NCBI GenBank assembly: GCA_030248225.1
Contig: JASANE010028746.1
Location: forward strand, 1 to 64,000
Length of the DNA: 64,000 nt
Direction of reading: 5' to 3'
From: Trileptium ribeirensis
Lineage: Eukaryota; Nematoda; Enoplea; Enoplida; Thoracostomopsidae
Positions within the stretch are counted from its first letter, which is position 1. Every line of letters begins with the position of its first letter. The position numbers and the translations under genes are program-made. Positions 1 to 64,000 of this stretch are shown here, piece after piece. Below the pieces are notes generated by a model that saw nothing but the letters and a program-made list of their open reading frames with translations, searched no databases and was not told the DNA's origin.

Positions 1-792
1 ATTGCTCGGGTGAAAGGACACAATTTCACAGAATTTTTCATTTTCACTCGGCAGGAGTTTGTTAACAAAGAAGCTAGGCTTGATGCATGTAGGCAAACAA
101 TTACCCATTTTGAAATCTGCGATATTGAAACCGGTTCAATTAATATGCTTAATAAATAATATGGATTATTGAAAGTACTTACACGTGTTAGCCTAGATAG
201 AATGTGTGGAAATAAATAACTATAGCGCTTGTAAACTTACAGTACTCCACATTTGGTTTAAAGTAACATATCTGCAAAGCAAAAAAACTGCGTTCTTTTT
301 ACGAACTGTATGTATTGAAACTGTGCGCAGAAAGTATTTGATAAGCATTTTTCTTATCAGAAGAATTATTTATCATCGAACGGAGGGGTACCGGTTGCCC
401 TACGCCAGCCTGAACAATTTTCTGGCCAATTATCAGAAAATTATAATATAGGTCAGAAGCATATAACCAATAATTTCAACTTTGTGGGGCGTAAAACATA
501 CACTTTGTCTACAAAACGAACGAAAACAATTGGTCGATAAAATGAATAAATTCGGGGCTTCTCTTTTAAAATTTAAAGAGGTATTGGCCGATTCGATTTA
601 AGTTTACATACTCAAAATTTAGTTCCACATATTCATGGTGCCTTTATTCGTTTGTCTTTTGCTTTACTATATATAAAGTAGCGCTTCCGGATCCGTTTAA
701 CGATCCCTGTCCCTGGAACACAGATTGTTTCTAACAGCTGCGTTCGGATAGGATTTGATTGTCATCTTCCTGCTGTAAACTGTTTGTTTGTA

Positions 793-1245
793 TAATATTT
801 AATAATTGCATTTGGGCGTTTTCCACCACACCCACCGCACCATTCGTCGAACCTGGAACACAGGCACGACGGGGATCAGGACTACCGTCACACTGTTTTT
901 GTGTCCGACAGCTGTGTAGTATGTTCATACAAGGCTGACCTAATATAATAGATCTCGTTGATGGAAACTTGTCATTTGACCTCGTATGTTTTCCTGCACT
1001 ATAACGCCGAACTGAATACTAATGAGAATGCACAATGGAGGGTGTCAAGAGGGGGGGGACAAGGGTACCGAGCTGATAGAGACCCCCGCCACAACTTATA
1101 GTGCGGCAAAGTGGGTATCCAAATATCAAAGCCACGCCGCTAGCGGTTCCGTCTATTCGAATTTTCCAAAGTGCAATTACACGAGATATAGTGGACGAGG
1201 AATTCCCGGTGTCTTATCAGCATTGACAGGAATTCGCGGCTTCCC
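793..1245 (+). pseudogene. Broken inverted copy of receptor tail exon
   Basis: This stretch parallels the minus-strand tail exon at 6403-7167 but lies on the plus strand. It keeps the same intron-side sequence before the acceptor, the opening region rich in CCACC, and recognisable blocks such as the one encoding MEGVK and the DSGRGIP-like block. Deletions and substitutions have destroyed the frame; consecutive stops follow the MEGVK block, and the acceptor dinucleotide is changed (AATAAT where the intact exon has the AG). It cannot encode the tail. It is most simply a decayed product of the inverted duplication that built the palindrome. Which arm is the older copy is inferred only from the intact frame in the right arm. 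Confidence 0.85.
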
Positions 1246-1844
1246 GAAAAAATATTTATTATTTGGGTGTAAATAATTGTTACACTGTACATAGACGAAA
1301 AATAGACGAAAAATATATTGGCAGAACGCTAAAATAAATTATGCGAAAAATATAAATTAGCATGATAGGCAATAGATTGAAACAACATTATTCTGCGCGG
1401 GGTTATGAATCTGGGCGCTAGACGCGTAACAGAGAGTAAAATATATTTATTGGGTAACATTATATAGTTAGTGAATAAATTATAAATAAACGAAAAAAAA
1501 AAAAAATATATAGTGTACTAAAAAATTATAAATTATTAGAGTAAATTAGATTGATAGATTGTTACACGAAAAAAATAGATTGTTACACGAAAAAATATAT
1601 ATATTTTGTGCATTAGGTGACGGATAGGTGACTATATTTGAAAAAATATATTTTGATAGGTGACAGAGAGTAAATATATATATATATATATATTTGATAG
1701 TCTAAAATATATTTGCTATTTATGAATGTATTAGAATATTTTATCTTGGATGTAAATTATGTTTCTGTCAATTATATAAATATATTGAATTTTATAAATA
1801 TACTTTTAGAGTAAATGAAAAAATTATGTGAATTTTTATAAATA

Positions 1845-1990
1845 TATCAAATGGGTGGCCCTACTGGGAATTTGCACTAAAAGAATGTTTCCAAATATAA
1901 ATATCTGAAAATTCTACTGTTTGGTGATCCTATTGATACCTAGGCAATGAATGGTGAACATTGAATCTGGGTTTTTTTTGAGCATAAATA
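1845..1990. other. Left-arm segment without counterpart in right arm
   Basis: Between the matching blocks at 1705-1815 and about 1992-2040 the left arm has AT-rich sequence (including the T-run near 1972) that does not pair with the GC-richer segment at the equivalent place in the right arm (about 5740-5925). I see no gene in it. Confidence 0.5.
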
Positions 1991-2350
1991 TTTGGGTGTC
2001 TATTTAGCATATTTTCTTGGTTCCAAATTATGGGAAAGTGTTGTTTATAAATGTATATCAACTTTTTGGGAATTTTATTATGATCAATTATTATTGGGTT
2101 TGTGTTTATTAGCTATACAAAACCCTACTATTTGGGTAAGTGATTCCGCATGTTACCTAGGTGATCAATACATTAGCAACTTTTATATTCGTCTATTATG
2201 ATTGTGTATGATCATTGGGCGTGGAGGTTGAACCATTTCCGTGGCAACATGGTACCGACACGTTCGAGTTTCATCACACTGTAATTGCGTGGCGAGATAT
2301 TTTGAAGTAAAATTTGTTATGTTTAGTAGCTACATTTATAATGCACGACT

Positions 2351-2386
2351 AAAATAAGGCTGATCCCACCAACCATCCTATTTTTT
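2351..2386. repeat. Terminal-inverted-repeat-like block, left copy
   Basis: This block, reading TGATCCCACCAACCATCC in its core, is repeated in inverse at 5294-5330. A related block (GTGACCC, then GCCAAACATCCTATTTTGT) bounds the separate element at 42786-43231. The same kind of end therefore occurs both as an end of a short element and inside the palindrome arms. Confidence 0.55.
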
Positions 2387-3804
2387 AATATATATATATA
2401 TATACCATATTTTCAGTTCGTTATTTTCGTTATGAAAAATACGGAAAACTGAAAGTAATCAAAATCAGCAAAACGTCAGAAATGTACAGCATCGTTCCAA
2501 CGGTGTTTTGAGTTCGTGTTTAAAATAAGTTTTTACAGTGCGTTATCATAAGCAACACGATGATGACGTATAGCGCCACGGGCACCGGGAACATCACGCT
2601 AGGCCCAGTATAATATCTCGCTCCCAAATATAGAATTTAAATGTTTGCACTCTGTCGGGGCTTGACGCCACACCCCTTAATTGTGGATGGTAAGGTACAT
2701 TGAAAACTTTACTGCTGCTCATTTTCGGCAAAATGCGCCGAAAGGCCGAGTTTTGAAAATATAAAATCCAGTACTATTCAGCGGTTGTTTTTGACTGTTC
2801 GTGGGGCGGTAGATTGATTAGGTAAAATTTTCACACCGGAATTTTCCGTATTGTGCGTCAAATTTTCATCCGTATGTGCACCAACAATACCCCATATACC
2901 ACATGGTACACTAAACCCATAATTTATTATTGTCAGAATGTCTCTCTGCTGTGCCAGTGTACGAAACTCTAAATATTGTATTTTTTTTAAAGATACAAAA
3001 GCATATCCTCCTTTCCCCAAAAATCTCCCTATTCGGCAGACAACAGTGAGTTTTCCCTAGTTTTTTGCGGGCGACAGAGTGCAGCCTGTTTCAGTCAAAG
3101 GAGTGTTTTCTGTGTTAGTCTCAGACCTCCAGCATAGTTGGAACCATTTTGGTTCAAAATTCCCAAAATTTCGGGGTATTGTACTATATATCTCACGTCC
3201 CGCCCCAATATACCACTTATATTTGTTAGTGACAAAATACTGCATTATAAATTTTTGGCCGATTAATTTTTATTCGATGGGAAAACATTTTTGAAAATCT
3301 GAAATTCACCCAATGTTTTAGACGAATGAAGCTAAATGTAATGCTATCTTAAGTACTTATTATGTCTAGGATTGTTTCTGGGAGGTGGCTATCAAAGCTC
3401 TCTGTCGGATCGTTTAAAGCCGTTCTGCCTAGACTTTTAACAGTAATCTCGGTAGTTTACAGTACTGTATTTTGCACCGATCTAAAATTTGATCAACGCG
3501 CCCCTGTACCCCACTGTACCCCGACTCTAGCTAAAATCAAAAAAGGCTACGATGGACTTGAAAAAAAAACCCTATACAACATACTAATTTTGAAATCCTT
3601 GTCATATTTTCTAACCTGCTAAACGTACATCCATAAGCTTACAAACCCTGCCACGTGTAAACGATTTATTTGTTTGAAACTATTAGACACAACTAACCCA
3701 AAATGGTTGTATTATTTTAAAAAATTTAATACGGCTCAGTTATATTGTGCTACTAAAAGTTTAATAACTGGTTTTAGTTGTTGCTACTTTCATCTGATGT
3801 GGTA

Positions 3805-3813
3805 TCGAATTTT
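3805..3813. other. Nine-base spacer at palindrome centre
   Basis: The spacer TCGAATTTT separates two arms that are perfect reverse complements for about 80 bases on each side (ending GTGGTA and beginning TACCAC). Such a short loop would favour hairpin or cruciform extrusion. Confidence 0.9.
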
Positions 3814-5293
3814 TACCACATCAGATGAAAGTAGCAACAACTAAAACCAGTTATTAAACTTTTAGTAGCACAATATAACTGAGCCGTATTAAATTTTTTT
3901 AAAATAATACAACCATTTTTGGCTTAAGTTGTGTCTAATCGTTCGACGAATAAATCGTTACACGTGGCAGTTAGTAAGCTTATGGATGTACGTTTAGCAG
4001 GTTCAAAGAGGCACCTGACAAGGATTTCGATCTTGGTATGGTTGTATCGGTTTCTTCAAGTCCATCGTCGCGTTTTTGCCAATTTTAGCTAGCACAGTAC
4101 GAACAGCGGGTGCAGGAGAACCCTGCGGGCACGTTAATCCAATATTTCTAATCGGCAAGCATTCTGCGCCATGCCCGCTATAACTACCGGAGTTGCTGTT
4201 AAAACCACAGAACGGTTTTGAACGATCCGACAGAGAGCTTTGATAGCCACCTCCAGAAAGCGATCCTGCAACGTAATAATCTTAAGATAGCATTACATTT
4301 AGCTTCATTCGTCTAAAACATTAGTAGATTTCGGTTTACAAATATTCCATCGAATAAAAAATTAATGCGGCCAAAAATTTATAATGCAGTATTTTGTCAC
4401 TAACAAATATAAGTGGTATATTAGGAACATAATATATAAGTACGATACCCCAAATCATCATTACATAAAAAATTTGAACCAAATCGTTCCAACTATGCTG
4501 GAGGTCTAGACTAACACAGAAAACACTACCTTTGACTAAAACAGCTAACTTTATAACCCTCTATTCGCCCGCAAAAACTAAAACTGCGCTGTGTTATCCA
4601 CGGCCTTCCCCCAAATAGGGAGATTTTGGGAAAGGAGGATCAAATCTTTGTTATCTTACATAATTGCATATTTCAGAAGCTTGCGACTGTAATACAAATA
4701 TTTTTAGAGTTTCATTACACTGGCACACAGAAAACATACTGACAATAATAAATTATGGGTTTAGTGTACCATGTGGTATATGGGTATTGTTGGTGCACAT
4801 ACGGATGAAAATTTGACGTGGTGATATTCACACAATACGGAGACTAGCACACGTGCCGTGTAAAGATGTACCTAATCAATCTACACCACGAACAGTCGAA
4901 AACAACACAATTAATAATACTGATTTTATCTTCAAAACAGCCTTTCGCACAATTTTTCGAAAAATGAGCAGCAGTAAAGTTTTCAATGTACCTTACCATC
5001 CACAATTAATATGCACGTTCGGACCGACAGATCCAAACATTTTAAATTCTATATATTAGAGCAAGAGATATTATACTGGGCCTGGCGTAATATTTTCCGG
5101 TGCATCGGCACTATACGTCATCGTGTTGCCTAATAATAACGCACTGTAAAAACTTAGTTTAAACACGAACTCAAAACACCGTTGGAACAATATATTACAT
5201 TTCTGACATTTTGCTGATTTTGATTACTTTCGGTTTTCCGTATTTTTCATAACGAAAATAATCGAATTGAAATATGGTATATATATATATATT

Positions 5294-5330
5294 AAAAAAT
5301 AGGATGGTTGGTGGGATCAGCCTTATTTTA
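5294..5330. repeat. Terminal-inverted-repeat-like block, right copy
   Basis: Inverse of 2351-2386, reading AATAGGATGGTTGGTGGGAT then CAGCC. It has the same type of termini as the element at 42786-43231. Confidence 0.55.
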
Positions 5331-5739
5331 GTCGTGCATTATACAGATGTCACTGCTAAACATAAATCGATTTTACTTCAAAATATATTCGCCACGCAAT
5401 GAATACAGGTGCGATAAATAGGTAGATCGAAAACAGAAACTCGAACATGTCGGATTACATGTACCACGAAAATGGTTACTGAGAACCTGGCGCCCAATGA
5501 ATTCAATTCACGCAATTGCGTAATCGACGAATATAAAAGCTGCTAATCCTATTAACTGGAAAAATTAGTAACACTGCGGATCACTACCCAAATCATAGGT
5601 TTTTCTATAGCTAATAAACACAAACCAATAATAATTAGCAGTTAACTAAGATAAAATTCCCAAAAACTAATTATATATACATTTTGACGACACTTATTCT
5701 TTTTCCATAGATTTGGAACCAAGAAAAATATGCTAAGTA

Positions 5740-5925
5740 CGAATGCGATGTTAGCGCCTGTGCAACATCGTGTCCTCGCGTTATCCGTCCGAATGACATT
5801 CGTCTAAGGGTGTCAATCGGTCAGCGGACATGGCGACGAGGAGCCGCGGAGTGTGGTGTGAAAGCAAACCTTTGGCACTAGGTGGTGGGGGTGGCTGGGC
5901 CACCGCCATTTTAATATATCAGAAA
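5740..5925. other. GC-richer block present only in the right arm
   Basis: This run contains GCGCCTGTGC, CGTCCGAATG and a small perfect hairpin around GTGGCTGGGCCAC near 5890-5905. It interrupts an otherwise AT-rich arm and has no equivalent in the left arm, so it was probably inserted after the inverted duplication or lost from the left arm. No protein match is recognised. Confidence 0.5.
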
Positions 5926-6178
5926 ACAATTACCACATATGAATCCCCACGAACTATACGTTATCTCTAAAAGTATATTCTCACATTCAAATATATATCT
6001 TATATAATTGACAGAAACATAGTTTACGTCCAAGATATAAAAATTGTCATAAATACATAAATAGCAAGAGGGGACGTTCCACCTTCCAGGGAGGGACGAA
6101 CCCGACGACAATCCCCAATCAGCATGTACGGAAAAATGTGTATTTTCACCTAGGAAATATCTTTTCAAATATAGTCGC

Positions 6179-6184
6179 TTTATT
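6179..6184 (-). terminator. Possible polyadenylation signal of the receptor gene
   Basis: AATAAA on the minus strand about 210 bases downstream of the in-frame TAA that would end the tail if the donor at 6402-6401 is not used. With only the hexamer visible, this supports but does not prove that 6403-7167 is the last coding exon. Confidence 0.35.
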
Positions 6185-6402
6185 TCCGTTAATTCCTAAA
6201 GGGTAAAGGCAAGAAAATAAAGACACTACAGAGTACATATTTAACATATATATACTGCATAAGATTAATATTTTAATACATCTTAATCTCTTAATAACTC
6301 TTAACGTTTTTAGTACATGAAGTATTATAAACTGACGTGGATTTTGATTTTCATGATCTCTCACTAATTATATAATTGATTACCAATAAATATATTACTT
6401 AC

Positions 6403-7167
6403 CGATTCCAGAAGACGTAACAGTATTACCAGATCCGTCGGTCCCACCAGAATGATGTTGTTTCGATCGCCATTGCCGTTGCTCATGCTGTTGTTGACTT
6501 GGACTATACAGTGTCACATTCGTGGGTACCGGTTGGCGATTTTGTTTTACTTCGCTCATAGTTGTTGCATTACAGTCTGTGTTACTGGTGCTCATCGAGG
6601 ACGTATTGTTTACACCCGAATCCATCAACTTACCGTTATCGTTCTTACTCAGGAAGCCGCGATTACGACTGTGATGCTGATAACGCGGAATTCCTCGTCC
6701 ACTATCTCCGCTTGTAGTTGCACTTGTAGAAAGTTCGACGGAACCGCTAGCATCACTTCGTTGTTGGATACCCACTTCCGCACTATTAGTATCCACAAGT
6801 GAACTACTTCTATCAGCTCGGTTACCCTTGTTAGAATCAGTTGCCCCGTCTTTGACACCTTCCATTGTGCGCACTGTTTGTTCGTCTTCATTAGTATTCA
6901 GTTCGGCGTTATCATGATCAGAAGGGTGCAGAAACATTTGCGAGTCAACAACACATTCGCCGGGGTTTTCATGACAAGAATCTATTAGATCTGAGTCAGC
7001 CTTGTATGAACAGACAGATGTTGCTACACCGCTGTCCGACACAAAAACAGGGTGCTGACGGTAGTCCTGAAATCCCGTAGTACCTGTGTTCCCAGGTTTT
7101 GCCCCACCAAGTCGAGACGATGAAGAATTGTGCGGTGGCTGTGGTGGAAAACGTGCCGAATGCAATT
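6403..7167 (-). CDS. Receptor exon: long Ser/Asn/Gln-rich cytoplasmic tail
   Basis: Acceptor TATAATATTTAG precedes 7167; two bases complete the codon split with the previous exon. The open frame then covers about 254 codons (residues 633-886) with no recognisable domain: rich in Ser, Asn, Thr, Gln and Asp, with runs such as PPQPPHNSSSSRL near the start and SQQQHEQRQWRSKQHH near the end. A long, low-complexity tail is the hallmark of BMPR2/wit-like receptors, where it recruits cytoskeletal and regulatory partners; activin type II receptors lack it. The exon end reads ATCG then GTAAGTAA, which is a consensus donor but also gives an in-frame TAA if not spliced, so the protein could end in SSGIGK. 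A minus-strand AATAAA lies at 6179-6184. The exon sits in the right arm of the palindrome. Confidence 0.85.
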
Positions 7168-7283
7168 CTAAATATTATACAAACAAAGCATTACAGCAGG
7201 AAGATGACAATCAAATATACAATTTAATGTATCCGAACGCAGCTGTGAGTTTTCAACAAGATATTGTGTCAGTGCTCCAGGGA

Positions 7284-9322
7284 CAGGGAATAACCGGAAC
7301 CATCCATTTAAACCTGATCCGGAACCTGGTCTTCGAACCTTATATATAGTAAAGCAAATGACGAACGAAATAAAGGCACCATGGATTCAATATGTATAGA
7401 AAATAAATTTTAAATTAAACTTAATGAATGGCGATGACAATAATGCCTCTTTGTGACCTTGAAGAGGCTGAGGAAGCCAAACTATTCATTTATCGACCAG
7501 GATGTCGGTTTTTGGATTCACAGCGGATAAATACCTTCCGATGTACAGGTTTGCGTAAACTGAGTCAAAATGAATGGTCTTGAAACACATTGAGCATAAA
7601 CTGGACAATTTCGCCGTCTTTAATCGTCCGTTTTACTAGACAAAGTGCGTTACATGTTACGCCCTAGCAAAGTTGAAATTATTGATTTATATGCTTCTAA
7701 AACAAAATAAAAAAGGTATGCTATAATTTTCTGATCGTTGGCCAGAAACATTGTTCAGGCTAGCGTAGGGCAACCAGTACCCCTCCGTTCGATGATGATG
7801 ATCTTCTGATCAGAATGCTATAAATGAGACAAACTGTGATACTTCTCGCACAGTTTCAATACATACAGTTCGTAAAAAGAACGCAGTTTTTTCTGCTTTG
7901 CAGATATGTTACTTTAAACCAATGTAGACTGACTACTAAGTTTACAAGCGCTCTGGTTGTTGCTTCACACATTCTATATTAGCTAAGCTTACATCTAAGT
8001 ACTTCAATAATCCATATTCTATTAAGCATATTAAATTGAACCGGTTCAATACTTACATATACCGCAGATTTTAGAATGGGTAATCTGCTACATGCATCGA
8101 CCTAGCTTTGCTTTGTTAACAAACTCCTGCCGAGTGAAAATGAAAAATTCTTGCTGAAATTGTGTCCTTCACCTAACTCAGGGGCACTGGTTGCCCAACG
8201 CTAGCCTGAACAATGTCTCTCGCCAACGATCAGATAATTAGAGTATAACTTTTTATATTATTTTAGAACAATATAAAGCAATAATTTCATGTTTCCCACG
8301 GAATAACATGTAACGAACATATGTCTAATAAAAAGAGAAGGTTGGAGACACGCCGAAATAGCCTAGTCTTTGCTGCATGCGTTACAAGCACATTCGGATA
8401 AACAAAGTGGTGTAGTGAACTTTTGGACACGGCTGTGTATTGAAAGGAATTTTTTGCTCCGTGGTCCAAAAACCGTCTCCTTGATCGATAAATAAACATT
8501 ATTATCTTCATCAACCCCTTCAAAGTCTTACCGAGGCAATGATATCAACACAATATATTAAGTTCAATCTAAAATTTATGTTTAATACATTTTAAGTCCA
8601 CAGTGCATTGTTTTTGTCCTAGATCTGTTTTACTATATATAAGTTTCGAAGAACAAATTCCGGTTGCGATTATTCCTTGCAGCACATGTATAACACTGTT
8701 TCTCCAAAGCATGGTTATAGTGTGTAGCACTACTCAACTATTACTAAAAACGGCGCAATGTTGTATCATCTGGGCCAATTAATAATCTTGTGTAGCCTTA
8801 TAAACATGTTTATTGAAATTATTTCGAAACTTTTGCATACAAACAAAATATTTACGGTGTCCCCATAGATTAGAGACTCCTTCATGTAGATCAACTGAAT
8901 AAACATAGGTATACGAAGCAATAACAGGAAACCCACGTTGGCAAGACAGAACTAGTTACTTTTAAGCAGCTCAAAATCTGGTAACATACCCAGTCGAACA
9001 AGATCTAAACATACGCCACAGCTATGTTAATCAGTTAAAAACCTACATAAGACCCGTCAGACGTTGTTCTGTTAATATAAGGCTAATAAAAGCAAATCAT
9101 ACTATGCCCATTTTACAAACCAACTTATTGAGTTCAAATTTTCTTTCTTCTGGTCGCGAGAGGAAATTATTCAATGTACATTTTAAATATCTATTTGTTT
9201 TTAAACAATCAGCAAAAACATGGGAAGTTTTAAACTGGAATTCCGGTTCCGTCATGGTCTTTGACGTAATCGCAAGCGCAACACGATTTTAACCGGAGGC
9301 GTAATGTCCAATTTACTTCCTG
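7284..9322 (+). mobile_element. Rearranged hAT-like MITE, copy 0
   Basis: Starts CAGGGAATAACCGG and ends with TTACTTCCTG, matching the ends of four better copies in this window. 7284-8160 follows the plus-strand layout of the 27664 copy. 8186-8640 then repeats the family in opposite orientation (compare 44936-45385), and 9235-9322 supplies a plus-oriented right end. An element with an internal inverted duplication, or two insertions, would explain this. ATATTGTC follows the right end and ATATTGTG occurs at 7261-7268, a near match offset by 15 bases, so the original target duplication is uncertain. It lies in the intron between the tail exon and the last kinase exon and has no transposase frame. 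Confidence 0.72.
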
Positions 9323-10575
9323 ATATTGTCTAGTTACTTGCACAGCGGGTGAAGAAGCGATTGTGGTATATCTACGGTCAGTAACATTGAGCTTCTCGAG
9401 CCCGTCTTTAAAGTCCCACAACAGCAAAATTACATGGGTAGTGCACGCACTTTCGTCACATATCGAAGACCGTAGGATTCTATTGTTTCGACAACCAACC
9501 ACCAAAAAGACTGAAAGTTTGAAGCACAACGTCGTTTAAATTATGACATGAAGCGCCATTCTTTTTTGTTATAAGCCCCTGCCACCAGCACTACTTGATG
9601 AATAACGCATAAACACAGATTTTTTTATCGTATTGATCAAATCAGAAAACATGTAGGCCCACTGTAGCCCATTCCGTACAACTGAATAAAAAAGTTTAAG
9701 TAATTGATTACTTTTGGTCCCAAAATGAAGCATTTCCGGCGCCCTGCAACGTCTCAAAGCGTTAACAAGGCACTTTATATAGTTTATACCGACGAAACCA
9801 ATGTGTTTAAAGAACTTTATGAACTCATAGTTTACCCCAACAAGCAAAAGAATCTTAGTTTGCCAAAAACATTAAAAATTTCCCGTTTGGGGGTATATTT
9901 TTTATTTTTATAGCTTAAAATTGGCTTCTCAAACAAAAAAGCGCAAAAGGCCAAAATTGTAGCTCTCGATGAGAAAATGTTGGTTTCTATTTGACGATCC
10001 GATGGCTTAGGAAAGAGTTATAACCTAAAATATTGAGAAACGCGTAAATAACCAAAATAGTTTTCCATTCGCGCCAGGTTCAATTTGACGCACCCAAACG
10101 ACTTTAGCAGTACAGAAAGCCAGTTGCTCAACTAAATTCTAAAAGCCAGTTGCTCAACTAAATTCTATTACGCGTCAACAAATTGCAAAAATCTAACAAT
10201 CTAGCGAAGTTATGGCGTATTGCAGTCTGACAAAAAGTTTTTTTACACAATGTACGCTATTTGAGAAAACTCCGCTAACAACACTCATTTGGTCTTAGTA
10301 AGTGCATATTACAATCAAATACATTACCGGAACATTGTGGTTTATCAGGTATAGTCACATTACTCATAACACATGAGTAACTTCTATTGGCATTGAAGAT
10401 AAAATACCATATTGCTTTGGCCGTTTTAGTGTTTTAGTAAGTCGAAACGTCGAGATAAAGATTTGACAGTTAGTTATTTAACAATAACAACCGAAAACGC
10501 CAAAACTGACTCTAATCTTACAAAAAAAATCTCAGTAACGTAAAAATATTTCACACTAAAATTTCAGCAGGGTAC
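9323..10575. other. Intron sequence, no gene
   Basis: Remainder of the intron upstream (in gene sense) of the tail exon. It contains a stretch near 9925-10060 loosely similar to 14120-14420 (both include AGCTATAACCTAA-like or GAGTTATAACCTAAAAT-like blocks) and the small tandem duplication at 10126-10167. I see no coding signal. Confidence 0.6.
10126..10167 (+). repeat. Small tandem duplication
   Basis: The block AAAGCCAGTTGCTCAACTAA plus ATTCT occurs twice in immediate succession (about 25 bases each) without mismatch, suggesting a recent slippage or small duplication in the intron. Confidence 0.9.
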
Positions 10576-10696
10576 CTGTTTCACCAGCAAGATCTGACAG
10601 TCTTTTAAGTCGATCAAATGCACAAGCAGCAGAAATCCTTGCTTCGGCTTCGTGTTCCCAGCATTCTTCGATTGTTTGGCGCAAGCAACTCAGAGG
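10576..10696 (-). CDS. Receptor exon: end of kinase C-lobe
   Basis: Acceptor ATTTTCTAG precedes 10696 and donor ACAG/GTACCC follows 10576. The 121-base exon starts in phase 0 and leaves one base over, completed by the tail exon. It encodes about residues 592-631 with the motif TIEECWEHEAEARISAACA, the conserved TIEECWDHDAEARL block of type II TGF-beta receptors, followed by a short helix that closes the kinase. This block contains the kinase-fold subdomain XI arginine (in EAR). Confident assignment: both the motif and the phases fit. Confidence 0.93.
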
Positions 10697-11663
10697 CTAG
10701 AAAATTAAAGTCGTTTTCATGTAAATCATGTTATTACAGGATATGAGGTACAGAACAATAAAATATCAGCGTACAGCACTCAAATAACAATATATACTGC
10801 TCGTGCTGAATATCAATCCTAAACTATCCGCATATTTATCTTAAAAACAAGTTTGTTATTAAAAACCTCATCAAGTCAGATAACTTAGAAGATCTTAGAA
10901 GATTTGATTGCCACGTGAACCCAGTGAATATGGTACTGACAATCGTTATTGAAATAAACCTGGCAGCAACATTTTCATCGGTTGGTAACAAATGGTAGAC
11001 TCGACAAAATTTTTTATTATGTCACAAACGTACCATTCGAAATTTTCCACACACCATAACCTTATACTACGCACGAAATCATATCTTCTTCTAACTCGAA
11101 CCAATAGCGCGGCTCAACGCGTAATGTACCCACGGCTTCCGGAATAGGAAAGATGACCCCCAACAGCGACATTAAAACTAACCAATTCAGAAATCAAATT
11201 TCGACCCCGACGTTTTTAGGTCAACAGCGAAGAGTGTAATGATGTCAATGTAAATTCGATGATAATTTCGATGTCAAAATAAGCAAATGCATAGCAGTTG
11301 TCAAGCAACTGTTTAGAATTATACTTTTATCTATGTTCGCCGATGTAGGCCTTTGCTGAATGATCTACGCATTTATTTACCTGTATACCCTATCTTAATG
11401 CTCCCCCGCATCTACTCTGGGTTGTAACTGACTACGAATATGCTTCTCGTAAATCAGACACAGCACCGAAACTCTCGAAATTGTACTAAAAACCACTTCT
11501 ACTAAAGTACGAACGAAATATTACACTTAAAGATTGTGGCACACAGTGCAATGTAAAATAACTTTGCATACTTCCATTTTTGCAGACAATAAACCCATAA
11601 CCACTAAATTGTAGCAACGGAGAGATTCCTACATTAGCCGAGGCTAAAATTAGAAGAAATTAC
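10697..11663. other. Intron, no gene seen
   Basis: About 970 bases between kinase exons, with ordinary AT-rich intron sequence. No repeat family recognised and no convincing additional exon. Confidence 0.6.
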
Positions 11664-11812
11664 ATTATCGTTTGATAGTTTCGGCGTATTCATAAGATAA
11701 GGGAGAAATGGTCGGCATCGACGTTCACAAACTTCGCGCAACATATCTTCGAGTGTACCCGGTTCACGTACTTCTTCAGAGTACGGCAACTGATGATCAG
11801 GTACCGTCCCCC
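11664..11812 (-). CDS. Receptor exon: kinase C-lobe, substrate side
   Basis: Acceptor ATTTCAG precedes 11812; the first two bases join the single base left by the previous exon to restore a Gly codon. It encodes GGTVPDHQLPYSEEV, equivalent to the segment of activin type II receptors that follows WELVSRC, then a helix and an RPFLP segment equivalent to the RPxxP that precedes TIEECW in the family. I place the donor at AAT/GTAATT, which keeps phase 0 into the next exon; the last dozen residues (up to LSNDN) are less conserved, so this 3' boundary is the least certain of the kinase exons. Confidence 0.83.
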
Positions 11813-12358
11813 CTGAAATAAATTTAAGTTAAAATCAAGAAAATTACCGATAAATGAAGCTAACAATTTACCATACGTCGAAATTAGAGTTGTGTGTAAA
11901 ACGCAATTACTACTAAGGCAAACAACAAAGTATGGTTAAAACAATTTCAAAATCATATTCTATAAAACTATATAAAAATAATATAAAACACGACATTATC
12001 ATCAAATCGGATCTGGACTCAACTTTCTGAGGTCACTAATTGACAATAAGGCTTTTGTTAAAATATTTAATTTTGAAGATGTTTAGATTTCGGAGCTGGG
12101 AGCATGCTGCGGTTCAACTAGCTTACATTTCTGCAAAATTTTCAATCGAATAGGCAGCCAGAAACAGCGGCGTATTGTAAGAGTAAGGGAAACATACTAT
12201 TCAAATGGTTAACTATAGCCTTTTCACAGTACCGTTTATTGATAAACTCCACGCAGGAAAAAATTTGAAAAAGGAAATACATGGTTACCTCACATTGTCT
12301 GACACCAAACGTGTTAGCATATATATAGGTGACGGGATGTATACGATATATAATGTAT
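11813..12358. other. Intron, no gene seen
   Basis: AT-rich intron sequence ahead of the MITE at 12359. Nothing recognisable. Confidence 0.5.
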
Positions 12359-12717
12359 CTGGCTTGTCCACAGTAGGAGGACACCCCACTTTCCAAATCC
12401 CCCAGTGGTCGTGAGGTTTTCATCATGTCCGTCCCCCTCACGTGGCCGAACCCCCTCCCCCATGTACAACTAAATCCCAAAATTTATGTTTTTTGTATGC
12501 AAAATGTTTTTAAACATTAATTACCACTATTTATAATGCTATTATTGATTGAAAATATATGCACTGAAATGCAATGAAGTAAAACTTCATGAAAATATGG
12601 AAATATTTAATATTTTTAAGCAAAATTTACCCCCTTACACACTTTGAAATTTCTCCCGAGAATGATCATGGCGGACACCGAAGTTCCCCACCATACGAAA
12701 GGTTGTGGACAGGCTAG
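12359..12717 (+). mobile_element. MITE family B, copy 1
   Basis: Begins CTGGCTTGTCCACAG and ends GTTGTGGACAGGCTAG, an imperfect terminal inverted repeat. The middle contains the shared block TGTTTTTAAACATTAATTAC and a CCCCC-rich shoulder on each side. Four relatives occur at 30941, 38649, 39201 and 43369. It carries no transposase and target duplication is not clear. Confidence 0.8.
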
Positions 12718-13253
12718 TATATACGTAATCATAATAAGCAGACAATCTACGGCCTTAAAATAGTAGGCAACCTCCAGATAAAATGAAAAATTTTTGTAGC
12801 TAGTGAGCGGTTATTTTTGAAAAGGTATTAATTTAATTTATATTAACCGGTCAGCCAATCCACGCCGATTTAATGCAAATAAATGAACGTGAAATATGTC
12901 CGAAAGTGCGACTACTCCACTTTACACGCGAAAATGCCCACTGTTTTGAAAAACAGTATGGACTTTTATCCATAAAACTTGCCGGGTTTTTACCCTTGAT
13001 AACTATAAAAAATGTTCTACCAAGAGCTTTTTATCTTTCGAGAGTAGATTGTAATCGTGTTGTTGAAATGCAAACTTTCAGTTTTCCGAAGCCTCAAAAC
13101 CCCGAACACAACAGCGTTTCAGAGCATAGAAACGATCGAGGACAAATACAACAACTGCATGATCATTGGTCAACGGCTACATCCTATTTTCAAGAAAGCT
13201 TTTAGTCTAACTACAGGTTAATCTCTAGAATTATATTATGAACTATAACGAAC
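12718..13253. other. Intron, no gene seen
   Basis: A plus-strand open stretch at 12873-13205 exists, but it lacks any recognisable domain and sits inside the receptor intron, so I do not call it a gene. Confidence 0.5.
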
Positions 13254-13398
13254 CGAAGAGTTGTACACAGCGCGATACGATTTCCCACAAAATCAGAGCA
13301 AGTCCATATACGTCAGCCTGTTTGAGAGCGCTAACTGGATTACTTAAATTTATGGCCCCATCCAGCACTTCGGGTGCCATATAACGACGAGTACCTAC
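13254..13398 (-). CDS. Receptor exon: kinase activation segment (APE)
   Basis: Acceptor TTATTTCAG precedes 13398. The 145-base exon begins in phase 0 with [18 protein letters not shown], the diagnostic activation-segment sequence of type II TGF-beta receptors (type I receptors carry [11 protein letters not shown]), and continues with [19 protein letters not shown] and SRC. APE is at residues 501-503. The donor TTCG/GTTCGT leaves one base that pairs with the next exon. ALKQADVY contains the conserved subdomain IX Asp. This is one of the most secure exons of the gene. Confidence 0.95.
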
Positions 13399-15790
13399 CT
13401 GAAATAATAGTTTATAACTTTTTGTACTGAAACTGTAGTTCATATTTATTATAATTGTATGCATATAACACACTGTCAAAAATCACGCAATCGAATTACC
13501 TTAAAAGAATATACATCCGTTATTGCTCAAAGAATAAATAACGCGCTCGGCAATACATTGCAAGAATATAAGTGCAACATGCAATAAAGTTATTGTTCTA
13601 GAACAGAAAACTGTGACTTTTTTCACACAATCAAACAATTTATGGCCTCATTCTTTTTTATTTTTGTATTCCTCACTGCAGGCACGCTTGCAATATATAA
13701 CTAACAACTTTACCATCGACCGAAACGGATCGAGAGCGTCTAACCTGAGTGACTATTTCACCCAAATTCAGCGTTCCAATGTTCCCCTAGAGTGTGTGGA
13801 AAACAGTAATAAATAAGCAATACATTAATGGCAACACCAGTCCATTTTTGTACAAATCACCTGATCTTTAAACTCTTTCTCCAATGCGCAAAAAAGACAA
13901 GATTCGAAATTTACAAGTCACAACATTCGCGAAAAACTATAATTCTAAGTATTTGTCGACCCAAGGCGCTTGCCGTTCTGGATAAAATCTACGAAAATAC
14001 AGTTACTGCTTTCATTTTACGCAGAACCTAAGAAATCTATATTTACTGTACGAAGAACCAAATAAAATAATACGTTATGATCTTTGATCATTTTGTACAC
14101 AAAATTATTTTTAGCCCTCTGTAGCTTCATTTACCGAAATACGTGATTTAGGTATAAAATGATAAAACCAACGTGTTTTGGCTTAACCTTATAAGCCCAT
14201 TGTTTCTCCATGAGGAACGAAATTTACTTTGTCAAAATTATAAAAATTTCGCTTTGGAGTATTTGTAAACTTTGGCTCATACCCTGAAAGCAGCTGTTGT
14301 ATCAATAAACAGCAAAACAGCAGCATTCTGAATAGTGGTTCCTATTTTTTAACCAAATGGCTCTGAGAAGAGCTATAACCTAAGATTTTGGGTCTCGTCG
14401 ATTGACCAAAATAAAAATGTCTGTAATCCAGTTCTGCGAGAGTTTGCACAGAAAATCATTGAATCGTTGCAGACATAACGTTACGTGCTTAAGTAGCTTC
14501 TATTGCGAGTTGATAAAATTCGAAAATACACCATTCCATGTGAAAATCAATCATTCCAGTCGTGGCTTACGAGCGACACACAGCGACACAAAAAAGAATT
14601 TTTGCATGTACTCGCCTTTTTTAAAGAAACAATGCTCATTCCATTTCGATAAATTAGTTGTGAAATTAGACAGAGCTTACCAGGTGAAAGCCTACAGCGC
14701 GTTAATGATCAATACTGTGTCTTCGAGTTGAACAATACAGAGAAATAAAGCACCACAAAACAGAAACACATGTTTCACAGCAGCTAACCTAACGAAATTT
14801 TTTATGTAAGATAAACGACTTGTGCTAGATTTTAGAAATACCCACCTCCAGGCACCGCTTAGGTGACTTGCTGGAACTCACAGAGCGGAAGTATTCAAAT
14901 TTGACCTCCAAAAAATGCTTACCATAATTATTCAGAACTGACAATTTGTAACTATGATGTTTTCGTCAATACGCTACAAGATTGAAAAAATAAGCTTTGT
15001 AAAAACAAAGAATTTTAAACAGCTAGAGTTAGGGGCTCGTTTGATGTAAAACAGTGTTCTTATAGCATAAATTGTTAGTATGTTGGTTAGAATACAACAT
15101 TTTTGTTGGGCGTTTGACGGGAAAACCAGCGAGAAACGTTTTTGAGAAAAAGAAAAAGCGAAATGTATGCATTTTAATTCATAATTGACGTCACGTTACC
15201 AATTTATGAACATAGAAAGATCATCTAGTGGCAAGAGCTCATGACGAACTCTTGAAGAAGAACGTGACATTTATGATGTACTTTGTTGTATACGTTGTGG
15301 GATGTCGCGGTCCATTTCTTCTTTAGTTCTCCAATTTTTTGGTGACGGACAAGTCCCCCACTTTTATCGCGTTCCAGCCTTCCACCCAACTTTTGTTCTG
15401 TTCCAAAGCCGAACCACAAAATTTTACCTGAGGTTTGTGATGAGCATCTCCAGGATGTCGCTCCACGATATGCCTATGCTATGGTATTGCATAAAGGATT
15501 TATTATAAATACAAACGTAACGTATATATGGCCTTGAAAGAATTACAGCGATGTAGTGTTTGATTCCAGTGGGCACGGCGGTTTTCCTATGGAATAAATT
15601 TTGAATATTGGGGAAAAATTTACAGTGGAAATATATGCGAGCTTTTTGGTTATGGAGCAGATAACCCACCGCCAAATGAGACAAGCCATTTACATTTCAG
15701 CCATCATCAGACAGCACTTTCAGTTATGTAAGAATTTAGCTATTTATATAAGGGTATATTAATGTATATACAGTGCACAGATTGCGTTAC
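13399..15790. other. Intron, 2.4 kb, no gene seen
   Basis: AT-rich. 14080-14420 is loosely repeated with 9925-10080. Open stretches here (for example 14402-14731 plus) have no recognisable domain. Confidence 0.55.
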
Positions 15791-15942
15791 CTCGGGTAAT
15801 TCCGGCAACTGCGGGTTAACCATGTTGTGCTTTAACGGCAACGCGAAACCAAAATCCGAGATAACGCAATTACGATGAGGACCAACGAGTACATTTTTTG
15901 CGTTCATATCTCGATGGGCGATCGGTGGCTTACCGCTGCCAT
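15791..15942 (-). CDS. Receptor exon: catalytic loop (HRD, DFG)
   Basis: Acceptor ATTTTAAG precedes 15942; two bases complete an Asp codon with the upstream exon. It reads GSGKPPIAHRDMNAKNVLVG then NCVISDFGFALPL. HRD falls at residues 452-454 with catalytic Asp454, the metal-binding Asn at 459 and DFG at 472-474, so the kinase should be active. The family equivalent is IAHRDxxSKNVLL. The donor CCCGAG/GTAACG ends in phase 0, exactly joining to [10 protein letters not shown]. The exon is 152 bases. No key residue is missing. Confidence 0.95.
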
Positions 15943-17219
15943 CTTAAAATAAACGTAACATCACGTATATCCAAATTTGGACTCATTTCAGATTCTACAA
16001 ATTCAAGAAGTTCGTTCGGTAGGCTCCAGGCACCACGATTCAATTGTCCGTGCAGCTTCCAACATTCAAGGTTTTGGACAATTATGCCGCAACTGAGTTA
16101 ACGAAGATCAAGACAATATAATGAGCATTATGGCCTACAATGCAGTGCTCGCCATAAATGACAGTCGCTTCTTGAGCGAACGAACATCGAACGACCATTG
16201 TTGTAAATTATGAGCACCAATCGAACATTGTTCTTGGAAGCTGCAACTGGTAAATTTTGAAAGTTGCCGAGTTTCTTTTCATTGGAGTTAAAATAACAGT
16301 TGATGTGAGTAAAAGTTGGGTGTGAGCTGAAAATGACCGCCATGTTGCTTCTAGTGTAATATAGATTTAAATGCGTGAGTCCACAATATGTGCGTACACC
16401 AGGGTTGTTACTTTGTCAAAATAACGAAATACATCGTTCACGGTCACATTTCCGCAATCGGTATTCGCATTTTATTGAACGCGAACAAGGACTGTCCGAA
16501 CGGAATTTGCGTACGCGCACATTCCTCCATTTCGCATGGTTGTACGCGTCCACCAAATGACATGCTGAATCGAATAACTATGTTCGTGGTCTATGTATTC
16601 ATTGTAGTATCTGCAAAAAACGCGATTACCAATTTCCGTGTACGCGGTCAAAAAATGCGATGTTAAGTGGCAAAATAGTGACCGCAAACTGCACCTACAT
16701 GTTGCTGTATCACAAATCTGTGACATACTCATCACTTTTACGATCCTGCAGTGACTTGGCAAAAGAACAGCTTAAGTGTATGCACCTAAAGTGGATGAAC
16801 GCATTTCTCTTTAAGTTGGGAGTATGTAAGGGTGTTTAGCAAGCTAAAATTTTTATATGTTTACTTCATTTATCTGTCTACGTGGCGCGTCTGCAGATTT
16901 TCGCGCTTTATTAGTACAATAAAAAGCCTTCCCTTATCAATGGATACGTCCCATTGAACTTCAATTAAAGCAGGCTTGTCACTTTCGCTTCGTAACAAGG
17001 TTCCGCGAATTAGTAAACGTCAGCGGGTTAATGTGGATTGCTCAATACGTCACCTAATACAAAGTTAGCCAAATTATAATATTCAGCATACCATTTCTAG
17101 AAAATGGAAGCAGGTATGTTTCTGTTGCATATAGCATTTACCCCATTTTTAATTAGTCAAAATTTAACCCAAGGTAGCTCCAAAGATTGTTTACTTGATA
17201 TAAATATTGTACGGCTTAC
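15943..17219. other. Intron, no gene seen
   Basis: Ordinary intron sequence. Overlapping open stretches on both strands around 16370-16760 have no recognisable domain and are probably chance. Confidence 0.55.
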
Positions 17220-17508
17220 CTTCACTATGCAAAAACGCTAATCCATTAGCGACCCCACATGCCATAAACATGGCATCCTCCCACTGCAGCTTGTGCGTTT
17301 TTAGATAATCCCGCAAAGAGCCGTCAATCATCCAATCAGTTATCAGCCAATGCTCTAAAACTGATGCAGGCTCATTTATATGTCCAGTTCCCACTGCGAA
17401 AGCATTCGTTTCCTTTATAAGTTCATCGACGGTTTCGTCATCCTGCCACGGCTTCGCCACCTCTTCGCATTCCAATGCGCACAGGAAAGGTAAAATATTA
17501 GGGTGACT
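17220..17508 (-). CDS. Receptor exon: kinase hinge and helix E region
   Basis: Acceptor TGGTATTTCAG precedes 17508. The exon encodes SHPNILPFLCALE, an unusual acidic segment (ECEEVAKPWQDDETVDELIKETNAF in positions, about 35 residues), then EHWLITDWMIDGSLRDYLK and VANGLAFLHSE. WLIT and GSLxDYL correspond to the hinge and helix D of the family, and LAFLH to helix E. The acidic segment sits in the beta4-beta5 loop, where activin type II receptors have only a few residues, so it is an expansion specific to this receptor or its clade. The donor GAAG/GTAAGC leaves one base. Both splice phases agree with neighbours. Confidence 0.93.
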
Positions 17509-18035
17509 CTGAAATACCACACCACAAATCCGTATCAATGTGTTACAAATTACCTCTGACTGGCACAACAGTAAGATTCGAAGTCATATGTAGACTGGTA
17601 TCACGCTCTTTTATTATCCAGTTGATGCCAGCGTTACGTATGCACCACAGGAAAGCGAATTCTCCATATTAACGTTAATGCAGAAAGCTGGTTGCGCTTA
17701 CTAAGGCGGCAACTTATATAACGTAAACTTACTCAATGTTTACATGTATGTATGTATGCTGTTGTATGCTTAATTTTCGACCTCATTCAATATTTGAAAA
17801 TATTATAAATGGCTATGATCCAAGTTGGAAGCAGAATCGCAATAATTCTCCTTAGTAATCGATAGAATTATACTACAATAATCTAAATCTAAACTTTATG
17901 CAGATATTAACACTATATACTGAATAAATATGCGATTACATTGGCTCCTCCAAATAGCAATTTGTGTGTCCATTACATTTTCGGTTTCCCATGGTAAATT
18001 GAGCGGTATTTGCTAAATTATGAGTTGGCCTGGTT
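17509..18035. other. Intron, no gene seen
   Basis: AT-rich intron sequence between kinase exons, ending at the two-unit repeat that starts near 18040. Confidence 0.5.
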
Positions 18036-18039
18036 CAAT

Positions 18040-18400
18040 GCCACTGACAATATCACTGCTTTCTCACTATAAAATCCCCCAGGTTTTAAAAATGTAAGAA
18101 GCTAAAATATATTTAAATAGCTTAAAACTTAATTAAAAATACATTTAACATCAACCACAAATGTCTTGTATCGTTTTCAAACAGTTTATTGTTTTAGAGT
18201 TTTGATGGTGAACATCACTGACAATCACTGCTTTCCCACTGTGGAATTCCCCAGGTTTAAAAAAATTTCCATGAATCCACAATATATTTAAATAGCGTAA
18301 ACCTTAAATAAAATACATTTAACATCAACCACAGATGTCGTGCATCGTTTTCAAAGCTTATTGTTTTAGAGTTTTGATGGTGAAAATCACTGCGAGCAAT
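18040..18400 (+). repeat. Two-unit tandem repeat of about 170 bases
   Basis: Both units share CACTGACAATATCACTGCTTT-like starts, a CCCCAGGTTTTAAAAA block, a TTTAAATAGC block, ACATTTAACATCAACCACA and GTTTTAGAGTTTTGATGGTG. The second unit begins near 18213. Intron-located and non-coding. Confidence 0.85.
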
Positions 18401-18685
18401 TTGACAACTTTAAATTTAAAAGCACTGCGACTAAACAGGGGTGACCCCAATCTACGACCAGTAACAAACTATGGCGTGCTAGGGTTGTGAGCCAGGTGGT
18501 ACCCTGCTCATGCACCTGGTAAAATTTTCAGAGAATGAAGCTAGGCGTAGTTTAATCGACTACATATACATCGGTGACTTCACATGTGTATATATCATCT
18601 ACCGTGTGCGACCTGTTAGACGATTAATGATATTACCCTACATTATTGAAAAGTGCAACATACCCAAAAGTAAAAAATGACTAAC

Positions 18686-18931
18686 CCTAACTCCCGGCAT
18701 CGTGAGAATATTATATTCGGCGCTAAAGTAAGACAATTTGTCTGGAAGAAACCTTTTCACGGCACACTGCTTGCGACTTGGCAAATGTACAGCTTTGTAA
18801 ACATCGCCGTAGCGACCTTGTCTAATCTGTGTGTCCAAATTAATGTTCTTTGAAGACCATCCGTTTGGATTTTCGTATTGATGCGACAATATCGATAAAT
18901 CTGCACTGTTTGACACAGACAATAACCGTTC
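18686..18931 (-). CDS. Receptor exon: juxtamembrane and kinase N-lobe
   Basis: Acceptor ATTTATAG precedes 18931 and the exon runs in phase 0 for 82 codons (residues 265-346). It starts ERLLSVSNSADLSILSHQYE (juxtamembrane) and enters the kinase at LDTQIRQGRYGDVYKAV. The glycine loop is at 303-306, the ATP-anchoring lysine is K323 in CAVKRF, and E336 is the likely helix-C glutamate. The family equivalent of the end is FSTPGMKHEN. I place the donor at AGG/GTTAGT (keeping PGVR); GGA/GTTAGG is an alternative that would drop two residues in the same phase. Confidence 0.92.
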
Positions 18932-20385
18932 CTATAAATATAATATATGTCGTTAACAATTTGCTGTTAAACTGAAGGTGCTTTTATGTCTGTTTTATGG
19001 TTACAGGGTTGAAAAACCATCACGACCATGCATCGTCATTCAAATTGCTTTACCGATGTTGCTTTCAGCCGTCAGTTAATGAACTTGTTTCATTATAATT
19101 CAACATATCAGAATCATAACAATTTTAACTGAAGCATACACAAATTAAGAAAATCCATTGGAAATCCTAAAATCTCGTCGACCCTAAACCCATCGAAAAC
19201 AACTGACAACGCATCAAGTATTTGCGCTGGTCTCTAGATAACTAAACTACCGTATTCAGCCTACCGGAAAATCTATATAGACAATTCTTGATGTCCTGTA
19301 CGCAATACGTATTAACCAAACAACTGAAGACAGACTACACTTTAGAAATCGGGCTCATTGACCCTAAACCATGAAAACAAATGAAATATGCACACTGAAT
19401 TCCAGGTAACCAAATCATTGTGTTCAGCATACCGAAAAACTTCTATATAAACTATTTTTAATGCTTTGTACCAAACTATTGAAGACAAACTATTTTCTGG
19501 AAATAGGGTTCATTGACCCTAAACCCAAACAAAAAGTCTGAAAAGGCATAAGGATACTCTTACTGGACTCAAGATAAATCATTGTATTCAGCCTTAAGAA
19601 ATACTTATATAGTCCATTCTTGATTCCCTGCACGCAATACATAAACAGACAAACGAAAACACGCTACATTTTGGAAATCCGGTTCGTTTACCTTAAAACC
19701 TTTGAAACCACATGAAAGATATAATATACGCAAGTTGGACACTGAATAGCAAAAGCATCGTATCCAGCGCGGTCGAATACCTAATAGGCACTCATAGTAA
19801 AGTAAATACAAGCAATGGCACGGTGAAATATGAAAAATCGTCATTTCTGGCAAAAAGTCCACGAACCATATTCCGCCTCACAGCAGCCCAGGAAGTGGTA
19901 CCACAAAACACGTGGTCATCAAAGTTATAGATCTCGATGAGCTGATTCAGTATGGTGATTCATGCGAAGCCTGTGTCGCGAGATATGGGTTGCTAAACAC
20001 TGGCATTTGTATGACCAGATTCGGCAAAGAACCCTTAAAAACCTGTTTTTGCCATTTTGTCCCCGAATATGGGGTCAGAGCTGTTCGCGTTCTACTAAAG
20101 AGCACATCCTCATCACTTTTGCTATAGAATAAAAATTTACCGAAATAAATCCATCCGAAGGTGAGAGAAAGAAAAAAGAATGACAGAAACAGGCAAAAAG
20201 AAATTTTCACGATTTTCCAGTAGCGCCATCAGTGGAAACTCCGCTCGCACCGTTTCAATAATACATGTTAGTTGCGCTTCATACTTTATCGTTTATCCGC
20301 ACAGTTTTCTTCTACAATCAATCATAAAATTCAATGCCAGGTGTAATGCAGATACCAAATATCTTAAAAAACGACTCGCCCTTAC
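18932..20385. other. Intron with satellite-like repeats
   Basis: Holds the roughly 180-base tandem units at 19150-19700. The remaining sequence shows no additional exon. Confidence 0.6.
19150..19700 (+). repeat. Tandem array of ~180-base units, array 1
   Basis: The marker ACCCTAAACC recurs at 19181, 19361 and 19516, with a degraded version at 19690. Units also share a CTAGATAACT-like block, TTCAGC then TACCGAAAAAC-like, TATATAGAC, TTCTTGATG, CTGTACGCAATAC and ACCAAAC blocks. The same unit forms a second array at 32150-32730 in another intron of the same gene. No protein frame is conserved between units. Confidence 0.88.
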
Positions 20386-20591
20386 TTGATCACCCATACA
20401 TATACGCTCATCCACTAAAGCTGTCTTATCACCAGCTTTATTGATGTCTTGTTTGCTGTTGTTGAGTTCGGCACAACGACGCGTATACAACAGTCTAACA
20501 ATGGACGCTACAATCACAGCACACAAGAAACCAACAACGGCTGATATGCCAGCTACTATATTCGTTCCAAAGCTATTGACATGCAATAAAT
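20386..20591 (-). CDS. Receptor exon: transmembrane segment
   Basis: Acceptor TTGTTTTTCAG precedes 20591; two bases complete an Asp codon begun in the previous exon. The 206-base exon encodes residues 197-264. The hydrophobic stretch IVAGISAVVGFLCAVIVASI then VRLLY (about residues 207-231) is followed by basic TRR, the expected stop-transfer orientation with the kinase inside the cell. The rest is polar juxtamembrane sequence ending MGDQ. The donor CAA/GTAAGG ends in phase 0, joining to ERLLSVS. One transmembrane helix in its own exon, between ectodomain and kinase exons, is the normal gene layout of this family. Confidence 0.92.
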
Positions 20592-22894
20592 CTGAAAAAC
20601 AAAAACAATTTCCGTAATTCAACACAGCGAAAGTCAATCTCGCAAATGTATTAAAGCAGCGTCAAGTAAAACGAACATTTTGTACGTAGTTTGCGATGGA
20701 TTTATTTTTTGTTTTTAAAGTAGCCAGAATGACGCTATGCCCATTAAGGAGAATTATCAAATTAATATGGCATGATGCCTGCCAAGCAAAAGTAATATGC
20801 AAATTCCTGTTACGGCTGAAAAGAACGCTTTGAGTTGTGCAAATATCGCGAGTTGCCATAATCGCTTATTTCCGTTGATAAAGTTACTCAGATTTACATA
20901 GAAATATTGCGTAGAAACGGATATAAAATACCACAGGCAGGGACGACAGTTTTATAAATGTCTACCACAAACAACGAATTTTCAGCGAACATCGTTTGTT
21001 TTTGGCATACCAAAGTTATGAGGTTGCGCATATGTTGTCCGATATATCTGTATGCCATAAACAGTAATATACAAATTGAGCGGATATTACGAACGAATGT
21101 TAGACACAACGATAGACAAAGTCTTTATGTGCGCGTAAAATCAACTTTTGCTGAAATTTTAAAACACTAATAATGAGCTATATCGCGTGCAACAGTTTTA
21201 GCCATATTAGTAAAAATGTTGGAGTGATGAATATAATACTGGGTATTCACTCAGTACAACATTTTCATGATTTTTTACCAATGGCACGAGATCCTGGAAC
21301 AAGTTCGTTAGTTTTGCAACAAGATATATCGTGTTAATTGCGACAATTTGAACCCAGCTGCCCCAGACTGAATGCGGAGAATCACATCCAAATAAATTCA
21401 GATTTTGAATATCACTTTTGTTTTTCTCTTCTTGTACGTATCAAGGTGTAGTAAGTTCTAGTAGCTTCAACAATCGTTAAACTAATCTGCTCACGTAAAT
21501 TAGTTGCTGTCGAACATTATGCAAATCACCAGGACGGTGGTCTCGATGCCTCTTGGTCGTGCCGTCGATCATGTTTATTAAGTGTTGTTCTGTTTGATGT
21601 GGCTATATTTGTTTTAATAGTTTGATTTCTAAACATAAACATACCATGCCGCAGAAATGGTGAACCCGACGTGTGTTGAAAAAAAATTAGTGGCGCTGCG
21701 GTCACTCAAAAGTATCAAACTCACTCATCGGGGCTTCAATCCCGGTCGGGTCACGGTAAGAAATTGGAACACTGACTGAAAAACGGTTCCGTTGGAAGTT
21801 AAAGCTTAAAAAGTTGGTGCTGGTTCTGAGTGCATAAAATGTCATCACAATCTACAATAGCTGCAAGTGATCAAGGCTCGCTGATTTAAGCAACCGCTGT
21901 GAAACGACCACCATTTTTGGCCCATTTCAGTACTTGCGCAAGATTAATTTTATTTACGAGTGCATATTAGTTGCTGCCGAACACTACATAAAAAAGAACG
22001 ACGCTTGTCTGGACGCCTTTGTTTCATTTGATCGTTGTGTTTTACTGTACGTTTGTGAAATGTCCTTGCGTCAACGTATGATCACAGTCGTGTTCTCAGT
22101 ATTAATAAACCGTCGTTTGATTTTTAGCCTTCAACATGACATGCCGCATCAGCGATATAATCCGCCATAAAAAATTTAACAAAACGGAATGGAGCCTAAA
22201 TTGAACGACGACCACAGCTTAAACACGTAGTTGTTAAACAATTCAGAAAACAAAGTTCTGAAAAATTTTTAATTTTTTAATTCACAAATATGATTTTCAT
22301 GTTGACTCACTTTAAATCTATACTAAAGACGGTCAGTTTACCCCTAGATATGATACAGTTACCTGTTTGCTCATACTAAAAGAAATATCACCGCATCTTG
22401 TACCATGCATTTTAATGACTCAGAAAAGGAACAGAAACAATAGTTAATATAGCACTTACTGGAATGATTTTATTACCTTGTATAATAGCAAAATCCCGAG
22501 AAATAACCTTATTCGTACATAATGCTGTTAGGATATAATTAGACAGTTCTCCATCCAACGCCAACCATGATAACGAAAACTCACTTTAAAATTTTTGTAT
22601 CAAAATCAAAAATAAGCTTAATTAATACTACAAGTACATTTGACAGCGAACGATGGAACAAATGCATGTAACTGTACATGTAAAAAACGTTTTAAATACA
22701 GAATCGCAACTATAAAGCAATGTATAATGCTCGATAGCAACCCGTCCCACAAACGACGATTAATTTTTGCCCTGGTCACACAATAAATTGACATTACAAA
22801 CATTCAAACTGTAAAAATGTGTAAATTGAAATTTAAACGTTTTAGATGTGCCTACGATCACTTAGCTCACAACCTATAATTGAAATGTTCTCAC
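20592..22894. other. Intron with a degraded direct repeat
   Basis: About 21490-21660 and 21960-22155 are diverged direct copies (shared AGTTGCTGYCGAACAYTA-like, TTTGATCGTTGTGTT-like and CATGCCGC blocks). The remainder is featureless AT-rich intron. Confidence 0.55.
21688..21743 (+). repeat. Weak tRNA-like box A/box B pair
   Basis: TAGTGGCGCTGCGG at 21688-21701 resembles a pol III box A, and GGCTTCAATCCC at 21732-21743 resembles a box B at a tRNA-like distance. Such pairs occur at the head of tRNA-derived SINEs. I cannot trace a cloverleaf or a poly-A/short-repeat tail, so this is only a candidate. Confidence 0.25.
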
Positions 22895-23053
22895 CGTCTC
22901 TAGATTTCGAAGACATTGGGATATACGTATGGTTTGTATTACATCGATCTCCGGAGCAGCAGCAACTGCCACTATCGTTCCATCCCTCGCGATAACGAGT
23001 GTAACGAGAAATACATTGTGACTGCATGCACGTAACATCACCCAACCAACATG
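22895..23053 (-). CDS. Receptor exon: ectodomain, CCxxDxCN box
   Basis: Acceptor ACTTTTAG precedes 23053 and the first two bases restore an Ala codon. It reads CWLGDVTCMQSQCISRY then a Gly/Asp-rich turn and SCCCSGDRCNTNHTYIP. The CC-x-x-D-x-CN box ends the three-finger ligand-binding ectodomain in all receptors of this superfamily, and KxxCW before it is the usual preceding strand. NDS and NHT in the exon are potential N-glycosylation sites. The donor GACG/GTGAGA leaves one base for the transmembrane exon. The exon is 159 bases; here the conserved box has three consecutive Cys rather than two. Confidence 0.93.
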
Positions 23054-23420
23054 CTAAAAGTAGTTTTTAAACCGAAGTGCATGCTTTGGATTTCTGCTGA
23101 TGATGTCCAAAGAACGACATATGTGCAACAGATCCATGCTGGATCGTCACGAAATAGGTTAATCCTGGCCACATTCTAATGGTCAACATTTATGCATTCG
23201 GCTACGGACCTCTCCCAAATTTGGAACCCTAGCGACTATTGCTGCAGGAAAGCGAAGCCATCTAACCGCCCGCGTATGCATTCGTCATTGGAACAGATTG
23301 ATAATCACTATATACATAGCAAATCAGGAATCAGTAGGCTCAATAGTTTCTCTACGTAACTATGTATTTTTAACGCTTCGGTCTGCACCGCCAACATTCT
23401 CATGATCCGTATGGATACCA
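23054..23420. other. Intron start, no gene seen
   Basis: Unremarkable sequence upstream (gene sense) of the ectodomain exon. Confidence 0.45.
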
Positions 23421-23870
23421 TTATTATTTCAAGAATGGATAATTGTTGTAGTATCATTATTGATATTTGTTGTATTATATACCGTTTGTATCGCCATAGA
23501 GGCACTCATTGGCACATTTGATTTGAATATTATTATTACTTCGTTGTACCGTATTGATTGTTTTGCCATAAAGACACCCAATGACATGATTATTTTGTAT
23601 CGCCGTAACATGAATTTGTCAATTGCTATGTATTTATCCGTACCATTATGCTCATATGTACAGGTTTGAAGTGGTAATTTGGGTATGTCAAACATGTGTA
23701 TCCAATTTGTTGCAGTAACAGTATTTCTATCCGTTGTACCATATGTATACTGATTTCGTTTCTTTGATTATGGCCATAAAAGCGCCCACCCGTTCGTAAT
23801 TCCGTTGTAATTTCATGCCATTTTATGATTACCATCATATTCTGTTGTATCCTTGATATTTATGATTGTT
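23420..23870. repeat. Degenerate internal repeats, TTGTACCGTA type
   Basis: Recurring blocks (CCGTTTGTATCGCCATAGAGGC near 23477 in outline; TTGTACCGTATTGATTGTTT near 23543; GTTGTACCATATGTATAC near 23733) each precede a GCCATAAA-like block and an ACCCAATG or GCCCACC block. They look like diverged tandem units of 70 to 190 bases. Open frames here are by-products of the low complexity. Confidence 0.55.
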
Positions 23871-24524
23871 AAGATTTATATGTCCAAGAGTAATTAGATT
23901 TTGATTGGGTTGATTTTTAGATAAGAAACTAGTGTTTTTATAGGTAGGAACCTTCGGGTCTGGCGAGCTCTTGCCATATCCGAACCGCGAATGATTATGA
24001 TGGTAGGACTGCCGAACTCCCCGATATGTATAAGAAAAGCCTACCCCGCGCGGTAGGACCACGAAATTTACCCGGTTCTTTGGTAGAAAAGATTGGTCCG
24101 TCACGACCGTACTCACAAGTGAGGACCACAAAAATGTCGGTTGTCCGCCCTATAGCGAACGGCGAATTGGCGAATTTACTGGAATTATTAGTAGGAAAAG
24201 CTAAATATTACTTTACCAGTGTTCCAAATTGAGGAGTACATTGGTAAGTTGTAGCGGTAAGAGTTACCAGCGTGCATTTTCGCTTACTAAGTTAGATGAT
24301 AAAACTTAAGGAAAATGTCAATTCTGAAAACTCGGAATTGAAAACTGCGGCTCCGACCCATAACCCCGGAACCGTTAAGAAATCGCAAATTTGGAACTTA
24401 ACATTTCTGATAGAGAATTTTACAGTCTTTAAAATGAGACCGGTCCCGTGGATATCCGATTAGGATCCGCAGACTTATTAAGGAATCACTATGTACGTAT
24501 AGCAAGTAAATCACATAGGGGTCA

Positions 24525-25864
24525 TTTCACGAAACCATGTAATTTAGTCGGGGGGAGGGGCTACATCAACACTTTTTGGCCGAACGGTCATATTGAGGTA
24601 TGGTGGACCTCTGTACCCCTAACAAAGCAGGAGCCAGAAACCTTCAAATCAGGTTGGCCAAATGAAACCAAAAACACATGTCCCACTATAAACGTTCGCC
24701 GTATTGATAGTACGTGATACATATGTGTTTTTCATTTCAGTGTGATCCTTTGGTATTTGCTAATTTCTCCGCAAAAGCTTGGGAGTAAACATCGACACTG
24801 AATGTGACGCCAAGCTTACGAAAATTTTTTCGTGACATGTGGCCCCCGACCAAGGTCAAATCTGGCAGCTTGCATACGCTGGGAAATAACCCTTACGAAA
24901 ATTAAATTTAAAAAAGCCAAATTTAGCATACAGTCTTACAATAGGCCTGATGGAAACATAGTAACGCTCCACTAGAATCGACCCATCTATTAAAATTTTT
25001 TAACGAAAATGTACCCCCCCCGACCGCATGTATATATAATAAAATAAACCGAAGGTGGCAAGAACCATATTAGTATAAAAGTTCATGATCATTGCACCAT
25101 GATATGGGGCCGTGCTGTTACCTTGGTAGCTAGGGAACCCTTCTGCCTGCCCGCACATCTATTCTTCGCATTGTCCTTGGTATCATCACCTAAAAGTAAG
25201 CTAATCATAGATCAATTGTGTTTGTTTTACAGCAGCAACGTGTTAAAATAAATCTAGAATCTCAAGAAGTAGCCAAAGTTTCACGCAATGTATGTTGTAG
25301 GAAGGTGTAGCCCCACCCGAGCTTAGGTGTAGCCCCCCCCCCCCGACTAACACATATCGGGGCACCAACTTTTACAACGCCTAAGGATCTGCCCAAAATT
25401 TTTTGTTGGACATCCCCCACTCATGGTTGGTTTGTGAGCATAAAATGGTATCAATAGGTGCTGTCTCCGATGCGCTAGAAAAACTTCTGCGACAGGCTTG
25501 TTCTAAATTGGTCGATTTTTAACCATAAAAGGGCCCTAACTGCACCAATTTTAGGTAGCAAGTCCTTCAATTGGCTTGACCATGACGGTTTTGGTCCGAC
25601 TTGCATACAAACAGACTATGGTTCATATGTCACTGCGTTAACCTACAGAATAATGACTTAGTCGGATTAAAATTTGACCCCAGGGGTACCCTTTGCGACA
25701 GCTGTAGCAGGTTTCAGGTAGCTCGTTTTGCATAGACATCGATATTCGAAAAAATCAGGTTTTTTTATGTCGTAAGGGATCTAGACACTGTACATACGAA
25801 AACGTTTCATTTTGGCTTCAAAAATGGTGTTCAAAAGTACATGGTTTCGTGAAATGACCCATAT
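24525..25864. mobile_element. Candidate DNA transposon with long terminal inverted repeats
   Basis: The left end reads GGGTCATTTCACGAAACCAT then GTA. The right end, about 25834-25860, is its reverse complement (ATGGTTTCGTGAAATGACCC), with no mismatch across 23 bases. The flanks both offer TA (CATA before the left end, ATATA after the right end), which would suit a Tc1/mariner-type target duplication. The 1.3-kb interior has no transposase frame, so this would be a non-autonomous element. Confidence 0.6.
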
Positions 25865-27200
25865 AACAAAATAACTTGACAAATAGTTGATGCAAATATA
25901 TATGGAAGACATCGTTAGATTCCCTGAAATCAAGGCTTTTAGTTGAACCCGGAACGGACCCGCTGTGCCCACTTTTTGGTACCATTTCCCGTGAAAATCG
26001 TAGCAATCATACCCCGAGATGCGTGTAACCCGTCATTGACCTCATCTCTTCAAATCCAACACAAATATATACCTAACGCCCTACAAAACTGTAACCCGAA
26101 CCCGCGGGAGCCGCGTAAAACACTAATTCTCTGTAAAATTTACGATGGGCTCGCCCAAGAGCCCACCTTCCATGTAGTCGTCTAAAAATGGACCCGTTAC
26201 ACATCAAAATACTCGGACGGACGCACGGAGTCCGAATCCGACTCTTTTGGCGCTTTGGCCATCACTGTGGGAATGGTACCATCTTTTCACATCCTTTGCC
26301 CTCGTTTGTATACATAAGCAGGATCTCTTTCTTTTAATCCCCATTCTAAGTATATAAGTATATATGGTTATATTTATGTTTCTATAAAATAAATACATAT
26401 CTAAGTTTAATTTTAATTTTAATTTATACAAGTTTAGTATAAACTTTATATCGATGGATGTAGATGCCCAGCGTTTGTCTTTATTAATCCCTACTAACAA
26501 CGGGTTAAACTTACATTTATTAAACAACTCTGAATTTAGTTTGGATAAAGTTCATATAAACTTCATTTAAAGCTTATATAAAGTTTAGGATTTGCTGAAG
26601 TAGCTTCTTATCAGCAAACATTAATACAAAAGTCATATAAATTTATAAAAGCTAACACTAAAGTTACAGTTCGATCCACCGAATTTTGAGCTTTTATGTC
26701 AATAAGCTTGAACCTCCAAGTTAACATAAAATTAATATTAAGTTAGCAGTTTGATATGAACTTCGCAAATTTAGTATATAAAAGTAGTTTGAAAATATGA
26801 ATTATAAAATAATATAAACGCCGTATTATGGATAGGCATTTAGTTTACCTGTAAATTAACGGTCGCATCTGGGACCGAAATAAACTAAAGGACGCGCTAT
26901 AGATTCTACAGAGATCCATCTTGTTATATTTATTGATTAAATAGTTGGTTTAGATGAAGTTTATTCGAAGTTTCTAGAAAGCTTAAATTTATAAAAGATT
27001 TATATTAAAAGGGTAATAAATCAATTTAATTACGTAAAATTTGATATAAATCTGGTCCGCAATTTATCGAAATTCGGACCGAAAGAAAATTTGCTTTTGA
27101 GCTTAGAAACTGGGATCAAATCGTCCGAAAAGAGCAGACCAAGCACTTTTATTCAAATTTTAATGGCCCCATAAATCAATGTGATTGCTGAAAACGCGGG
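25865..27200. other. Intron sequence rich in TTTATATAAACTT-like words
   Basis: 26380-27060 repeats short AT-rich words such as AAGTTTA, ATATAAACTT and AAGCTTATA, often as near-palindromes. No gene is seen. The proximity of the TATA/Inr-like signal at 27201 raises the possibility that it is upstream regulatory sequence of a retroelement, but I cannot find a paired LTR. Confidence 0.45.
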
Positions 27201-27232
27201 TATTTAAGCAGAGCCACTCGAGCGTTCAGTCT
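27201..27232 (+). promoter_or_regulatory. TATA box plus initiator-like core promoter
   Basis: TATTTAA at 27201-27207 is followed 27 bases on by TCAGTC (27226-27231), an initiator of the arthropod/invertebrate type. A GC-richer leader follows (27232-27560). This is the layout of an invertebrate pol II promoter and is common in retrotransposon LTRs. No coding region follows on the plus strand, so a stranded LTR or promoter fragment is more likely than a live gene. Confidence 0.4.
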
Positions 27233-27663
27233 GACTTTGGCGTCGCAGAGTACAGTCGGTTTGTAGACCGGCTCTGTCGCTTTTCAGTATATACTTATGG
27301 TTTCACTTTACTGGCTATTTCTTACTCTTTGACTTTTCGTTTTGGTTTGCGAGTGGATGGAGGGGATGGACGTCGACTGATCGTTTAGCTGCCGTCTTTA
27401 GCTTTACCTGAACCTATTGTAAAACCGGAGTACCCTAGTAGTAGCAATACCGAGCGAGGTTACGCGAACGGCGCCTCTCGATAGCTAACCCATCCTCGTT
27501 TTCGTGTTACAGGTGCGCACTCTTTGCCCGTCCCTAATTTTTGTGAAGTAAGGTACGCGCAGCTGCACCCCATATCCTTGCTAAGGCGATAGCGTACCGT
27601 ACCATTGGCATACTATCTGTTGTGTATGTTTCCCGTACAATATGCTCATGTCCGTATATATGT

Positions 27664-28669
27664 CAGGGAATAACCGGAACCGAAATTTACCGGAACAGGA
27701 ACCAGCAACCGGAACCGTCCATTTAAACCGGATCCGGAACCTGGTCTTCAAAATTTATATATAGTAAAACAGATGACGGAAGAAATGAAGGTATAGTGGA
27801 TTTAAAACGCATCAAAAATAACTACACCATTGCGTATACTGCGGCAAATGGAATGTGCTTACAAGGCTTGGAGCGTAGAATACACACTTTCGCTCTGTCT
27901 CCAGTCGCCTCCCTTTACTACACATACGTTTGTTGCATGTTCTTCTGTAGGAAACTTGAAATTATTGGTTTGTATGATTCTAAGAGAAAATAATAGAAGG
28001 TAATTTTCTGATCAGGTACACTGTTTAGGCTAGCGTTGGACAAACAGTGCCCGTAAGTTAGATGATAATGATGATAACTTTCTAATCAGAAAGCTATAAA
28101 TGAGACACACCGTGATGTTTCTCGCACAGTTTCAATAAATACAGTTCTTTGCCAAGAAAGCAGTTTCTAGTTGCGTTGCAGATAACGTTAGTTTACTTCA
28201 ATTTAGACTGATTTACCAAGTTTACAAGCGCACTGGCGGGTGCTTGACGCAATTTATGTTAGCCAAGCATACCCTAAGTACTTCTGCGTAAGCCATACTC
28301 TGTTACCGAGTTGGACCGGTTTAATTCAAACGTATCCCACAGACTTCTGGATGTGTAAAATAGCTGCTACAAGCATCGACCTGGCTTTCATTTAATAAAC
28401 TGCTACAGGTTATTATGAAAAATTCCTGCTCAAATTATGTGCCCTACTTACGTTTCACAGGGCAAATTGGTTAGTTAATCTTTTCTTTTGCTTGGTTGTA
28501 TTGGAGCTTGATCATTGTATAATATATTACATATGTTCGGATTACAGGATGAAGCAAAAACGTGGAAAATTTCAAACCGGAATTCCGATTCCGGTATGGT
28601 TTTTGCCCTTTGCCGGAACCGCAACCGGAACACGATTTTCGCCGGAACCAGAATTCCGGTTACTCCCTG
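27664..28669 (+). mobile_element. hAT-like MITE, copy 1
   Basis: Starts CAGGGAATAACCGGAACC, ends CCGGTTACTCCCTG, and is flanked on both sides by the perfect 8-base duplication ATATATGT (27656-27663 and 28670-28677). The ends are rich in GGAACC/GGTTCC. The 8-base duplication with CAGGG termini is typical of hAT transposons. The interior lacks transposase; all open frames inside are shared with the other copies and look fortuitous. Confidence 0.92.
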
Positions 28670-30551
28670 ATATATGTATATATGATTTTGGCTTATCAAT
28701 AAATACTCAATCAAAACCCAATCGTGTTCCTGTGTTCTACTGGCCAATGGTAACGATATAAGTGCTTAAGGGGTTTGAAATCCGTCACCACTATCGACGA
28801 CCCACGTTCAGGTTTGACACACGCATCGAAGAAGCAAACCTTAGCGTGACCCGCCGATTCCCGTTTAATTGCATTATTTTGTGTGAGTACGACTCGTGCG
28901 ATCTAATTGAAAAAGGAAAATTTTTACCCGAAAAAAAATAAAACTTTCACTGAGCGCCCAAAATAGGAAATTACACGCGATCCGAAGTAAACATCTAGAG
29001 ATTTGTCGGACCCTAGTGGGAGCCACTGGCTAAATAAAATATCAATCGTTCAGGAAAGTAGGGAAGAAAATTTTACTCAAACCACACTTCCAGGCGGAAC
29101 GATGAAAGGAATAGTGGTATGGTCTCTATGGCCTGAGAACAGGTGACGGAGCCAACCTCCCTAGGGACCTCAAAGGTAGTACCGCTTAGGCTACGTGCGC
29201 AACCCGGCTAGTAGGATCATATGAAGCGCTCCTGCGGCTTACTAAGCTCCATAGTCTCCTGGGACCGACCCAAATCCGAAATTGAACCCATTAGGTCCGC
29301 CCTCGAGGTTACGATATCCGGGGTCGTATGAGCATTACGTTGTGGAAGTGCGTAATGCAGTAGCGTCACTTCTGTTACATATATGTTTTAATCATTACAC
29401 AAGCACCACATAAGGGTTTGAAAAAATTTCCATTAATAAATATCCGCTGAGACGCCGCCACAGGATGAAATTAAACTAATATACATAGCATATGGTTTTC
29501 ATCGAATTGAATATGATATATAAGAAGATAAAGTTGATTTCAACTTGGCCACTGGTTTCTGTGCCCGAGTTCCGAGAAGATATATATAAAAATATCAGCT
29601 TAAGACCTTCGTACAGTTTACAAAACCAGACCGTGCGACAAAAGTGACAACAAGTATGAGTACCTAGACCTGACCTCTCCGCATGATATAAATTTTACAA
29701 CGGTGCTTTGGGCTGAGGGATCACAGCTCCAACCAGGGAAAGAAGAATCGGAAATACCTGACATGAATTCCATCGCATCCACCCTTAAATTAGATGGAAA
29801 ATTCGAGCCAGGTGCCCGATTGCATTTTATCGTGCTTCATGCATTTACAATAATGTATATCGTTTTGTCGCATATTTATTATTTGTTTACTGGATATGGA
29901 TATTCCTGCAGGCCACATTTCATTTTACTTAAGATGCTGTCGTGAATAGTCAAAATTTAGAGTTCTGTTATAACCGTTTTCTGTCAGGACAATCACTTTT
30001 GGTACAATCTGAAAATACCAGGGAGCGCTGTGTTCATCTTGGGGGACGCCAAAGTTTTCCTGTAGTGAGATAACCTGAAGAGAGCCGCCGAAATCCTGGA
30101 GCAGCTTTCAAATCGTGCCTACTCCACTTGTTTTAATTTTACACTACATAATACCAAACCATTTATGTTTAAGTGACACTATATAACATTACCCAACAAT
30201 CGTTTCGTTTTTTGCATTTGTATTGCATTGCATTTTTTCCTTACAAACTTTTGCCACCACGGCGCTTTCAACTTAACAGTGTCTAAAGCTTAATCAATGA
30301 CTAAAGCTGTAATCACATCTTAAATTCAAATGTTAAACACAAATATATAAAATTAAATCTTATCTGATATCAGGTTCATCGTAAGATACATGTTCACTTG
30401 AGACTTAGTGAAGTTTGGCAAAATTATTCCGTGCCAAACGACTATTAAATAAATTATCCTAGCTCATTCTCCATTTCTCATGAAATCTCGTCTATCCGCA
30501 CCGTTAAAAATCAATAACAGTATGATTCTAAACAAATAAAATAAAACATAC
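28670..30551. other. Intron, with a GC-richer block at 29090-29380
   Basis: The block at 29090-29380 (for example CCTCCCTAGGGACCTCAAAG, GACCGACCCAAATCCG) stands out in GC content, which hints at an insertion of different origin. I cannot classify it. The rest is AT-rich intron. Confidence 0.5.
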
Positions 30552-30738
30552 CTTGAACCAATACTTTAGTTTCATTAGTGTCCGAGTTGTAGTTATATAT
30601 CACTATGCAGTGATCAACACCAGTTTTGCACTCTTGACAAGTGCTCTGTACCTGGTCACCAGGCGAACTTTGCAGGTCTGAACTGTTGTCATTACCACAT
30701 GACACGACAATGCCATTATGAGCAAACGATTGAGAAAT
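30552..30738 (-). CDS. Receptor exon: ligand-binding ectodomain, central part
   Basis: Acceptor TTTTGTTACAG precedes 30738; phase 0 at the start and one base over at the donor CAAG/GTATGT. It encodes ISQSFAHNGIVVSCGNDNSS and then CQECKTGVDHCIVIYNYN with ETKVLVQ. The pattern of a Cys followed by a short loop, then HCxxxY and a final strand leading to CW, fits the three-finger ectodomain (compare the GLWEKSKGDINLVKQGCW strand of BMPR2). NSS and NET are potential N-glycosylation sites. It links to the leader exon across an 11-kb intron that contains the nested LINEs. Confidence 0.9.
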
Positions 30739-30940
30739 CTGTAACAAAACATTTTTGACTTACATCCACAATAAGCCCTAGGTTTTGGTTCAAAATTTAA
30801 GGAGACAGTTCAATACTAGAAAGTACTGCTCTTGTTAAACCGCATTGTACGTACGTTATATTATACACTACACATATATATTCCATCATACGTGTAGTGA
30901 ATGAAACGAGCAAAGCAAAGAATTCTTACTAGCCGTATAG
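30739..30940. other. Start of the 11-kb intron, nothing seen
   Basis: Ordinary AT-rich sequence ahead of the family B MITE. Confidence 0.4.
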
Positions 30941-31275
30941 CTGGCCTAACTACAGTGGGGCGATGGGGCCCCCACACGTTCGAAATCACCCCATGTTCGT
31001 GAGATTGTTCCCATGTCCGTCCACCATTCAACTAAATCCAAAAAATTTTTGTCTCAAAATTTATGTTTTTGTATTCAACATTTATTAAAACATTAATTAC
31101 CATTTCTAACGATAAAACATAGTTTTATAGCTTGAGAATACATCCACGGCAGTAGAACTACATGAAAATATGTACATATTTGGTATTTTAAACCCAATTT
31201 ATCCCCCCCCCCAACTTTTAAATTTCCCAGAGAGTGAACATGAGACCCCAAAGTTTTTCAACTCCCTGTTTTCGG
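30941..31275 (+). mobile_element. MITE family B, copy 2 (decayed right end)
   Basis: Starts CTGGCCTAACTACAGTGGGG and contains the shared TTAAAACATTAATTACC-like core and CCCCCCCC shoulder. Its right end is altered beyond the CCCTGTTTTCGG block and no terminal GTGGACAGG is left. Confidence 0.65.
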
Positions 31276-32140
31276 CGGTATAACTCAACTTTACTTTGGT
31301 GGATTGATTGCCCGATAACTCAGTTGAAAGCTTGTATTTGTGCCTCTTTGTTAGGCGCAAAGCCCGATTCTATCATCTTCCGGAACCCGTAAAGACTCAC
31401 TTATTCTAGCTAAACAATCGGCGTAGATGACTAAGTCAAATTGTGCAGTAAATAAGCCCCTGTAGGACTTTATTATAGCTTTCCTACGCGGTTCTTATAG
31501 AATGTATGATTTGGGTAAAAAAGGAGTTTAAATAGACCCATGAGACACACACTAGTACAAGAATACGGCAATCGCTTTTTTGATTCATTTTCTAGAACTA
31601 TTATTCATGCTCTATGTAGCAGAAAATGTTATGCTGTCATTATCTATATTTACACAACTGGGTTGGACGGTCGCGAGGGACCTAAAATACATAAAACGAT
31701 ATATGTTTTTGATCTAATTTTGTAGAGCGCTTAATCCTCTATATAGTTGCAAAAGTTGTGCTGCTAATGTCATTATTTACGCTGCAAGATAATGTCAAAA
31801 ATGGCTTTAGAATTGATCCATGGGACCCAAAATACACAAAACGGCAATATCTCCGCAGCCAATGTGGCGAATTCTATGTCTCTAATTACATAAAAGCTGG
31901 TATATCTTATCAGCTACTCGAGAAACATAGCTGATACTTGGTTTTTTTGCGAGTTGATGGTCAATATATTTATGTGCGACTCTATAAATTACTTAATCAA
32001 CACTTAAAACTCACCACCTTGGCGATAGTACAAACTGCTATTTATATTACCAGTATGTCGCAAGCGAGGGTGGGTTCACCTATGAGTTGTCATTTTATGT
32101 TATCGCCTGCAACTCCGTTTGTGTAAAAATACAACTCTAA
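31276..32140. other. Intron, no gene seen
   Basis: AT-rich, with open stretches but no domain. Confidence 0.45.
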
Positions 32141-32149
32141 CATACAGGA

Positions 32150-32730
32150 ACCCTAACCCATTCAAAATCCTAAAACTTCCTGGACCCTAAACCCACTCTA
32201 AAACTGAAAATGCATGAAGTGGGGTCTCTACATAACAAAACCATTGTATCCAACGTACCGGAGAGTTATATAATATGTAGTATAGACAATTCTTGATGTC
32301 CTGCACGAAATATATAACCAAACTACTGACGCAGACTATATTATGGAAATAGAGCCCACTGACCTTAAATCCATTGAATTTTTAAAAAGGTATGAATTAT
32401 TCGCACCGGACTCTAGATAAACACTTCATCGTAACAGCATACAGAAAAACATGTGTAAAAACAATTCTTGATGCCTTGTAATATATAAAAACCAAACTAT
32501 TGAAGAACAATTATATTCTGTAAATATGGATCAATTAAACTAAAACCCATTGAAACACTATGAAATGGCATGACATATTTGTGCAGGACTCCAGATAACT
32601 GTACTTCGTATCAAACATACCAAAAAACTATACCATTCTTGATGCTCTGCATGCAATACTGAATCAAACCAAATGAAAATTGTCTACGCTTGGAAATCCG
32701 ACCCCACTACCGTAAAAACCTTGAAACACC
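32150..32730 (+). repeat. Tandem array of ~180-base units, array 2
   Basis: Markers equivalent to ACCCTAAACC occur at 32184, about 32362, 32539 and 32709, with the same TTCTTGATG, TGCACGAAATATATAACCAAA-like and AAACCATTG-like blocks as the array at 19150-19700. Periods are about 178, 177 and 170. Confidence 0.85.
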
Positions 32731-33124
32731 CGGAAATTATACTAGTAACTTGTGAAGCGAGGGAAAACAGAGCGAGTGTTGCTAATCTGTCTTTATTGAC
32801 AACTTTGTCGTTCCAAAAGCCAGCTTAAAGCCCCATCATACCAATTATACACAGGCAATACTTCAGTGACAGTGTTACGGTCATTGTAGTTATATATTAC
32901 AACCGAAAAACTATTTCATCTGCACATGACCAAAAAGACAAACTTTTTTATTTGATACATACCACGCAAATACAATTGCTTTTATCGGTTTTAGCAACGT
33001 CGAAAACCTAAATATAAGTTGGACTGACCTACATAGATATATATTGGAAATGACGAAATTTCACTATTTTTGGTACAAACATTTACCAAATATTGCTGTG
33101 GTACCATTCCGCAGGGTTAATAAC

Positions 33125-33356
33125 ACAGACAATATGATATCGACACAGTCGAGTCGGCTCAGAAAAATTTTCAAACGTATTTCGGGTTTGTCACACTTAT
33201 CTTATTCTGAAAGGCTCTCTGAACTGCAAATGGATAGTTTGGAATACCGTGGAGTTATTTCCGATTTTGTTATAGGTTATAAGATAATTAAATCACATCT
33301 TGATGTCCCGTTTCAAAAAGTTTGTAGCTCGGTCCTAGATCGCACCAATATAAGTT
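33125..33356 (+). mobile_element. CR1-like LINE fragment, part before the RTE insertion
   Basis: The frame encodes SSRLRKIFKRISGLSHLSYS then SERLSELQMDSLEYRGVISD and FVIGYKIIKSHLDV, the conserved C-terminal region of CR1/jockey-type reverse transcriptase polyproteins (compare the minus-strand copy at 60320-60796: YLERLSYLKMKSLEERRI). It stops abruptly at the RTE insertion and resumes in the same frame at 35262. Confidence 0.85.
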
Positions 33357-35253
33357 AATTGTCTCCTTCGCTCATTACAAGCAGTAAAAGACAGTTTCAC
33401 AGAGTCTAAAGAAAGACCGGGAATCCTGGTGGAACGAAAAGGCCGCAACAATAGAGCGTGCAAACATAAATGGGCATCACCAGAGGCTTTTCTCAACTTT
33501 AAAATCAATCACAGGATCTCGCCAACCAGTCAGTGAAACCATACTTAACTGCACTGGAGCAATACTACGCACGACTGCTGATAAATTGATTCGTTGGCGT
33601 CAACATTTCAAAGATTTGTACAACCGTCCGAACCCTCCAGAGTTGGACCTCGACCTAGATCTACATACAAATGTAACAGATGTCGCTATTAACACAAACC
33701 CACCAACTCTAGCTGAAGTCAAAACTGCCGCTGCAGCTCTGAAACGTAAAAAATCTGCCGGCTGTGATGATGTCTATGCGGAAATGCTGCAGAATGGTGG
33801 CGATCAAGTAATAAAACAACTTCATCAAATCATAAGCGACGTCTGGACCAGTGAAAACGTACCACAGGACTGGCGTGACGCTGATGTAGTCCCTGTACAC
33901 AAGAAGAAAAGTCGGTAGGTATGTGACAACTATAGGGGGATTAGTTTACTATCTGTATCTAGTAAACTTTTCATGTCAATTCTGCGAAAGCGGATCCTGC
34001 CTTTACGGGAGTCAAATACACGCGAACAACAGGCCGGATTTCGTGTAGGTCGTAGCTGCAATGATCAAATATTCTGCGTTCGACAGGTAATAGAGCGACG
34101 TCTGAAATACGGAAAACCGTTTCTCGCTACCTTTGTCGATTTCGCCGCTGCTTTCGACAGTGTTCATCGTCAATCACTCTGGAAAGCGCTAGCTGCGGAC
34201 GGCTTTCCTTCAAAGTTCATCCGCATCATACAAAACCTGTATGAGGGTGCCAAGTGCAGTGTGAAGGTATACGGCGAAAAGTCGGAACCTTTCGAAATAA
34301 CAACAGGAGTGCGACAGGGCTGCGTTATATCCCCTATAATATTTAACGTTGTAATAGACTGGATAATGCACAAAGTTGAACACTCAGCTACACCTCTCCA
34401 ACTGGGCAATAATATTGGCATTCTCGACTTAGACTATGCCGATGACCTAGTTTTATTCTCTGAAGACTCTGCTAGTGCACAAGCTACGTTAGACGCGTTG
34501 GATAGCACTGCATCTAAACTAGGATTATGTATCAGTAACACGAAAACCAAGGTGATGGCTTTTCTGACAATCAATCCAGTTCTGACACTACGTGGCTTAC
34601 CAATAGAAAGTGTGGATAAATTTACATACTTAGGTGCCACAGTATCGAACAATATCATTAATGCCAGAGACGATATCAACCGACGCATTGGCAGAGCGTC
34701 AGCTGCTTTTGGAAAACTACAAAAGGTGTTATGGTCACGTCGAGATGTGTCTCTCAACACAAAAATGCGTGTATTCAACGCTATCGTAACACCAACTCTA
34801 CTATATGGGTCAGAATCGTGGACAATGCTTGCCGAAGACCTTCGAAAGCTGGAAGTATTTCAGACACGATGTTTGAGGTCAATTGCTAGTTTGATGCTGA
34901 AGAATCGCGTGCGCAACCAGGATGTACGACGGCAATGCTGCAACCAACCTATGATTCATGATCTGATACGCACTACGAGATTGCGGTTGTTCGGTCATGT
35001 ACATCGAATGCCACCAGACAGAACTCCACATCAACTACTGACGAGCGCCTGCCCAATCGACTGGAAAATGCCTCGGCATGCCCTACGCAAACGCTGGGTA
35101 GACCAAGTCAAAGCAGACGTTGGTCGTTTACATTTCGATATCCCTGCAGCAGTACTCGCCTCCCACGATCGACATCAATGGCGAGCTATCATCAGAGACG
35201 TGTCACGAGCAGCTACATCGGGATCAGCATCCTTGCCGTATCGCCGATAACGC
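33357..35253 (+). mobile_element. RTE-clade LINE inserted into the CR1 relic
   Basis: 5'-truncated element flanked by the 8-base duplication TATAAGTT (33349-33356 and 35254-35261). The open frame runs from about 33396 through 35250 with a single TAG at 33916-33918. It has the LINE linker region (ESWWNEKAATIERA), then reverse transcriptase with AFVDFAAAFDS-type motif A, GVRQGCVISPIIFNVVIDW, and catalytic LDYADDLVLF, and ends with RLFGHVHRMP and a short tail. Removing the element restores the CR1 frame (TNISSSKFTYSF). The upstream endonuclease domain is missing, so it cannot move on its own. Confidence 0.92.
33396..35250 (+). pseudogene. RTE reverse transcriptase frame with one nonsense codon
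   Basis: The two open stretches 33586-33918 and 33973-35250 are in one frame. The TAG falls in the segment between KKKSR and VCDNYRGISLLSV, where the family has an unbroken linker before the NYRGI motif. The rest is intact: RQGC, the YADD catalytic pair at about 34437-34448, and the thumb/C-terminal region ending in LPYRR. The frame is thus one substitution from open, but the 5' truncation removed the endonuclease. Its age is more recent than the neighbouring second copy, which is full of stops. Confidence 0.88.
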
Positions 35254-35401
35254 TATAAGTTCAAGTAAGTTCACGTACAGTTTCACGGTTCGTTTTCCAA
35301 CAATGTGGAATTCCCTCCCACAAGATATTGTTAATCAAAGATCCTTAACTCTATTTAACAACCACTTAAAGGAACGGGCCTTGGGCTCGAGATTGTCGTA
35401 G
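35254..35401 (+). mobile_element. CR1-like LINE fragment, part after the RTE insertion
   Basis: Encodes SSKFTYSFTVRFPTMWNSLP then QDIVNQRSLTLFNNHLKE and a TAG stop at 35399-35401. WNSLPxxIVNxxSLxxFxxxL is the usual terminus of CR1-type polyproteins. It is in frame with the fragment ending at 33356. Confidence 0.88.
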
Positions 35402-35600
35402 TCTTTCTGATGAGTATTTATCTGTGAGTACAGTGCCACACGTCGTTTTCCTCTCGAGTGTGATGCGTTCACAAGCTATCGACAAAATATCTCCGACCAA
35501 CATAAAACTGTGATTGGCATGCCTGCTTGGACATGACGAGCTTATGGTTGACTCTTTACAGTCCCGTGCGGTCGACATTGTAGGTATAATGTGAACACAG
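35402..35600. other. CR1 3' region or unclassified
   Basis: Probably the downstream non-coding end of the CR1 copy; no signal was identified. Confidence 0.35.
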
Positions 35601-35699
35601 TTTAGCGGATCAGGGCTCGTGAAATTATATCACCCAGACTCAGCACGTCTTGGAAACCGTACGGATTACTTCATTCTGGCATTAGCATACACTAGCGCT

Positions 35700-38225
35700 G
35701 TGGACAATGCGATGTAATGTATGTTCTAGGCATCATACGAACTCCGTCAGTGCGTTATCTACTAAAATCGATAAGCTTTCGTATAGCGTGGATCCGCTTA
35801 CGTGCCACGACACTCAACATTTCCCTGATAATGATTTATACTTCAAGAGAGGATGCTCAGGATGATTTGAAAGACAGCGTCTGTAACAAATTGCTCAAAC
35901 CGTCACATCAATGTCCGTCAGGCAATATGAAAATAGTATTGGGAGACTTCATTGCCAAAATTGGTCCCTGCATTGAGAGCGAGACAGCGGTCGGCAAATT
36001 CGGGTTGGTAACGCGTAACGATCACGGCATCCGACTGGCATCATTCGCCGAAATCAGACCGTTTTTATGACAAGCACAAACTTCAAGCATAAGCGGAAGG
36101 CATCTGGAGACCTGGGTTGCCCCTCTACAGGATGTATATTAAACAGATCGAGTACTGCTTAATATCCAGGCGATAGAAATGTGCGGTTACGTACCGTAGA
36201 AGCTACCGGGGTAATACGCTACAACCGATCGCGCAATACTAGTAAAAACCGTGAAACACCAAACTTGCAATCAACCGAAATCGATATGGCATGCGGCCGC
36301 GAGCAGATGCTCAAAGGCTTTCAATACCGTCAGTGAGCAACGAGTTCCAAATTCGCCTAACCAATCGGTTTCAGGCGTCAGAACAAGAACAGATCAATGA
36401 TGTTGACAGGGCGTAGGAAATCATTACTAAGGTCACGCTGCCCGAGGCACAAATAGATGCAGGGCCCTCTGCCAGGCAGAAGATATACACAGGATCACCA
36501 GCAAAACTCTTGCCGTTTCCTCTAAATACAGAGATGCCCATTCGTCGTCGACAAAATTAATCCTAAAAAGCCTCTGGAGGCCTCTTTGAAGTTGGATAGA
36601 GAAGCTTACAGGATGAGTGGGTGACTATCGAAAGTTCTACGAACTAATACAGCACGCCTGTGAACGGTCAACTACAGCCAGTGGTATGATTAGGGGTGCA
36701 GGAGGGCGAGTTATAGATAACAAGCATTGAGGCGCAGATAGACAGGTGGAAAGAGCTCGTACAGCAACTGATTAATGTAGAGACTCCAGGAAACCCAATA
36801 TTTCCAGACGAGCTAACAACCGCTGGCTGGTTCGAAGTGAAAGATCACAGTAGACGGAAGAAATTAAAAACTGCGCAACGGAAAGAGCGTTGAATTGGAT
36901 GGAATTCTACCAGAGATGCTTACGGTGGCGACATAATGATAGAGGTATTACAGACTGTTCGCAATAATATGCGGAACAAAATACCGGAAGCCTGTTGAAC
37001 AGCTGTTATAATCTCGCTGTTCAAGAAAGGAGACCGTACGGAGTGAAAAAAAAACTACAGAGGTATTAACTTTTAAGCATCAAAGTGCTAAAAGCAGTGG
37101 TGATGAACCGTTTCATGTCAGTAGGCCACAGCCTTACGAGGCATAAGGCGGGCTTCAGGTAAGGGAGGGCCTGCATAGATTAAATAGCTTCGCCGCGACA
37201 ACACCGTCACAAGTCTGGCGATCGACTATGGTGACTTTTATTGATTTAAAAGCAGCACTTGATTCAGTAGTCAGAAACAGTCTTTACAACATTGCTGAAG
37301 GCAACGGCGTGCTCTGCCAACTGCTTGAAGTCATAAAGCACTGGTACGCGCAGCTATCAGTGTAGTTAAAATCCAAAATTTAAACAGGCACGCGCAAGGA
37401 TCAGTAATGTCACCACCGGTGTTTCAATTGCACTGTTGACTCGTCGCTGAACACAACCATCTACGGCGCGCTGGGGGCATAACCTTTGCAGCAATGTTGA
37501 ACCTAGCCGTCATAATTAATCTTGACTACCACGTGGATGACATCGCGCTACTAGCAGAGTCAGATGCTGAAATGTAAACAATTGATTGCCTACACAATCA
37601 CCGCACTCATGTGGGCCTACAAATAAACACAACAAAAACAAAGCTGCTGTCATGCTCTGTTGAACTACTCCCACATCTCTGTAACCTTGGGGAACATTGA
37701 CAGCTTCTGCTATGTAGGCTTTACCGTGCTGCTCCGACAAATACATTTTAAACAAAATTGCGATGCACATGTTTTTGCTAAGCCAAAGAAACTGCGGCGA
37801 AATAATTTGATCAGCGCAGCAACGAGCGATGTGTAGAGGCTCAGATTTGTGCGTGTTCCCTGTTCTGCTATAAGGCGCTGAGACTTTAACCACCAAACGT
37901 TCAATATACCACCAGTTAAGTGTGCGAACCCAATTGCCTACGCAAATCACTGGGTGTCACGCCGCTCAGTCGCCATTTCAAACCGCGCTCTGTATGGCTA
38001 GGCCAAGCGAGTCTATCATAGTTTCACCAGTTACAGCAATGCGTCTGCGATGGCTGGGCCACATACCAACAATGGCTGATACCAAACTACCAAAAAGGAT
38101 ATTGCTGCCTGACGCACCCCGGAACAAGAGAAAACCACGAGAACGAGCTAATACAATCTATAAGCGAGCAGTGCTGGGTGAAATGGAGCCGCTATGCAGA
38201 GCCATCTCATGAAGACACTGGTGAC
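35700..38225 (+). pseudogene. Second, heavily mutated RTE-like LINE
   Basis: Plus-strand fragments in changing frames cover nearly a whole element. The endonuclease comes first (ATTLNISLIMIYTSREDAQ, then MKIVLGDFIAKIG). A linker follows with NGKSVELDGILPEM. Reverse transcriptase comes next, with FKKGDRTE, NYRGI-like, KAGFR, TFIDLKAALDSVVRNS and a YADD-equivalent VDDIALLAES near 37535-37560, then the closing RLRWLGHIPTMADTKLPKRI. Many stops and shifts make it non-functional. Because the other copy in this window lost its endonuclease, this relic shows what the family carried. Confidence 0.85.
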
Positions 38226-38648
38226 GAGAGCATATGCGGGTCATGTCTGAGCACGCAATGGATCGTTATCAATGAAAATCGTGAATCTAACGGGTTTTGC
38301 TCTCCATATAAGTAGAGGTGATTTATCGCGGTAATGTAGTCTTAGGACTGCTATAATCGGCTTTTAGTTGGTCAGTGCCACTGTATATATATATGTGACT
38401 GCACAGCTTTATCATTTATGTTTCTGATCGTGTAGGCCACTCAGTTTGTAATTTATGTTTCTCTCTCTTTGTGCGGTTCTCTGTACCTACGTGCTTGTGT
38501 GTATTCGCACGCAAATCTTTACGTGTATGTATTTTAAAATACATTTCTTGTACGGTTGTATGTCTGTATGTGTGTCACTGCGTATGTGTTTATGTTTTTC
38601 CGTGCATAACTCTTCACGTGTATATACCCGTATCTGTGTAATGCGAGA
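38226..38648. other. Intron, nothing seen
   Basis: T- and G-rich sequence with TGTGT/TATGT words around 38450-38640; no gene. Confidence 0.4.
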
Positions 38649-39008
38649 ATGTCCACAGTGAGGGCTCCCGAATTTCCGAATGCATTTTATGCGTCAGATT
38701 TTCCCGAAGTCACCACATAGACCGAAACTCCATGTTAAACTAAGTCCATGAAATATTAATGTCTTTACAGTCATGATTTCTGTATGCAAAATGTTTTTAA
38801 ACATTAATTAAGACTAATTTCAAATGCTAAAACGCTGTTTTATAGCCTTAAAATAGCTGTCCAACAGTCGAAACTTGAAACTATTTGAAAATTTGAAATT
38901 CCGTATTATATATAAAATAAAATTTTGTTCCCACCATTTCGAAATTTCCCCAGAATAAAAATGGGCCCCACAGTCCACCGACTTTTCGGAAAGCTGTGGA
39001 CAGGCCAA
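38649..39008 (+). mobile_element. MITE family B, copy 3
   Basis: Left end GTCCACAGTGAGGG, right end AAGCTGTGGACAGGCC, core with TGTTTTTAAACATTAATTA. The first few bases of the left end are altered. Confidence 0.72.
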
Positions 39009-39200
39009 CGGTTTTCTTATTTGTGAATCTCTCTACGTATGGCTATACAAGTGTTTCGCACGAAACAATTGGATGTTGCAAATTTGAGCTGTAAATGTCG
39101 CAAGATACAATCCAAAAACTTACAGCCTCAGCCTTCATCATATGAAAATTACGAATACTTCGTTAACCCTCCGAAATCAGTTATTCATATAGTACATATA

Positions 39201-39430
39201 CTGGCTGTCTTCAGTGGGGACACACAAAATTTATGTTTTTTGTTTGCAAATTGTTTTTTAAACATTAATTACTATTATTTATAATGCTAAAACGTCGGTT
39301 TATAGCTTGAGTAAAACTACATGAAAATATTGAATATTTAGTAATTTTAAGCAAAATTTATCTCCCCTAAATTGAAATTTCCCCGAGAATGAACATGTTT
39401 TCATTTTTCAATTTTCGGAGGGCTGTCTTA
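39201..39430 (+). mobile_element. MITE family B, copy 4 (shortened)
   Basis: Starts CTGGCTGTCTTCAGTGGGGA and ends near GGAGGGCTGTCTTA. The CCCC-rich left shoulder present in other copies is deleted; the TTTTAAACATTAATTACTATT core remains. Confidence 0.7.
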
Positions 39431-39880
39431 TATATTATATATATGAAGAGGAGAAAAGACATATACCTCGTCGGCGGACAAAAATTTCGCTCTGAGGATT
39501 ATACTTCGTAACAGATTCCCGCAAGATCATATAGCAGAACAGAAAGGATTTGCATAGGGCCTGAGATGCGTGAATTCACTACATCTACAAACTAAGTAAA
39601 ATATTAGTATAAAAACGGCCATAGATGGGGCACGGTTTTTTCGCATTTTTGCGTAATTTACGCGTTTTTGAGGACCCGTTTCGCATTATATAACCAAGCT
39701 TTGCGTAATTTACACCATTTATTTCTAGATCCGGACAAATTCAGCAGCTTACATATGGACCGGATGATTCCCAATGCACAACAGCTCTACTACAATGACA
39801 ATATGCATTAATAGTAGCATAAACAGTTTTATTATGTCTTGCAATAATCCGTTTAACTTATACGTTCTGGAAAGATAGAG
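39431..39880. other. Intron, no gene
   Basis: AT-rich intron sequence before the possible transposase relic. Nothing recognised. Confidence 0.4.
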
Positions 39881-39888
39881 ACAGATAA

Positions 39889-41540
39889 ATGCTGATATTA
39901 ATGCATATCTCTTTCCATCGATTTTTTAAATATTGTGCGATGAGTCTCTACAAATATTTTGGTCCTGGCAATGAACTAGTAGCACAAGCATCGGACCGTA
40001 GACACACGAGCCACAGCAATTCAAGCAACGGATCAGCAGCAGAAGCTAGGGACTCCGGCAAATCCCAATCGGACAGCGTAGAACAGCCACATACCTAGCA
40101 TTCCTCTGTGCTTCCACATAAGAAAAAGGCTACCTGACGCTGGATGAGGGAGGTGGATTGCGATAGACAGTCTGCGAGAATGGGTTATTAGAAAGCCGTT
40201 GAGGAACGCTGTTATATGTATATAGGTGTTGTAGAGATGCTAGCACCAAAAGTAAATGGACAAAGGGTGACGACAAGAAGTGCCCTGAAACCGGTTGGCG
40301 ACTTGAGTTATTAGATAGGCGCGCTAAAAGCCACAAGACCAAAAAGGCGGATGTTATAGAAGCCAAGTAGAAGCAGATGGCAACAGCGCAAGCATAAGTA
40401 CTTGAAGCTACTTGTCCCGTTTACGCTACGCTCCTGAAAAACATCTTATTCTGTATGCAGAAAGAGCGACCGACCAGTTTTGCAACGGAAATGCACAGGT
40501 TGCTGGACAATCAGTTAACAGCCTGCAAGGCAAACATCCGTCTCCCTGATAAGCATCGCTCAAACTTTTTCGACGTATCAGTTCCTCTGTGCTATAAATA
40601 AAGTGGTAGAAGACCATGATAACTCTGATCTAAAACACTGCATGTTTGGCATTCACGTGGATGAATCTAATGATATGAAGCAAAACAAGTACTTAATAAT
40701 TATTAGGCCCCCTGGCAAAATTTTCAGCGAATGGAGAACCCAGCAATATACACTCAACATTTAAGTACCGAGCTCGGTGATGGCGGCACACTGAGGCCCC
40801 CAAGTTGGTTGTCTGATCCTGCAACGATCACAGCTGTGATCAATGATATACTTAAAGTCGATTGTGGTAGATATAACAAAGCTCGTGTACTTTACTTCCG
40901 ATGGTGGAAATCTGATGCTCGATGCTCGAAACGGAGTTATCGCCCGCCTACATCGGCCAATCGCCATCGATTCTATTGTCTCCATGCATTGTGTGGGTAA
41001 CCACACGAATCGTTAATTTTTCCTGCAGTTTGAAGACAAGGTTCGGTTACTTCTGAACTATTTGCATACAGCAAAGCTCGCAACACAGTTGCAAGAGCTC
41101 GCGCAAGCAATCAACCTCCATGTCAGTCAGATCCGTCTTTTTTTGAAGTCAGATGGCTATCACCATCAGGACAAGACGTTATTTCTAAATTAGTCGCAAA
41201 CGTACCACTGCTCCAAGCTTGTTTCGAATATTTGCATTATCGGGACCCCGTAGCCAATGGCTTCCGTCGTATGCTGCCCGACCGATGGTTTTAGAGCAGC
41301 TTTTTAACGCCAGAATCCTGGCCGACAGTCACACATTTGCTCGTTCAAGGAAGTAATTTTCAGCTGATACTGAAAAGTTTACAGATTTCGGAGTTGCAGA
41401 AATTGAACGTATTACTTTGCATTTTGGTTTTCTTGGTGTATATACAATGGAGCGACTGTTTGCAAGAATGGCAAGAGTTCAAGCCTGATGTTAAATACTC
41501 GAGACTATTCGGGAAGGAATGGCGGTGCGTTTTAAAAACT
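39889..41540 (+). pseudogene. Possible relic of a transposase-like gene, unclassified
   Basis: Broken plus-strand frames contain protein-like, low-bias segments: an N-terminal Ser-rich piece at 39939-40098 (MSLYKYFGPGNELV), a middle piece near 40405-40600 (LEATCPVYATLLKNILFCMQ), FGIHVDESNDMKQNKYLIII near 40650-40705, and a later piece with LQISELQKLNVLLCI near 41385. HVDESND-K-KYL is reminiscent of the first catalytic region of hAT-like transposases (DESTDxxxxxQL), but the match is weak and the order is disrupted by stops. I would not assign a family without a profile search. It lies in the receptor's longest visible intron. Confidence 0.3.
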
Positions 41541-41864
41541 CTGATTGAGCGACGCGTGACGAGTCCGAACTTATCACTTGTAGAACACAAAAAACTCTGC
41601 ATGGGGGAACGTCGAGGTACACTTAGTAACTGTGACATAGGTGTCCATGTGAGGGTAGACGGACAATCCCCTAATGACCGGACCTCGCCTAACCCACATT
41701 TTCCAGTGAACCAACCCCACATTTACCTCCACCTCACCCAGAAATCCACAGTTAGCCAGCATTCGCCGGCCCGGGTTCAATAATGATATAACTCAAATAT
41801 ATAAGCAAAGAAAAACTAATCAACACAAGCTATCAACAACCGATCGTAAATAAACAGAGCTTAC
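41541..41864. other. Intron end, no gene
   Basis: Open frames on both strands (41337-41783 plus, 41360-41722 minus) without a recognisable domain; the donor of the leader exon follows at 41864-41863. Confidence 0.4.
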
Positions 41865-42106
41865 CATAGCACGCGGCAAATCTGGGGAAAAATAGTATCG
41901 ACAAATTGGGCGAGGCGATGTGTAATCGCTCTGATTTCGACCGAAAAGTTCGTGTGAATGCGAGCTGGCATCAGATAACGAGCTTAAGGAGTAATGATTA
42001 TTAACTGACGCATTTATTTGACTGCTTTTCAAAAGATGGGAAGGCGGTACTCCAAAACTCTCTGTCACAGTCACCAAAAAGAGACACCACATACATGCTG
42101 TAGCAT
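41865..42106 (-). CDS. Receptor exon: leader and start of ectodomain
   Basis: Acceptor ATTTTACTTTCAG precedes 42106 and the donor GCTATG/GTAAGC follows 41865. After two leading bases the exon reads 80 codons: ATACMWCLFLVTVTESFG, a hydrophobic leader-like stretch, then a Ser-rich linker (SSLSDASSHSHELF) and ending in SPRPICRYYFSPDLPRAM. The ICRYY segment matches the first Cys strand of the family ectodomain, and phase 0 at the donor joins exactly to ISQSFAHNG in the next exon. An ATG at 42092-42090 could serve as the start (MWCLFLVTV), but the acceptor shows that at least one exon lies upstream, so the true start may be there. No upstream exon was found in the window. Confidence 0.82.
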
Positions 42107-42785
42107 CTGAAAGTAAAATATTGTTAATACTATGATATACCACATATCAAAGGCATACTCAACAACATCTCAAAGATTAAACACATTTAAAGAAACTAAA
42201 ATTCTATATTTCATATAGAGTTAATTCATGTATATATATAATTTACATATATATGAACAGACTGAGAGATGGGTGAAAGGCCATGAAAATTTTCGGTCAA
42301 AAACCGTTGCCGATAACACCAATCCTCCTGGACAAAATCTTGGGCTCTTCTATTTCAATGATGTCTGGCTAAATTCATTTCTTTCTCACAAGAGAAAGTC
42401 CATACAATTGGCATAAGCTTTTTAAATATTTTAATAAAATCCCATTACGAAGTTAGAAATTCGATGTCATTGAGTTGAAAATAGTTTAAAAGTTGTTTAC
42501 AATACAAACGCTTTTGCTTTTACAGACGATTCTAATTTGTGGAAGTCAATCGGAGAAGCACCCCGTTTCATCCCCTGGTTCAGAACCAGATGAGCACAGG
42601 GTTTAGACCCCTAGCATATTTTCATAGAATAGAAAAGGCGGTATCCATACAGTCATATATACTTAAAACTATATAAATTAATATAGTTTTGATGTATATA
42701 CGTACTGGGAGGTCTTATAATTATGAAATTTTATCACGGTTTTCATGCATTTACAACGTGTACATCGTTGCCTTTGCATGTTAAT
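42107..42785. other. Sequence upstream of the leader exon, no gene
   Basis: AT-rich. 42545-42610 contains CCCCTGGTTCAGAACCAG, a phrase related to one near 48330-48410, suggesting a scattered repeat. First exon not found. Confidence 0.4.
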
Positions 42786-43231
42786 GTGACCCGGCCAAAC
42801 ATCCTATTTTGTCACTATCGATATCGAATCGCAAACCATTGTTACAGAAAACAGGCTTAATTTCATTCGGTTTTCCGCTAACCGAAAATTGGCAAAATCA
42901 AATTCAAGTACCAGACTTTGTATTCGAACAGAATTTCGGCGATTTCAGTTTGCAGAAATTCTGTTCCCTAATGCATTATCATTTAAATTTGGATTATACA
43001 GTGTTCGCGATCAAATTTAATGCAAAAGTGGCGTCACAATCCAATGGACAAAATTTCGTTACCAAAAATTTGGGTATTTTTCCTTCCATTTTCGCGAACA
43101 CAAAATGGTTAGATTTCAATAGCGAGCGCGCTGTGTTCGTGAACAGTTTTACGCCGAATTTCAATTGACCAAAAAGTGTTCCGTAACAAATTTCATCCAA
43201 AAATACAAAATAGGATAGTTGACGGGGTCAC
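42786..43231. mobile_element. Short element with ~27-base terminal inverted repeats
   Basis: Left end GTGACCCGGCCAAACATCCT then ATTTTGT; right end ACAAAATAGGATAGTTGACG then GGGTCAC. The interior is one long open stretch on the plus strand (42809-43168) with internal mirror-like words (GCGAACACAAAATG), but the frame shows no domain. Target duplication is unclear. The termini resemble the blocks at 2351-2386 and 5294-5330. Confidence 0.7.
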
Positions 43232-43368
43232 CATAAGTTTACTCGCGCATTGAAATATATTGAAAAAATTTTGCCAAGGGGCACCGAAATATGTAAGACT
43301 CCCAGCTTGTACAAGTTTGCCATAAGAGTGGAATTATTTGTTTGGTAAACTATGTGCGAAGTGTAACA

Positions 43369-43757
43369 CTGGCCTGTCCACAGTGGGGGGGCGGGGGGGG
43401 AGGACCCCCACTTTCCAAATCCCCCATGTTAGTGAGATATTCCCCCATGTCCGTCCCCCCCACTCGGCCGAAACCCCCATGTTCAACTAATTCCAAACAT
43501 TTTTTATGTCTGAAAATTTACGTTCTTTGTTTGCAAATTGTTTTTTAAACATTAATTACCACTATTTATAATGCTAAAATATTGTTTTTTAGCTTAAAAG
43601 TACGTTCACAGTAGTAAAAATGCATGTAAATATGGAAATATTTTGTATTTTTAAGTAAAATTTATCCCCCCACTTTAAAATTTCCCCCGAGAATGAACAT
43701 GGCCCCCCCCCCCCCGAAGTTCCCCCCCCACTTTTCGGAGGGCTGTGGACAAGCCAG
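43369..43757 (+). mobile_element. MITE family B, copy 5 (best ends)
   Basis: Starts CTGGCCTGTCCACAGTGGGG and ends GGCTGTGGACAAGCCAG. Two C-rich shoulders flank the TTTTTTAAACATTAATTACC core. This copy defines the consensus ends of the family. No target duplication is obvious. Confidence 0.82.
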
Positions 43758-44140
43758 CAAAACGGACCCTGGGTCAAGTTTGGGTCCAGCAAATTTTTTT
43801 GGGGTACAGACCTTAAACTCTGGGTCCAGATTTACAATTGTTTGGCTCGAGAATTTCGCGAATTCTTACACGATACAGAAACGTAATTATGAAACGCAAT
43901 TTTACATTATTACAAATATATCAATTATTCTCTGCCTGTCCCAAACCAGGGTAAAGGACGAGGGCCATCCATGAAACCAGCAGTAAGCAACTATGTACAC
44001 ATATAAGCACAAACAGCTAAAAGCCTGCAATTTGTAATAGAATTTTTTTGCAAATCCTATGTCTCCGAAACCAAAACTGCCCTGGGTCCAGCAATTTTTT
44101 TTGGGTCCACGTAAAATATTTGGATCCAGACCCACCTGTG
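43758..44140. repeat. Duplicated CCCTGGGTCCAGCAA block
   Basis: The block CCTGGGTC-(A)-GTTTGGGTCCAGCAA-TTTTTTTGGG near 43765-43805 recurs at 44077-44105 (CTGGGTCCAGCAATTTTTTT), each followed by GGGTCCA-GATT or GGATCCAGACC. These may be the two ends, in direct orientation, of a small unrecognised element. Confidence 0.5.
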
Positions 44141-44293
44141 AACCCAAAAAAACATAGTATATACAGAATAATATTATATTCAGCAAAATACGGAAATTTG
44201 GTCCAACCGTAGTTGTGATGGTGTACCCTGAAATCTCCAGATGCGATAGCGATTAAATAATAAATCAGTCGTCGCATATATATCTATATATAT

Positions 44294-45479
44294 CAGGGAG
44301 TAACCGGAATTCCGGTTCCGGCAAAAATCGTGTTCCGGTTGCAGTTCCGGCAAAGGGCAAAAACCATACCGGAACCGGAATTCCGGTTTAAAAATTTTGT
44401 TTGAAATTTTCCACGTTTTTTGCTTCATCCTGTAGTCCAAACATATGTAATATATATTGATGATCATATATAATGATCAAGCTCCAATACAACCAAGCAA
44501 AAGATAAGATTAACTAACCAATTTGTCGTGTGAAACGTAAGTAGGGCACATAATTTGAGCAGGAATTTTTCATAATAACCTGTAGGAGTTTGTTAAATCA
44601 AAGCCAGGACGATACTTGTAGCAGCTATTTTACACATCCAGAAGTCTGTGTGATACGTTGGAATTAAACAGGTCCAACTCGGTAACAGAGTATGGCTTAC
44701 GCAGAAGTACTTATGGTATGCTTGGCTAACATAAATTGCTTCAAGAACCAGCCAATGCGCTTGTAAACTTGGTAAATCAGTCTAAATTGAATTAAACTAA
44801 CGTTATCTCCAACGCAGCTAGAAACTGCTTTCTTGGCAAAGAACTGTATTTATTGAAACTGTGCGAGCAGCAACACAATGTGTCTCATTTATAGCATTCT
44901 GATTATAAAGTTATCATCATTATGATCTAACTGACGGGCACTGTTTGTCCAACGATAGCCTAAACAGTGTCTCTGACCACTGATTAGAACATTACCTTCT
45001 ATCTATTATTTTCTCTTAGAATCATATAAACCAATAATTTTAAGTTTCCTACAGAAGAACATGCAACAAACGTATGTGTAGTAAAGGGAGGCGACTGGAG
45101 ACAGAGCGAAAACGTGTATTCTACGCTCCAAGCTTTGTAAGCACATTCGATTTGACGCAGTATACGCAATGGTGTATAGTGGAAGACATTTTTTGCTCTG
45201 AATGTCCAAAAACCGACATATTTGATCGATAAATAAACATTATTAGCTTCCTCAGTCTCTTTAAAGTTTCAGAAAGGCAATAATACAATCGCAATACATT
45301 AACTTTAATGTAAAAGTTATTTTAATGCATTTTAAATCCACTATACCTTCATTTCTTCCATCATCTGTTTTACTATATATAAATTTCGAAGACCAGGTTC
45401 CGGTTCCGGATCCGGTTTAAATGGACGGTTCCGGTTGCTGGTTCCGGTTCCGGTAAATTTCGGTTCCGGTTATTCCCTG
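44294..45479 (-). mobile_element. hAT-like MITE, copy 2
   Basis: Ends are CAGGGAGTAACCGGAATTCC and GGTTCCGGTTATTCCCTG, with the perfect 8-base duplication ATATATAT on both sides (44286-44293, 45480-45487). The sequence is the reverse orientation of the 27664 copy and near-identical to the 46569 copy over long stretches. Confidence 0.9.
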
Positions 45480-46156
45480 ATATATATATATAGGTTTCTG
45501 GCCATCTTCCAATTATACTTACAATTGCAATTCTGGTTCTCGTTACTCACAGACATAAGCATATACTTTGTTACAATATAAACATGTATAAGACATTTAT
45601 TCAGTGGAACCAACGGTAATTCCAGTTTCCCTTACTCGCAGATATAATCATATACTATGTTTCAACACGTATGCGACATTGATTCAGTTGAACCAAAAGT
45701 ACTCAATGTTTGGAATGGAAATAAATTTTGGTTCGTGATCTTTTAGCCAGTTTCATTTCTGCACTCTCTACGATATTGGCATTTTTCTATCAAAATTTAA
45801 ACATTGAAACATAAAATATATAGCGTGAATTTGATGATACTGATAAACATAATCGGCCAAGCCCTAACATATTAGTCCCAGTTTTAAGAAATGTAGCATT
45901 ATTAAAAATAAAAATATAAATACCTCTAGATAGCAGCGGTCGCCAGTTCATTGAGACAATAAGTGCGTATAAATAAGTCTCAATTATCCATCCCTGCTAC
46001 AATACATCAATCATAATAGTGATAACGAAAAGTAAAGCGTGAAAATAGTATTACAAGAGTGCATAGTACTTAAATTATACTGATGAGTATGACCAGCTTG
46101 TATTGATATGCACTGTTAGTTTAAAGACATGCCTCGGTGCGTTTCGCGCTGTCGCT
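45480..46156. other. No gene; degenerate short repeats
   Basis: 45530-45720 contains two related units (TATACTATGTTTCAACACGTATGCGACATT-like against TATACTTTGTTACAATATAAACATGTATAAG-like). Otherwise featureless. Confidence 0.4.
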
Positions 46157-46323
46157 CTGCATTTAATGGGGGGAGGGGGCAATATCCCCTCTGAATACGT
46201 GGTGGGACATATTGTGACTCCCCATGGCACCATCAAGATTATTCCTCTATGAAATGCAGGAGGAACAAAATGCCCCCCATGAATCATGCGGGACAAACTG
46301 CCCCCACCCCATGAAATTCAGGC
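46157..46323. repeat. GC-rich foldback
   Basis: TGCATTTAATGGGGGGAGGG at the left pairs with CCCCACCCCATGAAATTCA at the right, enclosing about 120 bases. Inside, a CCCCTCTGAATACG / CCTCTATGAAATGCAGG pair and ATGCCCCCCATGAATCATG make smaller inverted units. It stands out against AT-rich surroundings. Confidence 0.6.
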
Positions 46324-46568
46324 TGGACAGCGCGAAACACATACTTAAGGCTGAATGTCTGGCTTCTTGGAGCAACGTCACGGCTCGGGAGGGGCAACGG
46401 AGGCAAACCGATTCAAAATTCATAGGAGTCAAATCGGTAGGTGGGGCGCCACACCGGGAAGGGGAGAATCTGTAAAGCGGGGGAGGCGCCAGTTTGGAGT
46501 AGCCAGAGTGTACTTAAGCTGACGAGTGTCACACTGTTCAGCAAAATATCATCCACTCTTGGTATAAT

Positions 46569-47775
46569 CAGGGAGTAACCGGAATTCCGGTTCCGGTTCC
46601 GGTTCCGGCGAAAATCGTGTTCCGGTTGCGGTTCCGGCAAAGGGCAAAAACCATACCGGAACCGGAATTCCGGTTTAAAAATTTTGTTTGAAATTTTCCA
46701 CGTTTTTTGCATCATCTTTGATCCAAACATATGTAATATATATTGTACAATGATCAAGCTCCAATACAACCAAGCAAAAGCAAAGATTAACCAAGCAATT
46801 TGACGTTTGAAACGTAAGTAGTGCACATAATTTCAGTTGGAATTTTTTATAATAACCTGCAAGAGTTTGTTAGCAAATCAAAGCCACGTCGATGCTTGTA
46901 GCAGCTATTTTACACATCCAGAAGTGTGTGGGTACGTTTCAATTAAACCGGTCCAACTCGGTAACAGAGTATGGCTTACGCAGAAGTACTTATGGTATGC
47001 TTGGCTAACATAAATTGCTTCAAGAACCAGCCAATGCGCTTGTAAACTTGGTAAATCAGTCTAAATTGAATTAAACTAACGTTATCTCCAACGCAGCTAG
47101 AAACTGCTTTCTTGGCAAAGAACTGTATTTATTGAAACTGTGCGAGCAGCAACACAATGTGTCTCATTTATAGCATTCTGATTAGAAAGTTATCATCATT
47201 ATCATGTAACTTACGGGCACTGTTTGTCCAAAACTTAACGGCACTAGCCTAAACAGTGTCCCTCGCCACTGATCAGAAAATTACCTTCTATCTACTATTT
47301 TCTCTTAGAATCATATAAACCAATAATTTCAAGTTTCTTACAGAAGAACATGTAACAAATGTATGTGTAGTAAAGGAAGGCGACTGGAGACAGAGCGAAA
47401 GTGTGTATTCTACGCTCCAAGCTTTGTAAGCATATTCGATTTGACACAGTATACGCAATGGTGTGTAGTGGAAGGTATTTTTTGCTCTGGGTGTCCAAAA
47501 ATCGACATATTTGATCGATAAATAAATATTATTAGCTTCCTCAGTCTCTTTAAAGTTTCAGAAAGGCAATAATACCACCGTAATACATTAAGTTTAATGT
47601 AAAAGTTATTTTTAATGTATTTTAAATCCACTATACCTTGATTTTTTCCTTCATCTGTTTTACTATATATAAATTTCGAAGACCAGGTTCCGGTTCCGGT
47701 TCCGGATCCGGTTTAAATGGACGGTTCCGGTTGCTGGTTCCGGTTCCGGTAAATTTCGGTTCCGGTTATTCCCTG
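46569..47775 (-). mobile_element. hAT-like MITE, copy 3
   Basis: Perfect 8-base duplication GGTATAAT (46561-46568, 47776-47783), the most informative in the window because it is not simple sequence. Ends CAGGGAGTAACCGGAATTCC and GGTTCCGGTTATTCCCTG. The interior carries GGTTCC-rich subterminal repeats that vary in number between copies. Confidence 0.95.
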
Positions 47776-47783
47776 GGTATAAT

Positions 47784-48560
47784 CTATACTATTAACCAGC
47801 GGGACTGAAGGTAAACAGAGTGAGGGCAGAATAACTATTCAGGGTTTAAAATTGAGTTCCCAGAACACCCTTCAAAGTTTCTGAAAGATAATAATATGTC
47901 ATTTTTGCAAACATCAAAATCATAGGATCATCCAGATCTTGGTCCAGCCACCAAACTGTAACTTTCATTATTTATTGACTATATAATTACTATTACTACA
48001 TATTCAGAGTATTCAATATGTAATTTAGGGAGACGTGCTCAGCCATATTTATCGCTAAATTACAGAGCGAGCGAATCTGGTTTATACAACTTGGATAGGG
48101 ATCCTCTATAGATATTTTTGGATTCCCGCAGTAAAAACCACGCGTTGACACAAAAATTGACAAAATTTCACCATAAAGATTTCTCTGTGAAGTTAAAAAT
48201 CTTACTAACCTCCATTAAAAATTTTGCACCGTTGTTGAGGCTATTTATTAACAATTTTAAAAGTTTTCGCTGAATATTAAATTTTGATTTTTTAGATTTC
48301 GACCCCCACTTAAATCCAGCGGGCCACCATGTTCACGCCTCCTGGCGAAATCCGACGCCCTAGTTCCGAACCAGGTGTGGCCTGCCCCGCTTCATGCCTC
48401 GTGGCAAAATTTTCAGCTACCGCCACATACACCAATCACATCTGAGGTGACGAAGATTCCCACCCCAATAATTACCGATAGCCGTCATAACCTATAATAC
48501 TCCCATCCTTAGAAAACAACCTGAAATTACATGTGTCACACCTGCTATTTTATTATGAAA
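47784..48560. other. No gene seen
   Basis: AT-rich sequence. 48300-48410 carries CCTGGCGAAAT/CCTCGTGGCAAAATTTTCAGC words that recur near 40700 and 18510, so a scattered old repeat passes through here. Confidence 0.4.
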
Positions 48561-48800
48561 TGATGGGGTAGGGTTGGGCGGTAATTTTTATGACGGCTAT
48601 CGGATTTTATAAATGGTACGAGAATCGTCACCGAAGAAGTAGCGTCCGAGGTGTTGCCAGAATATCCCGGTGGGGAGTTATGTGGCCCGCGTTCTTTAGA
48701 CGTGCGCTATGCTTTAGCACGGTCCGAGACAACTATGCGCTGCTCGAAACTAGCTCTACTTACTCCGGATTAAGCCAAATGTCAACAAAAGCCGGAGAAT
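48560..48800. repeat. Unclassified repeat, copy 1
   Basis: This stretch is a diverged copy of 54260-54514. Both contain a GTAATTTTTATGACGGCTAT or ATTTATTATGGCGGCTAAC block, then a CGTCACCGAAGA or CGTCACTCGAAGA block, a CCGGTGGGGA block and a GCGCTATG or GCACGTTATTAG block. Confidence 0.6.
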
Positions 48801-49019
48801 AAAACGTTTATTACAAAAATATGAAAGACAATAAGGTGCATTCTTTTTTACCGCAGTTCAGCTCACACCTCGTGTTTTTGTCAATAGTTTTAGCTCTGAT
48901 CTGTAGTTCCGTTTAAGCCATTCAATGCTCCTGTTCGTTTGGCTCTGCTTTATTTATTTCTATTATTGTTAAGAGTTAGGTATCGCTAATTCCATTAGCC
49001 CCTTGTGGGATCGTTGCAA

Positions 49020-49340
49020 TTGCCCCCGAATGGCTGTCTATTACACAAGTATATAACTGATTACCTGGTCTTTAGAGTTACGCTAAGTACTGATCTTGTA
49101 TATTTAATCGGCAGCCCCCGGATTGCTGACCACCGCATTATCTTCGATGATAGCGATTCGGTGTAAGGTTAGATGGTACTTATTCACAGCTCTTGTGAGT
49201 TGATACAGCTGACCCCTGGATGGCTAGCCAAATAGCAGGGTTTAATTAAGTACCTGCACCTAGTTCCTTAGAATTACGCTAATATATACTTTACTTTTAC
49301 TAGTCCTTTACTAATACACCTTTGCTTAGAAATCAGAAAA
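49020..49340. repeat. Diverged repeats with TTAGA-TTACGCTAATACT core
   Basis: Units containing a CCCCNGGATGGCT block, a TTTAATTAAGTACCT block and a CTTAGAATTACGCTAATA block recur here twice and again at 52860-53050 (TTTATTTAAGTACCTTATC then TTAGATTTACGCTAATACT). Family unknown. Confidence 0.6.
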
Positions 49341-49569
49341 TTAAGAGCCGGACATGTACGAATAAATCCACGCGTAATTCTTTACGCTCCGAGATATTAC
49401 TCACCAGATATGCTCTTACCCCATTAGCATAGTCTGGGAAGTGAGATGGATTGGCGAGGTTGAGAGAAACAGCACGAGCCAATATTCGGCTTGGGAATAT
49501 TGAAGTGACTTGACTTGAGTTGACCGTTTCTATTGTTGAAGCCTGGAAAGTTTATTTTCCGCGGCCAGA

Positions 49570-50158
49570 AACACTGTCAGATCTGTGGTAGCCATCCTGA
49601 ACCGTGGAGCAGCTCCTTAAAACTATCGATTGATGTGGCAGTAACTACATCGCGTGGAAGGCTATTCTAACATGATACAGTCCGGTAGACAAATGAAAAC
49701 TTTGAGCAATCGAGACGTGGTGTATGCTTAGCACGAAGTTTGATTGGGTTTTGAGACCGTGTTCTTGTGTCAGTAACGAAGTCTAAAAAGCGAAATAACA
49801 GTAGATCGACAAGGTTGTTAGCCATTTTGTAAATAGCAATCATGTCGGCTCGGATTCATCGGGTCTCTAGTTCTTGCAGACACAGTTGGATTAAACGTTC
49901 TTATTATGGCAACTCGGGAACATCCGGAATGAGCTTAGTTGCTCTGCGTTGAACGTCTTCTAACAGCTTAATATCGCGAGCGTAATGAGGGCACCATGCG
50001 CAACTAGCATATTCCAAACGAGACCGAATCAAGGCAAAATAGAGTGGAAGAAATATAGCCTTATTGATGAAAGTAAAAGATCGCTTTATGACGCCAAAAA
50101 TCGGCTGAGATGACTTTACAATATCTGCACAATGTTCCGAGCACTTTAAAGTGTCACT
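49570..50158 (-). pseudogene. CR1-like LINE relic, C-terminal half
   Basis: The reverse strand reads SDTLKCSEHCADIVKSSQPI, then SRLEYASCAWCPHYARDIKL and LEDVQRRATKLIPDV, then ADMIAIYKMANN, and finally NSLPRDVVTATSIDSFKELL. This is the palm-to-tail end of a CR1-type reverse transcriptase. Four stops and one shift break it. A hAT-like MITE interrupts it at 50160, and the frame continues beyond that MITE at 51351 (EVTFP then VLIVSD after removal). Too short to match to a named clade member. Confidence 0.82.
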
Positions 50159-50160
50159 AA

Positions 50161-50180
50161 CTATTAGTACGGGGAATTAG
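50161..50180 (+). mobile_element. Remnant left end of an older hAT-like MITE
   Basis: The target-like octamer CTATTAGT (50161-50168) is followed by ACGGGGAATTAG, a mutated form of the family left end CAGGGAATAACC. The matching right-end remnant lies at 51327-51342 followed by CTAATAGT. Confidence 0.5.
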
Positions 50181-50188
50181 CTATTAGT

Positions 50189-51318
50189 CAGGGAATAACC
50201 GGAACCGGAACCAGCAACCGGAACCGTTTATTTAAACCGGATCCGGAATCTGGTCTTCGAAATTTATATATAGTAAAACAGATGATGGAAGAAATGAAGG
50301 TATAGTGGATTTAAAATGCATTAAAAATAACTTTTACATTAAACTTAATGTATTGCGATGGTATTATTGCCTTCTGAAACTTTAAAGAGACTGAGGAAGC
50401 TAATAATGTTTATTTATCGATCAAATATGTCGGTTTTTGGACATTCAGAGCAAAAAATGTCTTCCACTATACACCATTGCGTATACTGCGTCAAATCGAA
50501 TGTGCTTACAAAGCTTGGAGCGTAGAATACACGTTTTCGCTCTGTCTCCAGTCGCCTGCCTTTACTACACATAAGTTTGTTGCATGTTCTTCTGTAGGAA
50601 ACTTAAAATTATTGGTTTATATGATTCTAAGAGAAAATAATAGAATATAATTTTCTGATCAGGTACACTGTTTAGGCTAGCGTTGGACAAACAGTGCCCG
50701 TAAGTTAGATGATAATGATGATAAATTTCTAATCAGTATGCTATAAATGAGACACACTGTGATGCTGCTCGCACAGTTTCAATAAATACAGTTCATTGCC
50801 AAGAAAGTAGTTTCTAGCTGCGTTGCAGATTAACGTTAGTTTACTTCAATTTAGACTAATTTACCAAGTTTACAAGCGCACTGGCGGATGCTTGACGCAA
50901 TTTATGTTAGCCAAGCATACCCTAAGTAGTTCTGCGTAAGCCATACTCTGTTACCGAGTTGGACCGGTATAATTCGAACGTACCGCGCAGTCTTCTGAAT
51001 GTGTGAAATAGCTGCTACAAGCATCGAACTGGCTTTGACTTGAACTCCTGCAGGTTATTATGAAAAATTCCTGCTCAAATTATGTGCCCTACTTACGTTT
51101 CACACGGCAAATTGGTTAATCTTTTCTTTTGCTTGATTGTATTGGAGCTTGATCATTGTATAATATATATTACATATGCTTGGATTACAGGATGAAGCAA
51201 AAAACTTGGAAAATTTCAAACAAATTATTTAAACCGGAATTCCGGTTCCGGTATGGTTTTTGCCTTTAGCCGGAACCGCAACCGGAACACGATTTTCGCC
51301 GGAATCGGTTACTTCCTG
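50189..51318 (+). mobile_element. hAT-like MITE, copy 4
   Basis: The perfect 8-base duplication CTATTAGT flanks it (50181-50188, 51319-51326). Ends CAGGGAATAACCGGAACCGG and CGGTTACTTCCTG. The same octamer occurs a third time at 50161-50168 and once more in near form at 51343-51350, indicating insertion inside an older copy of the same family. Confidence 0.92.
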
Positions 51319-51350
51319 CTATTAGTTTCCGGTTACTCCCTGCTAATAGT

Positions 51351-51460
51351 ACCGGGAATGTCACTTCGAGCTTTTAAAACCATTCAGTAAAACAATAAAT
51401 CACTTTGCCGAAGCTCGATTAACACAATCGTAAAAGAAAACCCAAGCTACCCTGAAACTG
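51351..51460 (-). pseudogene. CR1-like LINE relic, continuation beyond the MITE
   Basis: Reading in reverse, the sequence leads into the piece at 50158 when the inserted MITE is removed (GAAGTGACATTCCCGGTACT then AATAGTTAGTGACAC). Coding is poor before this, with stops, so the limit is approximate. Confidence 0.55.
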
Positions 51461-51870
51461 GTAGCTAAGTAAGCGTTGGTGAATTAATTCAAAACACAAG
51501 ATTAACAACCATCAGTAAACGCATACTTCTTTATGCGTAAGTAAAGCCGAAATTAATATATCAAGCATTAGCGTAATTCTTACGCACCTAACATTAATTG
51601 CTACAAATCGAGAGCCGAAATTACACCCGTCTAGTCGCAACCTACTCAGAAACCGAACTGCTAAGAAAAGGAAAGCAAAGCTAACTTCATGTTAGCTGTT
51701 AGCACTAAATAGTGCTATTTATGCAAATTAGCAAAGAAAACAAAACGAAACAAATACCAGAGCAAAAGCAAGGACGCAAGAGGGAGGGAAGGATATAATA
51801 AGTGAAAAAATGAAAGCCCTGAATTTAACCTAGAAAAAGGGAAGTTTTTAAGTTTTTGAACCCTTGGTAT
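51400..51870. repeat. Unclassified repeat pair, copy 1
   Basis: Shares blocks with 53340-53860 in the same orientation: AAAGCAAAGCTAAC, CTATTTATGCAAATTA, AAGAAAACAAAACGAAACAA-like purine run, GGATATAATAA and a final GGTTT/GGAAG run. Both are purine-rich on the plus strand. Probably the same element family. Confidence 0.6.
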
Positions 51871-52280
51871 CATACCGGATCCATAATATCCCCGGTTGTC
51901 GGTGGAGCATCTACCTACCACTAAGGCCATTCTTTAGACACCAAACTAGATGGCGAAATGGTCTTAAGAGGCTAACGTGGGACGTTTTGAAGTGGTGAAC
52001 CCCTGCACGGCGCGGACCGAAGTCCTTAACTTTACCTCTTGAACCCACGTCCGCATCTGTTTTTATCATGGTTTAATATCCATACCGTTTTTTACTCTTT
52101 CGTACAATTTCTTCTTCTTTGTCCAAGGGAAGTTCTTCGGAATTTTGAACCCCCTCCCAAATGAAAAATAAAATTCCTTAAAAAATATATGAATAGACGG
52201 TTAATATGAATACACAGGTATGAGGATAAGATAAAAATATTATATCAATGTTTTTGAAAAAGTTTTCTTTTCTATGGTAA
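51871..52280. other. No gene seen
   Basis: Unremarkable apart from a GGCGAAATGGTC...GTGGACGTTT-like GC-richer patch around 51950-52060. Confidence 0.35.
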
Positions 52281-52920
52281 AATGACCGGTCTCTTCCAGT
52301 TTGGCGCCTTCTTTGGTACTCTTATGAGTTCTTCTTCGGCAATTATTAAATTGTCTTTATCAATTACTAGTCATTTGGGCCGCTGAATTGTTCTTCGGGT
52401 TGACGTGCCCCGCCGTCGTTGCTTTGGGACCGGTTCTCTTATTCACCGATTCATCTTTGGTGATTACGATCACACCGTTTCTTTGTCATTGATTTGCGTT
52501 GTTGTAGTTTCCGGTCGTTCTTTTCGTATCAGGTTCTTCCTTAGTCACACCGAATATCGTTGCGTCAGTTCTTTATTTGATTTGGTCTTTCCGATTGTTA
52601 TTGAATCGGTTCTTTGAGCGTGTCATTATTTGTTGCACCGGTGTTGTGAATTTGCACCGACTTCTTTATCGTTGGTTCTAATTATATCGATTGTGTTAAT
52701 GTCCTGCCGATTGTTTTTACATCGTCCTGTTGTTTTACATCGGTTGCTTCTGGTTACACCGTTTGTATAATAATAATTTTATCGCTCCGATTGTATCAGT
52801 TTCTTTGACCAAATGTTTGTTATTTATTTGGTATCCTAATCGGTTCGTTTTGCTCCGATTTCTTTGACTCGTACGTTTATTTAAGTGCCTTAATCTTTTC
52901 CTTAGATTTACGCTAATACT
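52280..52920. repeat. Low-complexity CCGGTTCTTT-type stretch
   Basis: Short words CGGTTCTTT, CACCG, TCCGAT and TTTCTTTGA recur at irregular spacing through 640 bases, T- and C-rich on the plus strand. It looks like a diverged short-period satellite. The open frame at 52405-52617 is a by-product. Confidence 0.5.
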
Positions 52921-53050
52921 TTCCTTAACTTTTCCTCTTGTGAGGTTTGTACGAAGCGTACCGGACGGCTAGACCCGTACGTTTATTTAAGTACCTTATC
53001 CTAGGATCTTAGATTTACGCTAATACTTGCCGTTATTTTAACGTTACTAG
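52860..53050. repeat. TTAGATTTACGCTAATACT repeat, second location
   Basis: Two adjacent units share CGTACGTTTATTTAAGT, CCTTA and CTTAGATTTACGCTAATACT. They relate to the units at 49020-49340. Confidence 0.7.
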
Positions 53051-53339
53051 CTAGGCACGATCTATAACTAGTTAGTAGTTGGCAGCTACTATCTAGTGAA
53101 ATTATTTACTTGGTCGGGTTACTCACATCCCAAACTCGCTCAGAGAATGCTTACCAATTTCTGTCCCAGCTATCTCCACGGGGTATTTCTCAATTCTGGG
53201 GGGACTGGCTTCGGAACTCGAAAGGGGCCCATTATTGTTAGCGTTACGCTTGTGTTCGGCTCACTTTTTATATGGGAAATTAGTATTACTATTATATAAT
53301 AATAAACGTAATAATGTACCTATTTGTGCAGCCAATTTT

Positions 53340-53860
53340 TGTCACTCAACGTTAATCTCCGGTTGGAACAAGGCACACCTTTACTTCGCAATCGGTTCAT
53401 AAATCTTTTCCAATTAGAAGTTCAAGTCACTTCCAGGCTACGGCATTAAAACCTCTAATCACTGTGTAAAACGGAAGCCAAAATCACAGATAAAGTCACA
53501 AATCAATCGTAAAATTGGTATGAATTCGTGGTTATAATACAAACACCGGAACAGTTATTCGGTCGCTATCTCTTACCTAACTTGGTGAAAACAAAACCTA
53601 GACTGCCCTAAAGCAAAGAAAACGAAGCTAACATATCTTAGCTAAAACGGAAAACAAATGAAATTATGCAAATTATCATTAAAAGAAGCGAAAAGAACAG
53701 AAAAAATAAAACAAGGGAGAAAAGAAAACATAGGGGACGGAGTGATATAATAAAGGAATTGGTGACCATCCCGGGGTTTTTAGGTGATTTTGGGGTTTTG
53801 AGGAGGGTTTGGACTGGAAACCCTCGTGGTAGCTTGGAAACCTCTTACACAAGGCGAACT
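53340..53860. repeat. Unclassified repeat pair, copy 2
   Basis: Counterpart of 51400-51870; see that entry for shared blocks. The purine-rich run here is AAGCGAAAAGAACAGAAAAA-like. Confidence 0.6.
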
Positions 53861-53889
53861 TTTCCCTTAAAATGGACAAGGGTGCACCG

Positions 53890-54255
53890 TTATTTTGATA
53901 TCTCTGGATCTCTCGTCACCTTTTGATAATGTCGACCATAATATACTCATTCAACGTTTCTGCGACATCGGCGTGTCACAAACAAGCAAACGCAAACACA
54001 TTACTCCGATTCTGCGCCGACTCCACCGGCTGCTTGTTGAAAAGCCGACACAGTACAAAATGCTCATCATCCTCTTCAGGGCCATATCTACCGGCGCACC
54101 GTCATATGTCTCCAATAGATCAAACTATCAGTGCTGCCACGCCTAGCGGCTTGCCGCATACTCAACATCGACGTTTCGCGCAGTAACAGTTTCAGCTCCT
54201 TTGCACCGCTTGAGTGGAATAACCTGTCACCAAACCTCCGTGATCTCCTAGTTAT
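53890..54255 (+). pseudogene. L2/CR1-type LINE with a large internal deletion
   Basis: Motif A of a reverse transcriptase (ISLDLSSPFDNVDHNILI then QRFCDIGV) is joined directly to the C-terminal end of the same type of protein (HITPILRRLHRLLVEKPTQY, KMLIILFRAISTGAPSYVS, then after a shift SNSFSSFAPLEWNNLSPNLR). The palm and thumb that should lie between are missing, so it is an internally deleted dead copy. Confidence 0.8.
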
Positions 54256-54259
54256 TTTG

Positions 54260-54514
54260 TTTCTTTTCCCAAGGGGGTGGCGGTTGCACTATAATTTATT
54301 ATGGCGGCTAACTTTCGATTAAATTGGGACAAGATTCGTCACTCGAAGATGTATGGTCCGAACGCATGGCCAGTAGTATGCCGGTGGGGATTATTGGTTG
54401 TTCCTTAGCGCACGTTATTAGGTCAGCGTATTGTTATTTCCTATGGCGCGGCTGCGTGACTATTCGAGTTGCTCTGTACTTGTTTCCGATATAGAGTCAA
54501 ACCAGCCAAACATA
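54260..54514. repeat. Unclassified repeat, copy 2, host of the LTR element
   Basis: Diverged copy of 48560-48800 in the same orientation, cut off by the left end of the LTR retrotransposon. It may extend to the far side, because 60068 onward begins CAACTTTATTAAAC, loosely like the sequence after 48780. Confidence 0.5.
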
Positions 54515-54696
54515 TGTAATGTTGTGCAATCGTTGTTGTACTAATAGCTCACAAAAAGTTACAAATAGAACGAAGCCAATGGTTCACACCAATTACTTTA
54601 TTAACAATAACCATTAACTAAAACCCAATCTAAAATAAACAAAATATAAAATATAACAAAACATATTTTAGTGAACAACTAACAACACCTATTACA
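54515..54696 (-). repeat. 3' LTR
   Basis: On the minus strand starts TGTAATAGGTGTTGTTAGTT and ends ACATTACA. TGTAAT/ATTACA form short inverted ends. Three differences separate it from the other LTR. It is unusually short for gypsy-type LTRs. No strong polypurine tract precedes it; the adjacent internal sequence on the minus strand ends GCCCGGCGGA. Confidence 0.93.
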
Positions 54697-54733
54697 TCCG
54701 CCGGGCTACAGAAAAACTCGTCCCGAGTTTTTA

Positions 54734-57700
54734 CTACGAACAATCATTACAAAACCAATATTTTGTTTTCGGTACAGTATCTAAACCTACACAAGATAAA
54801 TGAAACCATTCATTACAACGGTCACAACCAATTACAGTGGGTCCTGATGGTGACCACGGTATAAAACATATTGGACATAAGTAAATATTACTTTCACTTG
54901 GTTCCTCAGAATCAAGTCTGTTATTGTCAACGTCACGCCCAAGGGTAGGCTTTGATGAAAAGTTATTGACAGATACATTGCCTTTTAATGCAGGTAGATA
55001 AGGACCTACAAGCAAACGCACTTCTTCACGAGATATTGTTTTTGACATAGCGTCCGGTTTGTTTACAGGAACCACTGCAACATTATAGTCATCACACGAA
55101 ACAATTCGAAAAGGACCACAAAAACGAGGTGCTAGCTTAGGATCAGTGTCCGTTTCAATAACACGATTCTTAACCCAAACTAAATCACCAACTTTACACT
55201 TTTGCTTAGTTGTTTTACGATTATGATTTTTAACCTGTGTTTCCTGTGCTTCACCTATGCATTTACGAGCAATGTCCCAAACTTCAGACAGATGAGAACC
55301 AATACGTTCAGCGCGTTGATCAGAGACAAAGTCATCATCAGACACAATATCTAAGTCAGCTGGACGACGTGGTTCACAACCATGCAGCATATAAAACGGA
55401 GAACGATTAGTTGACGAATGCACTGCACTATTGTAAGCAAACTGAACCATGGGTAATAGCAAGTCCCAGTTTCGCTGACGATGATCAGTAACACAACGCA
55501 GCATGCGATAGATGACTTGTATAGCACGCTCGGCAAGGCCATCTGATTTAGGGTGATACGGAGTAGTAAAGACTTTGAGCGTCGTACATCGTTGAGTAAT
55601 TTCTTCAAGCAATTTGGAACGAAAGTTAGGAGCTTGGTCGCTCAAGAGATACTCTGGAGCACCAAATTGCAAAACTACCTTATTGATGAAAACATCAGCG
55701 GTTTCAGCTGCTGTTGATGTTTTCAACGGCGCTAAAATCAAATATTTTGATAAATAGTCAACAAACACTATTATGTATTTATTTCCACGAGCCGTAATTT
55801 GATAAGGTCCACATATGTCACACCCGACTCGTTCAAATATACGATTCGTCACAATAGGCTGAAGATTTAGCGTAACATTACTTTTACGCGATCGACTACA
55901 AACAAGGCATTGTTCGCGATGCAACTCACAAGCAGAGTACATTCCATGCCAATAGTATTTGGTTAAAAGCGTATTATACATTTTGTTGACGGAAAAATGT
56001 CCTGCGGAACCAGAGTCGTGGTATTCTGCTAGTATAGAATCGCGTCTACACGTTGGAACGACCGTTAATAGTTTAAAATCGTTATTTCGATGCCGAAATC
56101 GGTAAAGTAACATGCCATCCGCTGATAGTTCGTAATCTTGAGCACTACTGACAACTTGGCGGGACTTATTTTCATCATTAGGAAGAACACCAGATGTCAA
56201 ATAGTCAATGATTATTGACAACTTGGGATCGTTACGTTGTTCGTCAATGAAAGTCTCAATTGAAGTACTACTGCACACAGGTGCAACATTATCAGATGAT
56301 GTTAAGTTCGACATTGGACATTTGTCAGTATCCTTTAAAGGACAACACAACGGAGCAAGACGACTAAGAGCATCAGCATCTTTATTTGCAGTACCTGCAC
56401 GATACGATATAGTGATATCATACTGCGACAACTCCATCGACCAGCGAGCTAATCGACCTTCTAAACCCTTAGCAGTCATTAGATACGTTAATGCAGAATG
56501 ATCGGTGAAAATTACACACTTACGACCGTAAATATACGGTTTGAAATGACGAACAGCCCAGATAACAGCTAAACATTCTAAATCAGTTATACCGTAATTA
56601 ATTTCACTACCATGCAATACTCGTGAAGCATAAGATATGGGATGTGGTTTTCCACTATCGTTCATTTGCGTTAATACAGCACCAAGACCCTTCTTACAAG
56701 CGTCGGTATGTAACAAAAACGTTTTATCAAAGTTCGGATGAGCCAAACATGGTGGTTCAGTCAATGCACATTTTAAATCATTTATAGCATAAATAATATT
56801 ATCATCAAGACAAATTGAACTACAATTTTTCAATAAATCGGTTAAACAACGCATACGAACAGCACAATGAGGAATAAACATACGATAATAAGAAACAAGA
56901 CCAATAAAAGCACGTAAATCTTCCTTAGTTTGAGGAGGTTTCATTCCTAAAACCTTAGAAATATTTTCAGGATTCGGTTTACGACCCTGAGCACAAATAA
57001 TATTACCCAAATAAACCACTTCCGAAACTACGAAACGACACTTTCGTGGTTTCAACTTAACACCAGACCTTAACAATGCCTGTAACACCACACGCAACCT
57101 AACTAAATGCTCATCAAACGACCAAGCAAACACTAACACGTCGTCGAGATAAGCTAGACAGGTTTTATACTGCAGACCGGAAAGGGTGGCATCCATAAAA
57201 CGCTGCCAAGACGCAGGAGCATTAGCTAGACCAAAGGGCATACGCTTAAACTGAAAATGACCTTGATGTGTGCCGAAAGCTGTTTTAGGACGGTCGGCTT
57301 CAGCTATATCCATTGTCCAGTATGCAGAAAGCGTGTCGAGTGTAGTGAGCAGTAAACGGTTACTGTCGTTCGGAGGTGCGCCGATAGAATCGATGAGCTC
57401 ACTTACAGGCGGTAAAGGATATGCATCTTTGCGAGTGATAGCATTAAGGGCGCGAAAGTCGATGCAAAACCGGAAATCGCCTCCTTTCTTCAACGCAAAA
57501 AGTGGACAGAATTGCCATGGACTGTTGGAAGTTTCGATTATGTCGTTATCCAACATAGATTGAACATGCTTTTCGACTAACGGCCACTGTGAACGAGGAA
57601 TGCGTCTGCCCCGTTGTCGAATCGGTTGGTTATTGCCAGTATCAATCGTATGTTGAACTGTCGTGATATGACCTACGTCACTATCTGAAACAGCAAACAC

Positions 57701-59383
57701 ATTAGAACAATCATGCAATAATGACAATAAATCTTCACGTTCATTAGAACTCAAATTTGTTTGACTATCCCCAATTAGCAATGTTTCGGCCAAAGTATCC
57801 TTCGTCCACGTGTCATGCGTTCCATTCAAATCCGGGCAGCTGATGTCATGTTCATCATCGTTTTCGACATCAACTGCTGAAACTGTTCCGATTACCTTAT
57901 GTTTGTCCACTTTAACACTAAAATTATTCGGATTCAATAGCTGAACAGGAATATGACCCTGACCATCTACCACAGCTAAAGAATTGGCTGCCAGAACATT
58001 GCATTTTGGTAAAAGACCAAAATTGCGCTGAAATAAACATGTAGTCGTAGGCGATAATTGTTGTTTAACTTCCGCTGAAATCATCATACGACTGAGCGGA
58101 GGTATCACTACACATTTACTACAACTGACCGGCACATTACTAATACTAGCATCTCTTAAACATGAAGATTTCACTTCAACCGGTGTTTCACACCCAGAAA
58201 TAAACACTTTAATGCCAGTAGAATCAGCTTTAATTTCAGTACCTAGAATCGATAATACATCCAAACCAAGGATAAATTCATCACTCATTTCAGACGAAAC
58301 CCAAACATTAACAATTGCTGATTTACTGCCTACATTAATTTTTAAAACAGCTACACCAGACAAACCAAAATTACCACCAGTAACAGTATGAGAACGAATA
58401 TGGGTTGGTTTAATTTTCTTAACTGACGATACACCAAAAACATTGTTAAAAGTTTTTTCAGAAATCAACGTTAACATACTACCTGTATCAATTAAACCAC
58501 GACAATCATAATTATCAATCCGTACATTTGTATAAACTCGCGTAAATGATTGTGTAGAAACTGAATTTACAGAAACATCATTGGTGTTTTCAGAATTAAT
58601 TACACTATATGAATAATGTTTAATGTCATCATAACCAACCATAACTGCTTTAACTGATATGTCACTTTTGACAGGAGTCGTATCGTTTTTGCCAACATTG
58701 GCATCCGAAGAATTCGAACGCTTACGTTGCAGACAATTTCGTGAAATATGACCAGTCATATTGCAGCTTGTGCATTTCATTAACTTTAGATTTGCGCGAC
58801 AGTCACGACGAACATGACCAAACTTACCGCAACGGAAACAATTTATTTTTGGCTTTTCGTTATTATTTTGTAAATTTTGATATTTACGAGACTGACCAGA
58901 ATTGTATGAAACATTAGATGTTTTAACATCAGCCAAAAAACATTCACTGGCTGTATTACCGTTATCTTCCGGATACTGTTCATCTAGCAAATGAGCTTGT
59001 TGAACAACATCCATAAACGTACACTCCCGTTTGTGTTCAACTTCAAAAGCCATGAACCAAGCAACTAAACGACCTGAAATTGCACTGCGTACATTATAAC
59101 AAAACAATTCTAAAACATATTCAGGTGTTTTGCCATTTAGTTGAGGATGTTGATCTTTATGCATTGTGTCAACAGTCATAAAACGTTCAATATAAGCATT
59201 GAGCAATTCATTAGGCTTTTGTTCACATAAAGCTAACATACGAATCGTATTTTGATAACGTTTACCGAGCACTTGTATTATACTAGCTTTTAAGACAGGC
59301 CAACTACTTTTGTGTTCAGGCAACAACATATTACTAACAGAACGAGCTGAAGGACCTAAATGAGAAATTAAACGAGACACCAT
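54734..59383 (-). CDS. Gag-Pol polyprotein with C-terminal PHD finger
   Basis: Uninterrupted 1549-residue frame. Two CCHC zinc knuckles (CFRCGKFGHVRRDC at 182-195, CTSCNMTGHISRNC at 204-217) end the nucleocapsid part. Protease active site DTGS at 299-302. Reverse transcriptase about 580-800 with MPFGLANAPASWQRFM and catalytic YLDD at 745-748. RNase H has D894, E936 and D961. Integrase has an HHCC zinc site (H1122, H1129, C1159, C1162) and catalytic D1189, D1249, E1285, a D-D-35-E arrangement, then a GPF motif at 1423-1425. The last 47 residues form a C4HC3 PHD finger (C1503, C1506, C1520, C1523, H1528, C1531, C1545, C1548) with W1543 in the canonical place. Every catalytic residue I looked for is present. 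PHD fingers bind histone H3 tails, so this one may steer integration, as chromodomains do in chromoviruses; that role is inference. Confidence 0.95.
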   Translation of the reverse strand: MVSRLISHLGPSARSVSNMLLPEHKSSWPVLKASIIQVLGKRYQNTIRMLALCEQKPNELLNAYIERFMTVDTMHKDQHPQLNGKTPEYVLELFCYNVRSAISGRLVAWFMAFEVEHKRECTFMDVVQQAHLLDEQYPEDNGNTASECFLADVKTSNVSYNSGQSRKYQNLQNNNEKPKINCFRCGKFGHVRRDCRANLKLMKCTSCNMTGHISRNCLQRKRSNSSDANVGKNDTTPVKSDISVKAVMVGYDDIKHYSYSVINSENTNDVSVNSVSTQSFTRVYTNVRIDNYDCRGLIDTGSMLTLISEKTFNNVFGVSSVKKIKPTHIRSHTVTGGNFGLSGVAVLKINVGSKSAIVNVWVSSEMSDEFILGLDVLSILGTEIKADSTGIKVFISGCETPVEVKSSCLRDASISNVPVSCSKCVVIPPLSRMMISAEVKQQLSPTTTCLFQRNFGLLPKCNVLAANSLAVVDGQGHIPVQLLNPNNFSVKVDKHKVIGTVSAVDVENDDEHDISCPDLNGTHDTWTKDTLAETLLIGDSQTNLSSNEREDLLSLLHDCSNVFAVSDSDVGHITTVQHTIDTGNNQPIRQRGRRIPRSQWPLVEKHVQSMLDNDIIETSNSPWQFCPLFALKKGGDFRFCIDFRALNAITRKDAYPLPPVSELIDSIGAPPNDSNRLLLTTLDTLSAYWTMDIAEADRPKTAFGTHQGHFQFKRMPFGLANAPASWQRFMDATLSGLQYKTCLAYLDDVLVFAWSFDEHLVRLRVVLQALLRSGVKLKPRKCRFVVSEVVYLGNIICAQGRKPNPENISKVLGMKPPQTKEDLRAFIGLVSYYRMFIPHCAVRMRCLTDLLKNCSSICLDDNIIYAINDLKCALTEPPCLAHPNFDKTFLLHTDACKKGLGAVLTQMNDSGKPHPISYASRVLHGSEINYGITDLECLAVIWAVRHFKPYIYGRKCVIFTDHSALTYLMTAKGLEGRLARWSMELSQYDITISYRAGTANKDADALSRLAPLCCPLKDTDKCPMSNLTSSDNVAPVCSSTSIETFIDEQRNDPKLSIIIDYLTSGVLPNDENKSRQVVSSAQDYELSADGMLLYRFRHRNNDFKLLTVVPTCRRDSILAEYHDSGSAGHFSVNKMYNTLLTKYYWHGMYSACELHREQCLVCSRSRKSNVTLNLQPIVTNRIFERVGCDICGPYQITARGNKYIIVFVDYLSKYLILAPLKTSTAAETADVFINKVVLQFGAPEYLLSDQAPNFRSKLLEEITQRCTTLKVFTTPYHPKSDGLAERAIQVIYRMLRCVTDHRQRNWDLLLPMVQFAYNSAVHSSTNRSPFYMLHGCEPRRPADLDIVSDDDFVSDQRAERIGSHLSEVWDIARKCIGEAQETQVKNHNRKTTKQKCKVGDLVWVKNRVIETDTDPKLAPRFCGPFRIVSCDDYNVAVVPVNKPDAMSKTISREEVRLLVGPYLPALKGNVSVNNFSSKPTLGRDVDNNRLDSEEPSESNIYLCPICFIPWSPSGPTVIGCDRCNEWFHLSCVGLDTVPKTKYWFCNDCS

Positions 59384-59808
59384 TTCATCTTCCTGGCTCC
59401 GGAATCACGCATAATACGTTCATATGTATTATCCAGCCAATAACGAATACTTTCCTTTTTAGCATCGTAAGACCTCAAAGGTTCTGAAAGTTTTGTGATT
59501 TTTGGCTGCTGCAATGAACTAGACAAAGAAACATTACCTCTTAAAGCTTCAAGTAACTTATTCATTTCCTCTTTGTGGCGCTTCTCTTCTTTTTTGTGAC
59601 GCTTCTCGTCTGCTTCACGCTGAGCTTGCATCTCCTTGATCAACGCAAGCACATCCGGAGAAACTTTCGTCGCCTCCATCGTAACAGGTTTCTTTAGTAG
59701 CTTTTCGGGATCATCAACAATTGGAAATAATTGGTATTGAGCACGACGTTTCGAGGATTCCGATTGCCGCGAAACACGATCGGCAGATTGTGATCTTTTA
59801 TCAGCCAA
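59368..59808 (-). CDS. Gag N-terminal frame
   Basis: 146-residue frame starting MADKRSQSADRVSRQSES, basic and Ser/Arg-rich at first. A charged coiled-coil-like stretch follows (EMQAQREADEKRHKKEEKRH, about residues 75-100), then a region ending SGARKMKWCLV before a TAA. It overlaps the next frame by 16 bases and is offset by one base upstream (-1). The second frame picks up what looks like the continuation of the Gag capsid, so either a -1 programmed frameshift or a one-base mutation separates the two. No obvious slippery heptamer of the X-XXY-YYZ kind lies in the overlap; GATGAAATGG is there instead. The ATG at 59808 is the first of the element after the primer-binding site and is the likely start. 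Confidence 0.8.
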   Translation of the reverse strand: MADKRSQSADRVSRQSESSKRRAQYQLFPIVDDPEKLLKKPVTMEATKVSPDVLALIKEMQAQREADEKRHKKEEKRHKEEMNKLLEALRGNVSLSSSLQQPKITKLSEPLRSYDAKKESIRYWLDNTYERIMRDSGARKMKWCLV

Positions 59809-59859
59809 TGTTAAGTTAAATGTTGGTTAGACACTCAGGGATAATTGTCAAAAAAATCG

Positions 59860-59885
59860 CTGGGGGTTCGACGGTGGGACCTCCA
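59860..59885 (-). other. Primer-binding site
   Basis: On the minus strand the sequence directly after the 5' LTR reads TGGAGGTCCCACCGTCGAAC. It starts with TGG (complement of the tRNA CCA end) with no spacer, as in Ty3/gypsy elements. I do not identify the matching tRNA. Confidence 0.75.
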
Positions 59886-60067
59886 TGTAATGTTGTGCAA
59901 TCGTTGTTGTACTAATAGCTCACAAAAAGTTACAAATAGAACGAGGCCAATAGTTCACACCAATTACTTTATTAACAATAACCATTAACTAAAACCCAAT
60001 CTGAAATAAACAAAATATAAAATATAACAAAACATATTTTAGTGAACAACTAACAACACCTATTACA
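59886..60067 (-). repeat. 5' LTR
   Basis: Matches the LTR at 54515-54696 with three substitutions (in the AACGAAGCC, CAATGGTTC and AATCTAAAAT blocks). TG...CA ends on the minus strand. Confidence 0.93.
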
Positions 60068-60310
60068 CAACTTTATTAAACACAAAACCAAGATATATAC
60101 AAAGTATTGATAACAAACATGAATAGAAAACACAATTAAAGATACAATAAAGTTGGAAAATTTATTCTGAAGTGCACTGCGTTAATTTTGAGGCTAATCT
60201 CTAGGCATATAAGGGCAGTAAACCACTTATAATATGCCTAAGTTAAAGAAGATAAGTAAATATAGGAATCGAAATAACTATTTAAAAATTTCTTGAATAC
60301 TTAAGCCACT
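60068..60310. other. Flank of the LTR element, possible CR1 3' end
   Basis: AT-rich. It precedes the CR1 relic on the minus strand and may include its 3' untranslated end. Confidence 0.35.
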
Positions 60311-60319
60311 ACTCTAAAT

Positions 60320-61690
60320 TTACATGGCCAAACGTTTGCCTAAACGCATCGCTATTACTTGCAGTGACAAGTGGAAAACCATTGATGGTTTCAGGTAATG
60401 AATTCCACATTGGTACGATTCTATTTGACAAACAGTTTGGCCAAGAGATGTTAATGATCTACTATAAAATAATTTAAGGGAATGACCACGCGTTCGCGAA
60501 TCTACAGCGAGTGTGAAAAAATTATAACGACAAACATCAACATCTTTACGGACTATTTTGTAGCATATGACCAGATCGGCTATTATGCGTCTTTCTTCTA
60601 ATGACTTCATTTTTAGGTAGCTGAGTCTTTCCAAATAAGTAAAGTTCGAGATACTTAATTTGTAGAACAATCTTCGTGTAAAATATCGCTGGACTGATTC
60701 TATTTTGTCTATATCATTAAGCAGATGAGGTGAGCAGACAGGAGAGCAGTACTGAAGGATGGGTACTACATAGCTCTTAATGCAGTCACAAGACAACTTG
60801 CATTACAGTTGCTGAAACAACGAAACAACATGTTTACAACATTGAGTGCTTTTTTATAAATGTAATCAATGTGTGTTTTCGGTTTTAGATCAGAGCAAAC
60901 AATGATACCTAAATCGCTTACGCAGTTTTTTGGTAAAAGTTGAGAACCGTCTAGGAAATAGTTGCACGTTAACGAGCTATGGCCTATACGAAGAATGCAA
61001 CATTTTTCAACTGATATCTTCAGTTGCCATTTTTAGCCCAAGATGCAATTGCATCAAGGTCTTTTTGGAAAAGATAAATATCACTGCTGTTACGAATGCA
61101 TCTAAACAACTTAACATCATCAGCGAAAAGAGCAATGCTAGAATTCAGTACATCGACGATGTCATTAATGTAAATAACAAACAGAAGTGGCCTTAACACC
61201 GAGCCTTGAGGTACCCCAGACAAAACATCGCTGTTTCTTGAGAAACTTTTATTGATTGTAACGAGCTGAGTACGGTTTGTTAAGTAGCTGTGTAACCAGC
61301 GCAAAGGAATACCTCTAATACCATAGGAATATAATTTATATATTATTTTTTTGTGAGAAACGTGTCAAATGCTTTAGCAAAGTCTATATATACTATGTCA
61401 GTAACAAGATTCAGATCTCTTAATCTAGTACGCGTATTAAGAACATCAAGTAACTGTGTACATGTATATCTTTTTTTAAGAAAACCATGTTGAGCTGAGC
61501 TAAGTAATTATGTCTTCTAACAGGTAAACAGTTTTCTAACATTTGTAAGCTATTATTAACTATTATAGTTAATACTCGATCACCCCTAGTATAATTGCCA
61601 TTATAATTTCCTAATTTTTTGGGAAAAATATTATTAATATAACTCATATAGTGATTAAATATAGCTACATGTGAAGTAAGTCCTTACTGG
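60320..61690 (-). pseudogene. CR1/jockey-type LINE relic
   Basis: Frame-shifting pieces of one reverse transcriptase on the minus strand. From the 5' side they are LNMVFLKKDIHVHSYL (61420-61647), a DFAKAFD motif near 61360-61390 in another frame, WLHSYLTNRTQLVTINKSFS then GVPQGSVLRPLLFVIYINDI and FADDVKLF (61020-61304), and IKSYVVPILQYCSPVCSPHL to YKIVRKDV (60320-60796). FADD is the catalytic box. At least three shifts and several stops make it non-functional, and the endonuclease is missing. It is the best local reference for the CR1 fragment at 33125-33356. Confidence 0.87.
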
Positions 61691-62820
61691 AAAACCAATT
61701 CTTAAAGAAAATTCACAAAATATTCGATCCAAACGCCAGTACTAAGTGAAATACCAAGCGTACGTGTAGTTCTTTAAACTAAAAATCAACGTGCCGAGTA
61801 TAGGTTCTTCTTTAAGCCAAATATTTGCGTAACCTTGCGTTAAGACTCCAAAATCTACCAAAAATGCGTTAAAAACCAAACTGCATCACAACCGTATACC
61901 TTTCACAGCATTAAAAGTAACTCCACACATGCATAAAACCCGGCCGCCGATGATAACGCAATTTTCCGTAGCTACTGTCAAGTTTTGGGCAGGTCCAACC
62001 TTGTATTTCCCTCCCTCATAGGCAATATTTCATAGGTTCGGACATAATTTCTAAAATCACACCGATCTCATTACCCTCCCCTGGGGGATATCCATCTTCC
62101 CACAGTGGTGACTCTTATACTTATCCCCGAGGTTGAGAAAACTATCTAAATTTCATATTTCACCCTTCAATTCCTACTCCTTACCGGTATACTATCCTTT
62201 AAAACCGACTCAAGATCCGCTAATTTACAAATTTCCCTATTTTTACTTAAATAACACATTTCTCTGGGCTTTATTATTATATTTTCCCGGTGGGGTGGGT
62301 TATATTCCATAACGGGTCAGTTCACACTTATTCCTACTCGGTTGAACCCATTATTCACTCCTATATCGAGATATATTATCCCTATATCCTCAGTCACACT
62401 TTATTTTACCTAAAAATCAATCTTTTTACTTTTCTATCAAATTTACAAATGTCCTAAGATTTTCTCAACTGGGGTATAACATTTCCCTAGTGCTAGATTA
62501 TATTCCATCTTCTCCCTGTGTTTGGAAACCCCTTAATTCCATTTTTATTAACCTTGGGTTCCTCTGATTTTCACTATTTTTCTCCTACAACCAAATATAT
62601 CAACATTTGACTTTTTCTGATTATATATGACTTCCTAAACCTTTAAATTTATCAAATGGGGTTCTACTCACCCATTCCTATACGCAAACCCGCTTAATCC
62701 CTACGGGATACCTATATCTAACTCTATTTTTAACCCCCAAAACTCAGTGAATTTCCCCCAAAAATACATATAATAATAACAATAATAATAAAATAAATTT
62801 TACTAAATAAATTTACTTAG
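61691..62820. other. Pyrimidine-rich region, no gene
   Basis: Plus-strand C- and T-rich sequence with recurring TTATATTCCAT (about 62300 and 62499), TTTCCC and CCTATATC words and strikingly few open frames. It could be a degenerate long-period repeat. No family is recognised. Confidence 0.5.
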
Positions 62821-63096
62821 CTAATTTATCTCTATTGTGTAATGGAAGCTACTTGGTTTGTTTTCGACTGAGAGAGTATTATTATTGTTCGACGTGTTGA
62901 CGACGGAATGTGTACGTAGTAATATACTGCTGTTTTCTTCTTCACTTTGTTTCTTTTTTCTCTTGTTATGATAACGCGTGTTGTTACGTATTATGCAATT
63001 CGAAGTTTTCGTTTTTTTTGGGTTCGATTTTTCGATGGTCTTTATCGGTTTTAATCTTAAGTTATTGCAAAGTTTGGAAGAACTATTGGCCTGCAT
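62821..63096 (-). CDS. Uncertain small frame or exon, unrecognised
   Basis: 91 residues, Asn/Lys/Ser-rich (LRLKPIKTIEKSNPKKTKTS, then a basic NKRKKKQSEEE and a poly-Asn patch), ending EIN then TAA. The sequence before GCCAATAG on the minus strand (TTGTAGTTTATGCAG) would make a reasonable splice acceptor, so it could be an exon. Low complexity and the lack of homology make a chance frame equally likely. Its relation to the receptor gene, whose first exon is still missing upstream, is unknown. Confidence 0.2.
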   Translation of the reverse strand: MQANSSSKLCNNLRLKPIKTIEKSNPKKTKTSNCIIRNNTRYHNKRKKKQSEEENSSILLRTHSVVNTSNNNNTLSVENKPSSFHYTIEIN

Positions 63097-64000
63097 AAAC
63101 TACAACAGTCTATAGGGTTACCAGCAATGCTTCGTTAAAACTACTTAACAGTTACCCATCTTACATGCCTGGCATTTGTGTTTTCCCCTTACATACATAC
63201 ACGCACATAAATATATCTAGGCTCACTCACAGTGACTTTGCAGGAGGTTACCTGCATTTCGGGACCCTGCCGAGGAGGCGGGTGTGCTAGGCAGGGTAAG
63301 GCCTAGCCGGTGCATAAGGCAGACCAGAAAAAGGGCAGCCCATTCCTTAAACGGGAACCTCTGGGTGGCATTGGTCTTTCACCCTTTCCGGCACCTTTTT
63401 ACCACCCGTTGGACCCCAGGCTACCATACCATGGGCTGCTCTATCGTCGAAGGCTGTGACATAGTAAACATTCTCTAGGGTGGGACATAGTTGTCGGAAC
63501 TGTGTCTTCGCGTAAGCCTCGCCTAGGGGTTGTCCAATGCACAGGCCGGGGAAATTTTACGCTTAGGGGGCTTGGCAGTTATGGGCCAACACCCACGTTC
63601 TATTTAGGGAAATTCCTGTGTCACTTGTCCTCAATACTAACACTTAAAATTCTTTGGTTTTTCAGGCCTACGAACCCCATGAACACTCCAGGTAATGTTA
63701 CAATCGAAGGTACATGTATCCTAAAATGCATGATCGCACTTAGTTTGTGCATACGAATCATATAGACATATATGTAAAATCTATAAAAACTGTTGCAGAA
63801 GGGTTGGTTACACGGTTAGGATCTATCGACTATTACTTGGTCCCAATATTTGGGAAGCTTGTTATTGTTGTTATACCTAGTGCATAACGTCGGAATTGTG
63901 TTAAGTTTTGCTCTATAATCTTGTGATGTTCTCTAACAGTGTTAATATATATTCTAAACTTTCCAGCTAGCGTCGGGTAATAAAATTTTCACTACACGGC
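63097..64000. other. GC-richer island, no recognised gene
   Basis: 63230-63560 is distinctly GC-richer (GACCCTGCCGAGGAGGCGGG, CACCCTTTCCGGCACC) than its surroundings and carries small open frames on the plus strand without a domain. It may be a repeat or the edge of an element extending past the window. Confidence 0.4.

What the first reader, a model, noticed from the sequence alone, without database searches (positions are those of the whole stretch)
54740..54877. PHD finger fused to the C-terminus of a Ty3/gypsy integrase
Residues 1503-1548 of the Gag-Pol frame have the full C4HC3 ligand set with canonical spacing (C-x2-C-x13-C-x2-C-x4-H-x2-C-x13-C-x2-C) and the conserved Trp two residues before the seventh ligand. 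It lies downstream of the integrase GPF motif, exactly where chromoviruses carry a chromodomain. Since PHD fingers commonly read H3K4 methylation or unmodified H3, an element carrying one could target, or avoid, a defined chromatin state. I infer that it is a chromatin-directed integration module; I do not know how widely this has been described.
Basis: partly seen in the sequence, partly recalled or inferred. Interest (0 to 1): 0.78.

Follow-up and report, generated by a model that had tools for sequence, protein, structure and literature searches.

The report
Histone-reading finger on retrotransposon integrase
In the genome of an unnamed eukaryote, several families of jumping elements carry, at the tail of the enzyme that inserts them into chromosomes, a small zinc finger of a kind that likely reads a mark of active gene starts and would steer new insertions there.

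Summary
The last 46 residues before the end (1503-1548) of an open 1549-residue Gag-Pol frame on the minus strand are a PHD finger above Pfam's cut-off (27.4 against 24 bits). They follow the integrase and its GPF motif in a young LTR element (LTRs: 3 of 182 differences). It is not a one-off. In the same genome 5 of 7 copies of this lineage show the finger; in the other 2 the integrase end breaks off. Between the window element and a diverged open copy the finger is the best-conserved of eight modules (77.6%; RT 70.4, integrase core 67.5, protease 32.8), with dN 0.19 and saturated dS. Two further groups of gypsy integrases here, one with many copies, and two metagenomic proteins also end in PHD-type fingers. 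Sequence and predicted fold match TAF3, the TFIID reader of H3K4me3, first. The most likely role is tethering the integrase to H3K4me3-marked promoters, the active-chromatin counterpart of a chromodomain. Histone binding and insertion bias are untested. Ten paper searches showed no gypsy integrase with a PHD finger; Repbase was not searched.

The parts
54740..54877 (-). PHD finger, residues 1503-1548, C4HC3
   Evidence: Pfam PF00628 E 3.4e-6; AlphaFold2 pLDDT 87.6; Foldseek top match TAF3 PHD
54881..54883 (-). Tyr1501, predicted cage residue aligned with TAF3 Trp868
   Evidence: alignment; TAF3 cage D877, M882, W868, W891 in PMC12238850 (passages)
54854..54856 (-). Trp1510, predicted cage residue, aligned with TAF3 Asp877 in the alignment (near BPTF Tyr17, recalled)
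   Evidence: gap placement differs, so uncertain
54833..54835 (-). Val1517, aligned with TAF3 Met882 (cage floor)
54806..54808 (-). Trp1526, aligned with TAF3 Trp891; Trp in every PHD1, PHD2 and PHD3 finger in which the column was read
54884..55033 (-). poorly conserved linker between integrase C-terminus and finger (residues 1451-1500)
   Evidence: 54-57% identity, window against three copies, where the finger has 71-78%
55109..55117 (-). GPF motif of the integrase C-terminal domain
   Evidence: read in the translation
55550..55825 (-). integrase catalytic core (rve)
   Evidence: PF00665 residues 1187-1278
55883..56059 (-). integrase H2C2 zinc-binding domain
   Evidence: PF17921 residues 1109-1167
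56420..56734 (-). RNase H
   Evidence: PF17917 residues 884-988
57002..57490 (-). reverse transcriptase
   Evidence: PF00078 residues 632-794
54734..59383 (-). open Gag-Pol frame, 1549 aa
59371..59808 (-). likely N-terminal part of gag, in another frame; in copy C11398 one 1719-aa frame holds both parts
54515..54696 (-). 3' LTR, 182 bp
59886..60067 (-). 5' LTR, 182 bp, 3 of 182 positions differ from the 3' LTR
59868..59885 (-). putative primer-binding site (first 14 nt shared with C11398)

Best explanation
[quoted passage not shown] Shown here: the finger is in frame, above the curated cut-off, conserved by purifying selection, first-ranked with TAF3 in sequence and predicted fold, and carries Tyr1501, Trp1510, Val1517 and Trp1526 where TAF3 has its methyl-lysine cage (the alignment of Trp1510 is uncertain). 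Inferred: that it binds H3K4me3, that binding happens while it is part of the integrase, and that this biases where new copies land. In this reading it does for promoter chromatin what the chromodomain is thought to do for H3K9-methylated chromatin in chromoviruses. The finger was probably taken from a host reader of the TAF3 or ING class; this is a guess from similarity.
Against: No binding or integration data. By VIA, TAF3 is tied within one Z unit with PHD fingers of AL3 and AL1 (7.8, 7.7) and of ORC1b, which binds unmodified H3 (7.4). The window has Val where TAF3 has Met and BPTF (recalled) has Tyr, so the cage may be weaker. PHD3 lacks aromatics at the first two cage positions and has His near the place of the fourth zinc ligand; both metagenomic fingers lack the first aromatic, and P0097 lacks one ligand of its last pair. 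So not every lineage need read the same mark. Selection was measured on about 50 codons with saturated dS, by a simple counting method. Purifying selection shows use, not which use.
Confidence: 0.6

Rival explanations
1. The finger is a functional chromatin reader, but of another state: unmodified H3K4, a different H3 tail form, or several forms. The element would avoid or target another chromatin compartment.
For: PHD fingers of UHRF1/2, which I recall as readers of unmodified H3, also appear lower in the match lists, and ORC1b bound to unmodified H3 is tied by VIA. PHD3 and the metagenomic fingers have an incomplete cage.
Against: In PHD1 and PHD2, Trp1526 is kept in every finger read at that column and the Trp1510 column is always Trp or Tyr; TAF3 leads every PHD1 and PHD2 list.
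Confidence: 0.17
2. The finger is selected for a role other than reading histones: integrase multimerisation, nuclear import, binding of a host protein, or nucleic-acid binding.
For: Extra C-terminal integrase parts can bind host proteins; the gammaretroviral integrase tail binds BET proteins (PMC8149907, passage).
Against: Conservation of predicted cage residues across diverged PHD1 and PHD2 elements is not expected for a purely structural role.
Confidence: 0.17
3. Accidental capture or read-through into host sequence without function.
For: Fingers of some single copies are decayed (one stop in C15534, two separated pieces in C13539).
Against: dN far below dS in PHD1, PHD2 and PHD3; the finger is the best-conserved of the eight modules compared; 48 of 56 PHD3 matches that run through the integrase end also run through the finger.
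Confidence: 0.03

Closest known systems
Chromoviruses (Ty3/gypsy with an integrase C-terminal chromodomain)
   Same: Ty3/gypsy element with a small histone-reader domain at the integrase C-terminus; group I chromodomains keep an aromatic cage (PMC3605345, abstract and one passage)
   Different: PHD finger instead of chromodomain; no chromodomain match; predicted mark H3K4me3, not H3K9me
TAF3 PHD finger (TFIID)
   Same: first match in sequence and fold; cage positions occupied
   Different: part of an integrase; Tyr, Trp and Val in place of W868, D877 and M882; coded without an intron, while the match of the likely host TAF3 exon ends inside the finger
PHD domains in ORF1 of CR1 and L2 LINEs
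   Same: a retroelement protein carrying a PHD finger, proposed to help targeting (PMC4120745, passages)
   Different: non-LTR elements; the finger is in ORF1 (in one subgroup probably at the start of ORF2), not on an integrase
Ginger1-9_HM DNA transposon
   Same: transposase related to gypsy integrase, with Ulp1 and PHD as C-terminal domains (PMC2836005, passages)
   Different: cut-and-paste DNA transposon with inverted repeats; the PHD comes together with Ulp1
ING2-PHD fused to the LEDGF integrase-binding domain (engineered)
   Same: H3K4me3 reader used to redirect integration (PMC8149907, passage)
   Different: laboratory tether protein, not part of the integrase

Membership tests
PHD finger (PF00628) | C4HC3 ligands with canonical spacing | tested here: met
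   sequence; full-length profile match over the cut-off
PHD finger (PF00628) | PHD fold | tested here: met
   model pLDDT 87.6; TAF3 TM 0.79, E 2e-4
H3K4me3-reader PHD class (TAF3-like) | occupied methyl-lysine cage | tested here: met
   Y1501, W1510, V1517, W1526 aligned with W868, D877, M882, W891; floor residue is Val and the W1510 alignment is uncertain
H3K4me3-reader PHD class (TAF3-like) | binds H3K4me3 | not testable with these tools
   needs a peptide-binding assay
Ty3/gypsy LTR retrotransposon | LTRs with TG...CA ends, primer-binding site | tested here: met
Ty3/gypsy LTR retrotransposon | order protease, RT, RNase H, integrase; GPY/F motif | tested here: met
   (protease 25.3 bits, below its 28.2 cut-off); GPF in the translation
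Ty3/gypsy LTR retrotransposon | short target-site duplication around an integrated copy | tested here: inconclusive
   the five flanking bases, ACATA and CAACT, do not match; copies can lose the duplication by recombination
Chromovirus | chromodomain at the integrase C-terminus | tested here: not met
   no chromodomain match in the frame up to E 0.1; it works like one at most
Ginger1 DNA transposon | terminal inverted repeats, no RT | tested here: not met
   LTRs and RT present; no inverted repeat of 40 nt or more listed in 52000-62500
CR1/L2 LINE | non-LTR element with PHD in ORF1 | tested here: not met
   LTRs and integrase present

The most novel reading that the evidence does not exclude
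Ty3/gypsy elements have an old, diverse and still expanding branch, 'PHD-viruses', whose integrases carry H3K4me3-reading fingers acquired once or more from host readers of the TAF3 or ING class. They steer new copies into active promoters: a natural mirror image of chromoviruses and the natural form of an engineered retargeting trick.
Probability: 0.45. Interest if true: 0.85.

Novelty: new variant of a known kind. Interest (0 to 1): 0.72.

Why it matters
How retroelements choose where to insert is a long-standing question. Chromodomains are the integrase-borne chromatin readers known to me in Ty3/gypsy elements (recalled), and those with an aromatic cage point to silent chromatin. A conserved K4me3-type reader on integrases of the same superfamily would be the opposite solution. 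It is directly testable by peptide binding and by comparing insertion sites of PHD-bearing and PHD-less families in one genome. It would also offer naturally evolved integrase-reader fusions to set beside the engineered ones.

Tried and rejected
A search of 5.8 billion proteins with the C-terminal 155 residues of the window frame found nothing. With residues 1000-1549 it found 95 proteins, none with a PHD pattern and none matching the finger profile. A viral-contig scan found no relative. Rfam found no RNA family and ARAGORN no tRNA. The 209-residue model of integrase end plus finger was poor (pLDDT 55.9) and was not used. A single origin of all PHD-bearing integrases was neither shown nor rejected (AU p 0.70; 0.65). 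PMC3286476, PMC6875170, PMC5408684, PMC4255032 and PMC10799480 mention PHD only as a host gene, in references, or in host-TE fusions, and PMC3601003 and PMC3118150 not at all in the text held (passages). Other listed papers, PMC9181549, PMC3205389, PMC12325175, PMC7602945, PMC7472088 and PMC2481268 among them, were seen in listings only. Copy counts of the window's LTR and of PHD2 were not obtained because the tool stayed busy. The host was not identified. No search of Repbase was possible. No insertion-site analysis was attempted.

Rows dropped or thin: L081 gave no finger by my pattern. In one search, rows lacking the first part of the finger (L023, L026) are not in the 27. The trees use 63 and 40 hand-picked rows, that 176 rows. 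The first PHD pattern could not see a PHD3-type finger, so the negative loci were searched again with a profile.

Full report
Observation. The window holds, on the minus strand, an LTR retrotransposon at 54515-60067 with 182-bp LTRs that differ at 3 positions. Its 1549-aa Gag-Pol frame is open and carries a zinc knuckle, an aspartic protease match (below its cut-off), RT, RNase H, the integrase H2C2 and rve domains and, at residues 1503-1548, a PHD finger at 27.4 bits against a cut-off of 24. The GPF motif lies 77 residues before the finger. The protein ends one residue after the last zinc ligand.

The same lineage elsewhere in the genome (here called PHD1). The window's own assembly (687 Mb, 20,229 contigs, no name given) was searched with the 85-residue tail (150 of 554 candidates scored) and with a 317-residue integrase piece (125 of 4840 scored). 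Seven places belong to the lineage: the window, C11398, C9214, C15534, C13539, C13987 and C2843. The finger is present in 5 of 7: complete in the window, C11398 and C9214, with one stop in C15534, and in two pieces about 300 bp apart, apparently split by an insertion, in C13539. In C13987 and C2843 similarity breaks off within the integrase end, apparently at an inserted repeat, and the contig ends about 1.2-1.3 kb further on; no finger is found there. C11398 has LTRs of about 460 bp with 10 substitutions, whose outer ends I did not settle, and a frame of 1719 aa. It shares the first 14 nt of the putative primer-binding site and a CCGGCGGATGT stretch before the 3' LTR with the window.

Selection. 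Window against C11398, amino-acid identity by module: finger 77.6%, RT 70.4, integrase core 67.5, RNase H 62.5, gag 58.2, linker before the finger 56.0, integrase C-terminal part 49.1, protease 32.8. For the finger dN is 0.19 and dS is saturated (49 codons). A captured but unused tail would have diverged like the linker. The finger was kept better than the enzyme cores.

More PHD-bearing integrases. The weaker hits were not noise. Of 26 loci (L005-L030), L019 is the C13539 copy, L022 is an ING-type host finger by eye and L024 is unassigned. The other 23 form a second group, PHD2, by finger sequence; 16 of them could be put in a tree and fall in one clade. In 19 of the 23 an integrase catalytic core lies just upstream within the fetched 1.5 kb. 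C8949, C5634 and C7810 show integrase and finger with the same open-frame length, and in C8949 one frame holds RNase H, integrase and finger. A third group, PHD3, came up and was read in L070 and L072 (PF00628 24.8 and 24.9 bits against 24). One search listed 130 matches to a 324-residue PHD3 piece (123 of 3208 candidates scored, so a lower bound; some contigs hold several). Of these, 56 start by residue 25 and reach residue 250 or beyond; 48 of the 56 run through the finger, 37 without a stop, at 76-100% identity. The other 8 end at or inside the finger. This is a large and partly young family. PHD2 and PHD3 fingers are also under purifying selection.

Outside this genome. A search with the PHD2 integrase and finger gave 144 proteins, 120 listed. 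P0099 (37% identity) has Pfam's PHD, and P0097 (52%) ends in a PHD-like finger that lacks one ligand of its last pair. A profile of all three finger types finds these two and no other below E 0.3 among the 215 proteins held. Both come from unnamed environmental sources. Two close relatives, P0098 and P0100, stop before the finger would begin.

Family tree. PHD1 (bootstrap/SH-aLRT 100/99) and PHD2 with P0097-P0100 (100/100) are each solid clades. PHD3 falls in the PHD2 clade (SH-aLRT 100). PHD-less gypsy elements of the same genome lie outside: in 24 of 24 loci (L037-L060, up to 1.5 kb on each side of the integrase) neither the pattern nor the profile (best E 0.33) finds a finger, and L050 was read to its end without one. 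Holding all PHD-bearing integrases as one clade is not rejected and even raises the likelihood that the free search had reached (AU p 0.70; 0.65). One or several acquisitions remain open.

How it probably works. The integrase would carry its own chromatin anchor: the finger would dock on H3K4me3 nucleosomes and bring the integration complex to active promoters. The principle has been shown with an engineered tether (ING2 PHD on the LEDGF integrase-binding domain, PMC8149907, passage). [quoted passage not shown] For these elements docking and targeting are inferred.

Novelty. PHD fingers are known in LINE ORF1 (PMC4120745, passages) and in one Ginger1 DNA transposon (PMC2836005, passages). All ten paper searches (eight of them aimed at this question, all but 50 and 90) brought up no Ty3/gypsy integrase with a PHD finger in the listings and passages seen; one search listed 25 of 109 papers and 12 of 28. 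The library holds only open-licence papers, and Repbase was not searched. I file it as a new variant of a known kind: Ty3/gypsy elements with a chromatin reader on the integrase, here another reader.

Noticed in passing
G000 C6275, C8953 and others, 130 matches (L070, L072-L081): A high-copy, partly young gypsy family (PHD3), many copies with open frames near 1191-1196 aa, whose finger has His-Ser near the fourth zinc ligand in the 9 copies read.
   Followed up: partly
54510-54514 and 60068-60072: No target-site duplication around the window element (ACATA against CAACT), although the LTRs are 98% identical.
   Followed up: no
59371-59808: The likely N-terminal part of gag lies in another frame than the rest in the window copy; in C11398 one frame holds both.
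   Followed up: no
33973-35250: A 425-aa open frame that by eye looks like the end of a LINE reverse transcriptase.
   Followed up: no
L063 about 5680 onward and L064 about 5000 onward: By eye, the same repeat seems to have been inserted into the integrase end of two different decayed PHD1 copies.
   Followed up: no
G000 C2769 and others: Other gypsy integrases of this genome lie in very long open frames, up to 3428 aa.
   Followed up: no
L024 (C18599:28207-28359): A PHD-like segment (WICGECSVEW...) without an integrase core nearby, not assigned to a gene or element.
   Followed up: no
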